A DNA stretch of 45,940 nucleotides from Chroococcidiopsidaceae cyanobacterium CP_BM_ER_R8_30. GTDB lineage: Bacteria > Cyanobacteriota > Cyanobacteriia > Cyanobacteriales > Chroococcidiopsidaceae. Positions 1-45,940 of the stretch are shown one piece after another. A program made the translations under genes and the position numbers. Every line of letters begins with the position of its first letter. Position 1 is the first letter of the stretch. The notes beneath the pieces are model-generated. The model was not told where the DNA came from. It saw nothing but the letters and a program-made list of their open reading frames with translations, and did not search any database. The stretch spans positions 1 to 45,940 of the forward strand of contig JAFASY010000291.1 in NCBI GenBank assembly GCA_019244235.1, written 5' to 3'.

Positions 1-30
1 AATTCTTGGCTACTCGCCTTTTTTAAAAGA

Positions 31-71
31 ATAGGATAATTTCGCAGGAACAGAATTGTTCCCAATCCTAT
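31..71. promoter_or_regulatory. nested inverted repeat upstream of Nif11-like leader
   Basis: Two nested perfect arms are visible: ATAGGAT (31-37) pairs with ATCCTAT (65-71), and GGAACA (47-52) pairs with TGTTCC (57-62) around a 4-nt loop. The arms are asymmetrically spaced, so the RNA would have an internal bulge. It ends about 65 bases before the ribosome binding site of the Nif11-like leader. It could be the terminator of a gene to the left of the window or an element of the leader's 5' region; there is no clear T tract, so neither is certain. Confidence 0.4.
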
Positions 72-138
72 CCTCTCAATTTCGAGTGGATGTCCGAATT
101 CAAAGCTTATGTTAAGCCTTCATAAAAAGGAGAAATCT

Positions 139-192
139 ATGTCCCTAGAAAGTGTAAAAGCATTTTACGCAAGGTTCGCAACAGATGAATAA
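139..192 (+). pseudogene. truncated Nif11-like leader peptide
   Basis: A strong ribosome binding site (AAGGAG at about 127-132) precedes ATG 139. The reading MSLESVKAFYARFATDE then meets TAA at 190-192. The first 17 residues match the start of Nif11-type leaders (MSxESVKAFYxRLAxDE), which normally continue for 60-100 residues and either carry a RiPP core peptide after a GG-type cleavage site or are stand-alone nif-associated proteins. No continuation of the Nif11 domain is recognisable downstream in any frame, so the gene appears cut rather than simply frameshifted. No RiPP maturase or peptidase-ABC transporter lies in the window. Family call is fairly confident from the start alone; loss of function is inference. 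Confidence 0.6.
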
Positions 193-774
193 TGTAAATA
201 AATCTTCTAACAGTGCTAGCCTTCAAAGGCAAGAGCCAGTTCATCATGATATGACAGATAATTTTGAGCTTGCACTCTTGAGCTGCAAAGGGCGCGCCGC
301 TGGAGTTGCTAAGGGCGGAACGTTAAGTCGCCGGAGCTGCCACAGGCGTTCCCTTGAGTCGTTGAAAGATAGCTTTGATGGTCACGGTGACACTCAGCAT
401 TTCCTTCTTCCTCGCCAAGCATGGAAGAGCCAGCTAGCCTTTTTGAAAATTCTTCTTAAAGCGAAGCAAGCACTAGATCGGGTAGAGGATTCCCTCAATA
501 ATGATGCCCGTGATGCTTTTTTCTCAACCTTCAAACGCCCTTGTTCCCAGCACAACTGCGGTCATCACCAATAGTGGCTCTGTTGGGGCGATTGTGAAAA
601 CCCTGAAAATTGAAAATGTGCCTCGAAGCCAAGGAAAAGAGCTACCACCACAGAACTTTTAGAGGCTGTTTATGGATTCACGGGTTTACCAGAGAAGGCA
701 CTCTAACAGAGCTGTCTACAACAATTACAAGAGCTAAGCTTACTAAGTTAAATATTTTGATGAGTGCAACCTTA
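193..774. other. degraded region without an intact gene
   Basis: No convincing intact gene. An open frame at 185-574 has no homologue that I recognise and contains GC-rich repeat-like sequence around 280-370 that resembles blocks at 8640-8810 and in the ribH 3' end. Around 520-720 two frames look like coding debris: one reads ITNSGSVGAIVKTLKIENVP before stopping at TAG near 661, and a second, frameshifted one continues as TELLEAVYGFTGLPEKAL to a stop near 705. Together they look like one decayed gene of unknown family. Confidence 0.4.
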
Positions 775-1155
775 CTACCGAATCACTTGCACATCTAATA
801 TCAACCCAAGGGTTGCCCAGATGCGGTCGCAGGTCAAAACGGGAACATTCAACTTCAATCCCAGACTCAAACAAGCACGGTCTCCCAACGACAAACCCGC
901 TTGCCTAGTTTGCAGCCACAGCCGACCGGTCATTTCCCCATCTTTGGAGGAGAAGGGAGCAATCTCCAAACCCAGCGCCTCCAAATCCTCTCGCATTCCA
1001 TCGACGTTCACTCCCGCCGCCACCGATTTCTGCACCACCTCCGCCCAATTCACACTCGACATCACCACTTCAGCCAATACTTCCTCGATCGCGTCGCCCC
1101 CCGGCTCATCCTGCAAGTAGGCAAGCAACGCCGACGCATCCAAAACCACTGTCAT
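775..1155 (-). CDS. vapC: VapC-type PIN-domain toxin ribonuclease
   Basis: The 126-residue product is the length of a PIN-domain toxin. The start VVLDASALLAYLQDEPG carries the first conserved acidic residue (D6). Further acidic positions follow in SVNWAEVV and SLGDRACLSLG, and the protein ends with the usual LTCDRIW strand. VapC toxins are Mg2+-dependent endoribonucleases, often cutting tRNA or rRNA, that are held inactive by the partner antitoxin. The start ATG overlaps the stop of the upstream AbrB-type gene by 4 bases (1152-1155), the classic translationally coupled arrangement. All expected acidic residues are present, so it is probably active. The RNA target cannot be inferred. Confidence 0.9.
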   Translation of the reverse strand: MTVVLDASALLAYLQDEPGGDAIEEVLAEVVMSSVNWAEVVQKSVAAGVNVDGMREDLEALGLEIAPFSSKDGEMTGRLWLQTRQAGLSLGDRACLSLGLKLNVPVLTCDRIWATLGLILDVQVIR

Positions 1156-1418
1156 TCGTTCATTTCCCGGTTAGCTTCTTCACGGCGTTCGGCAATTAAC
1201 TCTTCCGCCAAACTGGTTCCTTTTGGTAATTGTGAAAATCTTGCCTTTAGCCGCCGTTTAATAGTTTCCTGCTTCTCCAAAATCAATCGCCCTTCCTCAG
1301 GACGAGCAATCAATATGTCTCCTTCCTCAAAGCCTAACAACCGCCTTAAAGCAGCCGGAATGACTAGCCGTCCTTGCCGACCCAAATGGACTTCTGTTTG
1401 TCTGGAGGAATCAACCAT
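1152..1418 (-). CDS. vapB: VapB/AbrB-type antitoxin
   Basis: An 88-residue protein with an N-terminal SpoVT/AbrB swapped-hairpin DNA-binding domain: VHLGRQGRLVIPAALRRLLGFEEGDILIAR, followed by a charged C-terminal tail (EELIAERREEANRE) of the kind that wraps and inhibits the toxin. It is the first gene of a two-gene operon with vapC (4-base overlap). ATG 1418 is chosen; a TTG one codon upstream is also possible. Antitoxins of this type repress their own promoter, usually as a complex with toxin, and a matching repeated operator lies just upstream. Confidence 0.88.
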   Translation of the reverse strand: MVDSSRQTEVHLGRQGRLVIPAALRRLLGFEEGDILIARPEEGRLILEKQETIKRRLKARFSQLPKGTSLAEELIAERREEANREMNE

Positions 1419-1430
1419 CAAATCGCTTTT

Positions 1431-1458
1431 TGTGCCACTTCATTCTAAGATGTGCCAC
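1431..1458. promoter_or_regulatory. candidate VapBC operator (direct repeat)
   Basis: The octamer TGTGCCAC occurs twice as a direct repeat (1431-1438 and 1451-1458), exactly 20 bases apart (about two helical turns), immediately upstream of the antitoxin start. This spacing would place two AbrB-type dimers on the same DNA face, fitting autoregulation of the operon. The site is read by eye only. Confidence 0.45.
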
Positions 1459-1700
1459 AAAAATACTTAGGTGTCAATAGTGAGTTACCTTATCCACTCA
1501 AGACGAAGTTCCTCTAGTTTACAAAGCTGAATTCAAATCCTTGAGAAACAACAGGAAATCAGCTATGCCTCAGGCGTGTGTTATTACCAGATAATGTAAA
1601 GTCTAGAAGCAACATTGGTCTGCTAGAAGGACGAGTCGAAGCTTGCGATCACAATCTGCCCTGCCTAGAAAAACGCGGAGCGGCACCTCAACTTTGAATT

Positions 1701-2573
1701 ATGCCAAAAATGGGAGGCTTTTTAGCCCTATCATGGATAGTACTGCAATCAAGACACTCCCATTCTCTTTTTTTGGGTCAACTTTCATCCGACGTTCCTC
1801 ATCCAGCCAACCTACCTTCGTGGATATACTGGGTTGAGCATTGCCCAAGTACCAATGCCTGGGCGATTGACCATGCTGCCGATCTCAGTCATGGTGATGT
1901 CGTCTTTACCCGTAACCAGACTGCAGGGAAGGGTCAGCACGGGCGCAGGTGGTATTCACCACCTGGAGTCTTGACTGCCAGTTTCGTGCTCGATCGCCTG
2001 CCTGCCTCGCAGTTACCTGGTCTTAGTCTAGCAGCAGGTCTAGCAGTGATCTATGCTGTTGAAGATTTGCTCCCCGATTGGCAAGGAATGTTGCGATTGA
2101 AATGGCCCAATGATGTGTTGATGGAAGGTCGCAAACTGGCAGGGATTTTATGTGAAGCTGCGTCTTCAACTCCCAATCAGACTCGCGTAATTGTGGGAGT
2201 TGGGCTTAACCGTTGTGCAGACTTTGCTCAGGCAGGATTGGATGCTAAAGCAATTGGCAATGCTATTAGCTTGCATGAGGTTAAGAGCCTTGTACCGGAT
2301 GAACTGCCGCTACTGGAACGAGTACGCCACTATTTAATACAAGCAGGGTCAGTTCTCTCCCAGGTAAATTTGGTAACTGTCTCTGGTTTAGCCGCACTAT
2401 TGCCAGAACTCCGTCGTCGTGATGCCCTTCTGAATCGTCAGCTCACGCTAGAGTTGTCGGGAGAACAAATTTCAGGACAATCGGCTGGGATAGATGACTG
2501 CGGTCGCCTACTGCTGCGTTTGTCAGATAATCAACTACATGCGTTTTCATCAGGACGGGTGCTGATTGGGTAA
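1701..2573 (+). CDS. birA: biotin-[acetyl-CoA-carboxylase] ligase
   Basis: Transfers biotin via biotinyl-AMP to the lysine of biotin carboxyl carrier domains. Visible motifs are the ligase core: CPSTNAWA near residue 48, the nucleotide/biotin loop AGKGQHGRRWYSPPG near 75-90 (the GRGRxG loop equivalent), and LRLKWPNDVLMEGRKLAGIL near 135-155 with the catalytic lysine. A short C-terminal cap domain follows. There is no N-terminal HTH, so it is a monofunctional ligase and not a bio-operon repressor. ATG 1701 gives 290 residues; the first ~35 look unconserved and a later start is possible. Allophanate hydrolase follows after 20 bases, so the two are probably cotranscribed. Confidence 0.92.
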   Translation: MPKMGGFLALSWIVLQSRHSHSLFLGQLSSDVPHPANLPSWIYWVEHCPSTNAWAIDHAADLSHGDVVFTRNQTAGKGQHGRRWYSPPGVLTASFVLDRLPASQLPGLSLAAGLAVIYAVEDLLPDWQGMLRLKWPNDVLMEGRKLAGILCEAASSTPNQTRVIVGVGLNRCADFAQAGLDAKAIGNAISLHEVKSLVPDELPLLERVRHYLIQAGSVLSQVNLVTVSGLAALLPELRRRDALLNRQLTLELSGEQISGQSAGIDDCGRLLLRLSDNQLHAFSSGRVLIG

Positions 2574-2593
2574 CGCACCTCAGGAGGAGAAAC

Positions 2594-4420
2594 ATGGGAT
2601 TCATTGATGATACCAGCTTGGATTTGCGATCGCTGATGCAGCGCTACCGCACAGGTGAGACGACTCCAGATGCACTCGTGAGGCAAATTTATGAAAGGAT
2701 TGAGCAATACGCCGATCCAGCAGTGTGGATTTATCTCGCACCAATTGCTGACTCTTTGAACTGCGCGAGGGCATTGATGGAGCAAGACCCCAGCCAACTA
2801 CCGCTGTATGGTGTGCCGTTTGCCATCAAAGACAATCTAGACTGGGCAGGTGTACCAACGACAGCAGGCTGTCCTGAGTTTGCTTATGTCCCAGAGCGCT
2901 CGGCAACAGTCCTTGAGCAGTTGTGTGGGGCAGGGGCAATTCCTATTGGCAAAACTAATTTGGATCAGTTTGCTACCGGACTAGTTGGCACCCGCACCCC
3001 CTATGGGGTATGCCGCAATCCGTTTGATGCCCGCTATTTGCCCGGTGGCTCTAGTGCTGGCTCCGGGGTGGCGGTGGCGGCTGGATTAGTTAGCTTTTCC
3101 TTGGGAACGGACACAGCGGGTTCGGGACGAGTACCTGCTGCCTTCACGAATATTGTTGGACTCAAACCGACAAGAGGACTCATCAGCACAAAGGGATTGG
3201 TGCCTGCTGTTAGAAGTTTGGACTGTGTTTCAGTGTTTGCTCTCACCTGTGCAGATGCCGAGTTTGTCTTGCAAATTGCCGGAGGCTTTGACGCAGACGA
3301 TCCGTTTTCCCGTCTAGCCGAGCCACGAGACATGCCTAAGATCGCTGGATTGCGGGTAGGGGTTCCTAGTGATGAGTACCTAAATTTCTTCGGTAATATA
3401 AATGCTGAACAAAGGTATCGGGAGGCGATCACTCACCTGGAAACCATAGGTTGTCAGATTGTCGCGATTGACTTTCAACCCTTTGCTGAAACAGTTCCCC
3501 TACTCTATGAGGGACCATGGTTAGCAGAACGCTATGCTGCAGTTGGCAAGTTTTTGGAACAGCATCCCCATGCAGTTCACCCGACCGTTGGTCAAATTAT
3601 CAGCAGTGCTAGCCGTTATGATGCGGTGTCCGTCTACCAAGGCATGTATCGATTAGCAGAACTGAAGCGTCAGTCTGAAGCTCAGTGGCGGTCAATGGAC
3701 ATTTTAGCCCTGCCCACGACTGGCACGATTTATACAGTAGCAGAAGTAGTAGCCGAACCCACTGTTCTCAACCGCAATCTCGGCACTTATACAAACTTTG
3801 TCAATCTACTCGACTTGTGTGCGCTGGCTGTGCCAAGTGGGTTGCAAAGCAATGGACTGCCTACAGGCTTAACCCTGATAGCTCCCATGTGGCAGGAAGC
3901 ACTACTCTGTCAGCTAGGTGCCGCATTTCATACTCAGCTGGGAGGAACGCTTGGTGCAACAGGTATCCCGCTAGCTACAATCTCTGCATCTACGACTCCC
4001 TTACCCGTGAATGCTCCATTCGAAAAACCAATCAGGATAGCTGTGGTGGGAGCGCATCTCACAGGGCAGCCTCTGAACCATCAACTGATAGAGGAGCAAG
4101 GAACCCTCGTGCGCTCCTGCCGTACCAGTTCAATTTACCGACTCTATGCCTTGACAGGCACCACCATTTCTAAGCCTGGGTTGATTCGTCAGTCTAACGG
4201 GCAGGGCTACGCGATTGAAGTCGAAGTGTGGGAATTACCCGTTGCAGGCTTTGGGCGGTTTGTTGCCAAAATTCCGCCCCCCTTGGGGATTGGCACGTTG
4301 GTGCTAGAAGACGGCGAGGAAGTGAAGGGGTTTCTGTGCGAATCTTATGCGATTGCCGATGCGCCCGACATTTCTCACTTAGGCGGCTGGCGGGCATATT
4401 TGGCAAGTTTGTCACTCTAA
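2594..4420 (+). CDS. atzF: allophanate hydrolase
   Basis: Hydrolyses allophanate to ammonia and CO2, the second step of ATP-dependent urea degradation or the last step of s-triazine degradation. The N-terminal ~440 residues are an amidase-signature domain: the catalytic lysine is in VPFAIKDNLD, and the cis-Ser/Ser nucleophile pair is in PGGSSAGSGVAVAAG and GTDTAGSGRVPA. The C-terminal ~150 residues (from about IRIAVVGAHLTGQPLNHQL) are the allophanate-hydrolase C-domain ending FLCESYA...GGWRAYL. Total 608 residues matches the stand-alone AtzF class. RBS AGGAGG lies at 2582-2587, 6 bases before ATG. No urea carboxylase is present in the window, but the biotin ligase upstream is notable because urea carboxylase is a biotin enzyme. 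Confidence 0.93.
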   Translation: MGFIDDTSLDLRSLMQRYRTGETTPDALVRQIYERIEQYADPAVWIYLAPIADSLNCARALMEQDPSQLPLYGVPFAIKDNLDWAGVPTTAGCPEFAYVPERSATVLEQLCGAGAIPIGKTNLDQFATGLVGTRTPYGVCRNPFDARYLPGGSSAGSGVAVAAGLVSFSLGTDTAGSGRVPAAFTNIVGLKPTRGLISTKGLVPAVRSLDCVSVFALTCADAEFVLQIAGGFDADDPFSRLAEPRDMPKIAGLRVGVPSDEYLNFFGNINAEQRYREAITHLETIGCQIVAIDFQPFAETVPLLYEGPWLAERYAAVGKFLEQHPHAVHPTVGQIISSASRYDAVSVYQGMYRLAELKRQSEAQWRSMDILALPTTGTIYTVAEVVAEPTVLNRNLGTYTNFVNLLDLCALAVPSGLQSNGLPTGLTLIAPMWQEALLCQLGAAFHTQLGGTLGATGIPLATISASTTPLPVNAPFEKPIRIAVVGAHLTGQPLNHQLIEEQGTLVRSCRTSSIYRLYALTGTTISKPGLIRQSNGQGYAIEVEVWELPVAGFGRFVAKIPPPLGIGTLVLEDGEEVKGFLCESYAIADAPDISHLGGWRAYLASLSL

Positions 4421-4454
4421 GAAAGCAACTAAGAGCGCTCTAGACATATCGCGG

Positions 4455-4484
4455 CTTGCTGTTCTGCCTGATCAAGCCAGCAAG
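4455..4484 (+). terminator. hairpin after atzF
   Basis: CTTGCTG (4455-4461) pairs with CAGCAAG (4478-4484) across a 16-base loop, 34 bases after the atzF stop. There is only a weak T run afterwards, so it may be a partial terminator or a small palindromic repeat. Confidence 0.35.
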
Positions 4485-4534
4485 AATAGTTTCAACTTCG
4501 TTAATTTACCCCAATAGGATGCAAAAGTACCACC

Positions 4535-4729
4535 ATGATGACGCACTTTATCACCGTAGAAATTGACCTCCAAGACACACCTGCCAAAATGCGTCAAGCT
4601 ATTGAGATTGAACTTCAAAAGTACGGGGAACTGCTCCGTTGGGCAGTGACATCAGTAGATGTCGAGCTACAGCGAGCTCGTGTAGAAGCTGTTGTAACTT
4701 CGGAAGCTGGCATAGCTGCCTCGCTATGA
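4535..4729 (+). CDS. small conserved hypothetical protein
   Basis: A 64-residue protein, MMTHFITVEIDLQDTPAKMR..., with no domain that I can name. It looks alpha/beta and soluble, and has no signal peptide or membrane segment. The stop overlaps the ATG of the DUF3326 gene (ATGA at 4726-4729), so translation is probably coupled and the two products may act together. That coupling, and a normal amino-acid composition, is the main reason to treat it as real. A second ATG directly follows the first and could be the true start. Confidence 0.65.
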   Translation: MMTHFITVEIDLQDTPAKMRQAIEIELQKYGELLRWAVTSVDVELQRARVEAVVTSEAGIAASL

Positions 4730-5787
4730 ATCAACGTCCCTACACGGTCGTCTTAATTATACCTACTGGAATTGGAGCAGCGATTGGGGGATATGCTGGG
4801 GATGCACTACCTGTGGCAAGAGCGATCGCCCAAGTAGCAGACCGTCTCATCACTCATCCCAACGTCCTCAATGGTGCTCAGCTATACTGGCCCTTACCAA
4901 ACGCATTCTATGTGGAAGGCTATGGTCTCGATCGGTTTGCCGCGGGAGCATGGGGATTGCGTCCAGTGCATCAGAATCGGGTGGGCTTAATTCTCGATCG
5001 AGGAATTGAGTCAGATCTGCGGCTACGGCATATCCAAGCAGCTGATGCAACGCGAGCTACACTGGGACTGAATTTGACTAACTATGTCATCACCGATACT
5101 CCTCTAGGAGTCAAATTACAACTATCTGACACTGGTGCTAGTTGGGGCACAATTGAACATCCAGATAGTCTCTTAAGAGCAGCTGATAAGCTAATTAACA
5201 AGGCTGGAGCAGAAGCAATTGCCGTTGTAGTCCGTTTCCCAGACAACATTGATAGTGCAGCAGTGCAAAACTACCGTCATGGGCAAGGAGTCGATCCCCT
5301 AGCTGGAGCAGAAGCTGTCATTAGCCATCTGGTTGTCCGTACCTGGCAAATCCCTTGTGCCCATTCACCTGCATTATTACCCATCCCCATCGACCCAGAG
5401 TTATCTCCTCGCTCAGCGGCTGAAGAATTAGGCTATACCTTCTTACCCAGCGTTCTAGTAGGGCTCAGTCGCGCCCCCCAATTTATTACCCAAATAGAAA
5501 ACCCTGCTCAACCAGGCGATCTCTGGGTAGAACAAGTGGATGCCGTGATAGTACCAGCAACCGCCTGCGGCAGTAGTGCCCTTCTCAGTTTGAGCCAGTC
5601 ACGAGCGCTAGCGATCGCTGTGCGAGAAAACCAAACTCAAATGCAAGTTCCCCCAGAGCTTTTAGGAATCAAAGCCATACAGGTAAACTCATATTTAGAG
5701 GCTTTAGGCGTATTGATCGCCCATAAAACAGGTATCGATCCAGCCGCCCTAAGCCCAACCATCTCGTCCTTACATAGTCTTCTTTAA
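4726..5787 (+). CDS. DUF3326 domain-containing protein
   Basis: A 353-residue soluble protein of the cyanobacterial DUF3326 family. Distinctive stretches: VVLIIPTGIGAAIGGYAGDA at the N-terminus, THPNVLNGAQLYWPLPNAFYVEGYGLDRF, the mid-region RHGQGVDPLAGAEAVISHLV, and VIVPATACGSSALLSL near the C-terminus. No catalytic activity is established to my knowledge. The frame is open upstream to 4639, but ATG 4726 is preferred because the family starts there and it overlaps the stop of the small upstream gene by 4 bases. It contains two HIP1 sites, consistent with resident chromosomal DNA. Confidence 0.85.
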   Translation: MNQRPYTVVLIIPTGIGAAIGGYAGDALPVARAIAQVADRLITHPNVLNGAQLYWPLPNAFYVEGYGLDRFAAGAWGLRPVHQNRVGLILDRGIESDLRLRHIQAADATRATLGLNLTNYVITDTPLGVKLQLSDTGASWGTIEHPDSLLRAADKLINKAGAEAIAVVVRFPDNIDSAAVQNYRHGQGVDPLAGAEAVISHLVVRTWQIPCAHSPALLPIPIDPELSPRSAAEELGYTFLPSVLVGLSRAPQFITQIENPAQPGDLWVEQVDAVIVPATACGSSALLSLSQSRALAIAVRENQTQMQVPPELLGIKAIQVNSYLEALGVLIAHKTGIDPAALSPTISSLHSLL

Positions 5788-5859
5788 TAAGAAGATAAGG
5801 TAAAACTAACATCTCCCCCTTCATCCACTCCTCCACTCCCCCCCTCCTCTTCCATCCCC

Positions 5860-6438
5860 GTGACTCAACAACAACGCACTCCAGATTCACCCCTAACACG
5901 CACCCAAATTCTTGTGGCGATGGGTGTTACTGCTGTCATATTATTGCTAGTTACCAAGCTTTGGTTGCATTTTGCTGCGCTTTCCCTATTCTCCTGGAGT
6001 TGGACTGTGGAAGCTTTGCCCTTAGGACTAAGTCTTGGGCTCGCTATCACTGCTGCTAGCGCCCTGATCTATCGCCTGTGGCCTGGATACCGTAGAAGTG
6101 CAGATTTCTACATAGAATTCGTCCTACAGCCCTTAATGTGGCCAGACATAATCTGGCTGGGACTATTACCTGGGCTTAGCGAAGAATTATTGTTTCGCGG
6201 TGTTATGCTACCAGCCTTTGGGTTAGGTCTGGCTGCTGTTGTTATATCGAGTCTTTGCTTTGGAGTCTTGCACCTCAGTAGCGTCGAACACTGGCCTTAT
6301 GGAGTTTGGGCAACTATTGTGGGGCTGCTGTTAGGATACAGCGCCCTTTATACGGGCAATCTACTGGTGCCAATTGTAGCTCATATCTTTACAAATCTAG
6401 TCTCTAGTTGCTTCTGGAAGCTAGGACGCACTGCTTGA
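5860..6438 (+). CDS. CPBP-family intramembrane glutamic endopeptidase
   Basis: A 192-residue polytopic membrane protein of the CPBP/Abi (Rce1-like) protease family. The three conserved motifs are present: EExxxR (E108, E109, R113 in LSEELLFRGVML), FxxxH (F134, H138 in FGVLH), and HxxxN (H175, N179 in HIFTN). About five to six hydrophobic segments surround them. Members cleave prenylated or other membrane-bound proteins; the substrate here is unknown. Start is GTG 5860, just after a striking C/T-rich tract (about 5805-5858) that leaves no obvious Shine-Dalgarno. It is convergent with the next gene. Confidence 0.88.
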   Translation: MTQQQRTPDSPLTRTQILVAMGVTAVILLLVTKLWLHFAALSLFSWSWTVEALPLGLSLGLAITAASALIYRLWPGYRRSADFYIEFVLQPLMWPDIIWLGLLPGLSEELLFRGVMLPAFGLGLAAVVISSLCFGVLHLSSVEHWPYGVWATIVGLLLGYSALYTGNLLVPIVAHIFTNLVSSCFWKLGRTA

Positions 6439-6445
6439 AATCACT

Positions 6446-7687
6446 TTAGATAGTCGTATCAGCTGCTCCTACAGCTTGAATAGCTGCTTCTAAGGTGATC
6501 GCGACATGAGTCCAATGCGTCCCTCCTTGACAGAAAACTATGTAGGGTTCTCGCAATGGACCATCGGCAGAAAATTCTGATGTACTGCCGTCAATAAACG
6601 TACCCCCAGCCATCACTAACTGACTCTCGTAACCAGGCGTTGCTGCTGGCACAGGATCGACATAGGAATCGATGGGTGAATGCTGCTGAATTACTCGACA
6701 AAAGGCAATCAGTTTCTTTGGATCGCCCAGCTGAATTGCTTGAATGACGTCACACCGAGGTGCCATAGGTAAGGGATTTACTGGGTAGCCCAGCTTGTCA
6801 AAGACATAAGCTGTAAGGTGATTGCCCTTCATTGCTTCCCCTACCATTTGTGGGGCAAGAAACAGCCCCTGAAACAGCAAGCGATTTTGGTCAAAAGTTG
6901 CGCCACCAGCGCTACCAATACCTGGGGCTGTCAGACGACAGGTTGCTGCCTCCACTAAGTCTAATCGTCCTGCTACATAGCCCCCTGCAGTGACAACCGT
7001 GCCGCCAGGATTTTTAATCAGCGATCCAGCAATCAAATCAGCCCCCACCGCTGTTGGTTCGCGCTCTTCGATAAATTCGCCGTAGCAGTTATCTACTAAG
7101 CAAACGGTACGTGGGTTCTGCTGCTTGACGCTGTGGACAATCTTTTCAATGTCAGTGATAGACAAGCTAGGACGCCAGGAATAGCCACAGGAGCGCTGAA
7201 TGAATACTAAACGAGTACGGTCGCTAACAGCTTCTCTTAACTGTTGCCAGTCAACAGTTCCCTCGCTAGTAAGATTTAATTGTCTGTAATCAACGCCAAA
7301 CTCAATCAGAGAACCCTGACCGCGACCCCGCAGCCCAATGACTTCTTCTAAGGTATCGTAAGGTGGTCCTACCACCGCTATCATTTCATCGCCAGGACGG
7401 AGGACACTGAACAAAGCACAAGCGATCGCATGAGTACCGGAAACAAACTGCACCCGCACCGCTGCTGCCTCAGCTTGCATGATCTCAGCAAACACCTGAT
7501 CCAAAGTTTGCCGCCCTAGATCATCGTGACCATAACCACTGACGCTGGCGAAATGATGTGCTCCCACCCGATGGTGGCGAAATGCTTCCAAGATTCGTTT
7601 AAGATTTTGCTTGACCTGAGCGTCAATTCCAGAAAAAATTTGAGATAGTGCCTGTTCTGCTGCGTGCAACTGTTGAAAGCTGTTCAT
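6446..7687 (-). CDS. methionine gamma-lyase family PLP-dependent protein
   Basis: A fold-type I PLP enzyme of the family annotated as methionine gamma-lyase-like or aluminium-resistance protein. Recognisable pieces are HHFASVSGYGHDDLGR near residue 45, VQFVSGTHAIACALFSVLRPGDEM near 85, VCLVDNCYGEFIEEREPTAVGADL near 200, and the Schiff-base lysine in AGSLIKNPGGT near 225. ATG 7687 (MNSFQQLH) is preferred; a GTG five codons upstream (7702) is alternative. The physiological substrate in cyanobacteria is not established. It is divergent from the desaturase, with about 80 bases between starts. Confidence 0.85.
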   Translation of the reverse strand: MNSFQQLHAAEQALSQIFSGIDAQVKQNLKRILEAFRHHRVGAHHFASVSGYGHDDLGRQTLDQVFAEIMQAEAAAVRVQFVSGTHAIACALFSVLRPGDEMIAVVGPPYDTLEEVIGLRGRGQGSLIEFGVDYRQLNLTSEGTVDWQQLREAVSDRTRLVFIQRSCGYSWRPSLSITDIEKIVHSVKQQNPRTVCLVDNCYGEFIEEREPTAVGADLIAGSLIKNPGGTVVTAGGYVAGRLDLVEAATCRLTAPGIGSAGGATFDQNRLLFQGLFLAPQMVGEAMKGNHLTAYVFDKLGYPVNPLPMAPRCDVIQAIQLGDPKKLIAFCRVIQQHSPIDSYVDPVPAATPGYESQLVMAGGTFIDGSTSEFSADGPLREPYIVFCQGGTHWTHVAITLEAAIQAVGAADTTI

Positions 7688-7767
7688 TGATTTTTTATTC
7701 ACTATATAGCTATTCGGGTTTCAAGGTCACGCAGCTTTGTTTGGACAATTCGTTTTAAGGTTACTGC

Positions 7768-8580
7768 ATGACGATTGCTAACTCGACACAACTCCGCCTT
7801 CATTGGCTCAATATCTCCTGGTTCGCATTAATCCACATCGGTGCGCTGTTTATCTTACTCCCTAGTCAGTTTAGCTGGGCAGCGATAGGCGTAGCTATCG
7901 TCCTCCACTGGATGAGCGCGGGCTTGGGGATTACCTTAGGATTTCACCGCCTGATCACTCACCGTAGTTTTCAGACTCCTAAATGGTTCGAATACTTCCT
8001 CGTTTTTTGCGGCACCCTTGCCTGCCAAGGGGGACCTTTTGAATGGGTTGGTCTACACCGATATCACCATTTGCACTCAGATCAAGATCTGGACCCACAT
8101 GATTCCAATAAAGGCTTCTGGTGGAGTCACCTTGGCTGGATGCTTTATCATATTCCAGCTAATGCTCAGATTCCTCGCCATACCAGAGATATTGCTGAGG
8201 ATCCAGTGTACCAGTTCTGCCAAAACTATATGGTGCCAATCCAGGTGGTGCTGGGTATCCTGCTCTATTTGCTAGGAGGTTGGTCCTTTGTCGTCTGGGG
8301 GATTTTTGCGCGGCTAGTCATAGTGTTTCATAGCACTTGGCTAGTCAATAGTGCTACTCATAAGTTTGGCTATCGTACCTATGATGTTGAAGATCGTTCA
8401 ACCAACTGCTGGTGGGTAGCTCTACTCACTTATGGTGAGGGTTGGCACAACAATCACCATGCCTTTCAATATTCTGCTAGGCATGGATTACAGTGGTGGG
8501 AAATTGACCTCACCTGGATGACAATTCGAGTTCTCCAGATGCTCGGACTGGCTTCAGATATAAAGCTAGCGGCAAAATAG
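7768..8580 (+). CDS. desC: acyl-lipid/acyl-CoA delta-9-type fatty acid desaturase
   Basis: A 270-residue integral membrane di-iron desaturase. The three histidine boxes are intact: HRLITH (residues 60-65), HRYHH (97-101) and HNNHH near 230 (GEGWHNNHHAFQYSARHG). Four transmembrane segments are apparent. The arrangement and length fit cyanobacterial DesC/Des9, which puts the first double bond at C9 of glycerolipid acyl chains in the thylakoid and plasma membranes and controls fluidity in the cold. The exact regiospecificity cannot be read from sequence. A short hairpin (8594-8615) follows the stop. Confidence 0.9.
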   Translation: MTIANSTQLRLHWLNISWFALIHIGALFILLPSQFSWAAIGVAIVLHWMSAGLGITLGFHRLITHRSFQTPKWFEYFLVFCGTLACQGGPFEWVGLHRYHHLHSDQDLDPHDSNKGFWWSHLGWMLYHIPANAQIPRHTRDIAEDPVYQFCQNYMVPIQVVLGILLYLLGGWSFVVWGIFARLVIVFHSTWLVNSATHKFGYRTYDVEDRSTNCWWVALLTYGEGWHNNHHAFQYSARHGLQWWEIDLTWMTIRVLQMLGLASDIKLAAK

Positions 8581-8593
8581 CAACAGGATTTTG

Positions 8594-8615
8594 GATTTTA
8601 GATGAGTCTAAAATC
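8594..8615 (+). terminator. perfect hairpin downstream of desC
   Basis: GATTTTAGA (8594-8602) and TCTAAAATC (8607-8615) form a perfect 9-bp stem with loop TGAG, 13 bases after the desC stop. The same motif reappears at 8816-8825, on the other side of a GC-rich repeat, so this may be a repeat terminus rather than a simple terminator. Confidence 0.4.
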
Positions 8616-8825
8616 ACGCCAGTCGCACGCCACTTGCTACAACGGGGGGGAACCCCCAAGAGCGCAGTGGCTCCCCAAGTCGAGCCAGTTGCCAGAGCCG
8701 GGTTTCCCGGCGAGCAAACTGGCGTCGGGGAACCCCTTCGGGTTCGCACCTTTCAACTGCGGAGGGAAACCCTCGCTCATAGCGCTGTCTCACCGCCCAA
8801 GGCGCTGGCTCCCAAATCTAAAATC
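8594..8825. repeat. composite dispersed repeat with ATCTAAAATC-type ends
   Basis: A ~230-base non-coding block between desC and the proA-like gene. Its outer ends carry matching motifs (GATTTTAGA...TCTAAAATC on the left, ATCTAAAATC at 8816-8825 on the right), and the interior is GC-rich with many short palindromic pieces such as GGGGAACCCC, GGGTTTCCCGG and AACCCCTTCGGGTT. Such blocks are typical non-coding dispersed repeats of some cyanobacteria. The right end supplies the stop codon of the proA-like gene (TAG, 8818-8820 on the minus strand). Confidence 0.55.
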
Positions 8826-10083
8826 TGCCATTTCCCTGCACAATTTGCTTCACTGTGGTCAACGTTTCCAGGCTAATCAAGCCTCGACGTTGTCCTCTTT
8901 GATTAGACATTCCCAAGAAGACTGAGTCTCCCCGTGCTGGATGACGTGAAAAGCGTGGTGAGGTATTAATGTAAGTGCAGGCACTATTAACCCCCAAGGC
9001 AAAGTGACGACTTTCCTGATAAGACTCTGTGACAATACAGTCAGCATGACCACTGCTGTACTGGTTGATCCAAGCGATCGCCATTTCTAGATTATCCACT
9101 AGTTTAAACGCTACCGTTCTGGTTAGGTAAGGCTGGCACCACTCCCCGTCACTTGCTAGCTGCAAATCTGGAAATTCTTTAACCAGTTCGGCGTCTCCTC
9201 GGAGCCGAAAGCCTTTGTCTCTCAAAGTCTTCCATAGCAGTATGAGAGACGAGGGATGGCTATAGCGATGCAGCAAAACCTTCTCAATTGCGTTTACTGG
9301 GTCAGGTTCACTTTGATGGCTGTCTAAAATCATTCCGAGTACCATCTCTAGACTGCCAGAAGTTGACCAGTACAAGTAACAATTACCCATCGCTGACTTT
9401 AACACTGGTACCGTTGACTGCCGGACAACTTGCTGGATCAAGCTTGGACGACCATAGGGAATCACAAGATTCAAGTACTGATCTTGGGTGATTAAATCCT
9501 TCGTTGATGTCCCTTGCTCGGCTTCTAGTAGTTCCAAGCATCCCACTGGCATGCCAGTCTCCTCTAACGCTGACTGGAGAGCGAACATGATGGCTACATT
9601 CGAATGGCTAGCCTCACTACCACCTTTGAGAATCAGACTGTTGCCAGTCTTGATACATAAACCTGCTGTAATCGCTGCCAACTCAGGGAAGGCTTCGTAG
9701 ATCAATGCGATGACGCCTAATGGCATCAACTGACAGTAAGCTTGGGAATCACCTAACTGATAGTCAGCATTCCTAACACGTCGAATTGGATCTGCCAACT
9801 CTCCCAATCTCAGCAACAGCTCTACTGTTGCCTGTAGCCGTTCTGGCGTTAGCTTCAGCCAATCTAAAATTAGTTCTGGTACAGCCATCTCCCGACTGGC
9901 TTCCAAATCCAGAGTATTGGCTTCTAAAATGTCGTTAAAAGAACTCTGGAGCGTTCGTGCCATCGCTTTGACAGCATGACTGCGCTCCGCTCCGTTTATC
10001 ATGCCTAATTTCAAGGAAGCTCGATAGGCACGCTTCGCAGCAGCAATCGGATCAGGTGCAGGACTAAAAGCATTAACTGTCAT
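8818..10083 (-). CDS. ProA-like (glutamate-5-semialdehyde dehydrogenase) paralogue lacking the catalytic Cys
   Basis: The 421-residue length and overall layout are those of gamma-glutamyl phosphate reductase: an N-terminal AxxKRAYRASLKLG region, GVIALIYEAFPELAAITAGLCIKTGNSLILKGGSEA near 122-157, TVPVLKSAMGNCYLY near 224-238, and the C-terminal LETLTTVKQI. However, in the segment equivalent to the E. coli active site (PSTCNTVETLLVH) it reads PDPVNAIEKVLLH, so the nucleophilic cysteine is valine (V263). The YEARPNV motif is also altered to YEAFPEL. ProA activity is therefore doubtful; this may be a cyanobacterial family with another role, with a canonical proA elsewhere. A zinc-ribbon membrane protein gene lies 4 bases upstream. 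Confidence 0.8.
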   Translation of the reverse strand: MTVNAFSPAPDPIAAAKRAYRASLKLGMINGAERSHAVKAMARTLQSSFNDILEANTLDLEASREMAVPELILDWLKLTPERLQATVELLLRLGELADPIRRVRNADYQLGDSQAYCQLMPLGVIALIYEAFPELAAITAGLCIKTGNSLILKGGSEASHSNVAIMFALQSALEETGMPVGCLELLEAEQGTSTKDLITQDQYLNLVIPYGRPSLIQQVVRQSTVPVLKSAMGNCYLYWSTSGSLEMVLGMILDSHQSEPDPVNAIEKVLLHRYSHPSSLILLWKTLRDKGFRLRGDAELVKEFPDLQLASDGEWCQPYLTRTVAFKLVDNLEMAIAWINQYSSGHADCIVTESYQESRHFALGVNSACTYINTSPRFSRHPARGDSVFLGMSNQRGQRRGLISLETLTTVKQIVQGNGRF

Positions 10084-10087
10084 CGAA

Positions 10088-10498
10088 TCAACGCCTATAA
10101 GTGAGCCAAAAAATCATTGCTGGCAGGATAGCAAACAGCACTGACACCATTGCCCAAAGCAGGATATTAGAACCATTTGACGATCTCAATGCTAGGGGAA
10201 GCCAGACGATCAGCAGGACCAAGATAATGCCAAGAGCCAGATGTAGATAGCTCTGCCCAGAGCGAGTTTGGGCAACAACCCAGCGGTTTCCTACCCAGCG
10301 CCAAGCTCGTTTGTAGGGGTAGCTAGTCGAGAGCTGTTCAAGCACATATCCATTATCTTCCACGACAAATAGCTGTTGACAGCGATCACAACCAAATGCT
10401 TCTGTCAGTGTAATTTGGACTAAACGACCGCGCCGACGGCACGACGGACAAGGGTAGTCCACATTTAAGTCAATCTTTTGGGGCTTCTGAGATTGCAC
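10088..10498 (-). CDS. zinc-ribbon, two-pass membrane protein (hypothetical)
   Basis: A 136-residue protein with an N-terminal zinc-ribbon (CPSC at about 17-20 and CDRC at about 37-40), a soluble middle (YKRAWRWVGNRWVVAQ), and two C-terminal hydrophobic helices (about 86-105 and 112-131) ending in YRR. It is probably anchored in the cytoplasmic membrane with the ribbon in the cytosol. Start is GTG 10498. It is 4 bases upstream of the proA-like gene on the same strand, so the two form an operon and probably share a function, which is unknown. Confidence 0.72.
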   Translation of the reverse strand: MQSQKPQKIDLNVDYPCPSCRRRGRLVQITLTEAFGCDRCQQLFVVEDNGYVLEQLSTSYPYKRAWRWVGNRWVVAQTRSGQSYLHLALGIILVLLIVWLPLALRSSNGSNILLWAMVSVLFAILPAMIFWLTYRR

Positions 10499-10571
10499 AA
10501 CTGATCGCTGAACAAGGTGAGTTTATCTCATGAGTTTATCTAAATTATCTCGACCCTGGAAAGATCCCCTA

Positions 10572-10643
10572 AGCGGGTAACGCGATTCGAACGCGCGACA
10601 TTCACCTTGGCAAGGTGACGCTCTACCACTGAGCTATACCCGC
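10572..10643 (-). tRNA. trnG-GCC: tRNA-Gly (GCC)
   Basis: A full cloverleaf is readable on the minus strand: acceptor stem GCGGGTA/TACCCGC, D arm with AGCTCAGTGGTAGAGC, anticodon loop CTTGCCAAG (anticodon GCC), T arm GTTCGAATC, and discriminator base T. CCA is not encoded (the next bases are TAG), so the 3' end must be added post-transcriptionally. Confidence 0.96.
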
Positions 10644-10690
10644 ACACCCTAAGTACATTTCATCCTAGCGAAATGACTACAGTTTGTCAA

Positions 10691-11332
10691 TCATTCCAGC
10701 TCTTCTGGAGCTACCGAGAAGTCAGAAACTCCTGCGCTTTTGAGCTTGCGCTCTTGAGTCGCGCCTTGCTGCCCCGGCGAACCCTTGAGATGGCTCATTG
10801 CAGAAGCAGCGGGCAGAGACTGGGAATTCCGACCATGTGACTCTGCTTCCGCGCTTGAATGCCACTGGCGCAGTAGGCTCGCCATTTCTAAAGCGTTCAT
10901 GGCATATTCCCAGCCTTTATTGCTTTTGATGCCTGCTCGCTCTAGCGCTTGCTGCATATTATCTGCTGTTAAAATCCCAAAAATGACTGGTACCCCTGTC
11001 TGAAACGCTGCTGTAGCGGTTCCCTTTGCCACCTCGGCTGCTACATAATCGAAGTGAGGGGTCTGGCCTCGGATGACAGCGCCTAGACAGATTACAGCAT
11101 CATAGCGGCGCGAGAGCGCCGCTTGGCGAGCCATCATCGGCACTTCAAAACTACCTGGTACATAGATGTAGTGAACTTGAGTGCCCTGAGAACTCGGATC
11201 GACCCCATGACGCTTCAGGCAGTCTTGACAACCCTCCAGCAGTTTATTAACAACAAGGTCATTAAACCGAGCAATGACGATTGCCAACCGTAAGGATTCT
11301 GTTTGAGTAAAAGTTCCCTCGAAGACTGCCAT
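10691..11332 (-). CDS. ribH: 6,7-dimethyl-8-ribityllumazine synthase with C-terminal extension
   Basis: Condenses 5-amino-6-ribitylamino-uracil with dihydroxybutanone phosphate in riboflavin synthesis. Diagnostic motifs: [10 protein letters not shown] (15-28), [11 protein letters not shown] (58-68), [22 protein letters not shown] (83-104, with the catalytic His) and [12 protein letters not shown] (118-129). The fold ends near residue 157 (ASLLRQW). The final ~56 residues (encoded by about 10691-10861) are low-complexity, Ser/Gln/Gly/Glu-rich and not lumazine synthase; the DNA beneath resembles the GC-rich dispersed repeats in this window. It lies 34 bases downstream of psbZ, the same gene pair as in Synechocystis. 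Confidence 0.93.
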
Positions 11333-11366
11333 GTTATCCCTGTGATTTTGCAGATGCCAGTACTGG

Positions 11367-11558
11367 CTATACTACTAGAAAGTTCAGAATTCCCACCACA
11401 ATCACTAGACCGATCCATGCAATTGAACCAATCCAGAGAAACTTTTTAGATTCAACCCAGTTTTGAGGCGTAGCATAAGCAACAGGTACGCCGACAATCA
11501 TGACAAACGATAGAGCAACTAGAGCAAGCAAGGCAACTTGGAATAGGATTGTTAACAT
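11367..11558 (-). CDS. psbZ: photosystem II reaction centre protein Z (Ycf9)
   Basis: The ~62-residue product matches PsbZ over its whole length: two transmembrane helices ([20 protein letters not shown] and the C-terminal [24 protein letters not shown]) joined by the conserved lumenal/stromal loop [15 protein letters not shown]. PsbZ sits at the periphery of the PSII core and influences antenna association and stability. It is upstream of ribH on the same strand. It is one of the clearest cyanobacterial markers in the window. Confidence 0.96.
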
Positions 11559-11988
11559 TATTACTACTTCCGAAAAACAACAGATCGAAGAAGGACTAGT
11601 GCAGCAAAATCCTCACTACTTCCTCATACTTCCACGCTCTGAGCAAATAGGATGTCCGCTCCACCATAGCTTTCAAGCAGTCATCTTATAGAGCTAGCCC
11701 TTTAACAAGAGCTAGTTTACAAAGAAGGCAGAGGGCAAAAGGAAAGAAATATTGATCTTAAACTTCAATTGTGAGTTTAAAGCCCACTCATTGATAAAGA
11801 ATTGTACCGAGAGAAGGCATCGGTACAAAGCAACATTGCTCCAATCCCGCGTTTTTAAACTTGGGTTTCCTTATGTCGCTGACTGAGCTGGAATCAAATC
11901 CCAGCTTGGCACAGCGCGGCGGTGCCCAAAGCCGCACCTCCTGCCCCCTGCCTTCTTGAATTGATTTGATCGTATCATAACCGGACCT
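11559..11988. other. intergenic region between psbZ and the CCA-enzyme gene
   Basis: This 430-base divergent intergenic stretch holds no convincing gene. It must contain the psbZ promoter (toward the left) and that of the nucleotidyltransferase (toward the right). It includes the 9-bp inverted repeat at 11802-11828 and a C-rich tract (TGCCCCCTGCC near 11942-11952) of the kind scattered in this genome. Confidence 0.6.
11802..11828. promoter_or_regulatory. perfect 9-bp inverted repeat (candidate operator)
   Basis: TTGTACCGA (11802-11810) and TCGGTACAA (11820-11828) are exact inverted copies with a 9-base spacer. It sits between divergent genes, not behind a stop codon, and no T tract follows, so an operator is as likely as a hairpin. 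No regulator is identified. Confidence 0.4.
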
Positions 11989-14874
11989 ATGGACATAATT
12001 CTGTGCCATGCAACCGCTGATTTTGACTCCTTAGGAGGAGCTGTAGGACTAACGCGATTGCTCCCTAGAGCCCACATTGTGCTGACAGACGGTTGTCACC
12101 CAACTGTTAGGGAATTCCTGGCTTTGTACCGAGATGAATATGCATTAATTGAACAGCGTGCTGTCAACCCAGAACAAATTCGCTCACTCTTTGTCGTAGA
12201 CACACAAAGGCGAGATCGCTTGGGTAAGGCAGCTCAATGGCTAGACTTGCCCCAGTTAGCAGAAATTGTTGTCTACGATCATCACGTAGATATCCAGATA
12301 GATATTCCAGCTACGCGATCGGTAATTGAGCCAGTAGGAGCCACTAGCACTCTAATTGTGGAGCAGCTACAAGCAAAGCTAGTTCATCTTACACCAGCCG
12401 AAGCAACGGTGATGGCGTTGGGCATTCACGTAGATACTGGTTCGCTGACTTTTGACCAAGCTACACCACGAGATGCTATGGCGCTGGCATGGTTGATGCA
12501 GCAAGGAGCAAGCCTGCGGGGAATTGCTGATTATGTTGAGCCAACTCTTTCTCCCCAATTACAGAGACTCCTAGGTGAGGGGCTAAAAAATCTGCACTCC
12601 ACTACCTGGAATGGCTACAAAATTTCTTGGGTGTTGCTTAACACACCCGGTTATGTTCCAGGGCTTTCTAGCATAGCCTCGCGGTTGATGGAGCTACAAG
12701 AAAGTGATGCTCTCCTACTGGGAGCTTGGCATACAGTGGGAGAAACAGGGGATGAGCGGTTAACTATAATCGGGCGAACTCAAATTCCAGGTACTGATCT
12801 GAATCAGCTCTTTCAACCTTTGGGGGGTGGCGGTCATTCTCAGGCAGCATCTGTAACCAAGAGAGGTGTTGAACCATTGCTAACCTTAGAACAGCTCCTT
12901 GACCAATTCAAAGCTCAGATTCCCCAACCGCCCATTGCCAGACATTTGATGTCCTCACCAGTGCGCACAATTCGACCCGAAACCACAATAGGAGAAGCGC
13001 AACGTATCCTATTACGTTATGGCCACTCTGGTTTATGTATAGTGGATGACCAAGATCAGTTGGTTGGGATCATTTCCCGGCGAGATATTGATATTGCACT
13101 ACACCATGGTTTCAGTCACGCACCCGTCAAGGGTTACATGACAACCAACCTCAAGACAATTCATCCAGAAACCACCACTACAGAGATTCAGTCATTGATG
13201 GTGACCTACGATATTGGTCGCCTCCCAGTCTTAGAGCATGGCAGGTTGCTAGGAATTGTCACCCGCACCGATCTTCTAAGAGAACTCTATCAATCTACCC
13301 TCAATAATTCATCCTCCCTGCCTCCTAATCTCCAGAGGGGACCACGCCAGTTCCCTCCGTTAAGGGAACCTCCGCACGGGGCTGGCTCCAGAGTTCCTCC
13401 CCTCTCCCCCTCCTCTCCTCCCCCCTCACTCCAACTCCTGCAAACAGTCCTAGCTCCACCTTTTTGGGAATTGCTGACTCAAGCAGCAAAGCAGGCAGAA
13501 CAGCGAGGCTGGCATCTCTATCTTGTGGGAGGAGCGGTGCGAGACCTACTGCTAGCCCAAGCAAACCCAAATGCCACTCTGAAGATTGCTGATATTGACC
13601 TGGTGGTGGATGGCTTTCACCGCTCGGCTGATGTGGGTGCTGGTGTAGAATTAGCACGAGCGCTACAGCCGCTTTACCCAAATGCTCGCCTAGAGAGTCA
13701 TGGAGCTTTCCAAACCGCTGCCCTACTCTGGCATGAAGACGAGGCGCTAGGTTCTCTCTGGGTAGATATTGCTACTGCCCGGACGGAGTTTTATCCTTAC
13801 CCAGCTGCTAATCCTGAAGTCGAAGCGAGTTCGATCCGTCAAGATCTCTATCGTCGGGATTTCACTATCAACGCCTTGGCCTTACGGCTAACGCCTCCTC
13901 GCGCTGGCGAACTACTAGATTTCTTTGGCGGCTTACTGGATTTACAAGCAAGGCAAATTCGAGTCTTACATGCTAACAGTTTTATCGAAGACCCTACCAG
14001 AATATATCGGGCGGTGAGATTTGCTGTGCGGCTGGGGTTTGAGATCGAGCCACAAACAGAAGGGTATATCCGTTATGCGATCGCAAGTGGAATCTACGAC
14101 CCGATTCCAGGAGAAACCAGCGTAGCTCGACCAGCACTGCAAACACGGCTTAGAGCCGAGCTGCAATACATTTTACAAGCCCCCTACTGGAAAAGAGCCC
14201 TGCGACTGTTAGCTGATTTAGGAGCGCTCAAGTGTATCCATCCCACCCTAGAGCTAGATCGTCAGCTGTGGCAGCAACTGCGTCTGTTGGAGCTATGTCT
14301 TATACAATTTGACGAAGTCAACGCAGCTTCTGCCGCTTTGTCACGGCAGAAGAACGTTGACACCGAATCCACTCTGACGAAGCAAAGAGCGTGCTCAAGG
14401 GAGGAAGCCTCGGTCCCTTATTCGTTAACTCACTGGCTAATACGGCTGGAAGTTTTAATTGCTCACCTTAAAGCAGAAGTTCGGACTCAGGTGGCAAAGA
14501 ATCTCCAACTGCCAGTAGACAGTATTAAACGGCTGCAAGCCCTAGATCGGGCGCAAGCTGAAGTCAGGAAAGTTTTACCAATGTGCAAGTTGCCCAGTCA
14601 AGTCGTGCAACAGCTACGCCAATATGATTTGCCGATGCTGATTTTGATTGCCTTATCGAGCCCGCTTTCAATTCGCCGTCAGATTTGGCAGTATCAGAAT
14701 CAGTGGGCTCAAGTCCAGCCACCACTAAATGGCAATGACCTAAAAGCACTAGGCTACAAACCAGGACCGCAGTATCGACAAATTTTGGAGCAGCTACTGG
14801 CAGCAAAGCTTGATGGAGTGATTAGCGATCGCGCCACTACCGTTGCCTTCCTAGCCAAAAACTATCCCATTTAG
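11989..14874 (+). CDS. DHH-CBS-CBS-tRNA nucleotidyltransferase/poly(A) polymerase fusion
   Basis: A 961-residue multidomain protein. Residues 1-~310 are a DHH/DHHA1 phosphoesterase: HATADFDSLGGAVG (metal-binding His/Asp), DTQRRDR, and DHH at 97-99, with a GGGGHSQAAS DHHA1 motif near 280. Two CBS domains follow (about 318-440). After a Pro/Ser-rich linker (about 444-484) comes the class II nucleotidyltransferase head: YLVGGAVRDLLLA near 515, DIDLVVDG with catalytic aspartates near 535, and RRDFTINALAL near 625. Such fusions occur in cyanobacteria, where CC- and A-adding are split between two enzymes; which step this one performs is not readable. Repeats appear to have inserted in the linker and at 14317-14361. 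Confidence 0.9.
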   Translation: MDIILCHATADFDSLGGAVGLTRLLPRAHIVLTDGCHPTVREFLALYRDEYALIEQRAVNPEQIRSLFVVDTQRRDRLGKAAQWLDLPQLAEIVVYDHHVDIQIDIPATRSVIEPVGATSTLIVEQLQAKLVHLTPAEATVMALGIHVDTGSLTFDQATPRDAMALAWLMQQGASLRGIADYVEPTLSPQLQRLLGEGLKNLHSTTWNGYKISWVLLNTPGYVPGLSSIASRLMELQESDALLLGAWHTVGETGDERLTIIGRTQIPGTDLNQLFQPLGGGGHSQAASVTKRGVEPLLTLEQLLDQFKAQIPQPPIARHLMSSPVRTIRPETTIGEAQRILLRYGHSGLCIVDDQDQLVGIISRRDIDIALHHGFSHAPVKGYMTTNLKTIHPETTTTEIQSLMVTYDIGRLPVLEHGRLLGIVTRTDLLRELYQSTLNNSSSLPPNLQRGPRQFPPLREPPHGAGSRVPPLSPSSPPPSLQLLQTVLAPPFWELLTQAAKQAEQRGWHLYLVGGAVRDLLLAQANPNATLKIADIDLVVDGFHRSADVGAGVELARALQPLYPNARLESHGAFQTAALLWHEDEALGSLWVDIATARTEFYPYPAANPEVEASSIRQDLYRRDFTINALALRLTPPRAGELLDFFGGLLDLQARQIRVLHANSFIEDPTRIYRAVRFAVRLGFEIEPQTEGYIRYAIASGIYDPIPGETSVARPALQTRLRAELQYILQAPYWKRALRLLADLGALKCIHPTLELDRQLWQQLRLLELCLIQFDEVNAASAALSRQKNVDTESTLTKQRACSREEASVPYSLTHWLIRLEVLIAHLKAEVRTQVAKNLQLPVDSIKRLQALDRAQAEVRKVLPMCKLPSQVVQQLRQYDLPMLILIALSSPLSIRRQIWQYQNQWAQVQPPLNGNDLKALGYKPGPQYRQILEQLLAAKLDGVISDRATTVAFLAKNYPI
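13320..13440 (+). repeat. repeat-like insertion in the CBS/nucleotidyltransferase linker
   Basis: This in-frame DNA encodes LQRGPRQFPPLREPPHGAGS and a run of Pro/Ser. It has short palindromic GC-rich pieces (TTCCCTCCGTTAAGGGAA) followed by a C/T-rich tract. It resembles the non-coding repeats near 5805-5858 and 8640-8810. It lies exactly between domains, where added residues are tolerated. Confidence 0.45.
14317..14361 (+). repeat. in-frame palindromic repeat inside the CCA-enzyme gene
   Basis: GTCAACG (14317-14323) pairs with CGTTGAC (14355-14361), and CTTCTGCCG (14327-14335) pairs with CGGCAGAAG (14344-14352), making a near-perfect hairpin. It encodes a hydrophilic loop (VNAASAALSRQKNVD) interrupting the helical C-terminal part of the protein. 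The flanks TTGACGAAGTCAA and GTTGACA match those of the hairpin after thrC (44751-44801), so both belong to one repeat family. Confidence 0.55.
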
Positions 14875-14976
14875 GAATCCGCCACCTCCCTACCTCTTCA
14901 CCTCCCTAAGCTGAAGCGCTCAAGCATCTAGGCAAGCTATAATCTTTGCGGATGCGAGAGAAAAAATCTAGATTTT

Positions 14977-15303
14977 ATGAGTAACTCCCTTGTTCAAGCA
15001 TTCTTCGTTGGCAGGGCTGTGGCCGAAATACTTAATGAGCAGTTGGAAAATGCCTTGACCGATGCTCTGAGTGAACTTGGTAAGTTTGATGCGGAACAAC
15101 GGGAACGTTGGCGTCTGTTTACAGAGCAAGTCATAGAGCGTGCCAATCGGGAAGCTGAAACAGTTTCTGTGACACGCTCTACCACAACAGTTGTTCCGCA
15201 AGGTTTTGAGCAAGTTGATGTTCAAGTCATGATCGATGAACTCAGGGCCGAAATTGCTCTGTTAAGAACAGAACTACAGCGCTATCGCAGCAGTTCTGTC
15301 TAA
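14977..15303 (+). CDS. small conserved cyanobacterial protein (possibly DUF6825, thylakoid-associated)
   Basis: A 108-residue soluble protein with an N-terminal helix (SLVQAFFVGRAVAEILNEQLENALTDALSELGKF), a basic middle, and a C-terminal coiled-coil-like segment (DELRAEIALLRTELQRYR). It resembles a small family conserved in cyanobacteria and plastids that I associate with DUF6825; that name is from memory. The gene is 43 bases before the ABC1 kinase gene on the same strand, suggesting cotranscription. No enzymatic motif is visible. Confidence 0.65.
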   Translation: MSNSLVQAFFVGRAVAEILNEQLENALTDALSELGKFDAEQRERWRLFTEQVIERANREAETVSVTRSTTTVVPQGFEQVDVQVMIDELRAEIALLRTELQRYRSSSV

Positions 15304-15345
15304 TGTCCCTTTTCATTCACGGCAAAAAAACAAGTTAGGTACGAA

Positions 15346-17079
15346 GTGTCTGTCTCTCCTGCTGACTCCGTTACACCCAAGCGCTACGCCAAGCCTCAAG
15401 AGACGGCCTTTCCGGATAAAGCTTATCGGTGGAATCGGGAGAAATACTCTCGCCAGCGGCGCTTCCTCGATATCTGGGCATTCGTTCTCAAATTACTGGG
15501 CGGTTTTTGGATTAACAACAAATCTTGGAGCTATCCTGGTGGGATGACAGAAGCCAAACGGGCTGCTAGACGGCAATCTCAAGCTGTCTGGATTCGCAAT
15601 ACCCTGTTGGATCTAGGACCAACCTTCATTAAGGTTGGGCAACTGTTTTCCACCCGCGCTGATTTGTTTCCTAGCGAATATGTAGAAGAACTTGCCAAGC
15701 TACAGGATAAGGTACCAGCCTTCAGCTATGTGCAAGTCGAGAAGATTGTTGAGCAAGAGCTGGGTAAAAAGATACCTGAACTTTTCAGCAGCTTTGAACC
15801 GATTCCTTTAGCTGCTGCAAGTTTAGGGCAAGTGCATAAAGCTCAACTGCATTCAGGTGAAACAGTTGTCGTCAAGGTGCAACGCCCGGGCTTACGAAAG
15901 CTGTTTGAGATCGATTTGGCAATTCTTAAGGGAATCACTCGCTACTTTCAAAACCATCCTGAATGGGGACGGGGGCGAGATTGGCTAGGTATTTACGAAG
16001 AGTGTTGCCGGATTTTATGGGAAGAAATAGACTATCTCAACGAAGGCCGCAACGCTGATACCTTTCGTCGCAATTTTCGTGGTGAAGACTGGGTGAAAGT
16101 ACCGCGCGTCTACTGGCGCTATACCACGCATCGAGTCTTGACTCTAGAATATGCCCCTGGGATTAAAATTAGCCACTATGAAGCCCTAGAGGCTGCTGGT
16201 TTAGACCGTAAACAACTTGCGCGTCAGGGTGCTCAAGCCTATCTACAACAGTTGCTCAACGATGGTTTTTTTCACGCCGATCCCCATCCAGGGAATATCG
16301 CCGTCAGCCCAGAAGGCCATCTCATTTTCTATGATTTCGGCATGATGGGGCGGATCAAGCCTGGTGTCCGGGAGAAACTGATGCAGACACTATTTGGCGT
16401 TACTCAAAAAGATGCTGAGCGAGTGGTCCTGTCCCTAATTGATTTAGGAGCGCTCTCGCCAGTAGAAGACATGGGACCTGTGAGGCGCTCGATCCAGTAT
16501 ATACTGGATAACTTTATGGATAAGCCGTTTGAAACCCAGTCGGTGAGTGCCATTAGTGATGACTTGTATGAGATCGCCTACGACCAACCCTTTCGCTTTC
16601 CAGCCACCTTTACCTTTGTGCTGCGGGCGTTCTCGACTTTGGAGGGCGTGGGAAAGGGTCTAGATCCGGAATTCAACTTTATGGAAGTCGCCAAACCTTT
16701 TGCAATAGAGATTATGGCTAATGGAAATGGCTCCGAGGGCAATGCTTTCCTCAATGAGTTAGGTCGTCAAGCTGTCCAAGTTAGTAGTACAGCCTTGGGG
16801 TTGCCTCGTCGGCTGGAAGATGCGCTGGAGAAACTAGAGCGTGGGGATCTGCGCGTTCGCGTTCGGTCTATAGAAACAGAGCGGTTGCTACGTCGCCAAA
16901 GTAGCATGCAGATGGTGAATAGCTATGCTTTTATCCTTAGTGCTTTCTCTCTCTGTGCCACGATCTTGTTTGTCACGCATTATGCTTGGTTAGCACTATG
17001 TGCTGCTTTAATCGCGGCAGCCATGGCATTTACTATGTTTCGATTGCTTATGCGCATTGGACGCAGTGACAAGATGTGA
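15346..17079 (+). CDS. ABC1/AarF/UbiB family atypical kinase
   Basis: A 577-residue member of the ABC1K family, which supports prenylquinone and tocopherol metabolism in cyanobacteria and plastids. The family signature KxGQ is present in LGPTFIKVGQLFSTRADLFP (near 105). The Ala-rich nucleotide loop is AAASLGQVHKA (near 160), the VVVKVQRPG lysine strand follows, then FHADPHPGN (near 300) and FYDFGMMG (metal-binding DFG). Two C-terminal transmembrane helices (about 525-565) anchor it. Start is GTG 15346. The nblA control region begins immediately after its stop. Confidence 0.92.
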   Translation: MSVSPADSVTPKRYAKPQETAFPDKAYRWNREKYSRQRRFLDIWAFVLKLLGGFWINNKSWSYPGGMTEAKRAARRQSQAVWIRNTLLDLGPTFIKVGQLFSTRADLFPSEYVEELAKLQDKVPAFSYVQVEKIVEQELGKKIPELFSSFEPIPLAAASLGQVHKAQLHSGETVVVKVQRPGLRKLFEIDLAILKGITRYFQNHPEWGRGRDWLGIYEECCRILWEEIDYLNEGRNADTFRRNFRGEDWVKVPRVYWRYTTHRVLTLEYAPGIKISHYEALEAAGLDRKQLARQGAQAYLQQLLNDGFFHADPHPGNIAVSPEGHLIFYDFGMMGRIKPGVREKLMQTLFGVTQKDAERVVLSLIDLGALSPVEDMGPVRRSIQYILDNFMDKPFETQSVSAISDDLYEIAYDQPFRFPATFTFVLRAFSTLEGVGKGLDPEFNFMEVAKPFAIEIMANGNGSEGNAFLNELGRQAVQVSSTALGLPRRLEDALEKLERGDLRVRVRSIETERLLRRQSSMQMVNSYAFILSAFSLCATILFVTHYAWLALCAALIAAAMAFTMFRLLMRIGRSDKM

Positions 17080-17082
17080 TGA

Positions 17083-17096
17083 GTAGATATACTTAC
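17083..17096 (+). promoter_or_regulatory. NtcA-binding site consensus upstream of nblA
   Basis: The 14-mer GTAGATATACTTAC is a perfect match to the NtcA consensus GTA-N8-TAC. It starts 4 bases after the ABC1 kinase stop and about 262 bases before the nblA ATG. NtcA is the cyanobacterial nitrogen-control activator and nblA is a well-known nitrogen-starvation target, so the match makes biological sense. A weaker half-match, GTT-N8-TAA, is at 17241-17254. The expected -10 element 20-24 bases downstream is not clear-cut. Confidence 0.55.
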
Positions 17097-17227
17097 TGAA
17101 CTGTTCAGACTGAGCAGTTTGGCTAGGAATAACTTGATATAACTTCTTTTAGCCTCTTCGGGAAACCACGGAGGCGAATTTTCTATCTTGCGGTTAATAT
17201 GAAGTATCCAATAGGAGGATGGTCACA

Positions 17228-17257
17228 TTGTCAAACAGTTGTTATACATTGTAATAA
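17228..17257 (+). promoter_or_regulatory. nblA: putative sigma-70-type promoter for nblA
   Basis: A -35-like TTGTCA (17228-17233) and a -10-like TAATAA (17252-17257) with an 18-base spacer lie about 100 bases before the nblA start. This would be a second, NtcA-proximal or basal promoter. Assignment is by eye. Confidence 0.3.
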
Positions 17258-17358
17258 TAAAGAAACGCAACTGTAGGTTTGATTTAGGTCAACATCCTAT
17301 CTAGATGGAGCTTCTTTAACCAGTTCACCTCTACTTTATCTCTTATCGGAGTTAAGTC

Positions 17359-17553
17359 ATGAACCAACCCATAGAACTTTCAATCGAACAGCAGTTCAGC
17401 ATCCGGTCCTTCGAGACACAGGTCCAACAGATGAGTCTTGAACAAGCTCAGGACTTCTTGATTAAACTGTACCAGCAGATGGTGATGCGCGAAGCGACTT
17501 ACAAGCAGTTGCTGAAACACCAGTGGGGTCTAGAGCCTAGTCCTTGGGGCTAA
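17359..17553 (+). CDS. nblA: phycobilisome degradation protein NblA
   Basis: The 64-residue product matches NblA throughout: LSIEQQFSIRSFETQVQQMSLEQAQDFLIKLYQQMVMREATYKQLLKHQWG. NblA is a helix-turn-helix adaptor that binds phycobiliproteins and recruits Clp protease to dismantle phycobilisomes during nitrogen or sulfur starvation. The conserved central FL..LY..M and C-terminal K/W positions needed for binding are present. The 279-base 5' region carries a perfect NtcA box, consistent with starvation induction. It is a single gene, not an nblA tandem. Confidence 0.96.
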   Translation: MNQPIELSIEQQFSIRSFETQVQQMSLEQAQDFLIKLYQQMVMREATYKQLLKHQWGLEPSPWG

Positions 17554-17822
17554 TATCTATCCCAGAGTCGCAGTAGGCGACCTCCTTCTCTTGCTTAGTT
17601 CCACGAGGGAAAAGAGCTGGGGATGTCGGGGCGTCACTCAGACAAAGCATTGATTAAGTTGTAATAAAGTTAAGCATTAGGTAATTTAATTTTTTTATTA
17701 TCCTCTAGAGTTCTTATTTCTTCATATAATTATCAAATAACTCTGTTTACTTACTGTTAAGCATAACCGTATTATTACGAGGATTATTGAGGTGAATGGA
17801 AGTAGCTCGTCAAGTCTTCTGC

Positions 17823-18665
17823 TCAAAGCTGTCTAATCCCATCAGCTAAGCCGCGACAGACGCCAGTTAGAAAGTCGAGGTTGAGGGTTTTGAGACGATC
17901 GCTTGCCTTGTGGTAATGGGGATTGCGCAGGAAAGCCGTGTCTGTCACCATAAGTGCCCGATAACCCCGATCCCAAAAGGGTGAGTGGTCACTAAATCGC
18001 GTTGGTGGTACCACTAGACCTCGAATCGGGACTGGTAACCACTCGCAAGGGGTGCCACCTTTACGAATCCTGCGGCTAAGGTGAATCAAGTCGGGAATTG
18101 TCGGCAAATTACCAATTAAACCAATGAAATCACCGCGGTTGGGATAAAAGTGTCCTAGTCCGGCTGGGTAGCTTTGGGAACCAGGAGTAGCATCACAATA
18201 TCCCAGCATTTCTAGGGAAATCATTAAGCGTAGCGGCTGTTGCTGTCGTTTCAAGTCAGCTGCATACTGGGTACTGCCTAGTAAGCCATATTCCTCCATG
18301 TCAAAAGCCACTAACCGGACCGGGCACTTAGCGGGTTCAGTTGCAAATCCTCTAGCTAACTCCAGCAGCACGGCGACACCAGTCGCATTATCATCTGCCC
18401 CTGGTGTTCCGGGTACAGCGTCGTAGTGAGCACCAACCAAAATCGGTGGTTTCTGTAGCCCACCATCAAAAGACAGCAGGTTTAAGATCAAATTCTGGTG
18501 TTTTTTGCCTCTGACTTGAAACTCGTGTATTTCTGGTGTTCCCCACTGTTCCATCTGTTGATAAATGTATTGCTGAACGAAAAAATGTCCAGCTGTCGCA
18601 AGATAGGGATCGCGATCACGTACCAGCTCGATTAGGTGTGCGTGTAAACGCTCTTTTAGTTCCAA
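17823..18665 (-). CDS. M28-family zinc aminopeptidase
   Basis: A 280-residue peptidase of the M28 (aminopeptidase Y/glutaminyl-cyclase-like) family. The di-zinc ligands are visible: H80 in VGAHYDAV, the bridging Asp in GADDNATG (91-92), the catalytic/zinc glutamates in FDMEEYGLLG (124-125), Asp in the region near GYCDATPG, and the final His in PHYHKASD. No signal peptide is evident, so it is probably cytosolic. The apparent start is TTG 18665; no ATG or GTG lies in frame just upstream. A promoter-like TTGTCA...TATTAT lies within ~50 bases upstream, consistent with this start. Confidence 0.87.
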   Translation of the reverse strand: MELKERLHAHLIELVRDRDPYLATAGHFFVQQYIYQQMEQWGTPEIHEFQVRGKKHQNLILNLLSFDGGLQKPPILVGAHYDAVPGTPGADDNATGVAVLLELARGFATEPAKCPVRLVAFDMEEYGLLGSTQYAADLKRQQQPLRLMISLEMLGYCDATPGSQSYPAGLGHFYPNRGDFIGLIGNLPTIPDLIHLSRRIRKGGTPCEWLPVPIRGLVVPPTRFSDHSPFWDRGYRALMVTDTAFLRNPHYHKASDRLKTLNLDFLTGVCRGLADGIRQL

Positions 18666-18734
18666 GGATAGCTCTACTTGAGGTGCGTCTATAATACGGC
18701 TAAATTGAGTGACAAAGGAGACTGAGGAAAGATT

Positions 18735-18839
18735 ATGGCAGCTGTAACACTAGATCTCAGTCCTGTCGGAATTCTAACTGAGGAAGCCTTCTTTGCACTG
18801 TGCCATTACTTAGCTACAGCATTTTTGCTAACCCACTGA
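18735..18839 (+). pseudogene. truncated Uma2-family (DUF820) nuclease-like gene
   Basis: ATG 18735 opens a 34-codon frame, MAAVTLDLSPVGILTEEAFF..., whose first ~23 residues look like the N-terminus of cyanobacterial Uma2 (PD-(D/E)XK superfamily) proteins, which usually read LT(D/E)EQFxxLC followed by RxERTxxGELI. After ALC the similarity ends and the frame runs into the antisense of the DUF1400 gene 3' end and stops. It is interpreted as the 5' stub of a deleted Uma2 gene. These genes are highly multiplied and decay often in cyanobacteria. Confidence 0.5.
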
Positions 18840-19347
18840 GTCGTTGATAAACTGGAATGAGGCGATCACCTTCAATTTCAACTGAGTTGGAGGGGTAATT
18901 GTGAATAGCGCTCAACAGTGTAACTTCGCCGCTTTGACTAATAGATTGAGTCAGGGCTGTTCGTAAATTTTGTTGATTTGCTACGTTTGCAGGAGAATGA
19001 ACGACTTCACCTACTTGATCAAGCAAAATCGGTCCAGCCCAACTTGATAGCAAGCTATTTAAATAGCTGGGATCGCCTTTGATTCCTGCTTTCAATGCCT
19101 TACGAGCTGTACCTGAAGATTGTCCTGATGCCTTCAAATAAGACGATAATGTAGGGGTTGTTTCACCAGTTTGGACAAAATTATTTAGATCTTTAAAAGC
19201 AACCGTTCCTTGAAAATTCCCATATTTTAAAATGACCTGTTCAGCAGCCTTTGCCTTGGTGCTGTAAAGCAATATACTAGCGCTCACTCCTAAAAACATT
19301 ATTCTCAAGAGTGATTTAAAAGAATCCCATTGCGGCAGTCTGATCAT
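18814..19347 (-). CDS. DUF1400 (alpha/beta-hydrolase-associated) exported protein
   Basis: A 177-residue protein with an N-terminal signal/anchor segment (residues ~15-34, SLLRIMFLGVSASILLYSTKAKA). The rest matches DUF1400: AEQVILKYGNFQGTVAFKDLNNFVQTGE, LDQVGEVVHSPANVANQQNLRTALTQS, and the closing SVEIEGDRLIPVYQRLSGL. In many cyanobacteria DUF1400 is the N-terminal part of larger predicted lipases; this copy is the domain alone, so it is either a short family form or has lost a hydrolase half. The Uma2 stub overlaps its 3' end antisense, so the C-terminus may have been trimmed by a rearrangement. Confidence 0.75.
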   Translation of the reverse strand: MIRLPQWDSFKSLLRIMFLGVSASILLYSTKAKAAEQVILKYGNFQGTVAFKDLNNFVQTGETTPTLSSYLKASGQSSGTARKALKAGIKGDPSYLNSLLSSWAGPILLDQVGEVVHSPANVANQQNLRTALTQSISQSGEVTLLSAIHNYPSNSVEIEGDRLIPVYQRLSGLAKML

Positions 19348-19844
19348 GAGTTAAAGCTGTTCTTAGCTAAGTAAAAAAACAGTGTTTATCAGTGAGTATT
19401 CCTGTCTAGGGTAAGTGCAATACAGTCAGGAAAAAACTCGAAAGGTTAACTTCTTAGTTCGTGATAAAGGCGGAGCTGTACAAGGGTTTACATACCAACA
19501 TTAAGCCAGAAGAGCCTTTCCGCCTGTGACAAATTATATTCATAGTAACCTATGACACAGGTAAGAGCTAGCAGAAAGATCAAGGTGAATCGTCTCATAT
19601 TGTTCAATAGTGCGATCTTTTGACAAACCTATCTTATACACTACACCCCGCATACTGCATCCAATCTTTATCTACCTACGCTCATTCCGCACTTGACCAG
19701 AAAAACGAGCAAGAAATGAATATAAATTGGGCTGGAAAATGAGCAGTAGAGGCGAGTAATCTGAGTGAGCCCTGGTAAGTGCCATACAGTCTTTTCTTAA
19801 ATAAAGAACTCAGTTGGGGACGAAACATCTCAAGGAGAGCATCA
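19348..19844. other. intergenic region upstream of DUF4331 operon
   Basis: About 500 bases with no convincing gene. It contains an imperfect direct repeat GGTAAGTGC(A/C)ATACAGTC at 19410-19427 and 19774-19791, and complementary pieces AGGCGGA (near 19470) and TCCGCCT (near 19521). It should hold the promoters of the divergent DUF1400 gene and the DUF4331 operon. A good ribosome binding site (AAGGAG, 19832-19837) precedes the DUF4331 start. Confidence 0.5.
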
Positions 19845-21032
19845 ATGCGGCTTTTCCGGACTACAGCAGCTTTCTTCGCTGCTTTAATCACGGTACTACT
19901 TTATGTAGTTTCGCCAGCGCTAGCTTCAGATCACCAAGACACAACTTTTCTAGCCACTAAGCTGACTGCGGCTGATCTAACAGATCTATTTGTATTTGAA
20001 GATCCAACAAATACCGACAATGTTGTTCTAGCAATGGACTTTGATCCTCTCATTGTTGCTGGAGAGGTTAGACCATTTGACCCATCTGTCCTTTACCAGT
20101 TCAAAATTGACAGCTTGGGCAACGATGGCGTTGAAGATGTCGTACTCCAATTTATGGTAAATGGCAGAGGACCAAACCAGACTGTTACAGTTTATGGTCC
20201 AGGTACGCCAAATACAGTAGGAACTCAGTCAACGCTGCTTCCAGCAAGTGGTAAGGGTAACCTCAACACAACATTTACGACAAGCAATGGGGTAACGACA
20301 TTTGTTGGTTTGCGCAAGGACCCCTTCTTCTTCGATTTATCGCAGTTTTTCAAAATCATCCCAGACCGCGATTACGCCCTTCAGCCCGATCCACCTCCTC
20401 CCTTCCAGGTTCTGTCCTTCAGACCTCCTGGTGAGGCACAAGACTTTCTTGAGCCATACAATGTCCACTCAATCGTAGTCGAGCTACCTAAGAGGCTACT
20501 TCTATCTCAGGGAAGTACTGGAAAGATCGGTGTTTGGATGACAACTAGCGTCAAAACTCCCAGACTTAAAAATGGCAACTTTGCCCAGATTGAGCGGTTA
20601 GCAATTCCGGCACTGAATGAATTATTTATGGACTTCAAAGCTCATAATGTTAGTAATCTTCAGACGCCGAAAAACGACCAGCGTAATCAGTCCAACTTTA
20701 TTCGCACCTTTATTGCAACCGTTGGACGACCCCAAGGCATATCTGATGCAGTTGTGGCAGTTGCAATTCCTGACGTCATGCAAGCTGACCTGAATCAGAC
20801 AACTGGTGTCTACTTTGGTACTCAGTTAGCTGGTTTGGGCGCTGCTCCACCCAATTTAGGCGGGAGAAGACCCAAGGATGACGTGATTGATACAACCTTA
20901 TCTGTTGTCTTCGGTAATGCCGTTACAGGCATTACTGCTGGTGCAATTCCGGCACTAACTACCGATAATGTCGGACCTAATGACAGCAACTTTCTCTCTA
21001 CCTTCCCCTATTTAGGCAACCCTCGCACTTGA
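19845..21032 (+). CDS. DUF4331-domain exported protein
   Basis: A 395-residue protein with a signal peptide (MRLFRTTAAFFAALITVLLYVVSPALA, cleavage after ALA near residue 27). The mature start SDHQDTTFLATKLTAADLTDLFVFEDPTNTDNVVLAMD is typical of DUF4331, an exported all-beta family. The frame is open 66 bases further upstream, but ATG 19845 has a ribosome binding site at 19832-19837 and starts the signal peptide directly. It is the first of three tightly spaced genes (3 bases to the TPR gene; 4 bases from there to the NicO gene), so the product probably acts in the periplasm with them. Confidence 0.85.
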   Translation: MRLFRTTAAFFAALITVLLYVVSPALASDHQDTTFLATKLTAADLTDLFVFEDPTNTDNVVLAMDFDPLIVAGEVRPFDPSVLYQFKIDSLGNDGVEDVVLQFMVNGRGPNQTVTVYGPGTPNTVGTQSTLLPASGKGNLNTTFTTSNGVTTFVGLRKDPFFFDLSQFFKIIPDRDYALQPDPPPPFQVLSFRPPGEAQDFLEPYNVHSIVVELPKRLLLSQGSTGKIGVWMTTSVKTPRLKNGNFAQIERLAIPALNELFMDFKAHNVSNLQTPKNDQRNQSNFIRTFIATVGRPQGISDAVVAVAIPDVMQADLNQTTGVYFGTQLAGLGAAPPNLGGRRPKDDVIDTTLSVVFGNAVTGITAGAIPALTTDNVGPNDSNFLSTFPYLGNPRT

Positions 21033-21035
21033 GCT

Positions 21036-22379
21036 ATGCATCTGCGATCGCTGTGGCTTTTGGTGTTGATTTGTTTGCTAGTGTTACCAGGACACCCTGA
21101 TGCACAGGCGCTAGCTATGGGTGACCAGAATAATTCGCAATTAATGGGCACAAGCTCTGCTCTAGTCTTCCCCGACTACTTGCAGCGGTCCCATATTATC
21201 AACTTCTACGAGCAGGAAATTCACAAATCTCCAGACTCCCCACTGCTCTTACGTCTCGTCGCTGCCCAGTATTTAAAACGCTTTCGAGAAATGGGGGATG
21301 TGGAAGATCTGTTGCGGGCAGAACAAGCAGCACGCAGATCGTTAGCAATGCAGCCGCATCACAATGGCATCTCTTCCATGCTCCTAGCATCGGCACTACT
21401 ATCTCAACACCGATTTCAGGAAGCTTTGGATGTGGTAACTCATGGTCAGCAGTTGGTTCCTGACGATCCTAGTGTTGTTTCGCTAATTGCATCAATTCAG
21501 ATGGAGTTGGGTAACTATGAAGTAGCTCTCCAACTATTGGAGACTCTTCCGAACGAAGAGGATTTGTCTGGTCACAATGCTATTGCAGCTCGCTATCAGG
21601 AGTTAACTGGCAATCTAGCTGGGGCACGGGAACTGCTGGATGAGGCTATGCAGCAGATGGACTTGTTCTACACCAATTCAGCAGAAACCCGTGCCTGGTT
21701 TCATGTGCGGGCTGGGGATCTTGCTTTTGCCTCAGGAGATCTTGCCTTGTCTTTGCAGCGATATCAGGAAGCCCTGGACCTGTTTCCACTGGAGATATCT
21801 GCCTTCACAGGGCTTGTTCGCCTCTATGCTGCTCAGCATCGATGGCAGGAGGCATTGGAAGCTGCAAATCAGGGCATAGAATTGGTGCCACTAGTAGAAA
21901 CGTTGGGTTACAAGGCAGATGCCCAAAGGGCTTTGGGAGATCGAAAAGGTGCAGCCGAAACCGAAGCACTGATCGAGGTGGTGGGGCACCTGAGTCAGGT
22001 GAAAGGAATTTACGACCGAGCCTTGGCTATTTACTACGCCGACCATGGCATCCACTTACCGGAGGCACTACAGATTGCCCGACGTGAAGTTGCAGTCAGA
22101 GACGATATCTATGCTGAGGATACCCTAGCCTGGGCGGCGGCAGCTAACGGGCGCTGGCAAGAAGCGCAGTCAGCAGCCCAGCAGGCAACTCGCTTTGGTA
22201 CAGAGGATGCCCTGCTGCTATTTCATGCAGGCATAATTGCGCTGCATTGTGGCAATCGTGAAGCAGCAGTCAAACAGCTCACTCAGGCTCTCAACCTCAA
22301 TCCCCAGTTTCACCACAAGTACGCCGATGAAGCCCGTCGAGTCTTAGCTGAGAAGCAGTGGCTAGGAGCTAGGAGCTAG
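21036..22379 (+). CDS. exported TPR-repeat protein
   Basis: A 447-residue protein with a signal peptide (HLRSLWLLVLICLLVLPGHPDAQALA). The remainder is mostly helical tetratricopeptide repeats, for example EDLLRAEQAARRSLAMQPHH, EALDVVTHGQQLVPDDPSVV, ALQRYQEALDLFP-like units and the C-terminal REAAVKQLTQALNLNPQFH. TPR arrays are protein-protein scaffolds; in the periplasm it may bridge the DUF4331 protein and the NicO transporter encoded on either side. Start ATG 21036 is 3 bases after the DUF4331 stop and its codons 4-6 include a HIP1 site. The 3' end runs into a heptamer tandem repeat (CTAGGAG). Confidence 0.82.
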   Translation: MHLRSLWLLVLICLLVLPGHPDAQALAMGDQNNSQLMGTSSALVFPDYLQRSHIINFYEQEIHKSPDSPLLLRLVAAQYLKRFREMGDVEDLLRAEQAARRSLAMQPHHNGISSMLLASALLSQHRFQEALDVVTHGQQLVPDDPSVVSLIASIQMELGNYEVALQLLETLPNEEDLSGHNAIAARYQELTGNLAGARELLDEAMQQMDLFYTNSAETRAWFHVRAGDLAFASGDLALSLQRYQEALDLFPLEISAFTGLVRLYAAQHRWQEALEAANQGIELVPLVETLGYKADAQRALGDRKGAAETEALIEVVGHLSQVKGIYDRALAIYYADHGIHLPEALQIARREVAVRDDIYAEDTLAWAAAANGRWQEAQSAAQQATRFGTEDALLLFHAGIIALHCGNREAAVKQLTQALNLNPQFHHKYADEARRVLAEKQWLGARS

Positions 22380-22382
22380 GGG
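22359..22382 (+). repeat. heptanucleotide tandem repeat at TPR gene end
   Basis: About three copies of the unit CTAGGAG run through the end of the TPR coding sequence and its stop codon (TAG). One unit also supplies an AGGAG about 8-9 bases before ATG 22384 of the next gene, so the repeat acts as its ribosome binding site. Confidence 0.5.
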
Positions 22383-22383
22383 A

Positions 22384-23916
22384 ATGAAAACAGAAAATGC
22401 GCTAGAGGTACAAGACATCCTTATGAGAAAGCTGCTGCATTGTTTATTCTGGCTCGCCGTCTTCATGATGGTGTTCTTCTTGTGGGAACCTGTAGCGAGT
22501 GCCCACCCCCTTGGTAATTTCACTATCAATCACTACGCCGGACTACAGGTAGCGCCGGATGGAATTGGGATTGATTATGTTCTCGATATGGCAGAGATTC
22601 CAGCTTTTCAGGAAATTAATCATCTCGATCTTGATCGCGACTACAAAACCGATCCGGGAGAGACAGTTAACTACCCTGCCGAAAAATGCAATGAAGTTAA
22701 CTCCGACTTAGAGCTGCGGATCGATCAACAGCCGCTAGCACTCTCTCTAGAGCGATCGACAGTCGAATTTCCTCCAGGGGTGGGAGGGTTATCAACTCTA
22801 CGCCTAAGTTGTTATTTTCAAGGGGTGAAGGCGTTATCAGGCGCAAGAAGCCAGTTAGTTGAGTTTGAAGATAAGTCTTACTCTCGGCGCTTAGGCTGGC
22901 GTGAGATGACTGTAGTGGCAACTGATGTCCCTCTTCAGGGCAATTTCACATCTGCAAGTATCACTAATCGTCTAGTAAACTACCCCAACGATCTGCTCAG
23001 CAGTCCCCTTAACCAGCAGCAGATCTCATTTAAAATCGATCCCTCTCCTAGATTGATTCAACAGGTAGCTCAACCCTCTTTTTCATTCTCCAACCGCTTC
23101 AATAATGCTTTGGCAGGAAGAAGCAACAATATCTTCACTAGCCTGATTACCCAAGAGAGATACAATCTCCTCACACTCCCCATTGCTCTAGCTATTGCCT
23201 TTTTGTGGGGTGGGTTACACGCTCTGTCGCCAGGTCATGGCAAGACGATTGTTGGGGCGTATCTAGTCGGCTCCCGTAGCAGTGCCCAACATGCCCTATT
23301 TCTAGGGCTGATCGTGACAATTACCCATACAGCAGGCATTTTTGCTCTGGGAGTATTAGCTCTTGGCACATCCCAGTTCACCTTGACAGAGCAAGTTTAT
23401 CCCTGGCTGAGCGTGTTGTCAGGGGTTTTAGTAACAGCAATTGGTCTGAACCTGTTCGTTAGTCGATTGCGAAGTACTCAGGATAGACATACCCACGAAC
23501 ATAAGCATCACAGCCACGCGCATATGCATGGACCAGAAGAGTTACATGCACATCATGAGCACGAACACTCCCATCTGCCACTAGATACTAACGGTTCAAT
23601 GACATGGTCTAGCCTACTAGCTCTAGGAATATCGGGTGGATTGTTGCCCTGTCCTTCAGCTTTGGTGGTGCTACTCGGTGCAATTGCCCTAGGTCGGATT
23701 GGCTTGGGACTGGCTCTAGTGTCTGCCTTTAGTTTAGGTCTTGCCGCAGTCCTAACTGGGATTGGATTGCTACTGGTCTATGCCAAGGAGCTGTTTGAGC
23801 GGCTGTCGCTCCATCCTCCAAGGCTCAGGATGTTACCAGCAGTCAGCGCTTTATTCATCACCCTCTTGGGATTAGGCATTACGACACAAACTCTGTTCAG
23901 CTATGCAGGGAAATAA
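22384..23916 (+). CDS. NicO-family (nickel/cobalt-type) transporter with N-terminal periplasmic domain
   Basis: A 510-residue membrane protein. A signal-like helix (near 16-35) precedes AHPLGNFTINHYAGLQV, the start of a ~200-residue periplasmic domain. The C-terminal half is the NicO/RcnA-type transporter: FLWGGLHALSPGHGKTIVGAYLVG, a His-rich cytosolic or periplasmic loop (about 18 His between residues 365 and 402), and ISGGLLPCPSALVVLLGAIALGRIG. Members export Ni2+/Co2+; the His cluster fits metal sensing or binding. It ends the DUF4331-TPR-NicO operon. ATG 22384 has the better Shine-Dalgarno, but ATG 22423 begins the signal sequence directly. Confidence 0.85.
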   Translation: MKTENALEVQDILMRKLLHCLFWLAVFMMVFFLWEPVASAHPLGNFTINHYAGLQVAPDGIGIDYVLDMAEIPAFQEINHLDLDRDYKTDPGETVNYPAEKCNEVNSDLELRIDQQPLALSLERSTVEFPPGVGGLSTLRLSCYFQGVKALSGARSQLVEFEDKSYSRRLGWREMTVVATDVPLQGNFTSASITNRLVNYPNDLLSSPLNQQQISFKIDPSPRLIQQVAQPSFSFSNRFNNALAGRSNNIFTSLITQERYNLLTLPIALAIAFLWGGLHALSPGHGKTIVGAYLVGSRSSAQHALFLGLIVTITHTAGIFALGVLALGTSQFTLTEQVYPWLSVLSGVLVTAIGLNLFVSRLRSTQDRHTHEHKHHSHAHMHGPEELHAHHEHEHSHLPLDTNGSMTWSSLLALGISGGLLPCPSALVVLLGAIALGRIGLGLALVSAFSLGLAAVLTGIGLLLVYAKELFERLSLHPPRLRMLPAVSALFITLLGLGITTQTLFSYAGK

Positions 23917-23973
23917 GCAATGAGAAGGTCAAGGATCGAGTGTTATTCCGTAAAATCAACTCCAAAAAACTAT

Positions 23974-24609
23974 ATGTCACAAGCAATCAGAAAATCTATC
24001 TTCGGCTCACTCAGTATCGCCTCTCCTGCGATCGCCCTATCTTTGACTGGTGCCTTACCCTCTAGGGCAGCCACAGTTTCATACTCAAGGGACACAACAG
24101 GTCAAGCAACTTTTAACCGTCCCCAAACCCCAGGTTTTGAAGGGACTACCGCGAATCCAACAACAGCGCTCTCCAGTAATGGGACAAACGTCCCTTATTT
24201 CAGCCAGCCTTTCTTTGTAGATACTACTGGTACTTACGATATTGCTGGTACTCAGAACTTTGATGGTGTCCAGTTTTTATACCAGAACAGCTTCGATCCA
24301 ACCAACTCGTTGACTAATTTAGTCAGCGCTAATGACTCTTTCCCAGATGCTTCCCCAGCAGGTGCAGTATCTAGTTTTTACGGCATTCCCTTAACTGCTG
24401 ACAATCAGTACTTCCTCGTCACCTCCGGGTTTGATAATAGCAGTTTTGGTACATTCACGAATACAATTTCGGGTCCGATTGCCGCCTCTAGCCCTAGCAA
24501 GATAACCCTCGGTACGGTTCCCGAACCTTCTTCGGTCATGGGTACAGTAGCCTTTGGTGTTTTGGGTGGGGGCTTGATGCTCATGCGTAAAGTGAAAAAA
24601 CTGAGTTAA
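23974..24609 (+). CDS. PEP-CTERM sorting-domain exported protein
   Basis: A 211-residue protein with an N-terminal signal peptide (SIFGSLSIASPAIALSLTGALPSRA). A Thr/Ser/Asn-rich secreted region follows, then a C-terminal PEP-CTERM signal: VPEPSSVMG, a hydrophobic helix (TVAFGVLGGGLMLM) and the basic tail RKVKK. Such proteins are processed by exosortase and often end up in the extracellular matrix. The frame opens at 23920, but ATG 23974 begins a proper signal peptide. The body has no named domain. It may be read through from the NicO operon (57 bases away) or have its own promoter. Confidence 0.85.
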   Translation: MSQAIRKSIFGSLSIASPAIALSLTGALPSRAATVSYSRDTTGQATFNRPQTPGFEGTTANPTTALSSNGTNVPYFSQPFFVDTTGTYDIAGTQNFDGVQFLYQNSFDPTNSLTNLVSANDSFPDASPAGAVSSFYGIPLTADNQYFLVTSGFDNSSFGTFTNTISGPIAASSPSKITLGTVPEPSSVMGTVAFGVLGGGLMLMRKVKKLS

Positions 24610-24755
24610 AACCGCCAAGACGCCAAGGACGCAGAGAAAGAGAATATTGGTATCGTTAGAGCAAAAAAAGGGAGTCAACCATAGTAATCCCCTCACTAAA
24701 TGATTCCTTCAAAATTCCTACTTCTTCCCTTGGCGCTCTTGGTGCCTTGGCGGTT
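24610..24755. repeat. MITE-like element with inverted AACCGCCAAG ends
   Basis: The left end (24610-24636) begins AACCGCCAAGACGCCAAGG, and the right end (24728-24755) is an imperfect reverse complement ending CCTTGGCGGTT. About 90 bases lie between with no coding potential. The arms contain a repeated GCCAAG unit found as a dispersed repeat in many cyanobacterial genomes. The element directly follows the PEP-CTERM stop and precedes the 3' end of the STAND-type gene, so its hairpin could also end transcription from both sides. Confidence 0.55.
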
Positions 24756-24778
24756 CGTAACTCAGTATTGAGAGCAAT

Positions 24779-26878
24779 TCACCCAATTTCTCGCTGCCAT
24801 AAGATATCTGTGACTCGCGCAATTCCAGTTTTCAAGTGGCGGCGAAAAGTGCTGAAGGGTAAATTTAAAATTTCAGCTGCTCGCTCCTGTGTTGGGGCTG
24901 GCTGCAGATATGTGTGATATAACGCCTGATAACATTTGGCTTCGCGAGGTGATGATTTTAAGGATTCAGCTGCTTCCTTCACTAAAGCTTGCAAAGTGGC
25001 AATTCGCACTTGCTGACTTGCATTAGCTGCAACCTGTTCCACAACTAGCCGTGACTGTAGCAGTGGATTTTGGCGGAGTGTGTCTGGGCGAGAAAATTGA
25101 CGGAGGGTATCTATGACTGCTCTAGCAAACTCGGGTTGCCTGAGAACGACTAGTGGTTCGCTCGCCTGTGACGTCGGTAATGCCTGCGATGAGGCGGCAA
25201 TTTCCCTGCGAGCCAGCAGCTCTTGCCATGCTTTTGGCGACAACAACCGCCAGTCGTGTCCGTACACCCCATAACGCCGACCTCCTACCTCGAAATCAGC
25301 TTCAGGAATCCGCGCTAAGTCAGCGTAGGCAAACATTGCTGCCCAGTCATCTGGTGCGGCACAAGGATAAAAGGTGAAGGCTGGTCCAGGTGCCGTATGA
25401 TGATGCTGGACAAAGCTGATGAAGATCCGGCTCTGAGTTGGAGAAACTGCTTGATAAGTATCGCGTGCCATCCAAAACCGGAAGAGAGTCGCCCCTTCTC
25501 CCTCGCGTAATCGAGCTTTATCTTGGAGATAGTGCCAAGCTGCACGGGCACCAGGGTCAACCTGGAAATCCTCACGACTCGCTTGATGGAGCGCTATCAT
25601 AAACACAAATCCTGCAGGCTCCTGCTCCGCATCGCGTAAGACTACGACTCCCTGGGGCTGTCGCTCTAGCCAGTGCACCAAAATCTGTGCTGATTCTTCG
25701 CCTTCATGTTTAGCTGTCATCCCCACCAGGAAAGGTTTATCTGTTTCCTGCAAACTATCAGTTAACAGACTACTATTTTCTTGCCAGGTGAAACGAGGTC
25801 GGATTGCCGGGTTGTCACGGTGCAGAAAGATGTAGTCGAATAGAACCCGATGCTGCTCTTGACCTTGAGTCTGCCCTAAATGTGTAGTGTAGTAGTTGCG
25901 GGCTCGTCGATGGAGTTCAATGTACCAGTCAGGATGACGCCAGCGGAGATCGGCGACTATTACTTCCCGTGCCAAGTCATGGGGAAATAAACCTAGCAAT
26001 CCTACTTCAATGAAAGAGAGCCCGCGCAGCCACTCAAACAACTCATGGACATCAGGCATATCCAACATTTCTGCTAGCAAAGCCTCTGTGGTTAAGCGTA
26101 TCAATGCACAGGCTTCTAATGCCATGCGATGGCTGGGAGTAGGGACTTCCTGCATGAATCTTTCCAGCAGCGCCTTGATCACATCCGGCATAGCTTCTGG
26201 CTGGAAATGAGGTGCCTCCTGTCCTTGAGTAAACACATCTGCTACTAAGGACAGGGCTAGGGCATGGCCGTGGGTGAAATCAAGAACTGTCTGGTGTTGT
26301 ACTAGGGGAACTTGTCTTTGAGTTAGGTAAGTTCGGCTCTCCTCTGGACTGAGGTTGCGTAGGGGCAGCAGGTGAATGAGTGCTTGCCAACCCAAATCGG
26401 TTCTCCAACCTACTGCTGGGGAATGGCGACCTGCCATTACGGTGAGAGTGTTATCTGGCAACTGGGGCAGGAACTCTTGTCGCAGCCATTCGTCGAGTGA
26501 CACGAACATTTCATACGTGTCGAGTAAAAGCACATGACGTTCGCCTTGGGCTGCTAAAGCTTGTAAGGGGGAGTCTGATGGTAACCCCATCGCAAATCGC
26601 AGGGCGCTAAGGAAGGAATCAGGAGTTGGTTCAACATTGCGTGCATCTAGGTAGATGGTACGGAGCTGGGCTTGCTCAGCATACCGGAGAAACTCTTTAA
26701 GCAGAGTTGTTTTCCCAATGCCGCCAGGACCAAAGATATGTAGTACGTAAAAGGGTAACTCTGCCGCCGAAACTGCCGATTGAAAAAGCTCCAGCTCATG
26801 AGTTCGTCCAACAAATCGGCGGTGCCGCTCTGCTCTTAAACGATCTCCGAGTGAGGATGACATAGGTCGTCCGTTCAT
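24779..26878 (-). CDS. STAND-type ATPase with C-terminal HTH-like region
   Basis: A ~699-residue protein. The N-terminal part begins RRFVGRTHELELF, the entry motif of STAND/AAA ATPases. Walker A GPGGIGKTTL is at about 51-60, Walker B HVLLLDTYE is near 117-124, and helical repeats follow (to about 350). The middle (about 370-560) has alternating strands and helices with PQGVVVLRDAEQEPAGFVFM, which resembles a GNAT-like fold, though weakly. The C-terminus (AAEILNLPFSTFRRHLKTGIARV) looks like a winged or LuxR-type helix-turn-helix. It may be a signal-responsive regulator. ATG 26878 is chosen; TTG 26881 is one codon upstream. The ligand and target are unknown. Confidence 0.75.
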   Translation of the reverse strand: MNGRPMSSSLGDRLRAERHRRFVGRTHELELFQSAVSAAELPFYVLHIFGPGGIGKTTLLKEFLRYAEQAQLRTIYLDARNVEPTPDSFLSALRFAMGLPSDSPLQALAAQGERHVLLLDTYEMFVSLDEWLRQEFLPQLPDNTLTVMAGRHSPAVGWRTDLGWQALIHLLPLRNLSPEESRTYLTQRQVPLVQHQTVLDFTHGHALALSLVADVFTQGQEAPHFQPEAMPDVIKALLERFMQEVPTPSHRMALEACALIRLTTEALLAEMLDMPDVHELFEWLRGLSFIEVGLLGLFPHDLAREVIVADLRWRHPDWYIELHRRARNYYTTHLGQTQGQEQHRVLFDYIFLHRDNPAIRPRFTWQENSSLLTDSLQETDKPFLVGMTAKHEGEESAQILVHWLERQPQGVVVLRDAEQEPAGFVFMIALHQASREDFQVDPGARAAWHYLQDKARLREGEGATLFRFWMARDTYQAVSPTQSRIFISFVQHHHTAPGPAFTFYPCAAPDDWAAMFAYADLARIPEADFEVGGRRYGVYGHDWRLLSPKAWQELLARREIAASSQALPTSQASEPLVVLRQPEFARAVIDTLRQFSRPDTLRQNPLLQSRLVVEQVAANASQQVRIATLQALVKEAAESLKSSPREAKCYQALYHTYLQPAPTQERAAEILNLPFSTFRRHLKTGIARVTDILWQREIG

Positions 26879-26897
26879 CAAAAAATGAGTAGCCGTT

Positions 26898-26931
26898 ACT
26901 TATGCATTACTTAGATTAATACGTAAGCATA
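26898..26931. promoter_or_regulatory. inverted repeat upstream of STAND gene (candidate operator)
   Basis: TATGCATTAC (26901-26910) and GTAAGCATA (26923-26931) form an imperfect inverted repeat (one extra A) with a 12-base spacer, about 25 bases before the STAND gene start. ACTTATGC (26898-26905) recurs as a direct copy at 26971-26978. It could be an operator for autoregulation. Confidence 0.3.
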
Positions 26932-26983
26932 GAAAATATCTATAACAAATGGCAAGATTTGGGGTGCCTGACTTATGCCTTAT

Positions 26984-28270
26984 TTAGCCCAAAATAGCTA
27001 AATCTGCTTTCAGGAAATCAATAAATTGTCTTGCTGTCCGCCCAGAACGACCATTGTGGCGAGTTGCCCACTGGAGAGCGCGATGTTCCAGCTCTTCCTG
27101 ACTGAGAGCGATCTCAGCTTGTGCTGCCAGATGCAGCACGATTGTTAGGTAAGTTGGTTGATCTGCTGGCTCGAAAGTGAGGGTTAAGCCAAAGCGATCG
27201 CTAAATGAGAGTTTCTCCTGTACAGTATCCCAGGCGTGAACTTCATTATCACTGGTGCGGGGGCGGTCACCAAAAAATTCCCGGATTAAGTGTCGCCGAT
27301 TAGAAGTAGCATATATCACCACATTTTGAGGTCGAGCGGTCAAGTTACCTTCAAGGACAACTTTGAGAGCTTTAAAGGCATCATCATCTTCCTCGAACGA
27401 AAGGTCATCAACAAAGATGATGAATTTCTGTGGCACATTCCTCAGCTGTTCCACAATCTTTGGTAAGTCTTTCAGATCCGACTTGGTAACTTCTAATAGT
27501 CGAAGAGGGCGATCTCTATACTCATTTAATAGCCCCTTAACTAGGGAAGATTTACCAGAACCCCGGCTGCCATAGAGTAACACATGTAAGGCTGGATAGC
27601 CTGCTAGTAAAAACTCCGTGTTCTTCAACAAAGCATCGCGCTGAGACTCATAGCCCACCAACTCTCTGATTTGAACTGGATCTGGGTAGGCAATGCCCAC
27701 CAATTGCCCCAACTGCCAACGCAAAGCGCGATGGGTAAATAGCCCAGTGCCTGATTGTCGGTAATGAGCGGCTAGAGCTTCTATAGCCTCTGCCCAATTG
27801 CCTAATTGTTGCAGCCGAACTCGGATTGCGTCTTGGCTTTGAGTTCGTTCGCGCTGCCAGACGATAGGTGCAACAGGTAGGGCAGCAATAGTTTGTACCC
27901 ACCTGCTCATATCGCAACTACATCTATAGATATACTGCAATGCTTGTAAATCTTGCTGAGCGGCAGCTACCAAGGCTGGTGGCAAATCCTCTAGAGCTTG
28001 CTGCTGGGCAAGGCTGGTGAAGGGGTTATCATCTGTGAGAATTTGAGTTATTAGGTAGTCTTGCCAGCTTTGATCGCTCTTCGCCAATGCTTTAAACCAC
28101 CTACCATAAGCTTTGACACAAGCAAGCTGCTCACCGTTGCTATGACCTAGAGTTTGTAATAGGTTAAGGAATGCTTGACCGATTTCATCGGCAAGAACAG
28201 ATTGATAGAGCAGTAAGGAGGCGCAGGAACGTTGCAAGATTTGCAGTGAGGCGGTTGCTTGAGTATTCAT
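26984..28270 (-). CDS. DUF815 AAA-type ATPase
   Basis: A 428-residue protein of the DUF815 family. A helical N-terminal ~200 residues precede the ATPase: Walker A YGSRGSGKSSLVKGLL (about 233-247), Walker B KFIIFVDDLSFEEDDDAF (D-D), sensor 1 VVIYATSNRRHLIREFF, and the C-terminal FSDRFGLTLTFEPADQ and GRSGRTARQFIDFL. The function is not established; related ATPases form ring motors. The intergenic distance to the downstream STAND gene is ~105 bases on the same strand. ATG 28270 is clear. It is one of several resident genes with a HIP1 site (near 27197). Confidence 0.85.
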   Translation of the reverse strand: MNTQATASLQILQRSCASLLLYQSVLADEIGQAFLNLLQTLGHSNGEQLACVKAYGRWFKALAKSDQSWQDYLITQILTDDNPFTSLAQQQALEDLPPALVAAAQQDLQALQYIYRCSCDMSRWVQTIAALPVAPIVWQRERTQSQDAIRVRLQQLGNWAEAIEALAAHYRQSGTGLFTHRALRWQLGQLVGIAYPDPVQIRELVGYESQRDALLKNTEFLLAGYPALHVLLYGSRGSGKSSLVKGLLNEYRDRPLRLLEVTKSDLKDLPKIVEQLRNVPQKFIIFVDDLSFEEDDDAFKALKVVLEGNLTARPQNVVIYATSNRRHLIREFFGDRPRTSDNEVHAWDTVQEKLSFSDRFGLTLTFEPADQPTYLTIVLHLAAQAEIALSQEELEHRALQWATRHNGRSGRTARQFIDFLKADLAILG

Positions 28271-28497
28271 AAATTAACTGGGCGATCTCCCTCTGCTATG
28301 GTAGAGATTCTAGAGCCGAGGGTTTTGGTTCAATTTAGTACTAGCTCTGTAAATTTGGTTTACCTAAATGGAGCAAGAAGGCTCCCGCCATACGAATGTT
28401 GGCGCGGAGATGAATTGCGACCAACTTACAGACTGAGCGGCAGCGAATCATTTTAGAAAAAGGGATAGCATCTTCTAAAATATGATATGCTGTCAGC

Positions 28498-29763
28498 ATG
28501 ATCATACTAAGTTATGAATTCAAACTGAAACCCGCCCCCGAACAAATTCAAGCCTTTGACCAGTGGCTAGAGGTTTGTAGAAGGGTGTGGAATCATGCTT
28601 TAAGAGAGCGTAAGGATTGGTTTAATTCAAGGTCGTGTGAAATTAACGCTTGTAGTCTACATCACGAGTACATTATCCCGGCTTTTGCTCCCAGACCGAC
28701 TTATGCTCTTCAGTGTAAGTCTCTGACTGCTGCTAAAAAGGTATATCCAGACCTAAAGGTTCCTCATTCTCAAGTGCTGCAACAGACGCTAAAAATTCTG
28801 GAGACGGCATTTGTGTCAATGTGGGAGAGAGGTTTTGGATTTCCCAGGTTCAAGAAGCTAGGCAGAATGCGTTCGTTTGTCTTTCCGCAAATGGATAGTT
28901 CTTGTTTGGTTGATAGATATATTGCCCTCTCCAAGATTGGCAAGGTTGAAATGATACTGCATCGACCAATACCAGAGGGTTTTGATCTTAAGCAGGCTAG
29001 GATTGTCAAACGGGCATCCGGTTATTATGTGATGCTGAGTTTGCAGTGTGATGTAAATGTACCTACTACAATGCCACATGGGGAACCAATAGGTATTGAT
29101 GTAGGGTTAAACGCTTTTGTCGCGACTTCTGAGGGAGAACTTGTCACTAGACCTAGATTCTATGTTGAACGACTGCGTGAGCTGAAATTGCTACAAAGAA
29201 GGTTAAAACAAAAGAAGAAGGGTGGCAAGAATTGGTACAAGCTCAACTGTAGAATAGCATTGCTGCACGAACATATTTCTAATATTCGTAAGGACTGGCA
29301 CTTCAAGATAGCTCATCATCTTTGCAACTCTTCAGGGATGATATTTGCGGAAGACCTGAATTTAAAAGGGTTAGCTAGAGGAATGCTATCAAAGCATATT
29401 CTAGATGCTGGGTGGGGACAATTCCTCAACATTCTGAGTTGGGTGTGTTGGAAGAGAGATGTATACTTTGCCAAGGTTAACTGCAACGGCACTTCTCAAA
29501 CCTGCCCTAGATGTGGTGCCAACACTCCTAAAAATCTGAGTATGAGAGTGCATTTATGTCCTGAATGTCAGTATCAAACTAATAGAGATGTAGCAGCAGC
29601 TCAAGTTGTTAAAAAGCGAGGAATTTTATCAATAAGTACCGAGGGACAATCGGGAAATCAACAAAATGTCTGTGGAGGGGATATTGGCTTGGGCAACCCT
29701 TTGAAGCAGAAAAGCCTAATAGCGATGTTAGGAAGCCCGCGCTATATTGCTCTTAGCAATTAG
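28498..29763 (+). CDS. tnpB: TnpB RNA-guided nuclease of IS200/IS605 family
   Basis: A 421-residue TnpB. The RuvC-like catalytic residues are intact: D201 (IGIDVGL), E285 (FAEDLNLKGL) and D364 (TNRDVAAA). The zinc ribbon has CPRC (336-339) and CPEC (354-357). The N-terminal HTH-like part reads SYEFKLKPAPEQIQAFDQWLEVCRRVWNHAL. TnpB is an omega-RNA-guided DNA nuclease that keeps the transposon in place. No tnpA (Y1 transposase) is adjacent, so this is an IS1341-type, TnpB-only element that would move only with TnpA supplied in trans. It looks intact, not decayed. Confidence 0.93.
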   Translation: MIILSYEFKLKPAPEQIQAFDQWLEVCRRVWNHALRERKDWFNSRSCEINACSLHHEYIIPAFAPRPTYALQCKSLTAAKKVYPDLKVPHSQVLQQTLKILETAFVSMWERGFGFPRFKKLGRMRSFVFPQMDSSCLVDRYIALSKIGKVEMILHRPIPEGFDLKQARIVKRASGYYVMLSLQCDVNVPTTMPHGEPIGIDVGLNAFVATSEGELVTRPRFYVERLRELKLLQRRLKQKKKGGKNWYKLNCRIALLHEHISNIRKDWHFKIAHHLCNSSGMIFAEDLNLKGLARGMLSKHILDAGWGQFLNILSWVCWKRDVYFAKVNCNGTSQTCPRCGANTPKNLSMRVHLCPECQYQTNRDVAAAQVVKKRGILSISTEGQSGNQQNVCGGDIGLGNPLKQKSLIAMLGSPRYIALSN

Positions 29764-29779
29764 CGCCGGGAGGATGTCA
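29739..29779 (+). ncRNA. omega-RNA 3' hairpin and right end of TnpB element
   Basis: At the end of tnpB, GCGCTA (29739-29744) pairs with TAGCGC (29761-29766), enclosing TTGCT (29747-29751)/AGCAA (29755-29759). GGGAGGATGTCA follows and ends at about 29779, a sequence typical of the right ends of cyanobacterial IS200/IS605 elements. In known systems the omega-RNA is made from the 3' end of tnpB through this end and carries ~16-20 bases of flanking DNA as guide; here that would begin CTTCAGCAACTAGG. The TnpB stop lies inside the hairpin. The 5' limit of the RNA is unknown. Confidence 0.55.
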
Positions 29780-29801
29780 CTTCAGCAACTAGGTTTTATT
29801 T

Positions 29802-29880
29802 ATGAATCCAGGAATTATCGCTGCGATCGTATACGGTAGCTTGGCTGTAGTTGGTGGCGTCATTGGATATATTCACTCCT
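29802..29880 (+). pseudogene. truncated TMEM14/UPF0136-family gene
   Basis: ATG 29802 begins MNPGIIAAIVYGSLAVVGG followed by VIGYIHSSG, close to the first transmembrane helix of small TMEM14/UPF0136 proteins (typically ~100 residues and 3-4 helices). After ~26 residues the similarity stops and the frame continues as antisense of the hydrolase 3' end to a stop at 29987. Interpreted as a 5' stub after a deletion that brought it tail-to-tail against the hydrolase gene. The TnpB element lies just upstream. Confidence 0.55.
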
Positions 29881-30733
29881 CCGGCTCTGTGCCTTGCGCC
29901 TGTAATTGTGCTGCCAATCTTGAGGAGGAGATGCCAATTGCTTTGGCGTTGCTATCTAAAAAGTTCTGGCTGTGCATGATTTTGTAGAGGTTAACGTCTG
30001 CTTCAAGCAAGCAAGCATGACCACTGTAGGGTAACACTACCATAGTTGCGTTAGGTATGGTCCTGACTAGATGTTTGGCTTCAGTCAAAGAGGGCAAAAG
30101 CCGATCGCTAGCACTAGCAATCACCAGTACTGGTTGAGTCAGCTGGCTTAACTGGCGATCGTCAACGTCAAAGTCTCTAATCAAAGAGAGCCTCCAGCAG
30201 ACAGTTTCTGGTGGCACGGACTGCATTGTCTTTAGCAAGTCGCAGCGATCACTCGGTAAAATTCGCCCCATTGCTGCTAGGAACTGTATAAAACCCTCCG
30301 CACCAGTCTGAAATAGCCATGGAGGCACCAAGCTAATGAATTGTGATGCCCAAATATACCAGGGGCGACGCTGAAAAGCGGAAGCTGGGTTAATAAGAAT
30401 GATGCGGTCAAACAGCTGGGGCGAGGCAGTCGCTAGCTTCATGGCTAGACAAGCACCAAACGACTCACCGCATAAGTAAACTGGTCTTTGAGGGTTTTTT
30501 GCCAGTTCAGTATGGATTAATGCCAGGACTTCGGTGGTGAGTTCATCCCAACTCGTCAAATCGTCTTGTGGGATCGCTAAGCACTGCACGTCAAAGGCAA
30601 CTTCCAATCCAGCAGTTTGTGTTCTCAGTAACTGACCAGTTCCATCCATTCCCGGTAGAAACACAAATAGTGGATATTCTGGCTGTAGTCGTTTGGGAGT
30701 GAGGAAACAAGGAGAACTCTTAACTTTTGGCAT
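29873..30733 (-). CDS. alpha/beta-hydrolase (phytyl-ester-synthase-like esterase half)
   Basis: A 286-residue serine hydrolase: oxyanion-side strand PLFVFLPGMDGTG (near 20), nucleophile elbow YLCGESFGACLAMKLA (near 90, Ser in GESFG), catalytic Asp in VIASASDRLLPS, and His in YSGHACLLEAD. The FLPGMDGTG start and overall look resemble the esterase/thioesterase half of plant phytyl ester synthases (ELT/PES family). It is 13 bases downstream of a PlsC/LPLAT-type acyltransferase gene on the same strand, the other half of those enzymes. The last ~25 residues (SSRLAAQLQAQGTEPEE) are unlike the fold and may derive from the deletion junction with the TMEM14 stub. Confidence 0.8.
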   Translation of the reverse strand: MPKVKSSPCFLTPKRLQPEYPLFVFLPGMDGTGQLLRTQTAGLEVAFDVQCLAIPQDDLTSWDELTTEVLALIHTELAKNPQRPVYLCGESFGACLAMKLATASPQLFDRIILINPASAFQRRPWYIWASQFISLVPPWLFQTGAEGFIQFLAAMGRILPSDRCDLLKTMQSVPPETVCWRLSLIRDFDVDDRQLSQLTQPVLVIASASDRLLPSLTEAKHLVRTIPNATMVVLPYSGHACLLEADVNLYKIMHSQNFLDSNAKAIGISSSRLAAQLQAQGTEPEE

Positions 30734-30746
30734 CGATGTTATTCCT

Positions 30747-31466
30747 TTAATAACACCCTTGACTCAAAAGACCGGCAATTTCTGCCTCGCAATGTTCTGT
30801 CAAATCAGCCACAACAGTTTTTGCCTGTTTACCTTGGTACTGTTTCAGATGCTGCGATGTTATCCAATAGGGATGGCCGATCAATACTGCGACGCGACGG
30901 TAAATGACCAAGGGGTGCCAACCAGCTTGGTTGAATAGAGGCTCTGAGGGGTCGAAGAGACTTAACAGCTTGAGCGGTACTGCCGAGGTATTAACTTCTT
31001 CTAATGAGGCGATCGCAATTGGCAAGACCGCTAAGTGACGCGAACGCAATGCCAAGTGGGCAAACCCCCGTTGAAACTTGCCCATTTGACAAGGCTGGGT
31101 AAACTGTACCATCGGATTTGCCCCTTCCGGAAACACCCCAACAGTTTGAGCAGCATTCAACAGCTTCAGAGCTTGCTGAAAAAAGTCTTGCTGTCGGTGT
31201 TCTGGCACTTCTAAGGGAAAGCAACCTAGTTGACCAGTAACAATCTCCCGCATCACTGGTACTTGTCCCATATAGTGATGGCAAGCAAAGCGAATTGAAC
31301 GATTGAGTGCCGTCATTAGCACGGGTGCATCCATAAAGCCCCGGTGATTGCTGACCACTAGCATCGGTCCTGCTGGGGGGATACGATCCTCGTAGTAGAG
31401 AAATTGCCGTGTTCCCATTGCTGTGAGGAACCAGCGAGAAGTTTGAAGTGGACTGTTTACACTCAT
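30747..31466 (-). CDS. LPLAT/PlsC-type acyltransferase
   Basis: A 239-residue acyltransferase related to 1-acylglycerol-3-phosphate and DGAT2-like enzymes. The catalytic motif is NHRGFMDAPV (HxxxxD form), and the second conserved block is VGVFPEGANPMVQF. The protein is shorter than plant phytyl ester synthase but covers the acyltransferase core. Co-transcription with the hydrolase downstream (13 bases) suggests one acyl-transfer pathway, for example to phytol, plastoquinol or diacylglycerol; the acceptor is inference. ATG 31466 is clear. Confidence 0.82.
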   Translation of the reverse strand: MSVNSPLQTSRWFLTAMGTRQFLYYEDRIPPAGPMLVVSNHRGFMDAPVLMTALNRSIRFACHHYMGQVPVMREIVTGQLGCFPLEVPEHRQQDFFQQALKLLNAAQTVGVFPEGANPMVQFTQPCQMGKFQRGFAHLALRSRHLAVLPIAIASLEEVNTSAVPLKLLSLFDPSEPLFNQAGWHPLVIYRRVAVLIGHPYWITSQHLKQYQGKQAKTVVADLTEHCEAEIAGLLSQGCY

Positions 31467-31888
31467 GCGTTACAGATACCAATTTTTTATCTAACGGTTC
31501 AGCTTTACTTATGTCGCACAGCACAAGTCAAGCTTTACTTACATAAAATTTTACAATTTTTTACAATAAAAAGTGAGTATTTTGCCAAGAGCGCCTTATC
31601 TCCAGCCTAACTCAAATCGTCTCTAAACCCGTAATAGCTCTCCTTAGAGCCTCAGACAGCAAGAAAGCTGCTAATTAGGGGAAGCACCATCAATTTGAGC
31701 TATTTTGTGAGATATCAATGTAATTTCCTCTTTTTTGAGTATCTATTCCAACAGCGTTAAGTCTGTTACATAGCTATACTGCCTGTAGCCTGACCAGGAG
31801 GGAAGAAGAAACTGTCATAAAACTACATAAGCTTAAATACTCAGCTATGATGTGGATCAAGATTTAATAATTTGTTTTTTAATTTTTC
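31467..31888. other. intergenic region upstream of metG
   Basis: A 422-base divergent region with no gene seen. An 11-base direct repeat AGCTTTACTTA occurs at 31501-31511 and 31531-31541 (30 bases apart), on the acyltransferase side, and could be a regulator site. A -10-like TATACT is at 31775-31780. The stretch before metG (31840-31885) is AT-rich and carries no recognisable T-box or riboswitch. Confidence 0.5.
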
Positions 31889-33472
31889 ATGCATCTACCC
31901 AATAAAAACAAAGAGACGTTTGCTCTAACAACGCCGCTGTACTATGTGAACGGTCTACCACATATTGGTAGCGCTTATACAACCATCGCAGCAGATGCAA
32001 TTGCTCGGTTTAAAAGACTACTTGGTAAATCAGTATTACTAGTTACAGGTACTGACGAACACGGGCAGAAAATTCAACGGACAGCAGAAAGCTTGGGGCG
32101 ATCGCCTCAAGCTCACTGCGACGAAATTGCCGCCGGGTTTGCTGCTCTCTGGCAGCAAATGGACATCGAGTACGATCGCTTCAGTCGCACTACCGATCCC
32201 CGTCATGCAGCGATTGTCAAAGAATTTTTCCAGCGCGTGTGGGATGCAGGTGACATCTATCTAGGTCAGCAACAGGGTTGGTACTGTGTCTCCTGTGAAG
32301 AGTTTAAAGAAGAAAGAGAGTTGTTGGAGGGACATCGCTGTCCCATCCATATCAAGGAAACGGAGTGGCGAGACGAGCAGAACTACTTCTTTCGGCTATC
32401 GCGTTATCAAACCCAGTTGGAAACACTTTACCAAGAGCAACCGGATTTTATCCAGCCAGCAAGGAGTCGTAATGAAGTCCTGAGCTTTGTCAATCAGGGA
32501 GTGCAAGACTTCTCCATTTCGCGAGTCAATCTAGACTGGGGCTTTCCAGTGCCAGTTGATCCCCATCACACACTTTATGTCTGGTTCGATGCGCTACTAG
32601 GTTACGTAACGGCTCTGCTTGAACCAGGATGTGAACCAACTTTAGAGAATGCTTTGTCCAAGTGGTGGCCGATCAATTTGCATTTGATTGGCAAAGATAT
32701 CTTGCGTTTCCATGCTGTTTACTGGCCAGCTATGCTAATGTCTGCTGGCTTGCCGCTACCAGGGCAAGTATTTGGACATGGGTTTTTGACTAAAGATGGT
32801 CAGAAGATGGGGAAGAGCCTAGGCAACACCCTTGACCCTGTGGAGCTGGTCAATCAGTATGGTGCAGACGCTGTACGCTACTACTTCCTCAAAGAGATTG
32901 AATTTGGGAAAGACGGGGATTTTAACGAAACTCGGTTTATCAACATCCTTAATGCAGATTTAGCAAATGACTTAGGAAATTTGTTGAATCGAACCATGAA
33001 TCTGGCCTGGAAGTATTGCGATGGTCAAGTCCCTAGTTGCTCAACTGAAGACTTTTCTTTCGATCATCCGCTTAAAGCAATTGGTTTAGAGCTAGGGGAA
33101 CAAGCCAAGCACTTATATGAAGCTCTGGCATTCAATCAAGCCTGTGAGGCAATATTAGACTTGGTCAGGGCTAGTAATAAGTATATTGATACGCAAGCTC
33201 CCTGGAAGTTATATAAGCAAGAGAATCAGCAAGAAGGCAACCAGGTTCTATATGCTGTTCTTGAATCTGTAAGACTTGCAGCTTATCTTCTCTCCCCAGT
33301 TATACCAAATTTAGCAAGTGAAATTTATAGACAGTTAGGTTTTGTCATTGATTTCAATGATAAAGCACAAATTTCAATAGAGGCACCATTTACAACCCAG
33401 GCCACCTGGGGAATACTTAGCAATAAGCAGAAGCTAGGAGAACCCAGACCTATCTTTCGACGAATAGAATAG
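31889..33472 (+). CDS. metG: methionyl-tRNA synthetase
   Basis: A 527-residue class I synthetase that charges initiator and elongator tRNA-Met. The HIGH motif is HIGSAY (25-30), and KMSKS is KMGKS at about 306-310 (DGQKMGKSLGN). The zinc-binding knuckle begins WYCVSCEEFKEE near 130. The anticodon-binding helical domain follows, with RNTMNLAWKY-type helices. There is no C-terminal EMAP/tRNA-binding domain, so it is the short form. ATG 31889 is preceded only by AT-rich DNA with no strong Shine-Dalgarno. Confidence 0.96.
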   Translation: MHLPNKNKETFALTTPLYYVNGLPHIGSAYTTIAADAIARFKRLLGKSVLLVTGTDEHGQKIQRTAESLGRSPQAHCDEIAAGFAALWQQMDIEYDRFSRTTDPRHAAIVKEFFQRVWDAGDIYLGQQQGWYCVSCEEFKEERELLEGHRCPIHIKETEWRDEQNYFFRLSRYQTQLETLYQEQPDFIQPARSRNEVLSFVNQGVQDFSISRVNLDWGFPVPVDPHHTLYVWFDALLGYVTALLEPGCEPTLENALSKWWPINLHLIGKDILRFHAVYWPAMLMSAGLPLPGQVFGHGFLTKDGQKMGKSLGNTLDPVELVNQYGADAVRYYFLKEIEFGKDGDFNETRFINILNADLANDLGNLLNRTMNLAWKYCDGQVPSCSTEDFSFDHPLKAIGLELGEQAKHLYEALAFNQACEAILDLVRASNKYIDTQAPWKLYKQENQQEGNQVLYAVLESVRLAAYLLSPVIPNLASEIYRQLGFVIDFNDKAQISIEAPFTTQATWGILSNKQKLGEPRPIFRRIE

Positions 33473-33630
33473 AGTTCATCATTAGCTGTTTTCATGCTCC
33501 ACTCCTTCTTTAATAAGAGTTACCAAATTACACTGATCCTACCAAGAGTTTTATCTAAACTACAACAATTTTTGCACTTGGCTAATTATTAAACTTTTGA
33601 TTTTTCATAAAAAACTGAGGTATAGCTACA

Positions 33631-34242
33631 ATGTTGAATGATTTTGAAAAGGATTCAATTTTTACACCAGAACAAGTTTTAGAAAATCGAGGTCGTGTTG
33701 CAATTTTTATCGACGGCTCAAATCTTTTTTATGCAGCGCTACAACTGGGAATTGAAATTGACTACACTAAGCTATTATGTCGGCTGACTGCTGGCTCACG
33801 GTTACTGCGCTCTTTCTTCTACACTGGAGTGGATCGCACAAATGAGAAGCAACAGGGTTTTCTCCTATGGATGCGGCGTAATGGCTACCGGGTTATTGCC
33901 AAAGATTTAGTTCAGTTACCAGATGGCTCAAAGAAGGCTAATCTAGATGTAGAGATTGCAGTAGATATGATGGCTCTGGTAGATTCCTACGATACAGCTG
34001 TGTTAGTGAGCGGTGATGGCGATCTGGCTTATGCAGTCAACGCAGTTAGCTATCGTGGCGTTCGTGTAGAGGTGGTGAGTCTCAGGTCAATGACGAGCGA
34101 TAGTTTGATCAATGTTTCAGATCGTTACATCGACCTAGAGGGGATCAAAGAGGATATCCAAAAAACTCCCCGCCAAAGCTATACATACCGTCCCTTATCA
34201 GGTTTGGGTTTATTGGACGAGCCTCAAGATGGCAGGATGTAA
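33631..34242 (+). CDS. NYN-domain protein of LabA/DUF88 type
   Basis: A 203-residue protein with a PIN-like NYN fold: VAIFIDGSNLFYAALQLG (first Asp and Asn), KANLDVEIAVDMMALVDSYDTAVLVSGDGDLAYAVNAVSYRG (second acidic cluster), and VRVEVVSL. It closely resembles LabA of Synechococcus elongatus, which acts in circadian feedback of gene expression; the predicted NYN activity is ribonuclease. Which of the several LabA-like paralogues it is cannot be told. Its 3' end overlaps the start of lptC by 14 bases. Confidence 0.88.
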   Translation: MLNDFEKDSIFTPEQVLENRGRVAIFIDGSNLFYAALQLGIEIDYTKLLCRLTAGSRLLRSFFYTGVDRTNEKQQGFLLWMRRNGYRVIAKDLVQLPDGSKKANLDVEIAVDMMALVDSYDTAVLVSGDGDLAYAVNAVSYRGVRVEVVSLRSMTSDSLINVSDRYIDLEGIKEDIQKTPRQSYTYRPLSGLGLLDEPQDGRM

Positions 34243-35416
34243 AGAAAAGAGGCGAGACGCACCTATAGCCTCAATGGTGGCAGTGTTGTTGCTTGGGATA
34301 ACTGCTTGTAGCTCTAAAAGCGTTACCGAAAATCAAGTAGATCAAGCTAATTCTAATCAACCGCACTATGAGAGCAGTCTCACTTTTAGCGATGTGACCT
34401 TGGAGCAGACAAATGCACAAGGGAAACCTGTCTGGAACGTGAAGGCAAAGCGGGCAATCTATAGCCAAGATAGGAAAGTCGCTCGGGTTCAGAGTCCAAC
34501 GGGTGAACTATTCCAAGACGGCAAAGTAGCTTACCACATCACTGCTGCTCAGGGAGAAATTCAGCAGGATGGCAAAAAGCTGTTTCTTAATGGTCAAATT
34601 GTGGCAGTAGATCCCCAAAATGGTGTGGTACTGCACGGTAATGAGTTAGAGTGGCAACCAGATAAAGACCTGCTGATTGTCCGCAACCATTTAACTATTA
34701 ATCATCAACAAATGCAGATCACTGCCCAAGAAGCGCGAGTGTTTAGTCGAGAGTCTCGCATGGAATTACAAGGGCAAGTCGTGGCAGTTGCAGCTAATCC
34801 TCGCGTACAAGTACGAACCGAACATTTAATCTGGCAAATCCAAGAGAAAAAGCTAATCGGTGATCGCCCAATTCAGATTGCCCGCTTTAATGGTCAAAAA
34901 GTTACCGACCAAGCAGTAGCAAATCAAGCCGATGTTGACTTAAATTCTAAGATTATCACACTGAAACAGAATGCCCAACTGTCCTTGGTTGATGCACTTA
35001 ACGTGGCTCCTCCTGCTGAGACACAGCCGCAGAATGCTAACCTACCGTTACAGGTTGCTGGTAACGAACTGAGTTGGAATCTTAATGCAGAAACTGTAAC
35101 AGCTAATCAGCCTGTACACATTTTGGATCGTACACACCAATTAACTGTGACCGCTAATCAAGGCTGGATGGATCTACAGAAAAAAGTTGCCTACTTGACA
35201 GGGAATGTTTACGGTGTGGGGGAGCGCGGTCAGTCATTGCACTCTAAACATCTAACTTGGTATCTTCCCAGTCAGTTATTTGAGGCTAACGGTGATGTTG
35301 TCTATCACCAGGCTGAACCTGTAGCGAGCTTTACTGGTCAAAAAGCTGTAGGGAAACTCCAAGACCAAAGCATTGTCGTCAGTGGTGGTGGAGTCGTGAC
35401 TCAGTTTACCCCCTAG
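34229..35416 (+). CDS. lptC: LPS export periplasmic protein LptC (cyanobacterial, long form)
   Basis: A 395-residue protein. A hydrophobic segment with a lipobox-like end (VAVLLLGITAC, Cys near residue 27) precedes repeated LptC/OstA-like beta units: SSLTFSDVTLEQTNAQGKPVWNVKAKRAIYSQD, DGKKLFLNGQIVAVDP, RESRMELQGQVVAVAAN and later copies. In cyanobacteria LptC is longer than the ~190-residue proteobacterial form and may span the periplasm as a bridge to the outer membrane. ATG 34229 overlaps labA-like by 14 bases; ATG 34274 is a possible internal start that begins the signal sequence directly. Confidence 0.85.
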   Translation: MAGCKEKRRDAPIASMVAVLLLGITACSSKSVTENQVDQANSNQPHYESSLTFSDVTLEQTNAQGKPVWNVKAKRAIYSQDRKVARVQSPTGELFQDGKVAYHITAAQGEIQQDGKKLFLNGQIVAVDPQNGVVLHGNELEWQPDKDLLIVRNHLTINHQQMQITAQEARVFSRESRMELQGQVVAVAANPRVQVRTEHLIWQIQEKKLIGDRPIQIARFNGQKVTDQAVANQADVDLNSKIITLKQNAQLSLVDALNVAPPAETQPQNANLPLQVAGNELSWNLNAETVTANQPVHILDRTHQLTVTANQGWMDLQKKVAYLTGNVYGVGERGQSLHSKHLTWYLPSQLFEANGDVVYHQAEPVASFTGQKAVGKLQDQSIVVSGGGVVTQFTP

Positions 35417-35524
35417 AGAATTTTATGCACTTTTCGGTAAGCTGAAGGCATGACTTAGCGATGAGATCGCACGGCAACGAAGTTGCGATTGGGTGTTAAT
35501 TCTGAGGATGTTTAGGAAAAAAGC

Positions 35525-36376
35525 GTGGCAATTGAAGAACACAAGCTTAAAGTCGGGACACTGGAATGGTTTTATAGGGTAGCTGAGCCAATTGGCAGAA
35601 CTGATCGGTTGCCGATTTTGTTGCTACATGGGTTGCCTGCCCATAGCTATAGTTGGAGTGAAGTTATGCCAACCTTAGCTCTCCAAGGGTTTAGAGCGAT
35701 CGCTCCGGACTGGATTGGTTTTGGCTCCTCGGCAAAGCCAGACCTCCGAGATTTTGCTTATACGCCTGATGCTTTTATCACAGCTTTAGCAGAATTTATT
35801 CAAGCCTTAGAGCTAGAGAGATTTTCCCTGGTTGTTCAAGGATTCTTAGGTTCTGTCGGTCTTCAGTATGCCATGCGCTATCCTGAGCGAATTGAGCGTC
35901 TGATTATCTTAAATACTCCTGTATCAACTACCGCTAAGTTGCCTTGGCAGCTTCAGCAATTAGGTCTACCTCTTGTTGGCGATATGCTAACCCAAGACCC
36001 CCTCCTAGTTGACCGGACGCTAGAAAAGGGTAGTCGCTACTCAATATCAGATGCAGATCTAGCCATTTACCGTCAACCCTTCCTCAAAAGTTCTGCTGCT
36101 GGGCGATCGCTTTTGGCAACGGTACGAAATCTCCAAATGCAGCAGTCAATGACAGAAATTGCCTCTGGCTGGCGCAGCTGGACGAAGCCGACTGCAATTA
36201 TTTGGGGCATGAAAGATCCCTGGCTCCCCTACGAAATGGCGCAACAACTGACCGTTCCTATTCCACATGTAGACCTAATTCAACTAGAATCAGCAGGACA
36301 TTATGTTCAGGAGCATTGGTCTGAAAAGGTCAGCGATGCCATCCAATTCTTTCTTCGTCGCCAAGCCAGTCATTAA
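35525..36376 (+). CDS. alpha/beta-hydrolase-fold protein lacking the nucleophile
   Basis: A 283-residue protein of the haloalkane-dehalogenase/epoxide-hydrolase branch: ILLLHGLPAHSYSW (31-44), APDWIGFGSSAKPD (60-73), WGMKDPWLP with the acid, and ESAGHYVQEHW with the base His. At the nucleophile elbow it reads LVVQGFLGSVGLQYA, so the residue that should be Ser or Asp is Gly (G106). It may therefore be non-catalytic or use another residue. Start is GTG 35525. Its last 75 bases recur downstream of the FkbM gene (37499-37573). Confidence 0.8.
   Translation: MAIEEHKLKVGTLEWFYRVAEPIGRTDRLPILLLHGLPAHSYSWSEVMPTLALQGFRAIAPDWIGFGSSAKPDLRDFAYTPDAFITALAEFIQALELERFSLVVQGFLGSVGLQYAMRYPERIERLIILNTPVSTTAKLPWQLQQLGLPLVGDMLTQDPLLVDRTLEKGSRYSISDADLAIYRQPFLKSSAAGRSLLATVRNLQMQQSMTEIASGWRSWTKPTAIIWGMKDPWLPYEMAQQLTVPIPHVDLIQLESAGHYVQEHWSEKVSDAIQFFLRRQASH
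36302..36376 (+). repeat. 75-bp direct repeat, copy 1 (3' end of hydrolase gene)
   Basis: This is the last 25 codons of the hydrolase gene including its stop. It matches 37499-37573 at 1197 bases' distance with most differences being synonymous third-position changes. Confidence 0.7.
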
Positions 36377-36479
36377 TTTATTTTTCAGCTGGAGCGTTTT
36401 TAGTGTAAGTGCAACACGATAATCAGCTTCGGTTCGGATGGGACGGAGTTTGAGCGTATACGTTACCTCAAATTAAGGA

Positions 36480-37397
36480 CTAAGCAGTCTTAACTTGCAG
36501 GGCGGAAAGGATATCCTCATACTGCTCACCACGTTTAATTGCTATAAAATCGTGACCAGAAACCTGACCGTCTGTTTGACGGTTCAGTTCTTGTAGTCGC
36601 AAGCTACCAAATTTTGACTTCTTAATTGCGAATATAGTGTAGTTAATCGATGTAAGCAATTTTACAGGCTCTCGCTCCCAAAACGGTCCAGCATGTTCAG
36701 AAGACTCGAAAACAATTGCATCTGGCCCGTGATCCCGGAAGAAGTCTAACCCTCCACGTAGTACAAACTCTTCATGACCTTCGACATCTATCTTCATCAA
36801 GCGGACTCTCTTTAAATTGAGACTTGCGAGATAATCAGCGGTTCTTCGGACCTCAACCTGAATAGTCTTGTCTGCGCCACAAATCTGTCCCCATTGTTGT
36901 GAAAATGAAGCTGCACCACCATTATCTGAGGGAACGAACAGATCCAGCACGCCATCCTCCACTGACAACGCAATATTGTGTACCAGCACCTGGTTATACC
37001 CGTTTGCGTTGGCAGACTCTCGAATTAGCTCTGCCAATGCTGGTTGGGGTTCAAAAGCATGTACACGACCAGATGAACCGACTATTTTCGCAGCATACAT
37101 GGTAATAAGTCCACAATTAGCACCCACGTCAAGCATTGTGTCGCCGGATCGCAGAAGCCTCTTGCACACCAGAGTCACTTTTGGGTCGAGGTCACCAAAA
37201 TAGAAGACCGCACGACCAATGAAGTCATCAAGACGGACAAAAATAAACTGACCATCGCGAAGTCTAGCCTTCACAAGCGGCTTAGTACTGTAGGACATTC
37301 TTCTAAAGAGCGGTGTATTTGCTATCGTCCCGCAACCGCTGTAAAGCGGGTAAAGGTGACAAACACTCTGGAGTATTCCCCGAAGCATTGATCGCAT
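36480..37397 (-). CDS. FkbM-family SAM-dependent methyltransferase
   Basis: A 305-residue methyltransferase. The SAM-binding motif I is MLDVGANCGLITMYAAKIVG (near 95), motif II/III VHAFEPQPALAELI follows, and the FkbM signature MKIDVEGHEEFVLRGG lies near 200. FkbM enzymes O-methylate sugars, polyketides or similar small molecules. The gene is isolated between convergent neighbours and oriented opposite to the hydrolase. It is bracketed by two copies of the hydrolase 3' end, has no HIP1 site, and has no biosynthetic partner nearby, so it is probably an acquired gene. ATG 37397. Confidence 0.87.
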   Translation of the reverse strand: MRSMLRGILQSVCHLYPLYSGCGTIANTPLFRRMSYSTKPLVKARLRDGQFIFVRLDDFIGRAVFYFGDLDPKVTLVCKRLLRSGDTMLDVGANCGLITMYAAKIVGSSGRVHAFEPQPALAELIRESANANGYNQVLVHNIALSVEDGVLDLFVPSDNGGAASFSQQWGQICGADKTIQVEVRRTADYLASLNLKRVRLMKIDVEGHEEFVLRGGLDFFRDHGPDAIVFESSEHAGPFWEREPVKLLTSINYTIFAIKKSKFGSLRLQELNRQTDGQVSGHDFIAIKRGEQYEDILSALQVKTA

Positions 37398-37498
37398 TGA
37401 AACTCCTTTAGGTTCAAAATCTCTACAGAGGGCTACCGGAACAATGAACTAGCCCAAAAATCCTATCATGCATATGTTCTGCAATAGTAGGGAATCTA

Positions 37499-37573
37499 TA
37501 TGTTCAGGAACATTGGTCTGAAAAAGTTAGCGATGCCATCTAACTCTTCCTTCGTCGCCAAGCCAATAATTGA
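37499..37573 (+). pseudogene. 75-bp direct repeat, copy 2 (hydrolase 3' remnant)
   Basis: Same alignment frame as 36302-36376: about 64 of 75 bases match. Third-position changes dominate (GAG/GAA, AAG/AAA, GTC/GTT, TTT/TTC), but one codon has become a stop (CAA to TAA) and the final stop is TGA instead of TAA. The pattern looks like the tail of a homologous gene from a related genome that was under selection until recently, not a fresh duplicate. Confidence 0.65.
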
Positions 37574-37582
37574 GCTGTTTCC

Positions 37583-38167
37583 TTAGCTTTGTAATGGTAA
37601 TCCCATACTACAATCTGAAGGACACTGTATTTCCTCTTTATTTTGGTTTGGACCAATGAACGTAATGCTATGGAGCGTTCCCCCTGTCGTCTTTTTACCC
37701 AGGAAAGGAATGTCTACTACTGTCCGACTAATCTGAGCGTAAACACTAACTAATTGTGTCCTAGTACCGTTAATGGTAGTGAAAGCACTGACTTGACAAC
37801 CTTTATCATTCAATTTTGAAGTTGTGACTGTAATTGGTTTTTGAACTCCTCGACTTTGTAAAGAGTCGAATACCAATTCAACTTTATTGTTTGACACAAC
37901 CGACTGACTAATTTGATATACATTTTGCTCTAGGCTATTCAATGGTCGAGTTTCTCCGTCCGCTTTACGTACATACGCATATACTGGGTTAATCCCACTG
38001 ACTAAACAGTCTGTATTCAGTCGAATTCCGTAATTCACTCGGTTATCAGTATCGTTGCTTAATACGTCAAAAATACTTTGAGCATTATTTGCTAAAGCAA
38101 ATGGGGCAACAAACAACAGGGTAAAACTGGTTAAAAAGATAGCAAACTTATCTTTAGATCTAAACAT
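37583..38167 (-). CDS. exported DUF4833-like protein
   Basis: A 194-residue protein with a signal peptide (FAIFLTSFTLLFVAPFALA, cleavage near residue 26). The mature part has RVNYGIRLNTDCLVSGINPVYAYVRKADGETRPLNSLE, which resembles DUF4833 (family members read NxVxYxxN...NPVxxYW). It ends with two Cys near the C-terminus (QCPSDCSMG) that could form a disulfide. Family call is from memory and moderate. It is 11 bases downstream of the histidine kinase gene on the same strand, so probably cotranscribed. Confidence 0.6.
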   Translation of the reverse strand: MFRSKDKFAIFLTSFTLLFVAPFALANNAQSIFDVLSNDTDNRVNYGIRLNTDCLVSGINPVYAYVRKADGETRPLNSLEQNVYQISQSVVSNNKVELVFDSLQSRGVQKPITVTTSKLNDKGCQVSAFTTINGTRTQLVSVYAQISRTVVDIPFLGKKTTGGTLHSITFIGPNQNKEEIQCPSDCSMGLPLQS

Positions 38168-38178
38168 ATGCTGAATAT

Positions 38179-39381
38179 CTACTCTCCCAGTGCGTGGTTT
38201 AAAGTGAAGGGAAATATGACGGTAAATGTTGAGCCTACCCCAACTTGTGAGACCAACTCGATTTCTCCTTGTAAGAGTTGTACTAGCCGAGCAACTATTG
38301 CCAATCCTAAGCCAGTGCTATCGGGAAGGTTAGGCTGATTCTTGAAGCCAACTCGATAATAGGGTTCAAAGATATGAGCTTGATCTTCTGGCTCAATCCC
38401 AACACCAGTATCAGAGATGGCAATAGTCCAGTGCTTGTCCGCTTGCAACCGACACCTAACTTGAATGCTTCCTGTCTCTGTGTAGCGAATTGCGTTGCTT
38501 ATGAGATTCGTTACAATCTGCTGCAAGCGTAACGAGTCTGTCAGAACTTGGGCTAAAGCTTGGTCGCAATCGACATCGATCTGTAACTCTTTCTCATAAG
38601 CCAGAGGCTCCAACATTTCCACTACGCTCCTAACCAACGCACATACATCTACTGGCATTAGCTGTAGTTGCATTTGTCCTGCTTCACACCGCGATATTTC
38701 TAGTGCATCGTTAATCAGGCGAAGTAGCTGTCTCCCGCTGTGTAGCACGTGCTCAATGTGTTCCATCTTGGCAACTGTATTTCCCTCCCTAGGATGCAGT
38801 TTTTGCTGACGCAAGAAGAGATCTGAGTAACCAATAATTGAAGTTAGAGGACTTTTCAGCTCGTGGGCTAAATGAGAAAGGTTATCTTGGTTCTCCCGAA
38901 CCAGCCTTTTGAGTTCTTGATTGTTAAGCATCAGCTGATGTTGTAACTGATTGAGTTCTCGCCAACGCTGTTCTGTGTAGCTTTTGAAACACCAAGCAAT
39001 TGCTTCGTCTATCACAGTATCAATCAGACGCATAGCTCGAACGACATCTTTGACTGAATTTTGTAAAAGGGTTGGCTCTAAGACAGAGAAGATGACTTGA
39101 CGTAGTATTCTGTATTCTCGTGCAATTTCTGCGGCCTTGAAGCCTTGCTCGGCTCGCAACAAACCATGTGTCAAACTCGTTTCTACTAACGTCTGAATGT
39201 CATTGTCTTGAGCAGAGGAAAGTGTTGTTGCCATTGATTGAAGTAGGCGGGGAAGACTGTTGCGTACAGAGTTAAATGGGAGGTGGGTTACTGTCTCTAT
39301 CTGCCGATCCTGGCGGACTGCTGCAACCCAGGTCTCTATAATTGTGTCGATCTTGCTCAGCAACAGTCGGCTAAAATCCAT
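38179..39381 (-). CDS. sensor histidine kinase with RsbRD-type N-terminal domain
   Basis: A 400-residue soluble kinase. Residues ~1-140 (LLLSKIDTIIETWVAAVRQDRQIE..., QGFKAAEIAREYRILRQVI) look like the RsbRD N-terminal (RsbU/rsbR-like) sensor domain. The HisKA segment NLSHLAHELKSPLTSIIGYSD gives phospho-acceptor H173. The ATPase has LQQIVTNLISNAIRYTETG (N box), DTGVGIEPEDQ (G1), FEPYYR (F), and GLGLAIVARLVQ (G2). There is no transmembrane segment. No response regulator gene is adjacent; it is an orphan kinase in operon with the DUF4833 gene. Confidence 0.88.
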   Translation of the reverse strand: MDFSRLLLSKIDTIIETWVAAVRQDRQIETVTHLPFNSVRNSLPRLLQSMATTLSSAQDNDIQTLVETSLTHGLLRAEQGFKAAEIAREYRILRQVIFSVLEPTLLQNSVKDVVRAMRLIDTVIDEAIAWCFKSYTEQRWRELNQLQHQLMLNNQELKRLVRENQDNLSHLAHELKSPLTSIIGYSDLFLRQQKLHPREGNTVAKMEHIEHVLHSGRQLLRLINDALEISRCEAGQMQLQLMPVDVCALVRSVVEMLEPLAYEKELQIDVDCDQALAQVLTDSLRLQQIVTNLISNAIRYTETGSIQVRCRLQADKHWTIAISDTGVGIEPEDQAHIFEPYYRVGFKNQPNLPDSTGLGLAIVARLVQLLQGEIELVSQVGVGSTFTVIFPFTLNHALGE

Positions 39382-39471
39382 CTTGAGTTTGGGGACAAGT
39401 TTGAGTAAGAGCTTTTCTAAAGCTAGTCACAGGCGAAAGTACAATTAACGTCAACTAGCATTTCCATAGCT

Positions 39472-40287
39472 TTAACTTGATGCACTGGTGTAAAAGCGTA
39501 GTGCAAATTGCCAGAAACCACGCGAAAATAGCAATAGCGCTAACGCTAGCACTCCTGCACTAACTACCCAGTTAAGCTGGCTACGACCAAGCAATACTTC
39601 AGATGGCACTGTCGTCAAGAACGCTACTGGGATAACGAAGGTGAAGAAAAAACGATAGGCTGTAGGGTAGGCAACCATAGGGTATCGTCCGGCTTCCAGT
39701 AGCCCTCTAAGCACCTCTGTAACATTATAAATCTTCACAAACCAAATGCTAGTTGCTCCTAGGATAAACCATAAGCTGTAGAGACTTGCCAAGCCAAACA
39801 TAAGTGGAACTGCACTTAGAAGGTAATCATATGTTTCCAAGCTAAGCTGTCTGCCCGCATAGATAATGATAACTCCTCCAAAAATTAAGTCCGGTAAACC
39901 CCAGGGGGAAATTGTATGGGTCGAAAGCCAAAACTGACTGCTAATGGGCTTTAATAGCACAAAGTCCAATGTCCCCTGCTGCACATGTCCAACAATACGG
40001 TTGAGATTGGGGGCGAGGAAGGTGCTAGAAAAGCCTTGGAGTAAAGTAAAAATCCCCAACACTACAAGGGCTTGCTCCCAACTCCACCCCTGAAAAGTGT
40101 AACCAGTACGGTAGAACAAAAATAGCCCAAATACGCTACCGACGAGATTACCCAAGCTCGTTAGAGTTGCCAAGACAAAGTTGACTCGATACTCCAGCTC
40201 AGCCGCGATCGCAGCACTCCATAATAGTCTCAACACACTCAAGTATCGTCTCAATCTTTGGTACCCCTCTAAGCGTATTTGAATCAA
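39472..40287 (-). CDS. ABC-2-type transporter permease (DUF990 family)
   Basis: A 271-residue membrane protein with about six transmembrane helices and a typical ABC-2/DUF990 layout: SAAIAAELEYRVNFVLATLTSLGNLVGS, VGHVQQGTLDFVLLKPISSQFW (the conserved gate/coupling region), and YPMVAYPTAYRFFFTFVIPVAFLTTVP. It probably pairs with an ATP-binding subunit and a second permease encoded elsewhere, as cyanobacterial DUF990 genes often do. The frame's start is TTG 40287; another TTG at about 40254 (LRRYLSVLRLLW) is equally plausible and nearer the conserved start. The substrate is unknown. Confidence 0.82.
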   Translation of the reverse strand: MIQIRLEGYQRLRRYLSVLRLLWSAAIAAELEYRVNFVLATLTSLGNLVGSVFGLFLFYRTGYTFQGWSWEQALVVLGIFTLLQGFSSTFLAPNLNRIVGHVQQGTLDFVLLKPISSQFWLSTHTISPWGLPDLIFGGVIIIYAGRQLSLETYDYLLSAVPLMFGLASLYSLWFILGATSIWFVKIYNVTEVLRGLLEAGRYPMVAYPTAYRFFFTFVIPVAFLTTVPSEVLLGRSQLNWVVSAGVLALALLLFSRGFWQFALRFYTSASS

Positions 40288-40420
40288 CTATAGAGCAGTA
40301 TTTGCGGCATTGTTCTAGAAACAGAATATACTTGGAACGGCGCTGGTCCACGAGCTAAGTAGGCTTTGCTACAGTTGCAACCAACGTCCATGTAGCAGCA
40401 ATCTGTTAAGGCTAGCCCAG

Positions 40421-42868
40421 ATGGCAAATTCAACTCCAAGTGATTCCCCGGCAGACGAACAGCCAGATGGAGCTCAGTACGATGCTGATGGGAAGGAATC
40501 CGCTCCAACCAACTCTACTTCAACTCTTGAATACAAAGAGGTTGCGAGTCATGAACTCCTGCTGCAAAAGCGTAAGCAGCATTGGAAGGCTGTTCTACTT
40601 ATGAGCGGGCTGTTACTGGGCAGTGCTGGCTTAGTGACAGGTGGGTTTTGGCTCAGCGTCCAATTGATTTTTAATCCTGACGGGATCGTCTGGCTCAACC
40701 ATGCTTTACCAGACTGGGCACAGATCCCACTGGTTAACTATGAGCAGCCCCAGACTCTTGCAGAAATTCGCGATCAGCTCAGAGAGATGGGGAATGACTC
40801 AGGAGATCCAATACCCTTAGAAATAGACTCTCAGACATCGCAGATCGTATCTCTAGTACTGCCAGTGCTATCCTCAAGTACCGAGTGTGAGAATAGTTGC
40901 CAGCAGATTGTTGAACTCCGGGTATACCAACGGCTCTCTAAAAGTCATGACTCTCACTCTCAAAACGGCGAACCAACTTTTCAACTGGTGAACCAACTGC
41001 CAATTCAAGGTATAGAAGAGTCTTTTGCGATCGCGCCGTTGCTGAATGCTGATTCTGGCTATCAGGGTTCAAACAGTCTATTGCCCTTAACAGAACTGCA
41101 TCGGTTTGAGGGCATGACTCCCGGAAAGGGTGTTTGGCTTTATCTAAAGGGTCAAAGCGTTCAAAGGGGAAAAGCGATCGCCTATGGTTACGTACTTCAC
41201 TACAACCCTAGCCATTCTTATCTGAGCTTGATGTTGCCCTGGACGAGTCCTACAGGTCAAGCTCCCCAGTGGCAGCAGGTTACTGCTCAAGACGACTCAC
41301 CGGAGTTAGTCATCGATCAAACAACTGAACTCGAACCTCAGATCCAAGTCTACCAAGTCAAACCATCTGAGTTCTTCCTCAACCCAATCCAGCTTGAGCC
41401 TATCTCGTTAGCAACACCAGCCTTAAACGATCCTGCTTATCAAAATGCCATCTTAATCGCTCAAAGTGGCTTGTGGTCGCCCGCTTGGAAATGGTTGCAA
41501 TACATCAAACAACAACAGCCTCGCAATTGGTCGGAGATGGCTCAGACTCAAATGGATTTCATTCGGTTATACGCTCAAGCAACCGAGGCTCAGGCTCGTC
41601 AAACTTGGGCGAGTCCAAGTCAGCAAGCCTTAGCCCAGCTAATTGATGGTTGCTGGGGGCAAGGGCTACAGGTGTTTCAGGCATCGTCAGAGAATACGCA
41701 AGAAATTGCCACGCTGCTCAAGACAGATTCAGGTCGCCTGTGGCATCGGGTAGAAGCGGCGTTGCGGGTTAACCCACAGCGACCAGAGGTGGAAGCTTGG
41801 GGAGCATTGATTGTGGCAGCTCAACAGGGACAAAAAGCGGCACTGACTTGGCTGCAACAACAACCCCAAATGACTTCAGCCACCATTGCCTACATCCAAC
41901 CCTTACTTAAGCGTTTAGATGGGCAATCTTCAACTCCTAATAACATTAAGAGTCACCCCAGTCGTCTACTAGGTACTGTAGAATCACTGGCCCAAGTTAA
42001 CCCAGCTCAATGGCTGCTAGCCAACCCAGGGGAAACGCTTGACATAGAAGCTCAGCAATCTTGGTATCAGGTACAAGTAGACACATTCTATGATGGCGAA
42101 CGCTGGCAACGGGCTCCTTTTACTAACCTCCAGCTCCCAAAAACAACATTAGCCAATACACAGAATATCGGGTCTGCCCTGTGGCAGCTGTTGGGTTTTG
42201 ATACTAACTCCCAAATTCAAATAGTTATCTGGCAGCCAGATGGACAACAGGAAACGACAATCGCTACGGTTAAAGCTGTGCAATTGCACTCAGGCAAACT
42301 GCGATTGTTAGCTACCTCTGATGAAACAATGGTACCAGCAAACTTTGGTGCGCAACCCCAGCCTCTAGCATTGACAGAAGCCACATTACAATGGGTGCAG
42401 CCTGAACCGATAACCTTAGCAGAGCTGAGTCAACAGCATCCTCAGATAGTAGCAGCACTCCTACCAGTTTTGTGGCAGGAACTGCAAAAATCTGGTCAGT
42501 TGCACCTCAAATCTATGCCTGGTTCTGAGCAGATGCAGGAACAGTTAGAAGATTGGCCAGTGCAGCAGCTGAACTTGACAGGTAACGGCAAGCCTGTAAT
42601 CGTGCTAACTGTATCATCAGAAGCCATAGTCGCTTTAAACAGCCCAGAATCAGTTGAGTTGGCAGTACCTGGGGATTCATCGCGCCCTCATACCGTCATC
42701 TTTTCCGACACTGGTGCTTTACTCTATAGTGAATTTAGTAGTAACACCCACCAATCAGTCACAGCAATTGCCGACTTGAAGGATGGTGGTCCTCCGGCTT
42801 TGTTGGTTGAGGCTCATAAAGCCTATAGTCTCCAGCGGTGGTCAGCTCAGCACCAACGCTTCGAGTAA
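40421..42868 (+). CDS. large single-pass membrane protein, unknown function
   Basis: An 815-residue protein I do not recognise. A ~55-residue hydrophilic N-terminus (ADEQPDGAQ, charged) precedes one transmembrane helix (VLLMSGLLLGSAGLVTGGFWLSVQLIF, about 58-84). The remaining ~730 residues are non-cytoplasmic, Gln-rich and without Cys-rich motifs apart from CENSCQQ. A helical middle (QKAALTWLQQQPQ) and a beta-looking C-terminus (VLTVSSEAIVALN; VIFSDTGALLYSEFS) suggest at least two domains. It is probably a conserved cyanobacterial protein with the bulk in the periplasm. It contains two HIP1 sites, so it is resident. Confidence 0.7.
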   Translation: MANSTPSDSPADEQPDGAQYDADGKESAPTNSTSTLEYKEVASHELLLQKRKQHWKAVLLMSGLLLGSAGLVTGGFWLSVQLIFNPDGIVWLNHALPDWAQIPLVNYEQPQTLAEIRDQLREMGNDSGDPIPLEIDSQTSQIVSLVLPVLSSSTECENSCQQIVELRVYQRLSKSHDSHSQNGEPTFQLVNQLPIQGIEESFAIAPLLNADSGYQGSNSLLPLTELHRFEGMTPGKGVWLYLKGQSVQRGKAIAYGYVLHYNPSHSYLSLMLPWTSPTGQAPQWQQVTAQDDSPELVIDQTTELEPQIQVYQVKPSEFFLNPIQLEPISLATPALNDPAYQNAILIAQSGLWSPAWKWLQYIKQQQPRNWSEMAQTQMDFIRLYAQATEAQARQTWASPSQQALAQLIDGCWGQGLQVFQASSENTQEIATLLKTDSGRLWHRVEAALRVNPQRPEVEAWGALIVAAQQGQKAALTWLQQQPQMTSATIAYIQPLLKRLDGQSSTPNNIKSHPSRLLGTVESLAQVNPAQWLLANPGETLDIEAQQSWYQVQVDTFYDGERWQRAPFTNLQLPKTTLANTQNIGSALWQLLGFDTNSQIQIVIWQPDGQQETTIATVKAVQLHSGKLRLLATSDETMVPANFGAQPQPLALTEATLQWVQPEPITLAELSQQHPQIVAALLPVLWQELQKSGQLHLKSMPGSEQMQEQLEDWPVQQLNLTGNGKPVIVLTVSSEAIVALNSPESVELAVPGDSSRPHTVIFSDTGALLYSEFSSNTHQSVTAIADLKDGGPPALLVEAHKAYSLQRWSAQHQRFE

Positions 42869-42932
42869 TGCAAACTGCTGAGCTTAGTAGAGCTTCTCTT
42901 GGATACTATGTCTAAACCGCATAAACTGCTAG

Positions 42933-43181
42933 CTAATTGCTGTCTTCATGGCTAGCTGCAGCTAATCTTTGCTGTTTCATGATTTGTAACTGCTGTAGCA
43001 AAGATTCAACTTCTGCCTGTAGGTGCAGAAATTTGACTTGTTGAGTGACTTGGTACAAGGTTTGAGTTGACTGATGCATATGTCTGTCCTGAAAGGTGGA
43101 GGTTGGCGAAAACCCTTTTGCTATCGAGGTTTTACCTACTGTTTGCTCACGCTGGGAAGGAATAGATGAATCAACTGACAT
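42933..43181 (-). CDS. small hypothetical protein with coiled coil
   Basis: An 82-residue protein. The first ~35 residues are polar and unstructured-looking, then HMHQSTQTLYQVTQQVKFLHLQAEVESLLQQL forms a coiled-coil-like helix with a basic tail. No domain is named. It could start at the internal Met near residue 36, since the conserved-looking part begins there. ATG 43181 is taken; TTG 43187 is an alternative. It is convergent with the upstream 815-residue gene. Confidence 0.55.
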   Translation of the reverse strand: MSVDSSIPSQREQTVGKTSIAKGFSPTSTFQDRHMHQSTQTLYQVTQQVKFLHLQAEVESLLQQLQIMKQQRLAAASHEDSN

Positions 43182-43663
43182 CAGCAATTAGTTTATTTAT
43201 TTTTGTCTGATCGCACGATTCGGTATTCTACCACGTAAGTTGACCAGAAAGCAGATTCATTTCTCCACTTGCTTTTCAACTATAGCTTGCTGCTACTAGG
43301 CTGATTTTTACAAGCGATACTTTGAATTTCCTTGACAATGTTAAGTTAACTCCCTCTCCAATCGGGTTTCAAGCGAGATTTTACCGAACTTCGCCAGGAC
43401 GAATTTTCACTGATATTCTTGTTTGTTTCACTACTATCGCTAATGCCATATAACTTTAGATCTGTACATATCCAAATGCTGAAACTGCTTATTAAAAAAG
43501 CTTTTTAATTTACGTTTCCGTACCTTCACGCCTGCAAAACGGTATAAATTACAGGAGTAGATTTACTGTGACGATACGCAAGCCGATCGAGATTGCTAGT
43601 TCAAGGAGAAGAGGTAGAATCGAGGAAATTACCTGCTTCTACACATTCATCTGTTAAACTTCT
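43182..43663. other. intergenic region upstream of thrC
   Basis: About 480 bases with no firm gene. It contains an AT-rich near-palindrome around AAGCTT (43494-43508). A short GTG-initiated frame at about 43568-43657 encodes a 29-residue basic peptide (IRKPIEIASSRRRGRIEEI) just before thrC, possibly a leader peptide, but it has no Thr/Ile run of a classical attenuator and I do not claim it as a gene. Confidence 0.4.
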
Positions 43664-44752
43664 GTGACACTGATCGCTACTGCCAATTCTAACCGCCAAA
43701 CTTGGTCTGGACTCATTGAAGCCTACAGACCATACCTACCAGTAACGGAAACAACGCCAGTTATTACTTTGCTAGAAGGCAACACGCCCCTGATTCCAAT
43801 TCCGACAATTGCCCAACAGGTAGGTAGGCAAGTGCGTGTCCTAGTAAAGTACGATGGTCTCAATCCCACGGGTAGTTTCAAAGACCGAGGGATGACAATG
43901 GCAATCTCCAAAGCTAAGGAAGCTGGAGCGCAGGCGGTGATTTGCGCCAGCACTGGTAATACCTCAGCGGCAGCGGCGGCCTATGCGCGACGAGCAAGAA
44001 TGCGAGCATTTGTGCTAATCCCCGATGGCTATGTGGCTCTGGGCAAGTTGGCGCAGGCATTGATGTACGGGGCAGAGGTTCTGGCAATTAAGGGAAATTT
44101 TGACCAGGCACTGACAATTGTGCGTGAAATGGCAGAGAGTTACCCAGTCACCTTGGTAAATTCAGTCAATCCTTACCGACTAGAAGGGCAGAAAACAGCC
44201 GCTTTTGAACTCGTTGATGTGCTAGGCGATGCTCCTGACTGGCTGTGCATTCCAGTAGGTAATGCCGGGAACATTACGGCTTATTGGATGGGATTTTGTC
44301 AGTACCATAGTGTAGGGCTGTGTGAACGCCTACCACGTCTAATGGGATTTCAGGCAGCTGGGGCAGCTCCTTTGATTACAGGTCAACCAGTGGCACATCC
44401 AGAAACCCTGGCAACAGCGATTCGGATTGGCAACCCCGCTAACTGGCAACGAGCGATCGCTGTGCAATCAGCAAGTCTGGGAGAATTCAACGCTGTCACC
44501 GATGCTGAAATTCTAGCTGCTTATAAGCTTTTAGCCTCGGAAGAGGGCATTTTCTGTGAACCTGCTAGTGCAGCTTCTGTAGCAGGAATGTTGAAGGTGA
44601 AAGAGCAGATTCCGACAGGTGCTACGGTAGTTTGTGTGCTAACTGGTAATGGCCTTAAGGATCCAGATACGGCTATTCAACACGGTCAACACTCATTTAA
44701 ACAAGGGATAGAGCCAGAGATCGCAGCAGTGGCTAAAGCTATGGGATTTTGA
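43664..44752 (+). CDS. thrC: threonine synthase
   Basis: A 362-residue PLP enzyme that converts O-phosphohomoserine to threonine. The Schiff-base lysine K73 is in [12 protein letters not shown]. The phosphate loop [16 protein letters not shown] lies at 101-117, and the C-terminal [13 protein letters not shown] is typical. It is the short, SAM-independent class without a plant-type N-terminal extension. Start is GTG 43664. A hairpin at 44751-44801 directly follows the stop and is likely the terminator. Confidence 0.94.
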
Positions 44753-44801
44753 CGAAGTCAAGCTGCGATCCGCTCTAGCAGAGCGGATCGAGTTCGTTGA
44801 C
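44751..44801 (+). terminator. strong hairpin after thrC; member of palindromic repeat family
   Basis: GATCCGCTCT (44767-44776) pairs with AGAGCGGATC (44780-44789) around a 3-base loop, with outer ACGAA/TTCGT pairs. TGA of thrC is inside the left flank. The outer sequences TTGACGAAGTCAA and GTTCGTTGACA match the repeat in the CCA-enzyme gene at 14311-14361. There is only a short T run, so termination is likely but not certain. Confidence 0.6.
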
Positions 44802-44886
44802 ATTTTCATGAGCTAAGATGCAGACTTTTCAGCTCCTGGCTGTTTTATAAAGTAGTTTAGGAAAAGTTGCTGCCGCCAAAACACCA

Positions 44887-45813
44887 ATGCTATCGATTCG
44901 CTTTTTCCGATTTTTTCGCTACCTCTTCAGATGGTCAACCCTGAAGAAGGTTTTAGTGCGCATAGCTCAACGGCGACTGCCAGGGCTTTCAGGTGAAATT
45001 GCGTACAACGCGATGTTTTCGCTATTTCCAGCTATTCTCGCTCTCTTAGCAGCTATTAGTTTGTTTAAAAACTTTTTGGGAGACACTTTTAATGGCTTAG
45101 CAACTCAAATTAGTCAAGTCGCACCAGATCAAGCATTGGCTGTGATTCATGCTGTCATCCAAGAAGTCATCCAGACCCAAAGCAGTAGTCTATTTTCTAT
45201 CAGTTTTGTGGTAGCGATTTGGGTGGCTTCGGCAGCACTTAGTTCCGCGATGTTTGCCTTCGACCAAATTGCTCAAATCCCACCAGAGCAAGTTCGCCCG
45301 TTTTGGAAAGCGAAATTAATCTCCATCGGACTGACCATCGGTACAATTGTGCTGCTACTGGTGGCTTCTTTCTTGGTGTTTATTAGTGATTGGCTTTTAC
45401 AATTGGTGGTACATAAGGTCAGTAAACTTGCCATCTTATTAGTCATGTGGCGACTGTTAAGCTGGCCCTTAGCTTTAGGCATTGTTTCTGCTGCTTTTGC
45501 CTTTGTCTATCGTTATGGACCAAGCCGCTGGACTCATGGTACACCTGTAATGCCTGGAGCCGTTGTAGCCGCAGTCTTGTGGGCAGTTGTGTCAGCTATG
45601 TTCCGGCTTTACGTGGCTGATATTGCTAACTTCAACCGGACTTACGGCGCGATAGGGGCTGTGATGGTACTCATGCTGTGGCTCTATCTCAGCGCTTTAG
45701 TCTTGCTAGTGGGAAACGAGCTAAATGTTACTGTGGGAGAGGATATGCGTGCCGCAGCCAAAAATAATTTGGAGCCGACGCAGTCACTAAGCTCAAAGAC
45801 AAACAGCAACTAA
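44887..45813 (+). CDS. YihY/BrkB-family inner-membrane protein
   Basis: A 308-residue polytopic membrane protein of the YihY/virulence-factor BrkB family (formerly mis-assigned as RNase BN). The family signature GEIAYNAMFSLFPAILALLAAIS occurs near residue 36, and the C-terminal FNRTYGAIGAVMVLMLWLYLSALVLLVGNELN is characteristic. About six transmembrane helices. It is thought to be an envelope transporter-like protein; the substrate is unknown. It is in operon or read through toward the partial hydrolase gene that follows after 8 bases. Confidence 0.9.
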   Translation: MLSIRFFRFFRYLFRWSTLKKVLVRIAQRRLPGLSGEIAYNAMFSLFPAILALLAAISLFKNFLGDTFNGLATQISQVAPDQALAVIHAVIQEVIQTQSSSLFSISFVVAIWVASAALSSAMFAFDQIAQIPPEQVRPFWKAKLISIGLTIGTIVLLLVASFLVFISDWLLQLVVHKVSKLAILLVMWRLLSWPLALGIVSAAFAFVYRYGPSRWTHGTPVMPGAVVAAVLWAVVSAMFRLYVADIANFNRTYGAIGAVMVLMLWLYLSALVLLVGNELNVTVGEDMRAAAKNNLEPTQSLSSKTNSN

Positions 45814-45821
45814 AATCAATT

Positions 45822-45940
45822 ATGCAGGATTGGTGGCAAGCAACATTCCCGCAGGGGCGACAAACCCTGGAAATTCCTGATGCTAGTGGGCAACCTGTAT
45901 CGATTGCCTATGGAGAGAAAGGTCAGGGCAAACCACTGAT
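45822..45940 (+). CDS. alpha/beta-hydrolase, 5' end only
   Basis: ATG 45822, 8 bases after the YihY stop, begins MQDWWQATFPQGRQTLEIPD and continues to VSIAYGEKGQGKPL before the window edge. The IAYGEKGxGKPL strand normally leads directly into the oxyanion motif LLLHG of alpha/beta-hydrolases. The remainder lies outside the window, so catalytic residues cannot be checked. Incomplete at the right edge, not truncated in the genome. Confidence 0.72.
   Translation, partial: MQDWWQATFPQGRQTLEIPDASGQPVSIAYGEKGQGKPL

Follow-up and report, generated by a model that had tools for sequence, protein, structure and literature searches.

A duplicated hydrolase gene end on both sides of an FkbM-family methyltransferase gene in a Chroococcidiopsidaceae cyanobacterium

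Introduction

Partial gene duplicates that persist as pseudogene remnants beside the parent gene are a known kind of genomic feature. ICEs, IMEs and genomic islands are integrase-bearing elements that integrate at the 3' ends of genes, and a Campbell-type single crossover with a circle leaves a homologous stretch on both sides. In homology-facilitated illegitimate recombination, a region of homology serves to link foreign DNA to the chromosome (PMC3240628).

Here, a locus of the Chroococcidiopsidaceae cyanobacterium CP_BM_ER_R8_30 was analysed, in which the end of an alpha/beta hydrolase gene (hereafter H) is found on both sides of an FkbM-family methyltransferase gene (hereafter FkbM). The window, i.e., the whole stretch of DNA analysed, comprises 45,940 nt of contig JAFASY010000291.1, forward strand, from a 5.5 Mb draft genome in 328 contigs. 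Searches covered 60 genomes (its own and those of 59 relatives), among which it is the only one of its genus. Our reading, to which we assign a probability of roughly one half, is that the second gene end is a decayed relic left by recombination at the 3' end of H in this lineage, and that the DNA carrying FkbM entered there.

Results

The features of the locus are listed in Table 1. As stated in the preliminary description, the last 75 bases of H recur 1197 bases away: the two copies are in direct orientation, with a start-to-start spacing of 1197, and align without gaps with 66 of 75 bases identical (88%). The same description had placed a lone FkbM gene between the copies and considered the resident gene to be intact. 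Indeed, the ORF between the copies is a genuine member of the FkbM family, scoring above cut-off for both PF05050 (68.1 bits, cut-off 22.7) and TIGR01444 (101.2 bits, cut-off 37.7), and H is a whole ORF of 283 aa. Between the last codon of copy 2 and the end of the DUF4833 gene, which runs convergently, there are 9 bp. A histidine kinase gene lies on the same strand as the DUF4833 gene, 11 bp ahead of it.

Table 1. Position of the hydrolase gene, the two gene ends and the neighbouring genes in the window.
Feature	Position (nt)	Strand	Evidence
H, alpha/beta hydrolase, 283 aa, GTG start, intact	35525..36376	+	ORF; Pfam Abhydrolase_1 5.8e-26; orthologues of relatives at most 74% identical
Repeat copy 1, last 25 codons of H including the stop	36302..36376	+	Repeat alignment; genome search
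Interval between tails, 1122 bp (103 bp + FkbM gene + 101 bp)	36377..37498	.	
FkbM-family methyltransferase gene, 305 aa	36480..37397	-	Methyltransf_21 1.4e-18; TIGR01444 6.6e-29
Repeat copy 2, decayed hydrolase 3' end, nonsense codon 37541-37543	37499..37573	+	
DUF4833 gene, 194 aa	37583..38167	-	PF16117 2.7e-08

When the whole 5.5 Mb genome was searched, copy 2 was matched at E = 4.3e-21 and no third copy of the tail was retrieved, the 11 other listed places having E values from 1.0 to 6.7. No other non-self repeat was detected at E ≤ 1e-4 when the 45.9 kb window was compared with itself by BLAST with the low-complexity filter on. Outside the repeat, both flanks are at chance identity (4–7 of 15 bases per block), and no further hydrolase sequence was detected upstream of nt 37499. 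Such sharp boundaries on both sides are expected if a short shared segment was the crossover point. That the repeat results from chance similarity or from an assembly artefact is scarcely credible: the genome-wide E value refutes chance and, although the 328-contig assembly is a draft, the two copies are on a single 45.9 kb contig with nine differences between them, and hence are not one repeat doubled by the assembler.

The nine differing codons comprise four synonymous changes, one stop-to-stop change (TAA/TGA), three amino acid changes and one nonsense codon, with eight of the nine base changes being transitions. The nonsense codon of copy 2 (CAA to TAA, nt 37541–37543) is in frame; copy 2 is therefore a pseudogene fragment, starting abruptly mid-gene, and not a working gene end. 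That most differences are synonymous, as previously described, is overstated, such changes accounting for four of the nine (five with the stop-to-stop change), and the suggestion that the second copy derives from a diverged orthologue is not supported. In simulations of one-sided neutral decay, a mean of 1.3–2.1 codons of nine were synonymous, and at least five were so in 0.5–3.7% of simulations, depending on transition bias. As copy 1 belongs to a working gene, changes in copy 1 should be synonymous; with this constraint included, the probability, taken as binomial on the simulated synonymous share, was 0.06–0.22 for at least five of nine and 0.18–0.45 for at least four. The synonymous share is thus not above that predicted by an in-place duplication, and the pattern of differences does not call for an orthologue diverged under selection elsewhere.

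These figures also bear on the chief alternative, i.e., a tandem duplication of the whole of H in this lineage, followed by an insertion-deletion that brought in FkbM at the cost of the 5' nine tenths of the second copy. Replacement of most of a tandem second copy leads to the same end state, and the synonymous excess over one-sided decay (5/9, P 0.005–0.037) fits a second copy that was once functional, but if only copy 1 is under constraint, an equal share is likewise expected (P 0.06–0.22). Moreover, at least two events are required, and neither another hydrolase remnant upstream of nt 37499 nor a third tail in the genome was found.

To place the two tails, 109 orthologous tails were compared (loci L003–L111, with some genomes present twice and 103 distinct tails). 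Both copies share a valine codon in the motif YVQEHW, which occurs in none of the 109 orthologous tails (105 with P, 4 with A at this site). The two copies agree at 57 of 63 bases, while the best orthologue reaches 48/63 with copy 1 and 46/63 with copy 2, and of 1000 column bootstraps, 973 had copy 1 as the strictly nearest sequence to copy 2. Copy 2 is hence closest to the resident gene and is disabled, the two marks of a decayed partial duplicate. The sister relation of the copies is in line with the tandem duplication too, which we consider possible, yet clearly less probable than an entry of FkbM at the end of H.

As a yardstick of divergence, eleven pairs of orthologue tails were hand-picked. 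The copies share 54 of 60 bases, the ten same-genus pairs 53–59 of 60, and the one pair across two genera (G004 and G005) 52 of 60. Since the copies are nearest to each other and their divergence is in the same-genus range, the recombination event appears confined to the lineage of this genome but not recent, with a sister-species donor being possible. Of the recent intragenomic copy of copy 1, against which the preliminary description had weighed its proposal, the grouping with copy 1 was found and the recency was not.

A homologous recombination at the end of H in which a diverged strain supplied FkbM together with its own orthologous hydrolase tail is doubtful. The divergence of the copies would suit a sister-species tail, 54/60 lying within the same-genus range of 53–59/60, and FkbM has no close counterpart in the relatives; the donor, however, would most simply share the YV codon and, this being absent from 109/109 tails, should belong to this lineage. 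No donor joining tail and FkbM was found either, FkbM being near H in 0/109 loci. From these sequences, the import of an orthologous tail and a local duplication cannot be told apart.

The best-scoring match to FkbM in the 59 relatives shows 34% identity, with shorter and weaker ones reaching at most 39%. Among 385 other genomes of the phylum, a set that partly overlaps with the 59 relatives, seven had a match at E ≤ 1e-20, the best at 34%. A second FkbM-like gene of the same genome is 26% identical to the bracketed one. As for potential donors, no match was retrieved among phages, and plasmids gave 34 records, of which the 20 listed are 27–35.5% identical. The composition of FkbM is ordinary for the window and shows no sign of import (G+C 0.465, against 0.473 for the window). 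The claim that the FkbM gene entered is upheld in part: it has no close counterpart in the 59 relatives or the 385 phylum genomes and is bracketed by the tails, but none of the genomes searched showed an empty site. Against an insertion, the family is common, with matches at E ≤ 0.001 in 42 of the 60 genomes (its own included), and a rapid divergence of a resident paralogue is possible. The DUF4833 gene was found in one of the 59 relatives and, at E ≤ 1e-8, in three of the 385 other phylum genomes; both it and FkbM look like accessory genes. Being rare and low in G+C (0.374), the DUF4833 gene was perhaps itself acquired.

In agreement with the previous remark that no transposase is visible, no recombinase was found between the tails, where only FkbM and an overlapping opposite-strand ORF (nt 36868–37203, outside the Pfam scan) are listed. 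The Pfam scan of the window, covering 36 of 45 ORFs of at least 90 aa, returned a single transposase-type hit, an IS605-type OrfB. This lone TnpB-like gene (nt 28498–29763), about 6.6 kb away, is flanked by a DUF815 ATPase gene and the MetRS block, and no counterpart of it was found where the region around LptC was mapped in five family members. Eight inverted repeats of 10–14 nt occur in nt 36350–37520, none pairing the ends of the interval, and an insertion sequence or MITE was rejected on this basis. A tRNA attachment site was likewise rejected, the sole tRNA of the window being a tRNA-Gly at nt 10572–10643. Promoter-like sites (2 vs. 4.6 in shuffled sequence) and terminator-like sites (3 vs. 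2.4) were near or below the shuffled numbers.

No duplicate of the tail was present within 4 kb on either side of H in any of 109 H hits, only four matches of 12–15 nt being observed; these are the hits with at least 500 nt downstream, 6 of 115 having been excluded because their flanks were short, and some genomes contribute more than one hit. A hotspot of tail duplication at the end of H was rejected on this count, as was, given also that no recombinase was found in the interval, an integrase-type mobile element at the gene 3' end. The absence of a recombinase, of end-pairing inverted repeats and of any recurrence argues against a mobile element favouring the end of H, and the idea of gene-end exchange as an interesting insertion mode finds no backing in the 0/109 other H hits with a duplicated tail. 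The same count weighs against the tandem duplication. If close relatives carried other single genes at the end of H, transposase-free gene acquisition would be indicated; the examined loci give no such sign, and it is very unlikely that this end serves as a landing site at which the lineage swaps in single accessory genes, bearing no recombinase of their own, by short-homology recombination.

LptC, FkbM and DUF4833 were found near H in none of the 109 H loci at a 60-bit cut, in flanks of at most about 1.5 kb in 29 and up to 6 kb in 80 of them, often ended by contig ends. The order H–DUF4833, absent from all 109 other H loci, is a further point against the insertion model. In relatives, H is often associated with two genes that, from reading of their sequences, we take to be PsbQ and ThiO: both are downstream of H in 28 loci, both upstream in 29, and one was detected in 11 and neither in 41, a class that includes short flanks and weak matches. 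In the genome under study, PsbQ–ThiO lies on contig 1 without H, with a gene presumed to be MsrA following ThiO. Given that H is beside PsbQ–ThiO in many relatives and that this pair stands here on another contig without it, H most likely relocated to its present place after LptC in this lineage.

MetRS, NYN and LptC occur together in 5/5 family members mapped gene by gene (L259–L263), and MetRS and NYN are inside the fetched stretch around LptC in 28/28 relatives. In these five members (L259–L263), the stretches around LptC yielded no counterpart of any gene that comes after LptC in the window. A relocated H, together with the absence of LptC from the 109 H loci, points to a segment with a history of rearrangement. 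On the G005 chromosome, H is at 5.05 Mb, LptC at 5.31 Mb, the histidine kinase gene at 0.30 Mb and the ABC-2 gene at 4.12 Mb; these four genes being far apart in the relatives, no FkbM-free counterpart of the site was found there.

The position of H varies, i.e., before PsbQ–ThiO, after ThiO, after a histidine-kinase-like gene (six family members) or, here, after LptC. Several moves of H seem likely, and PsbQ and ThiO often stay paired (window 35525–36376; L252 9158–10824). The H of those six members, which belong to two genera (L010, L011, L012, L015, L016 and L018), groups separately from the remaining family sequences in the protein tree, sits 20–32 bp behind the histidine-kinase-like gene and may be a separate replacement. 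A cyanobacterial H was also retrieved from L050 (JACCVJ010000247.1), titled Tatlockia, a Legionellaceae name, and from L092 (JAAUUT010000072.1), titled Candidatus Gracilibacteria. The H protein of L050 is identical to that of family member G017, probably the same contig, and both records look like misnamed cyanobacterial bins.

The best matches of H outside the family have 74% and 73% identity, and those within it at most 70%. The H tree rejects a grouping with G004 and G005 (p-AU 0.0003), a test group that we picked from LptC identities; neither LptC (p 0.17) nor ABC-2 (p 0.13) rejects it, although it is absent from their free trees, which put this genome among family members without fixing its exact place. 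A concatenated tree of six proteins, three of them without two or three of the 28 relatives, places it outside the other 17 family members (100/99), in no settled order with respect to G052. In the H tree, its weakly supported position (79/86) is adjacent to, but not within, a clade of 11 family members plus G052 that is itself strongly supported; G052 is in this tree nested among family members, and G002, G003, G008, G009, G013 and G014 are found elsewhere. A xenologous H, considered on the grounds of the identities and of the H tree, is conceivable but was dropped, since vertical descent with relocation suffices, the position of H broadly though imperfectly fitting the six-protein tree.

Discussion

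A direct repeat of about 75 bp around an accessory gene is what a single crossover of a gene end with incoming homologous DNA leaves. According to the preferred reading, H would first have stood tail-to-tail against the DUF4833 gene. DNA bearing FkbM would then have entered at the 3' end of H through recombination over some 75 bp of hydrolase tail, the incoming tail being either copied from the local one or derived from a very close relative. The outcome would be a whole H beside FkbM, with a redundant second tail beyond FkbM that later gained the nonsense codon. The 9 bp that separate copy 2 from the convergent DUF4833 gene are a natural spacing for a tail-to-tail arrangement, and suggest that the place of copy 2 was once the end of H. 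The data show the repeat, the decay of copy 2, the close relation of the tails, and examined H loci with neither FkbM nor the present gene order; that the insertion was a single event, in which order the steps occurred and which copy is the older we infer.

Most likely, an old recombination left an ordinary, one-off scar here, in a chromosome region that has been rearranged, and no new kind of mobile element is involved. It offers at most a clear small example of a gene end marking an old rearrangement in a cyanobacterial chromosome.

As in partial duplications and pseudogene remnants, a short truncated copy with a nonsense codon lies near an intact parent; here, however, an unrelated gene, FkbM, separates the copy from the parent. 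The intact target gene and the second 3'-end copy at the far boundary are shared with ICEs, IMEs and genomic islands, whereas no recombinase was found between the repeats of this locus, its interval is only 1.1 kb, and its repeat is imperfect (88%) and non-recurrent. Finally, under its putative mechanism, the locus would share with homology-facilitated illegitimate recombination and Campbell integration the joining of foreign DNA through homology, and with the latter also the homologous stretch on both sides, in this case of FkbM.
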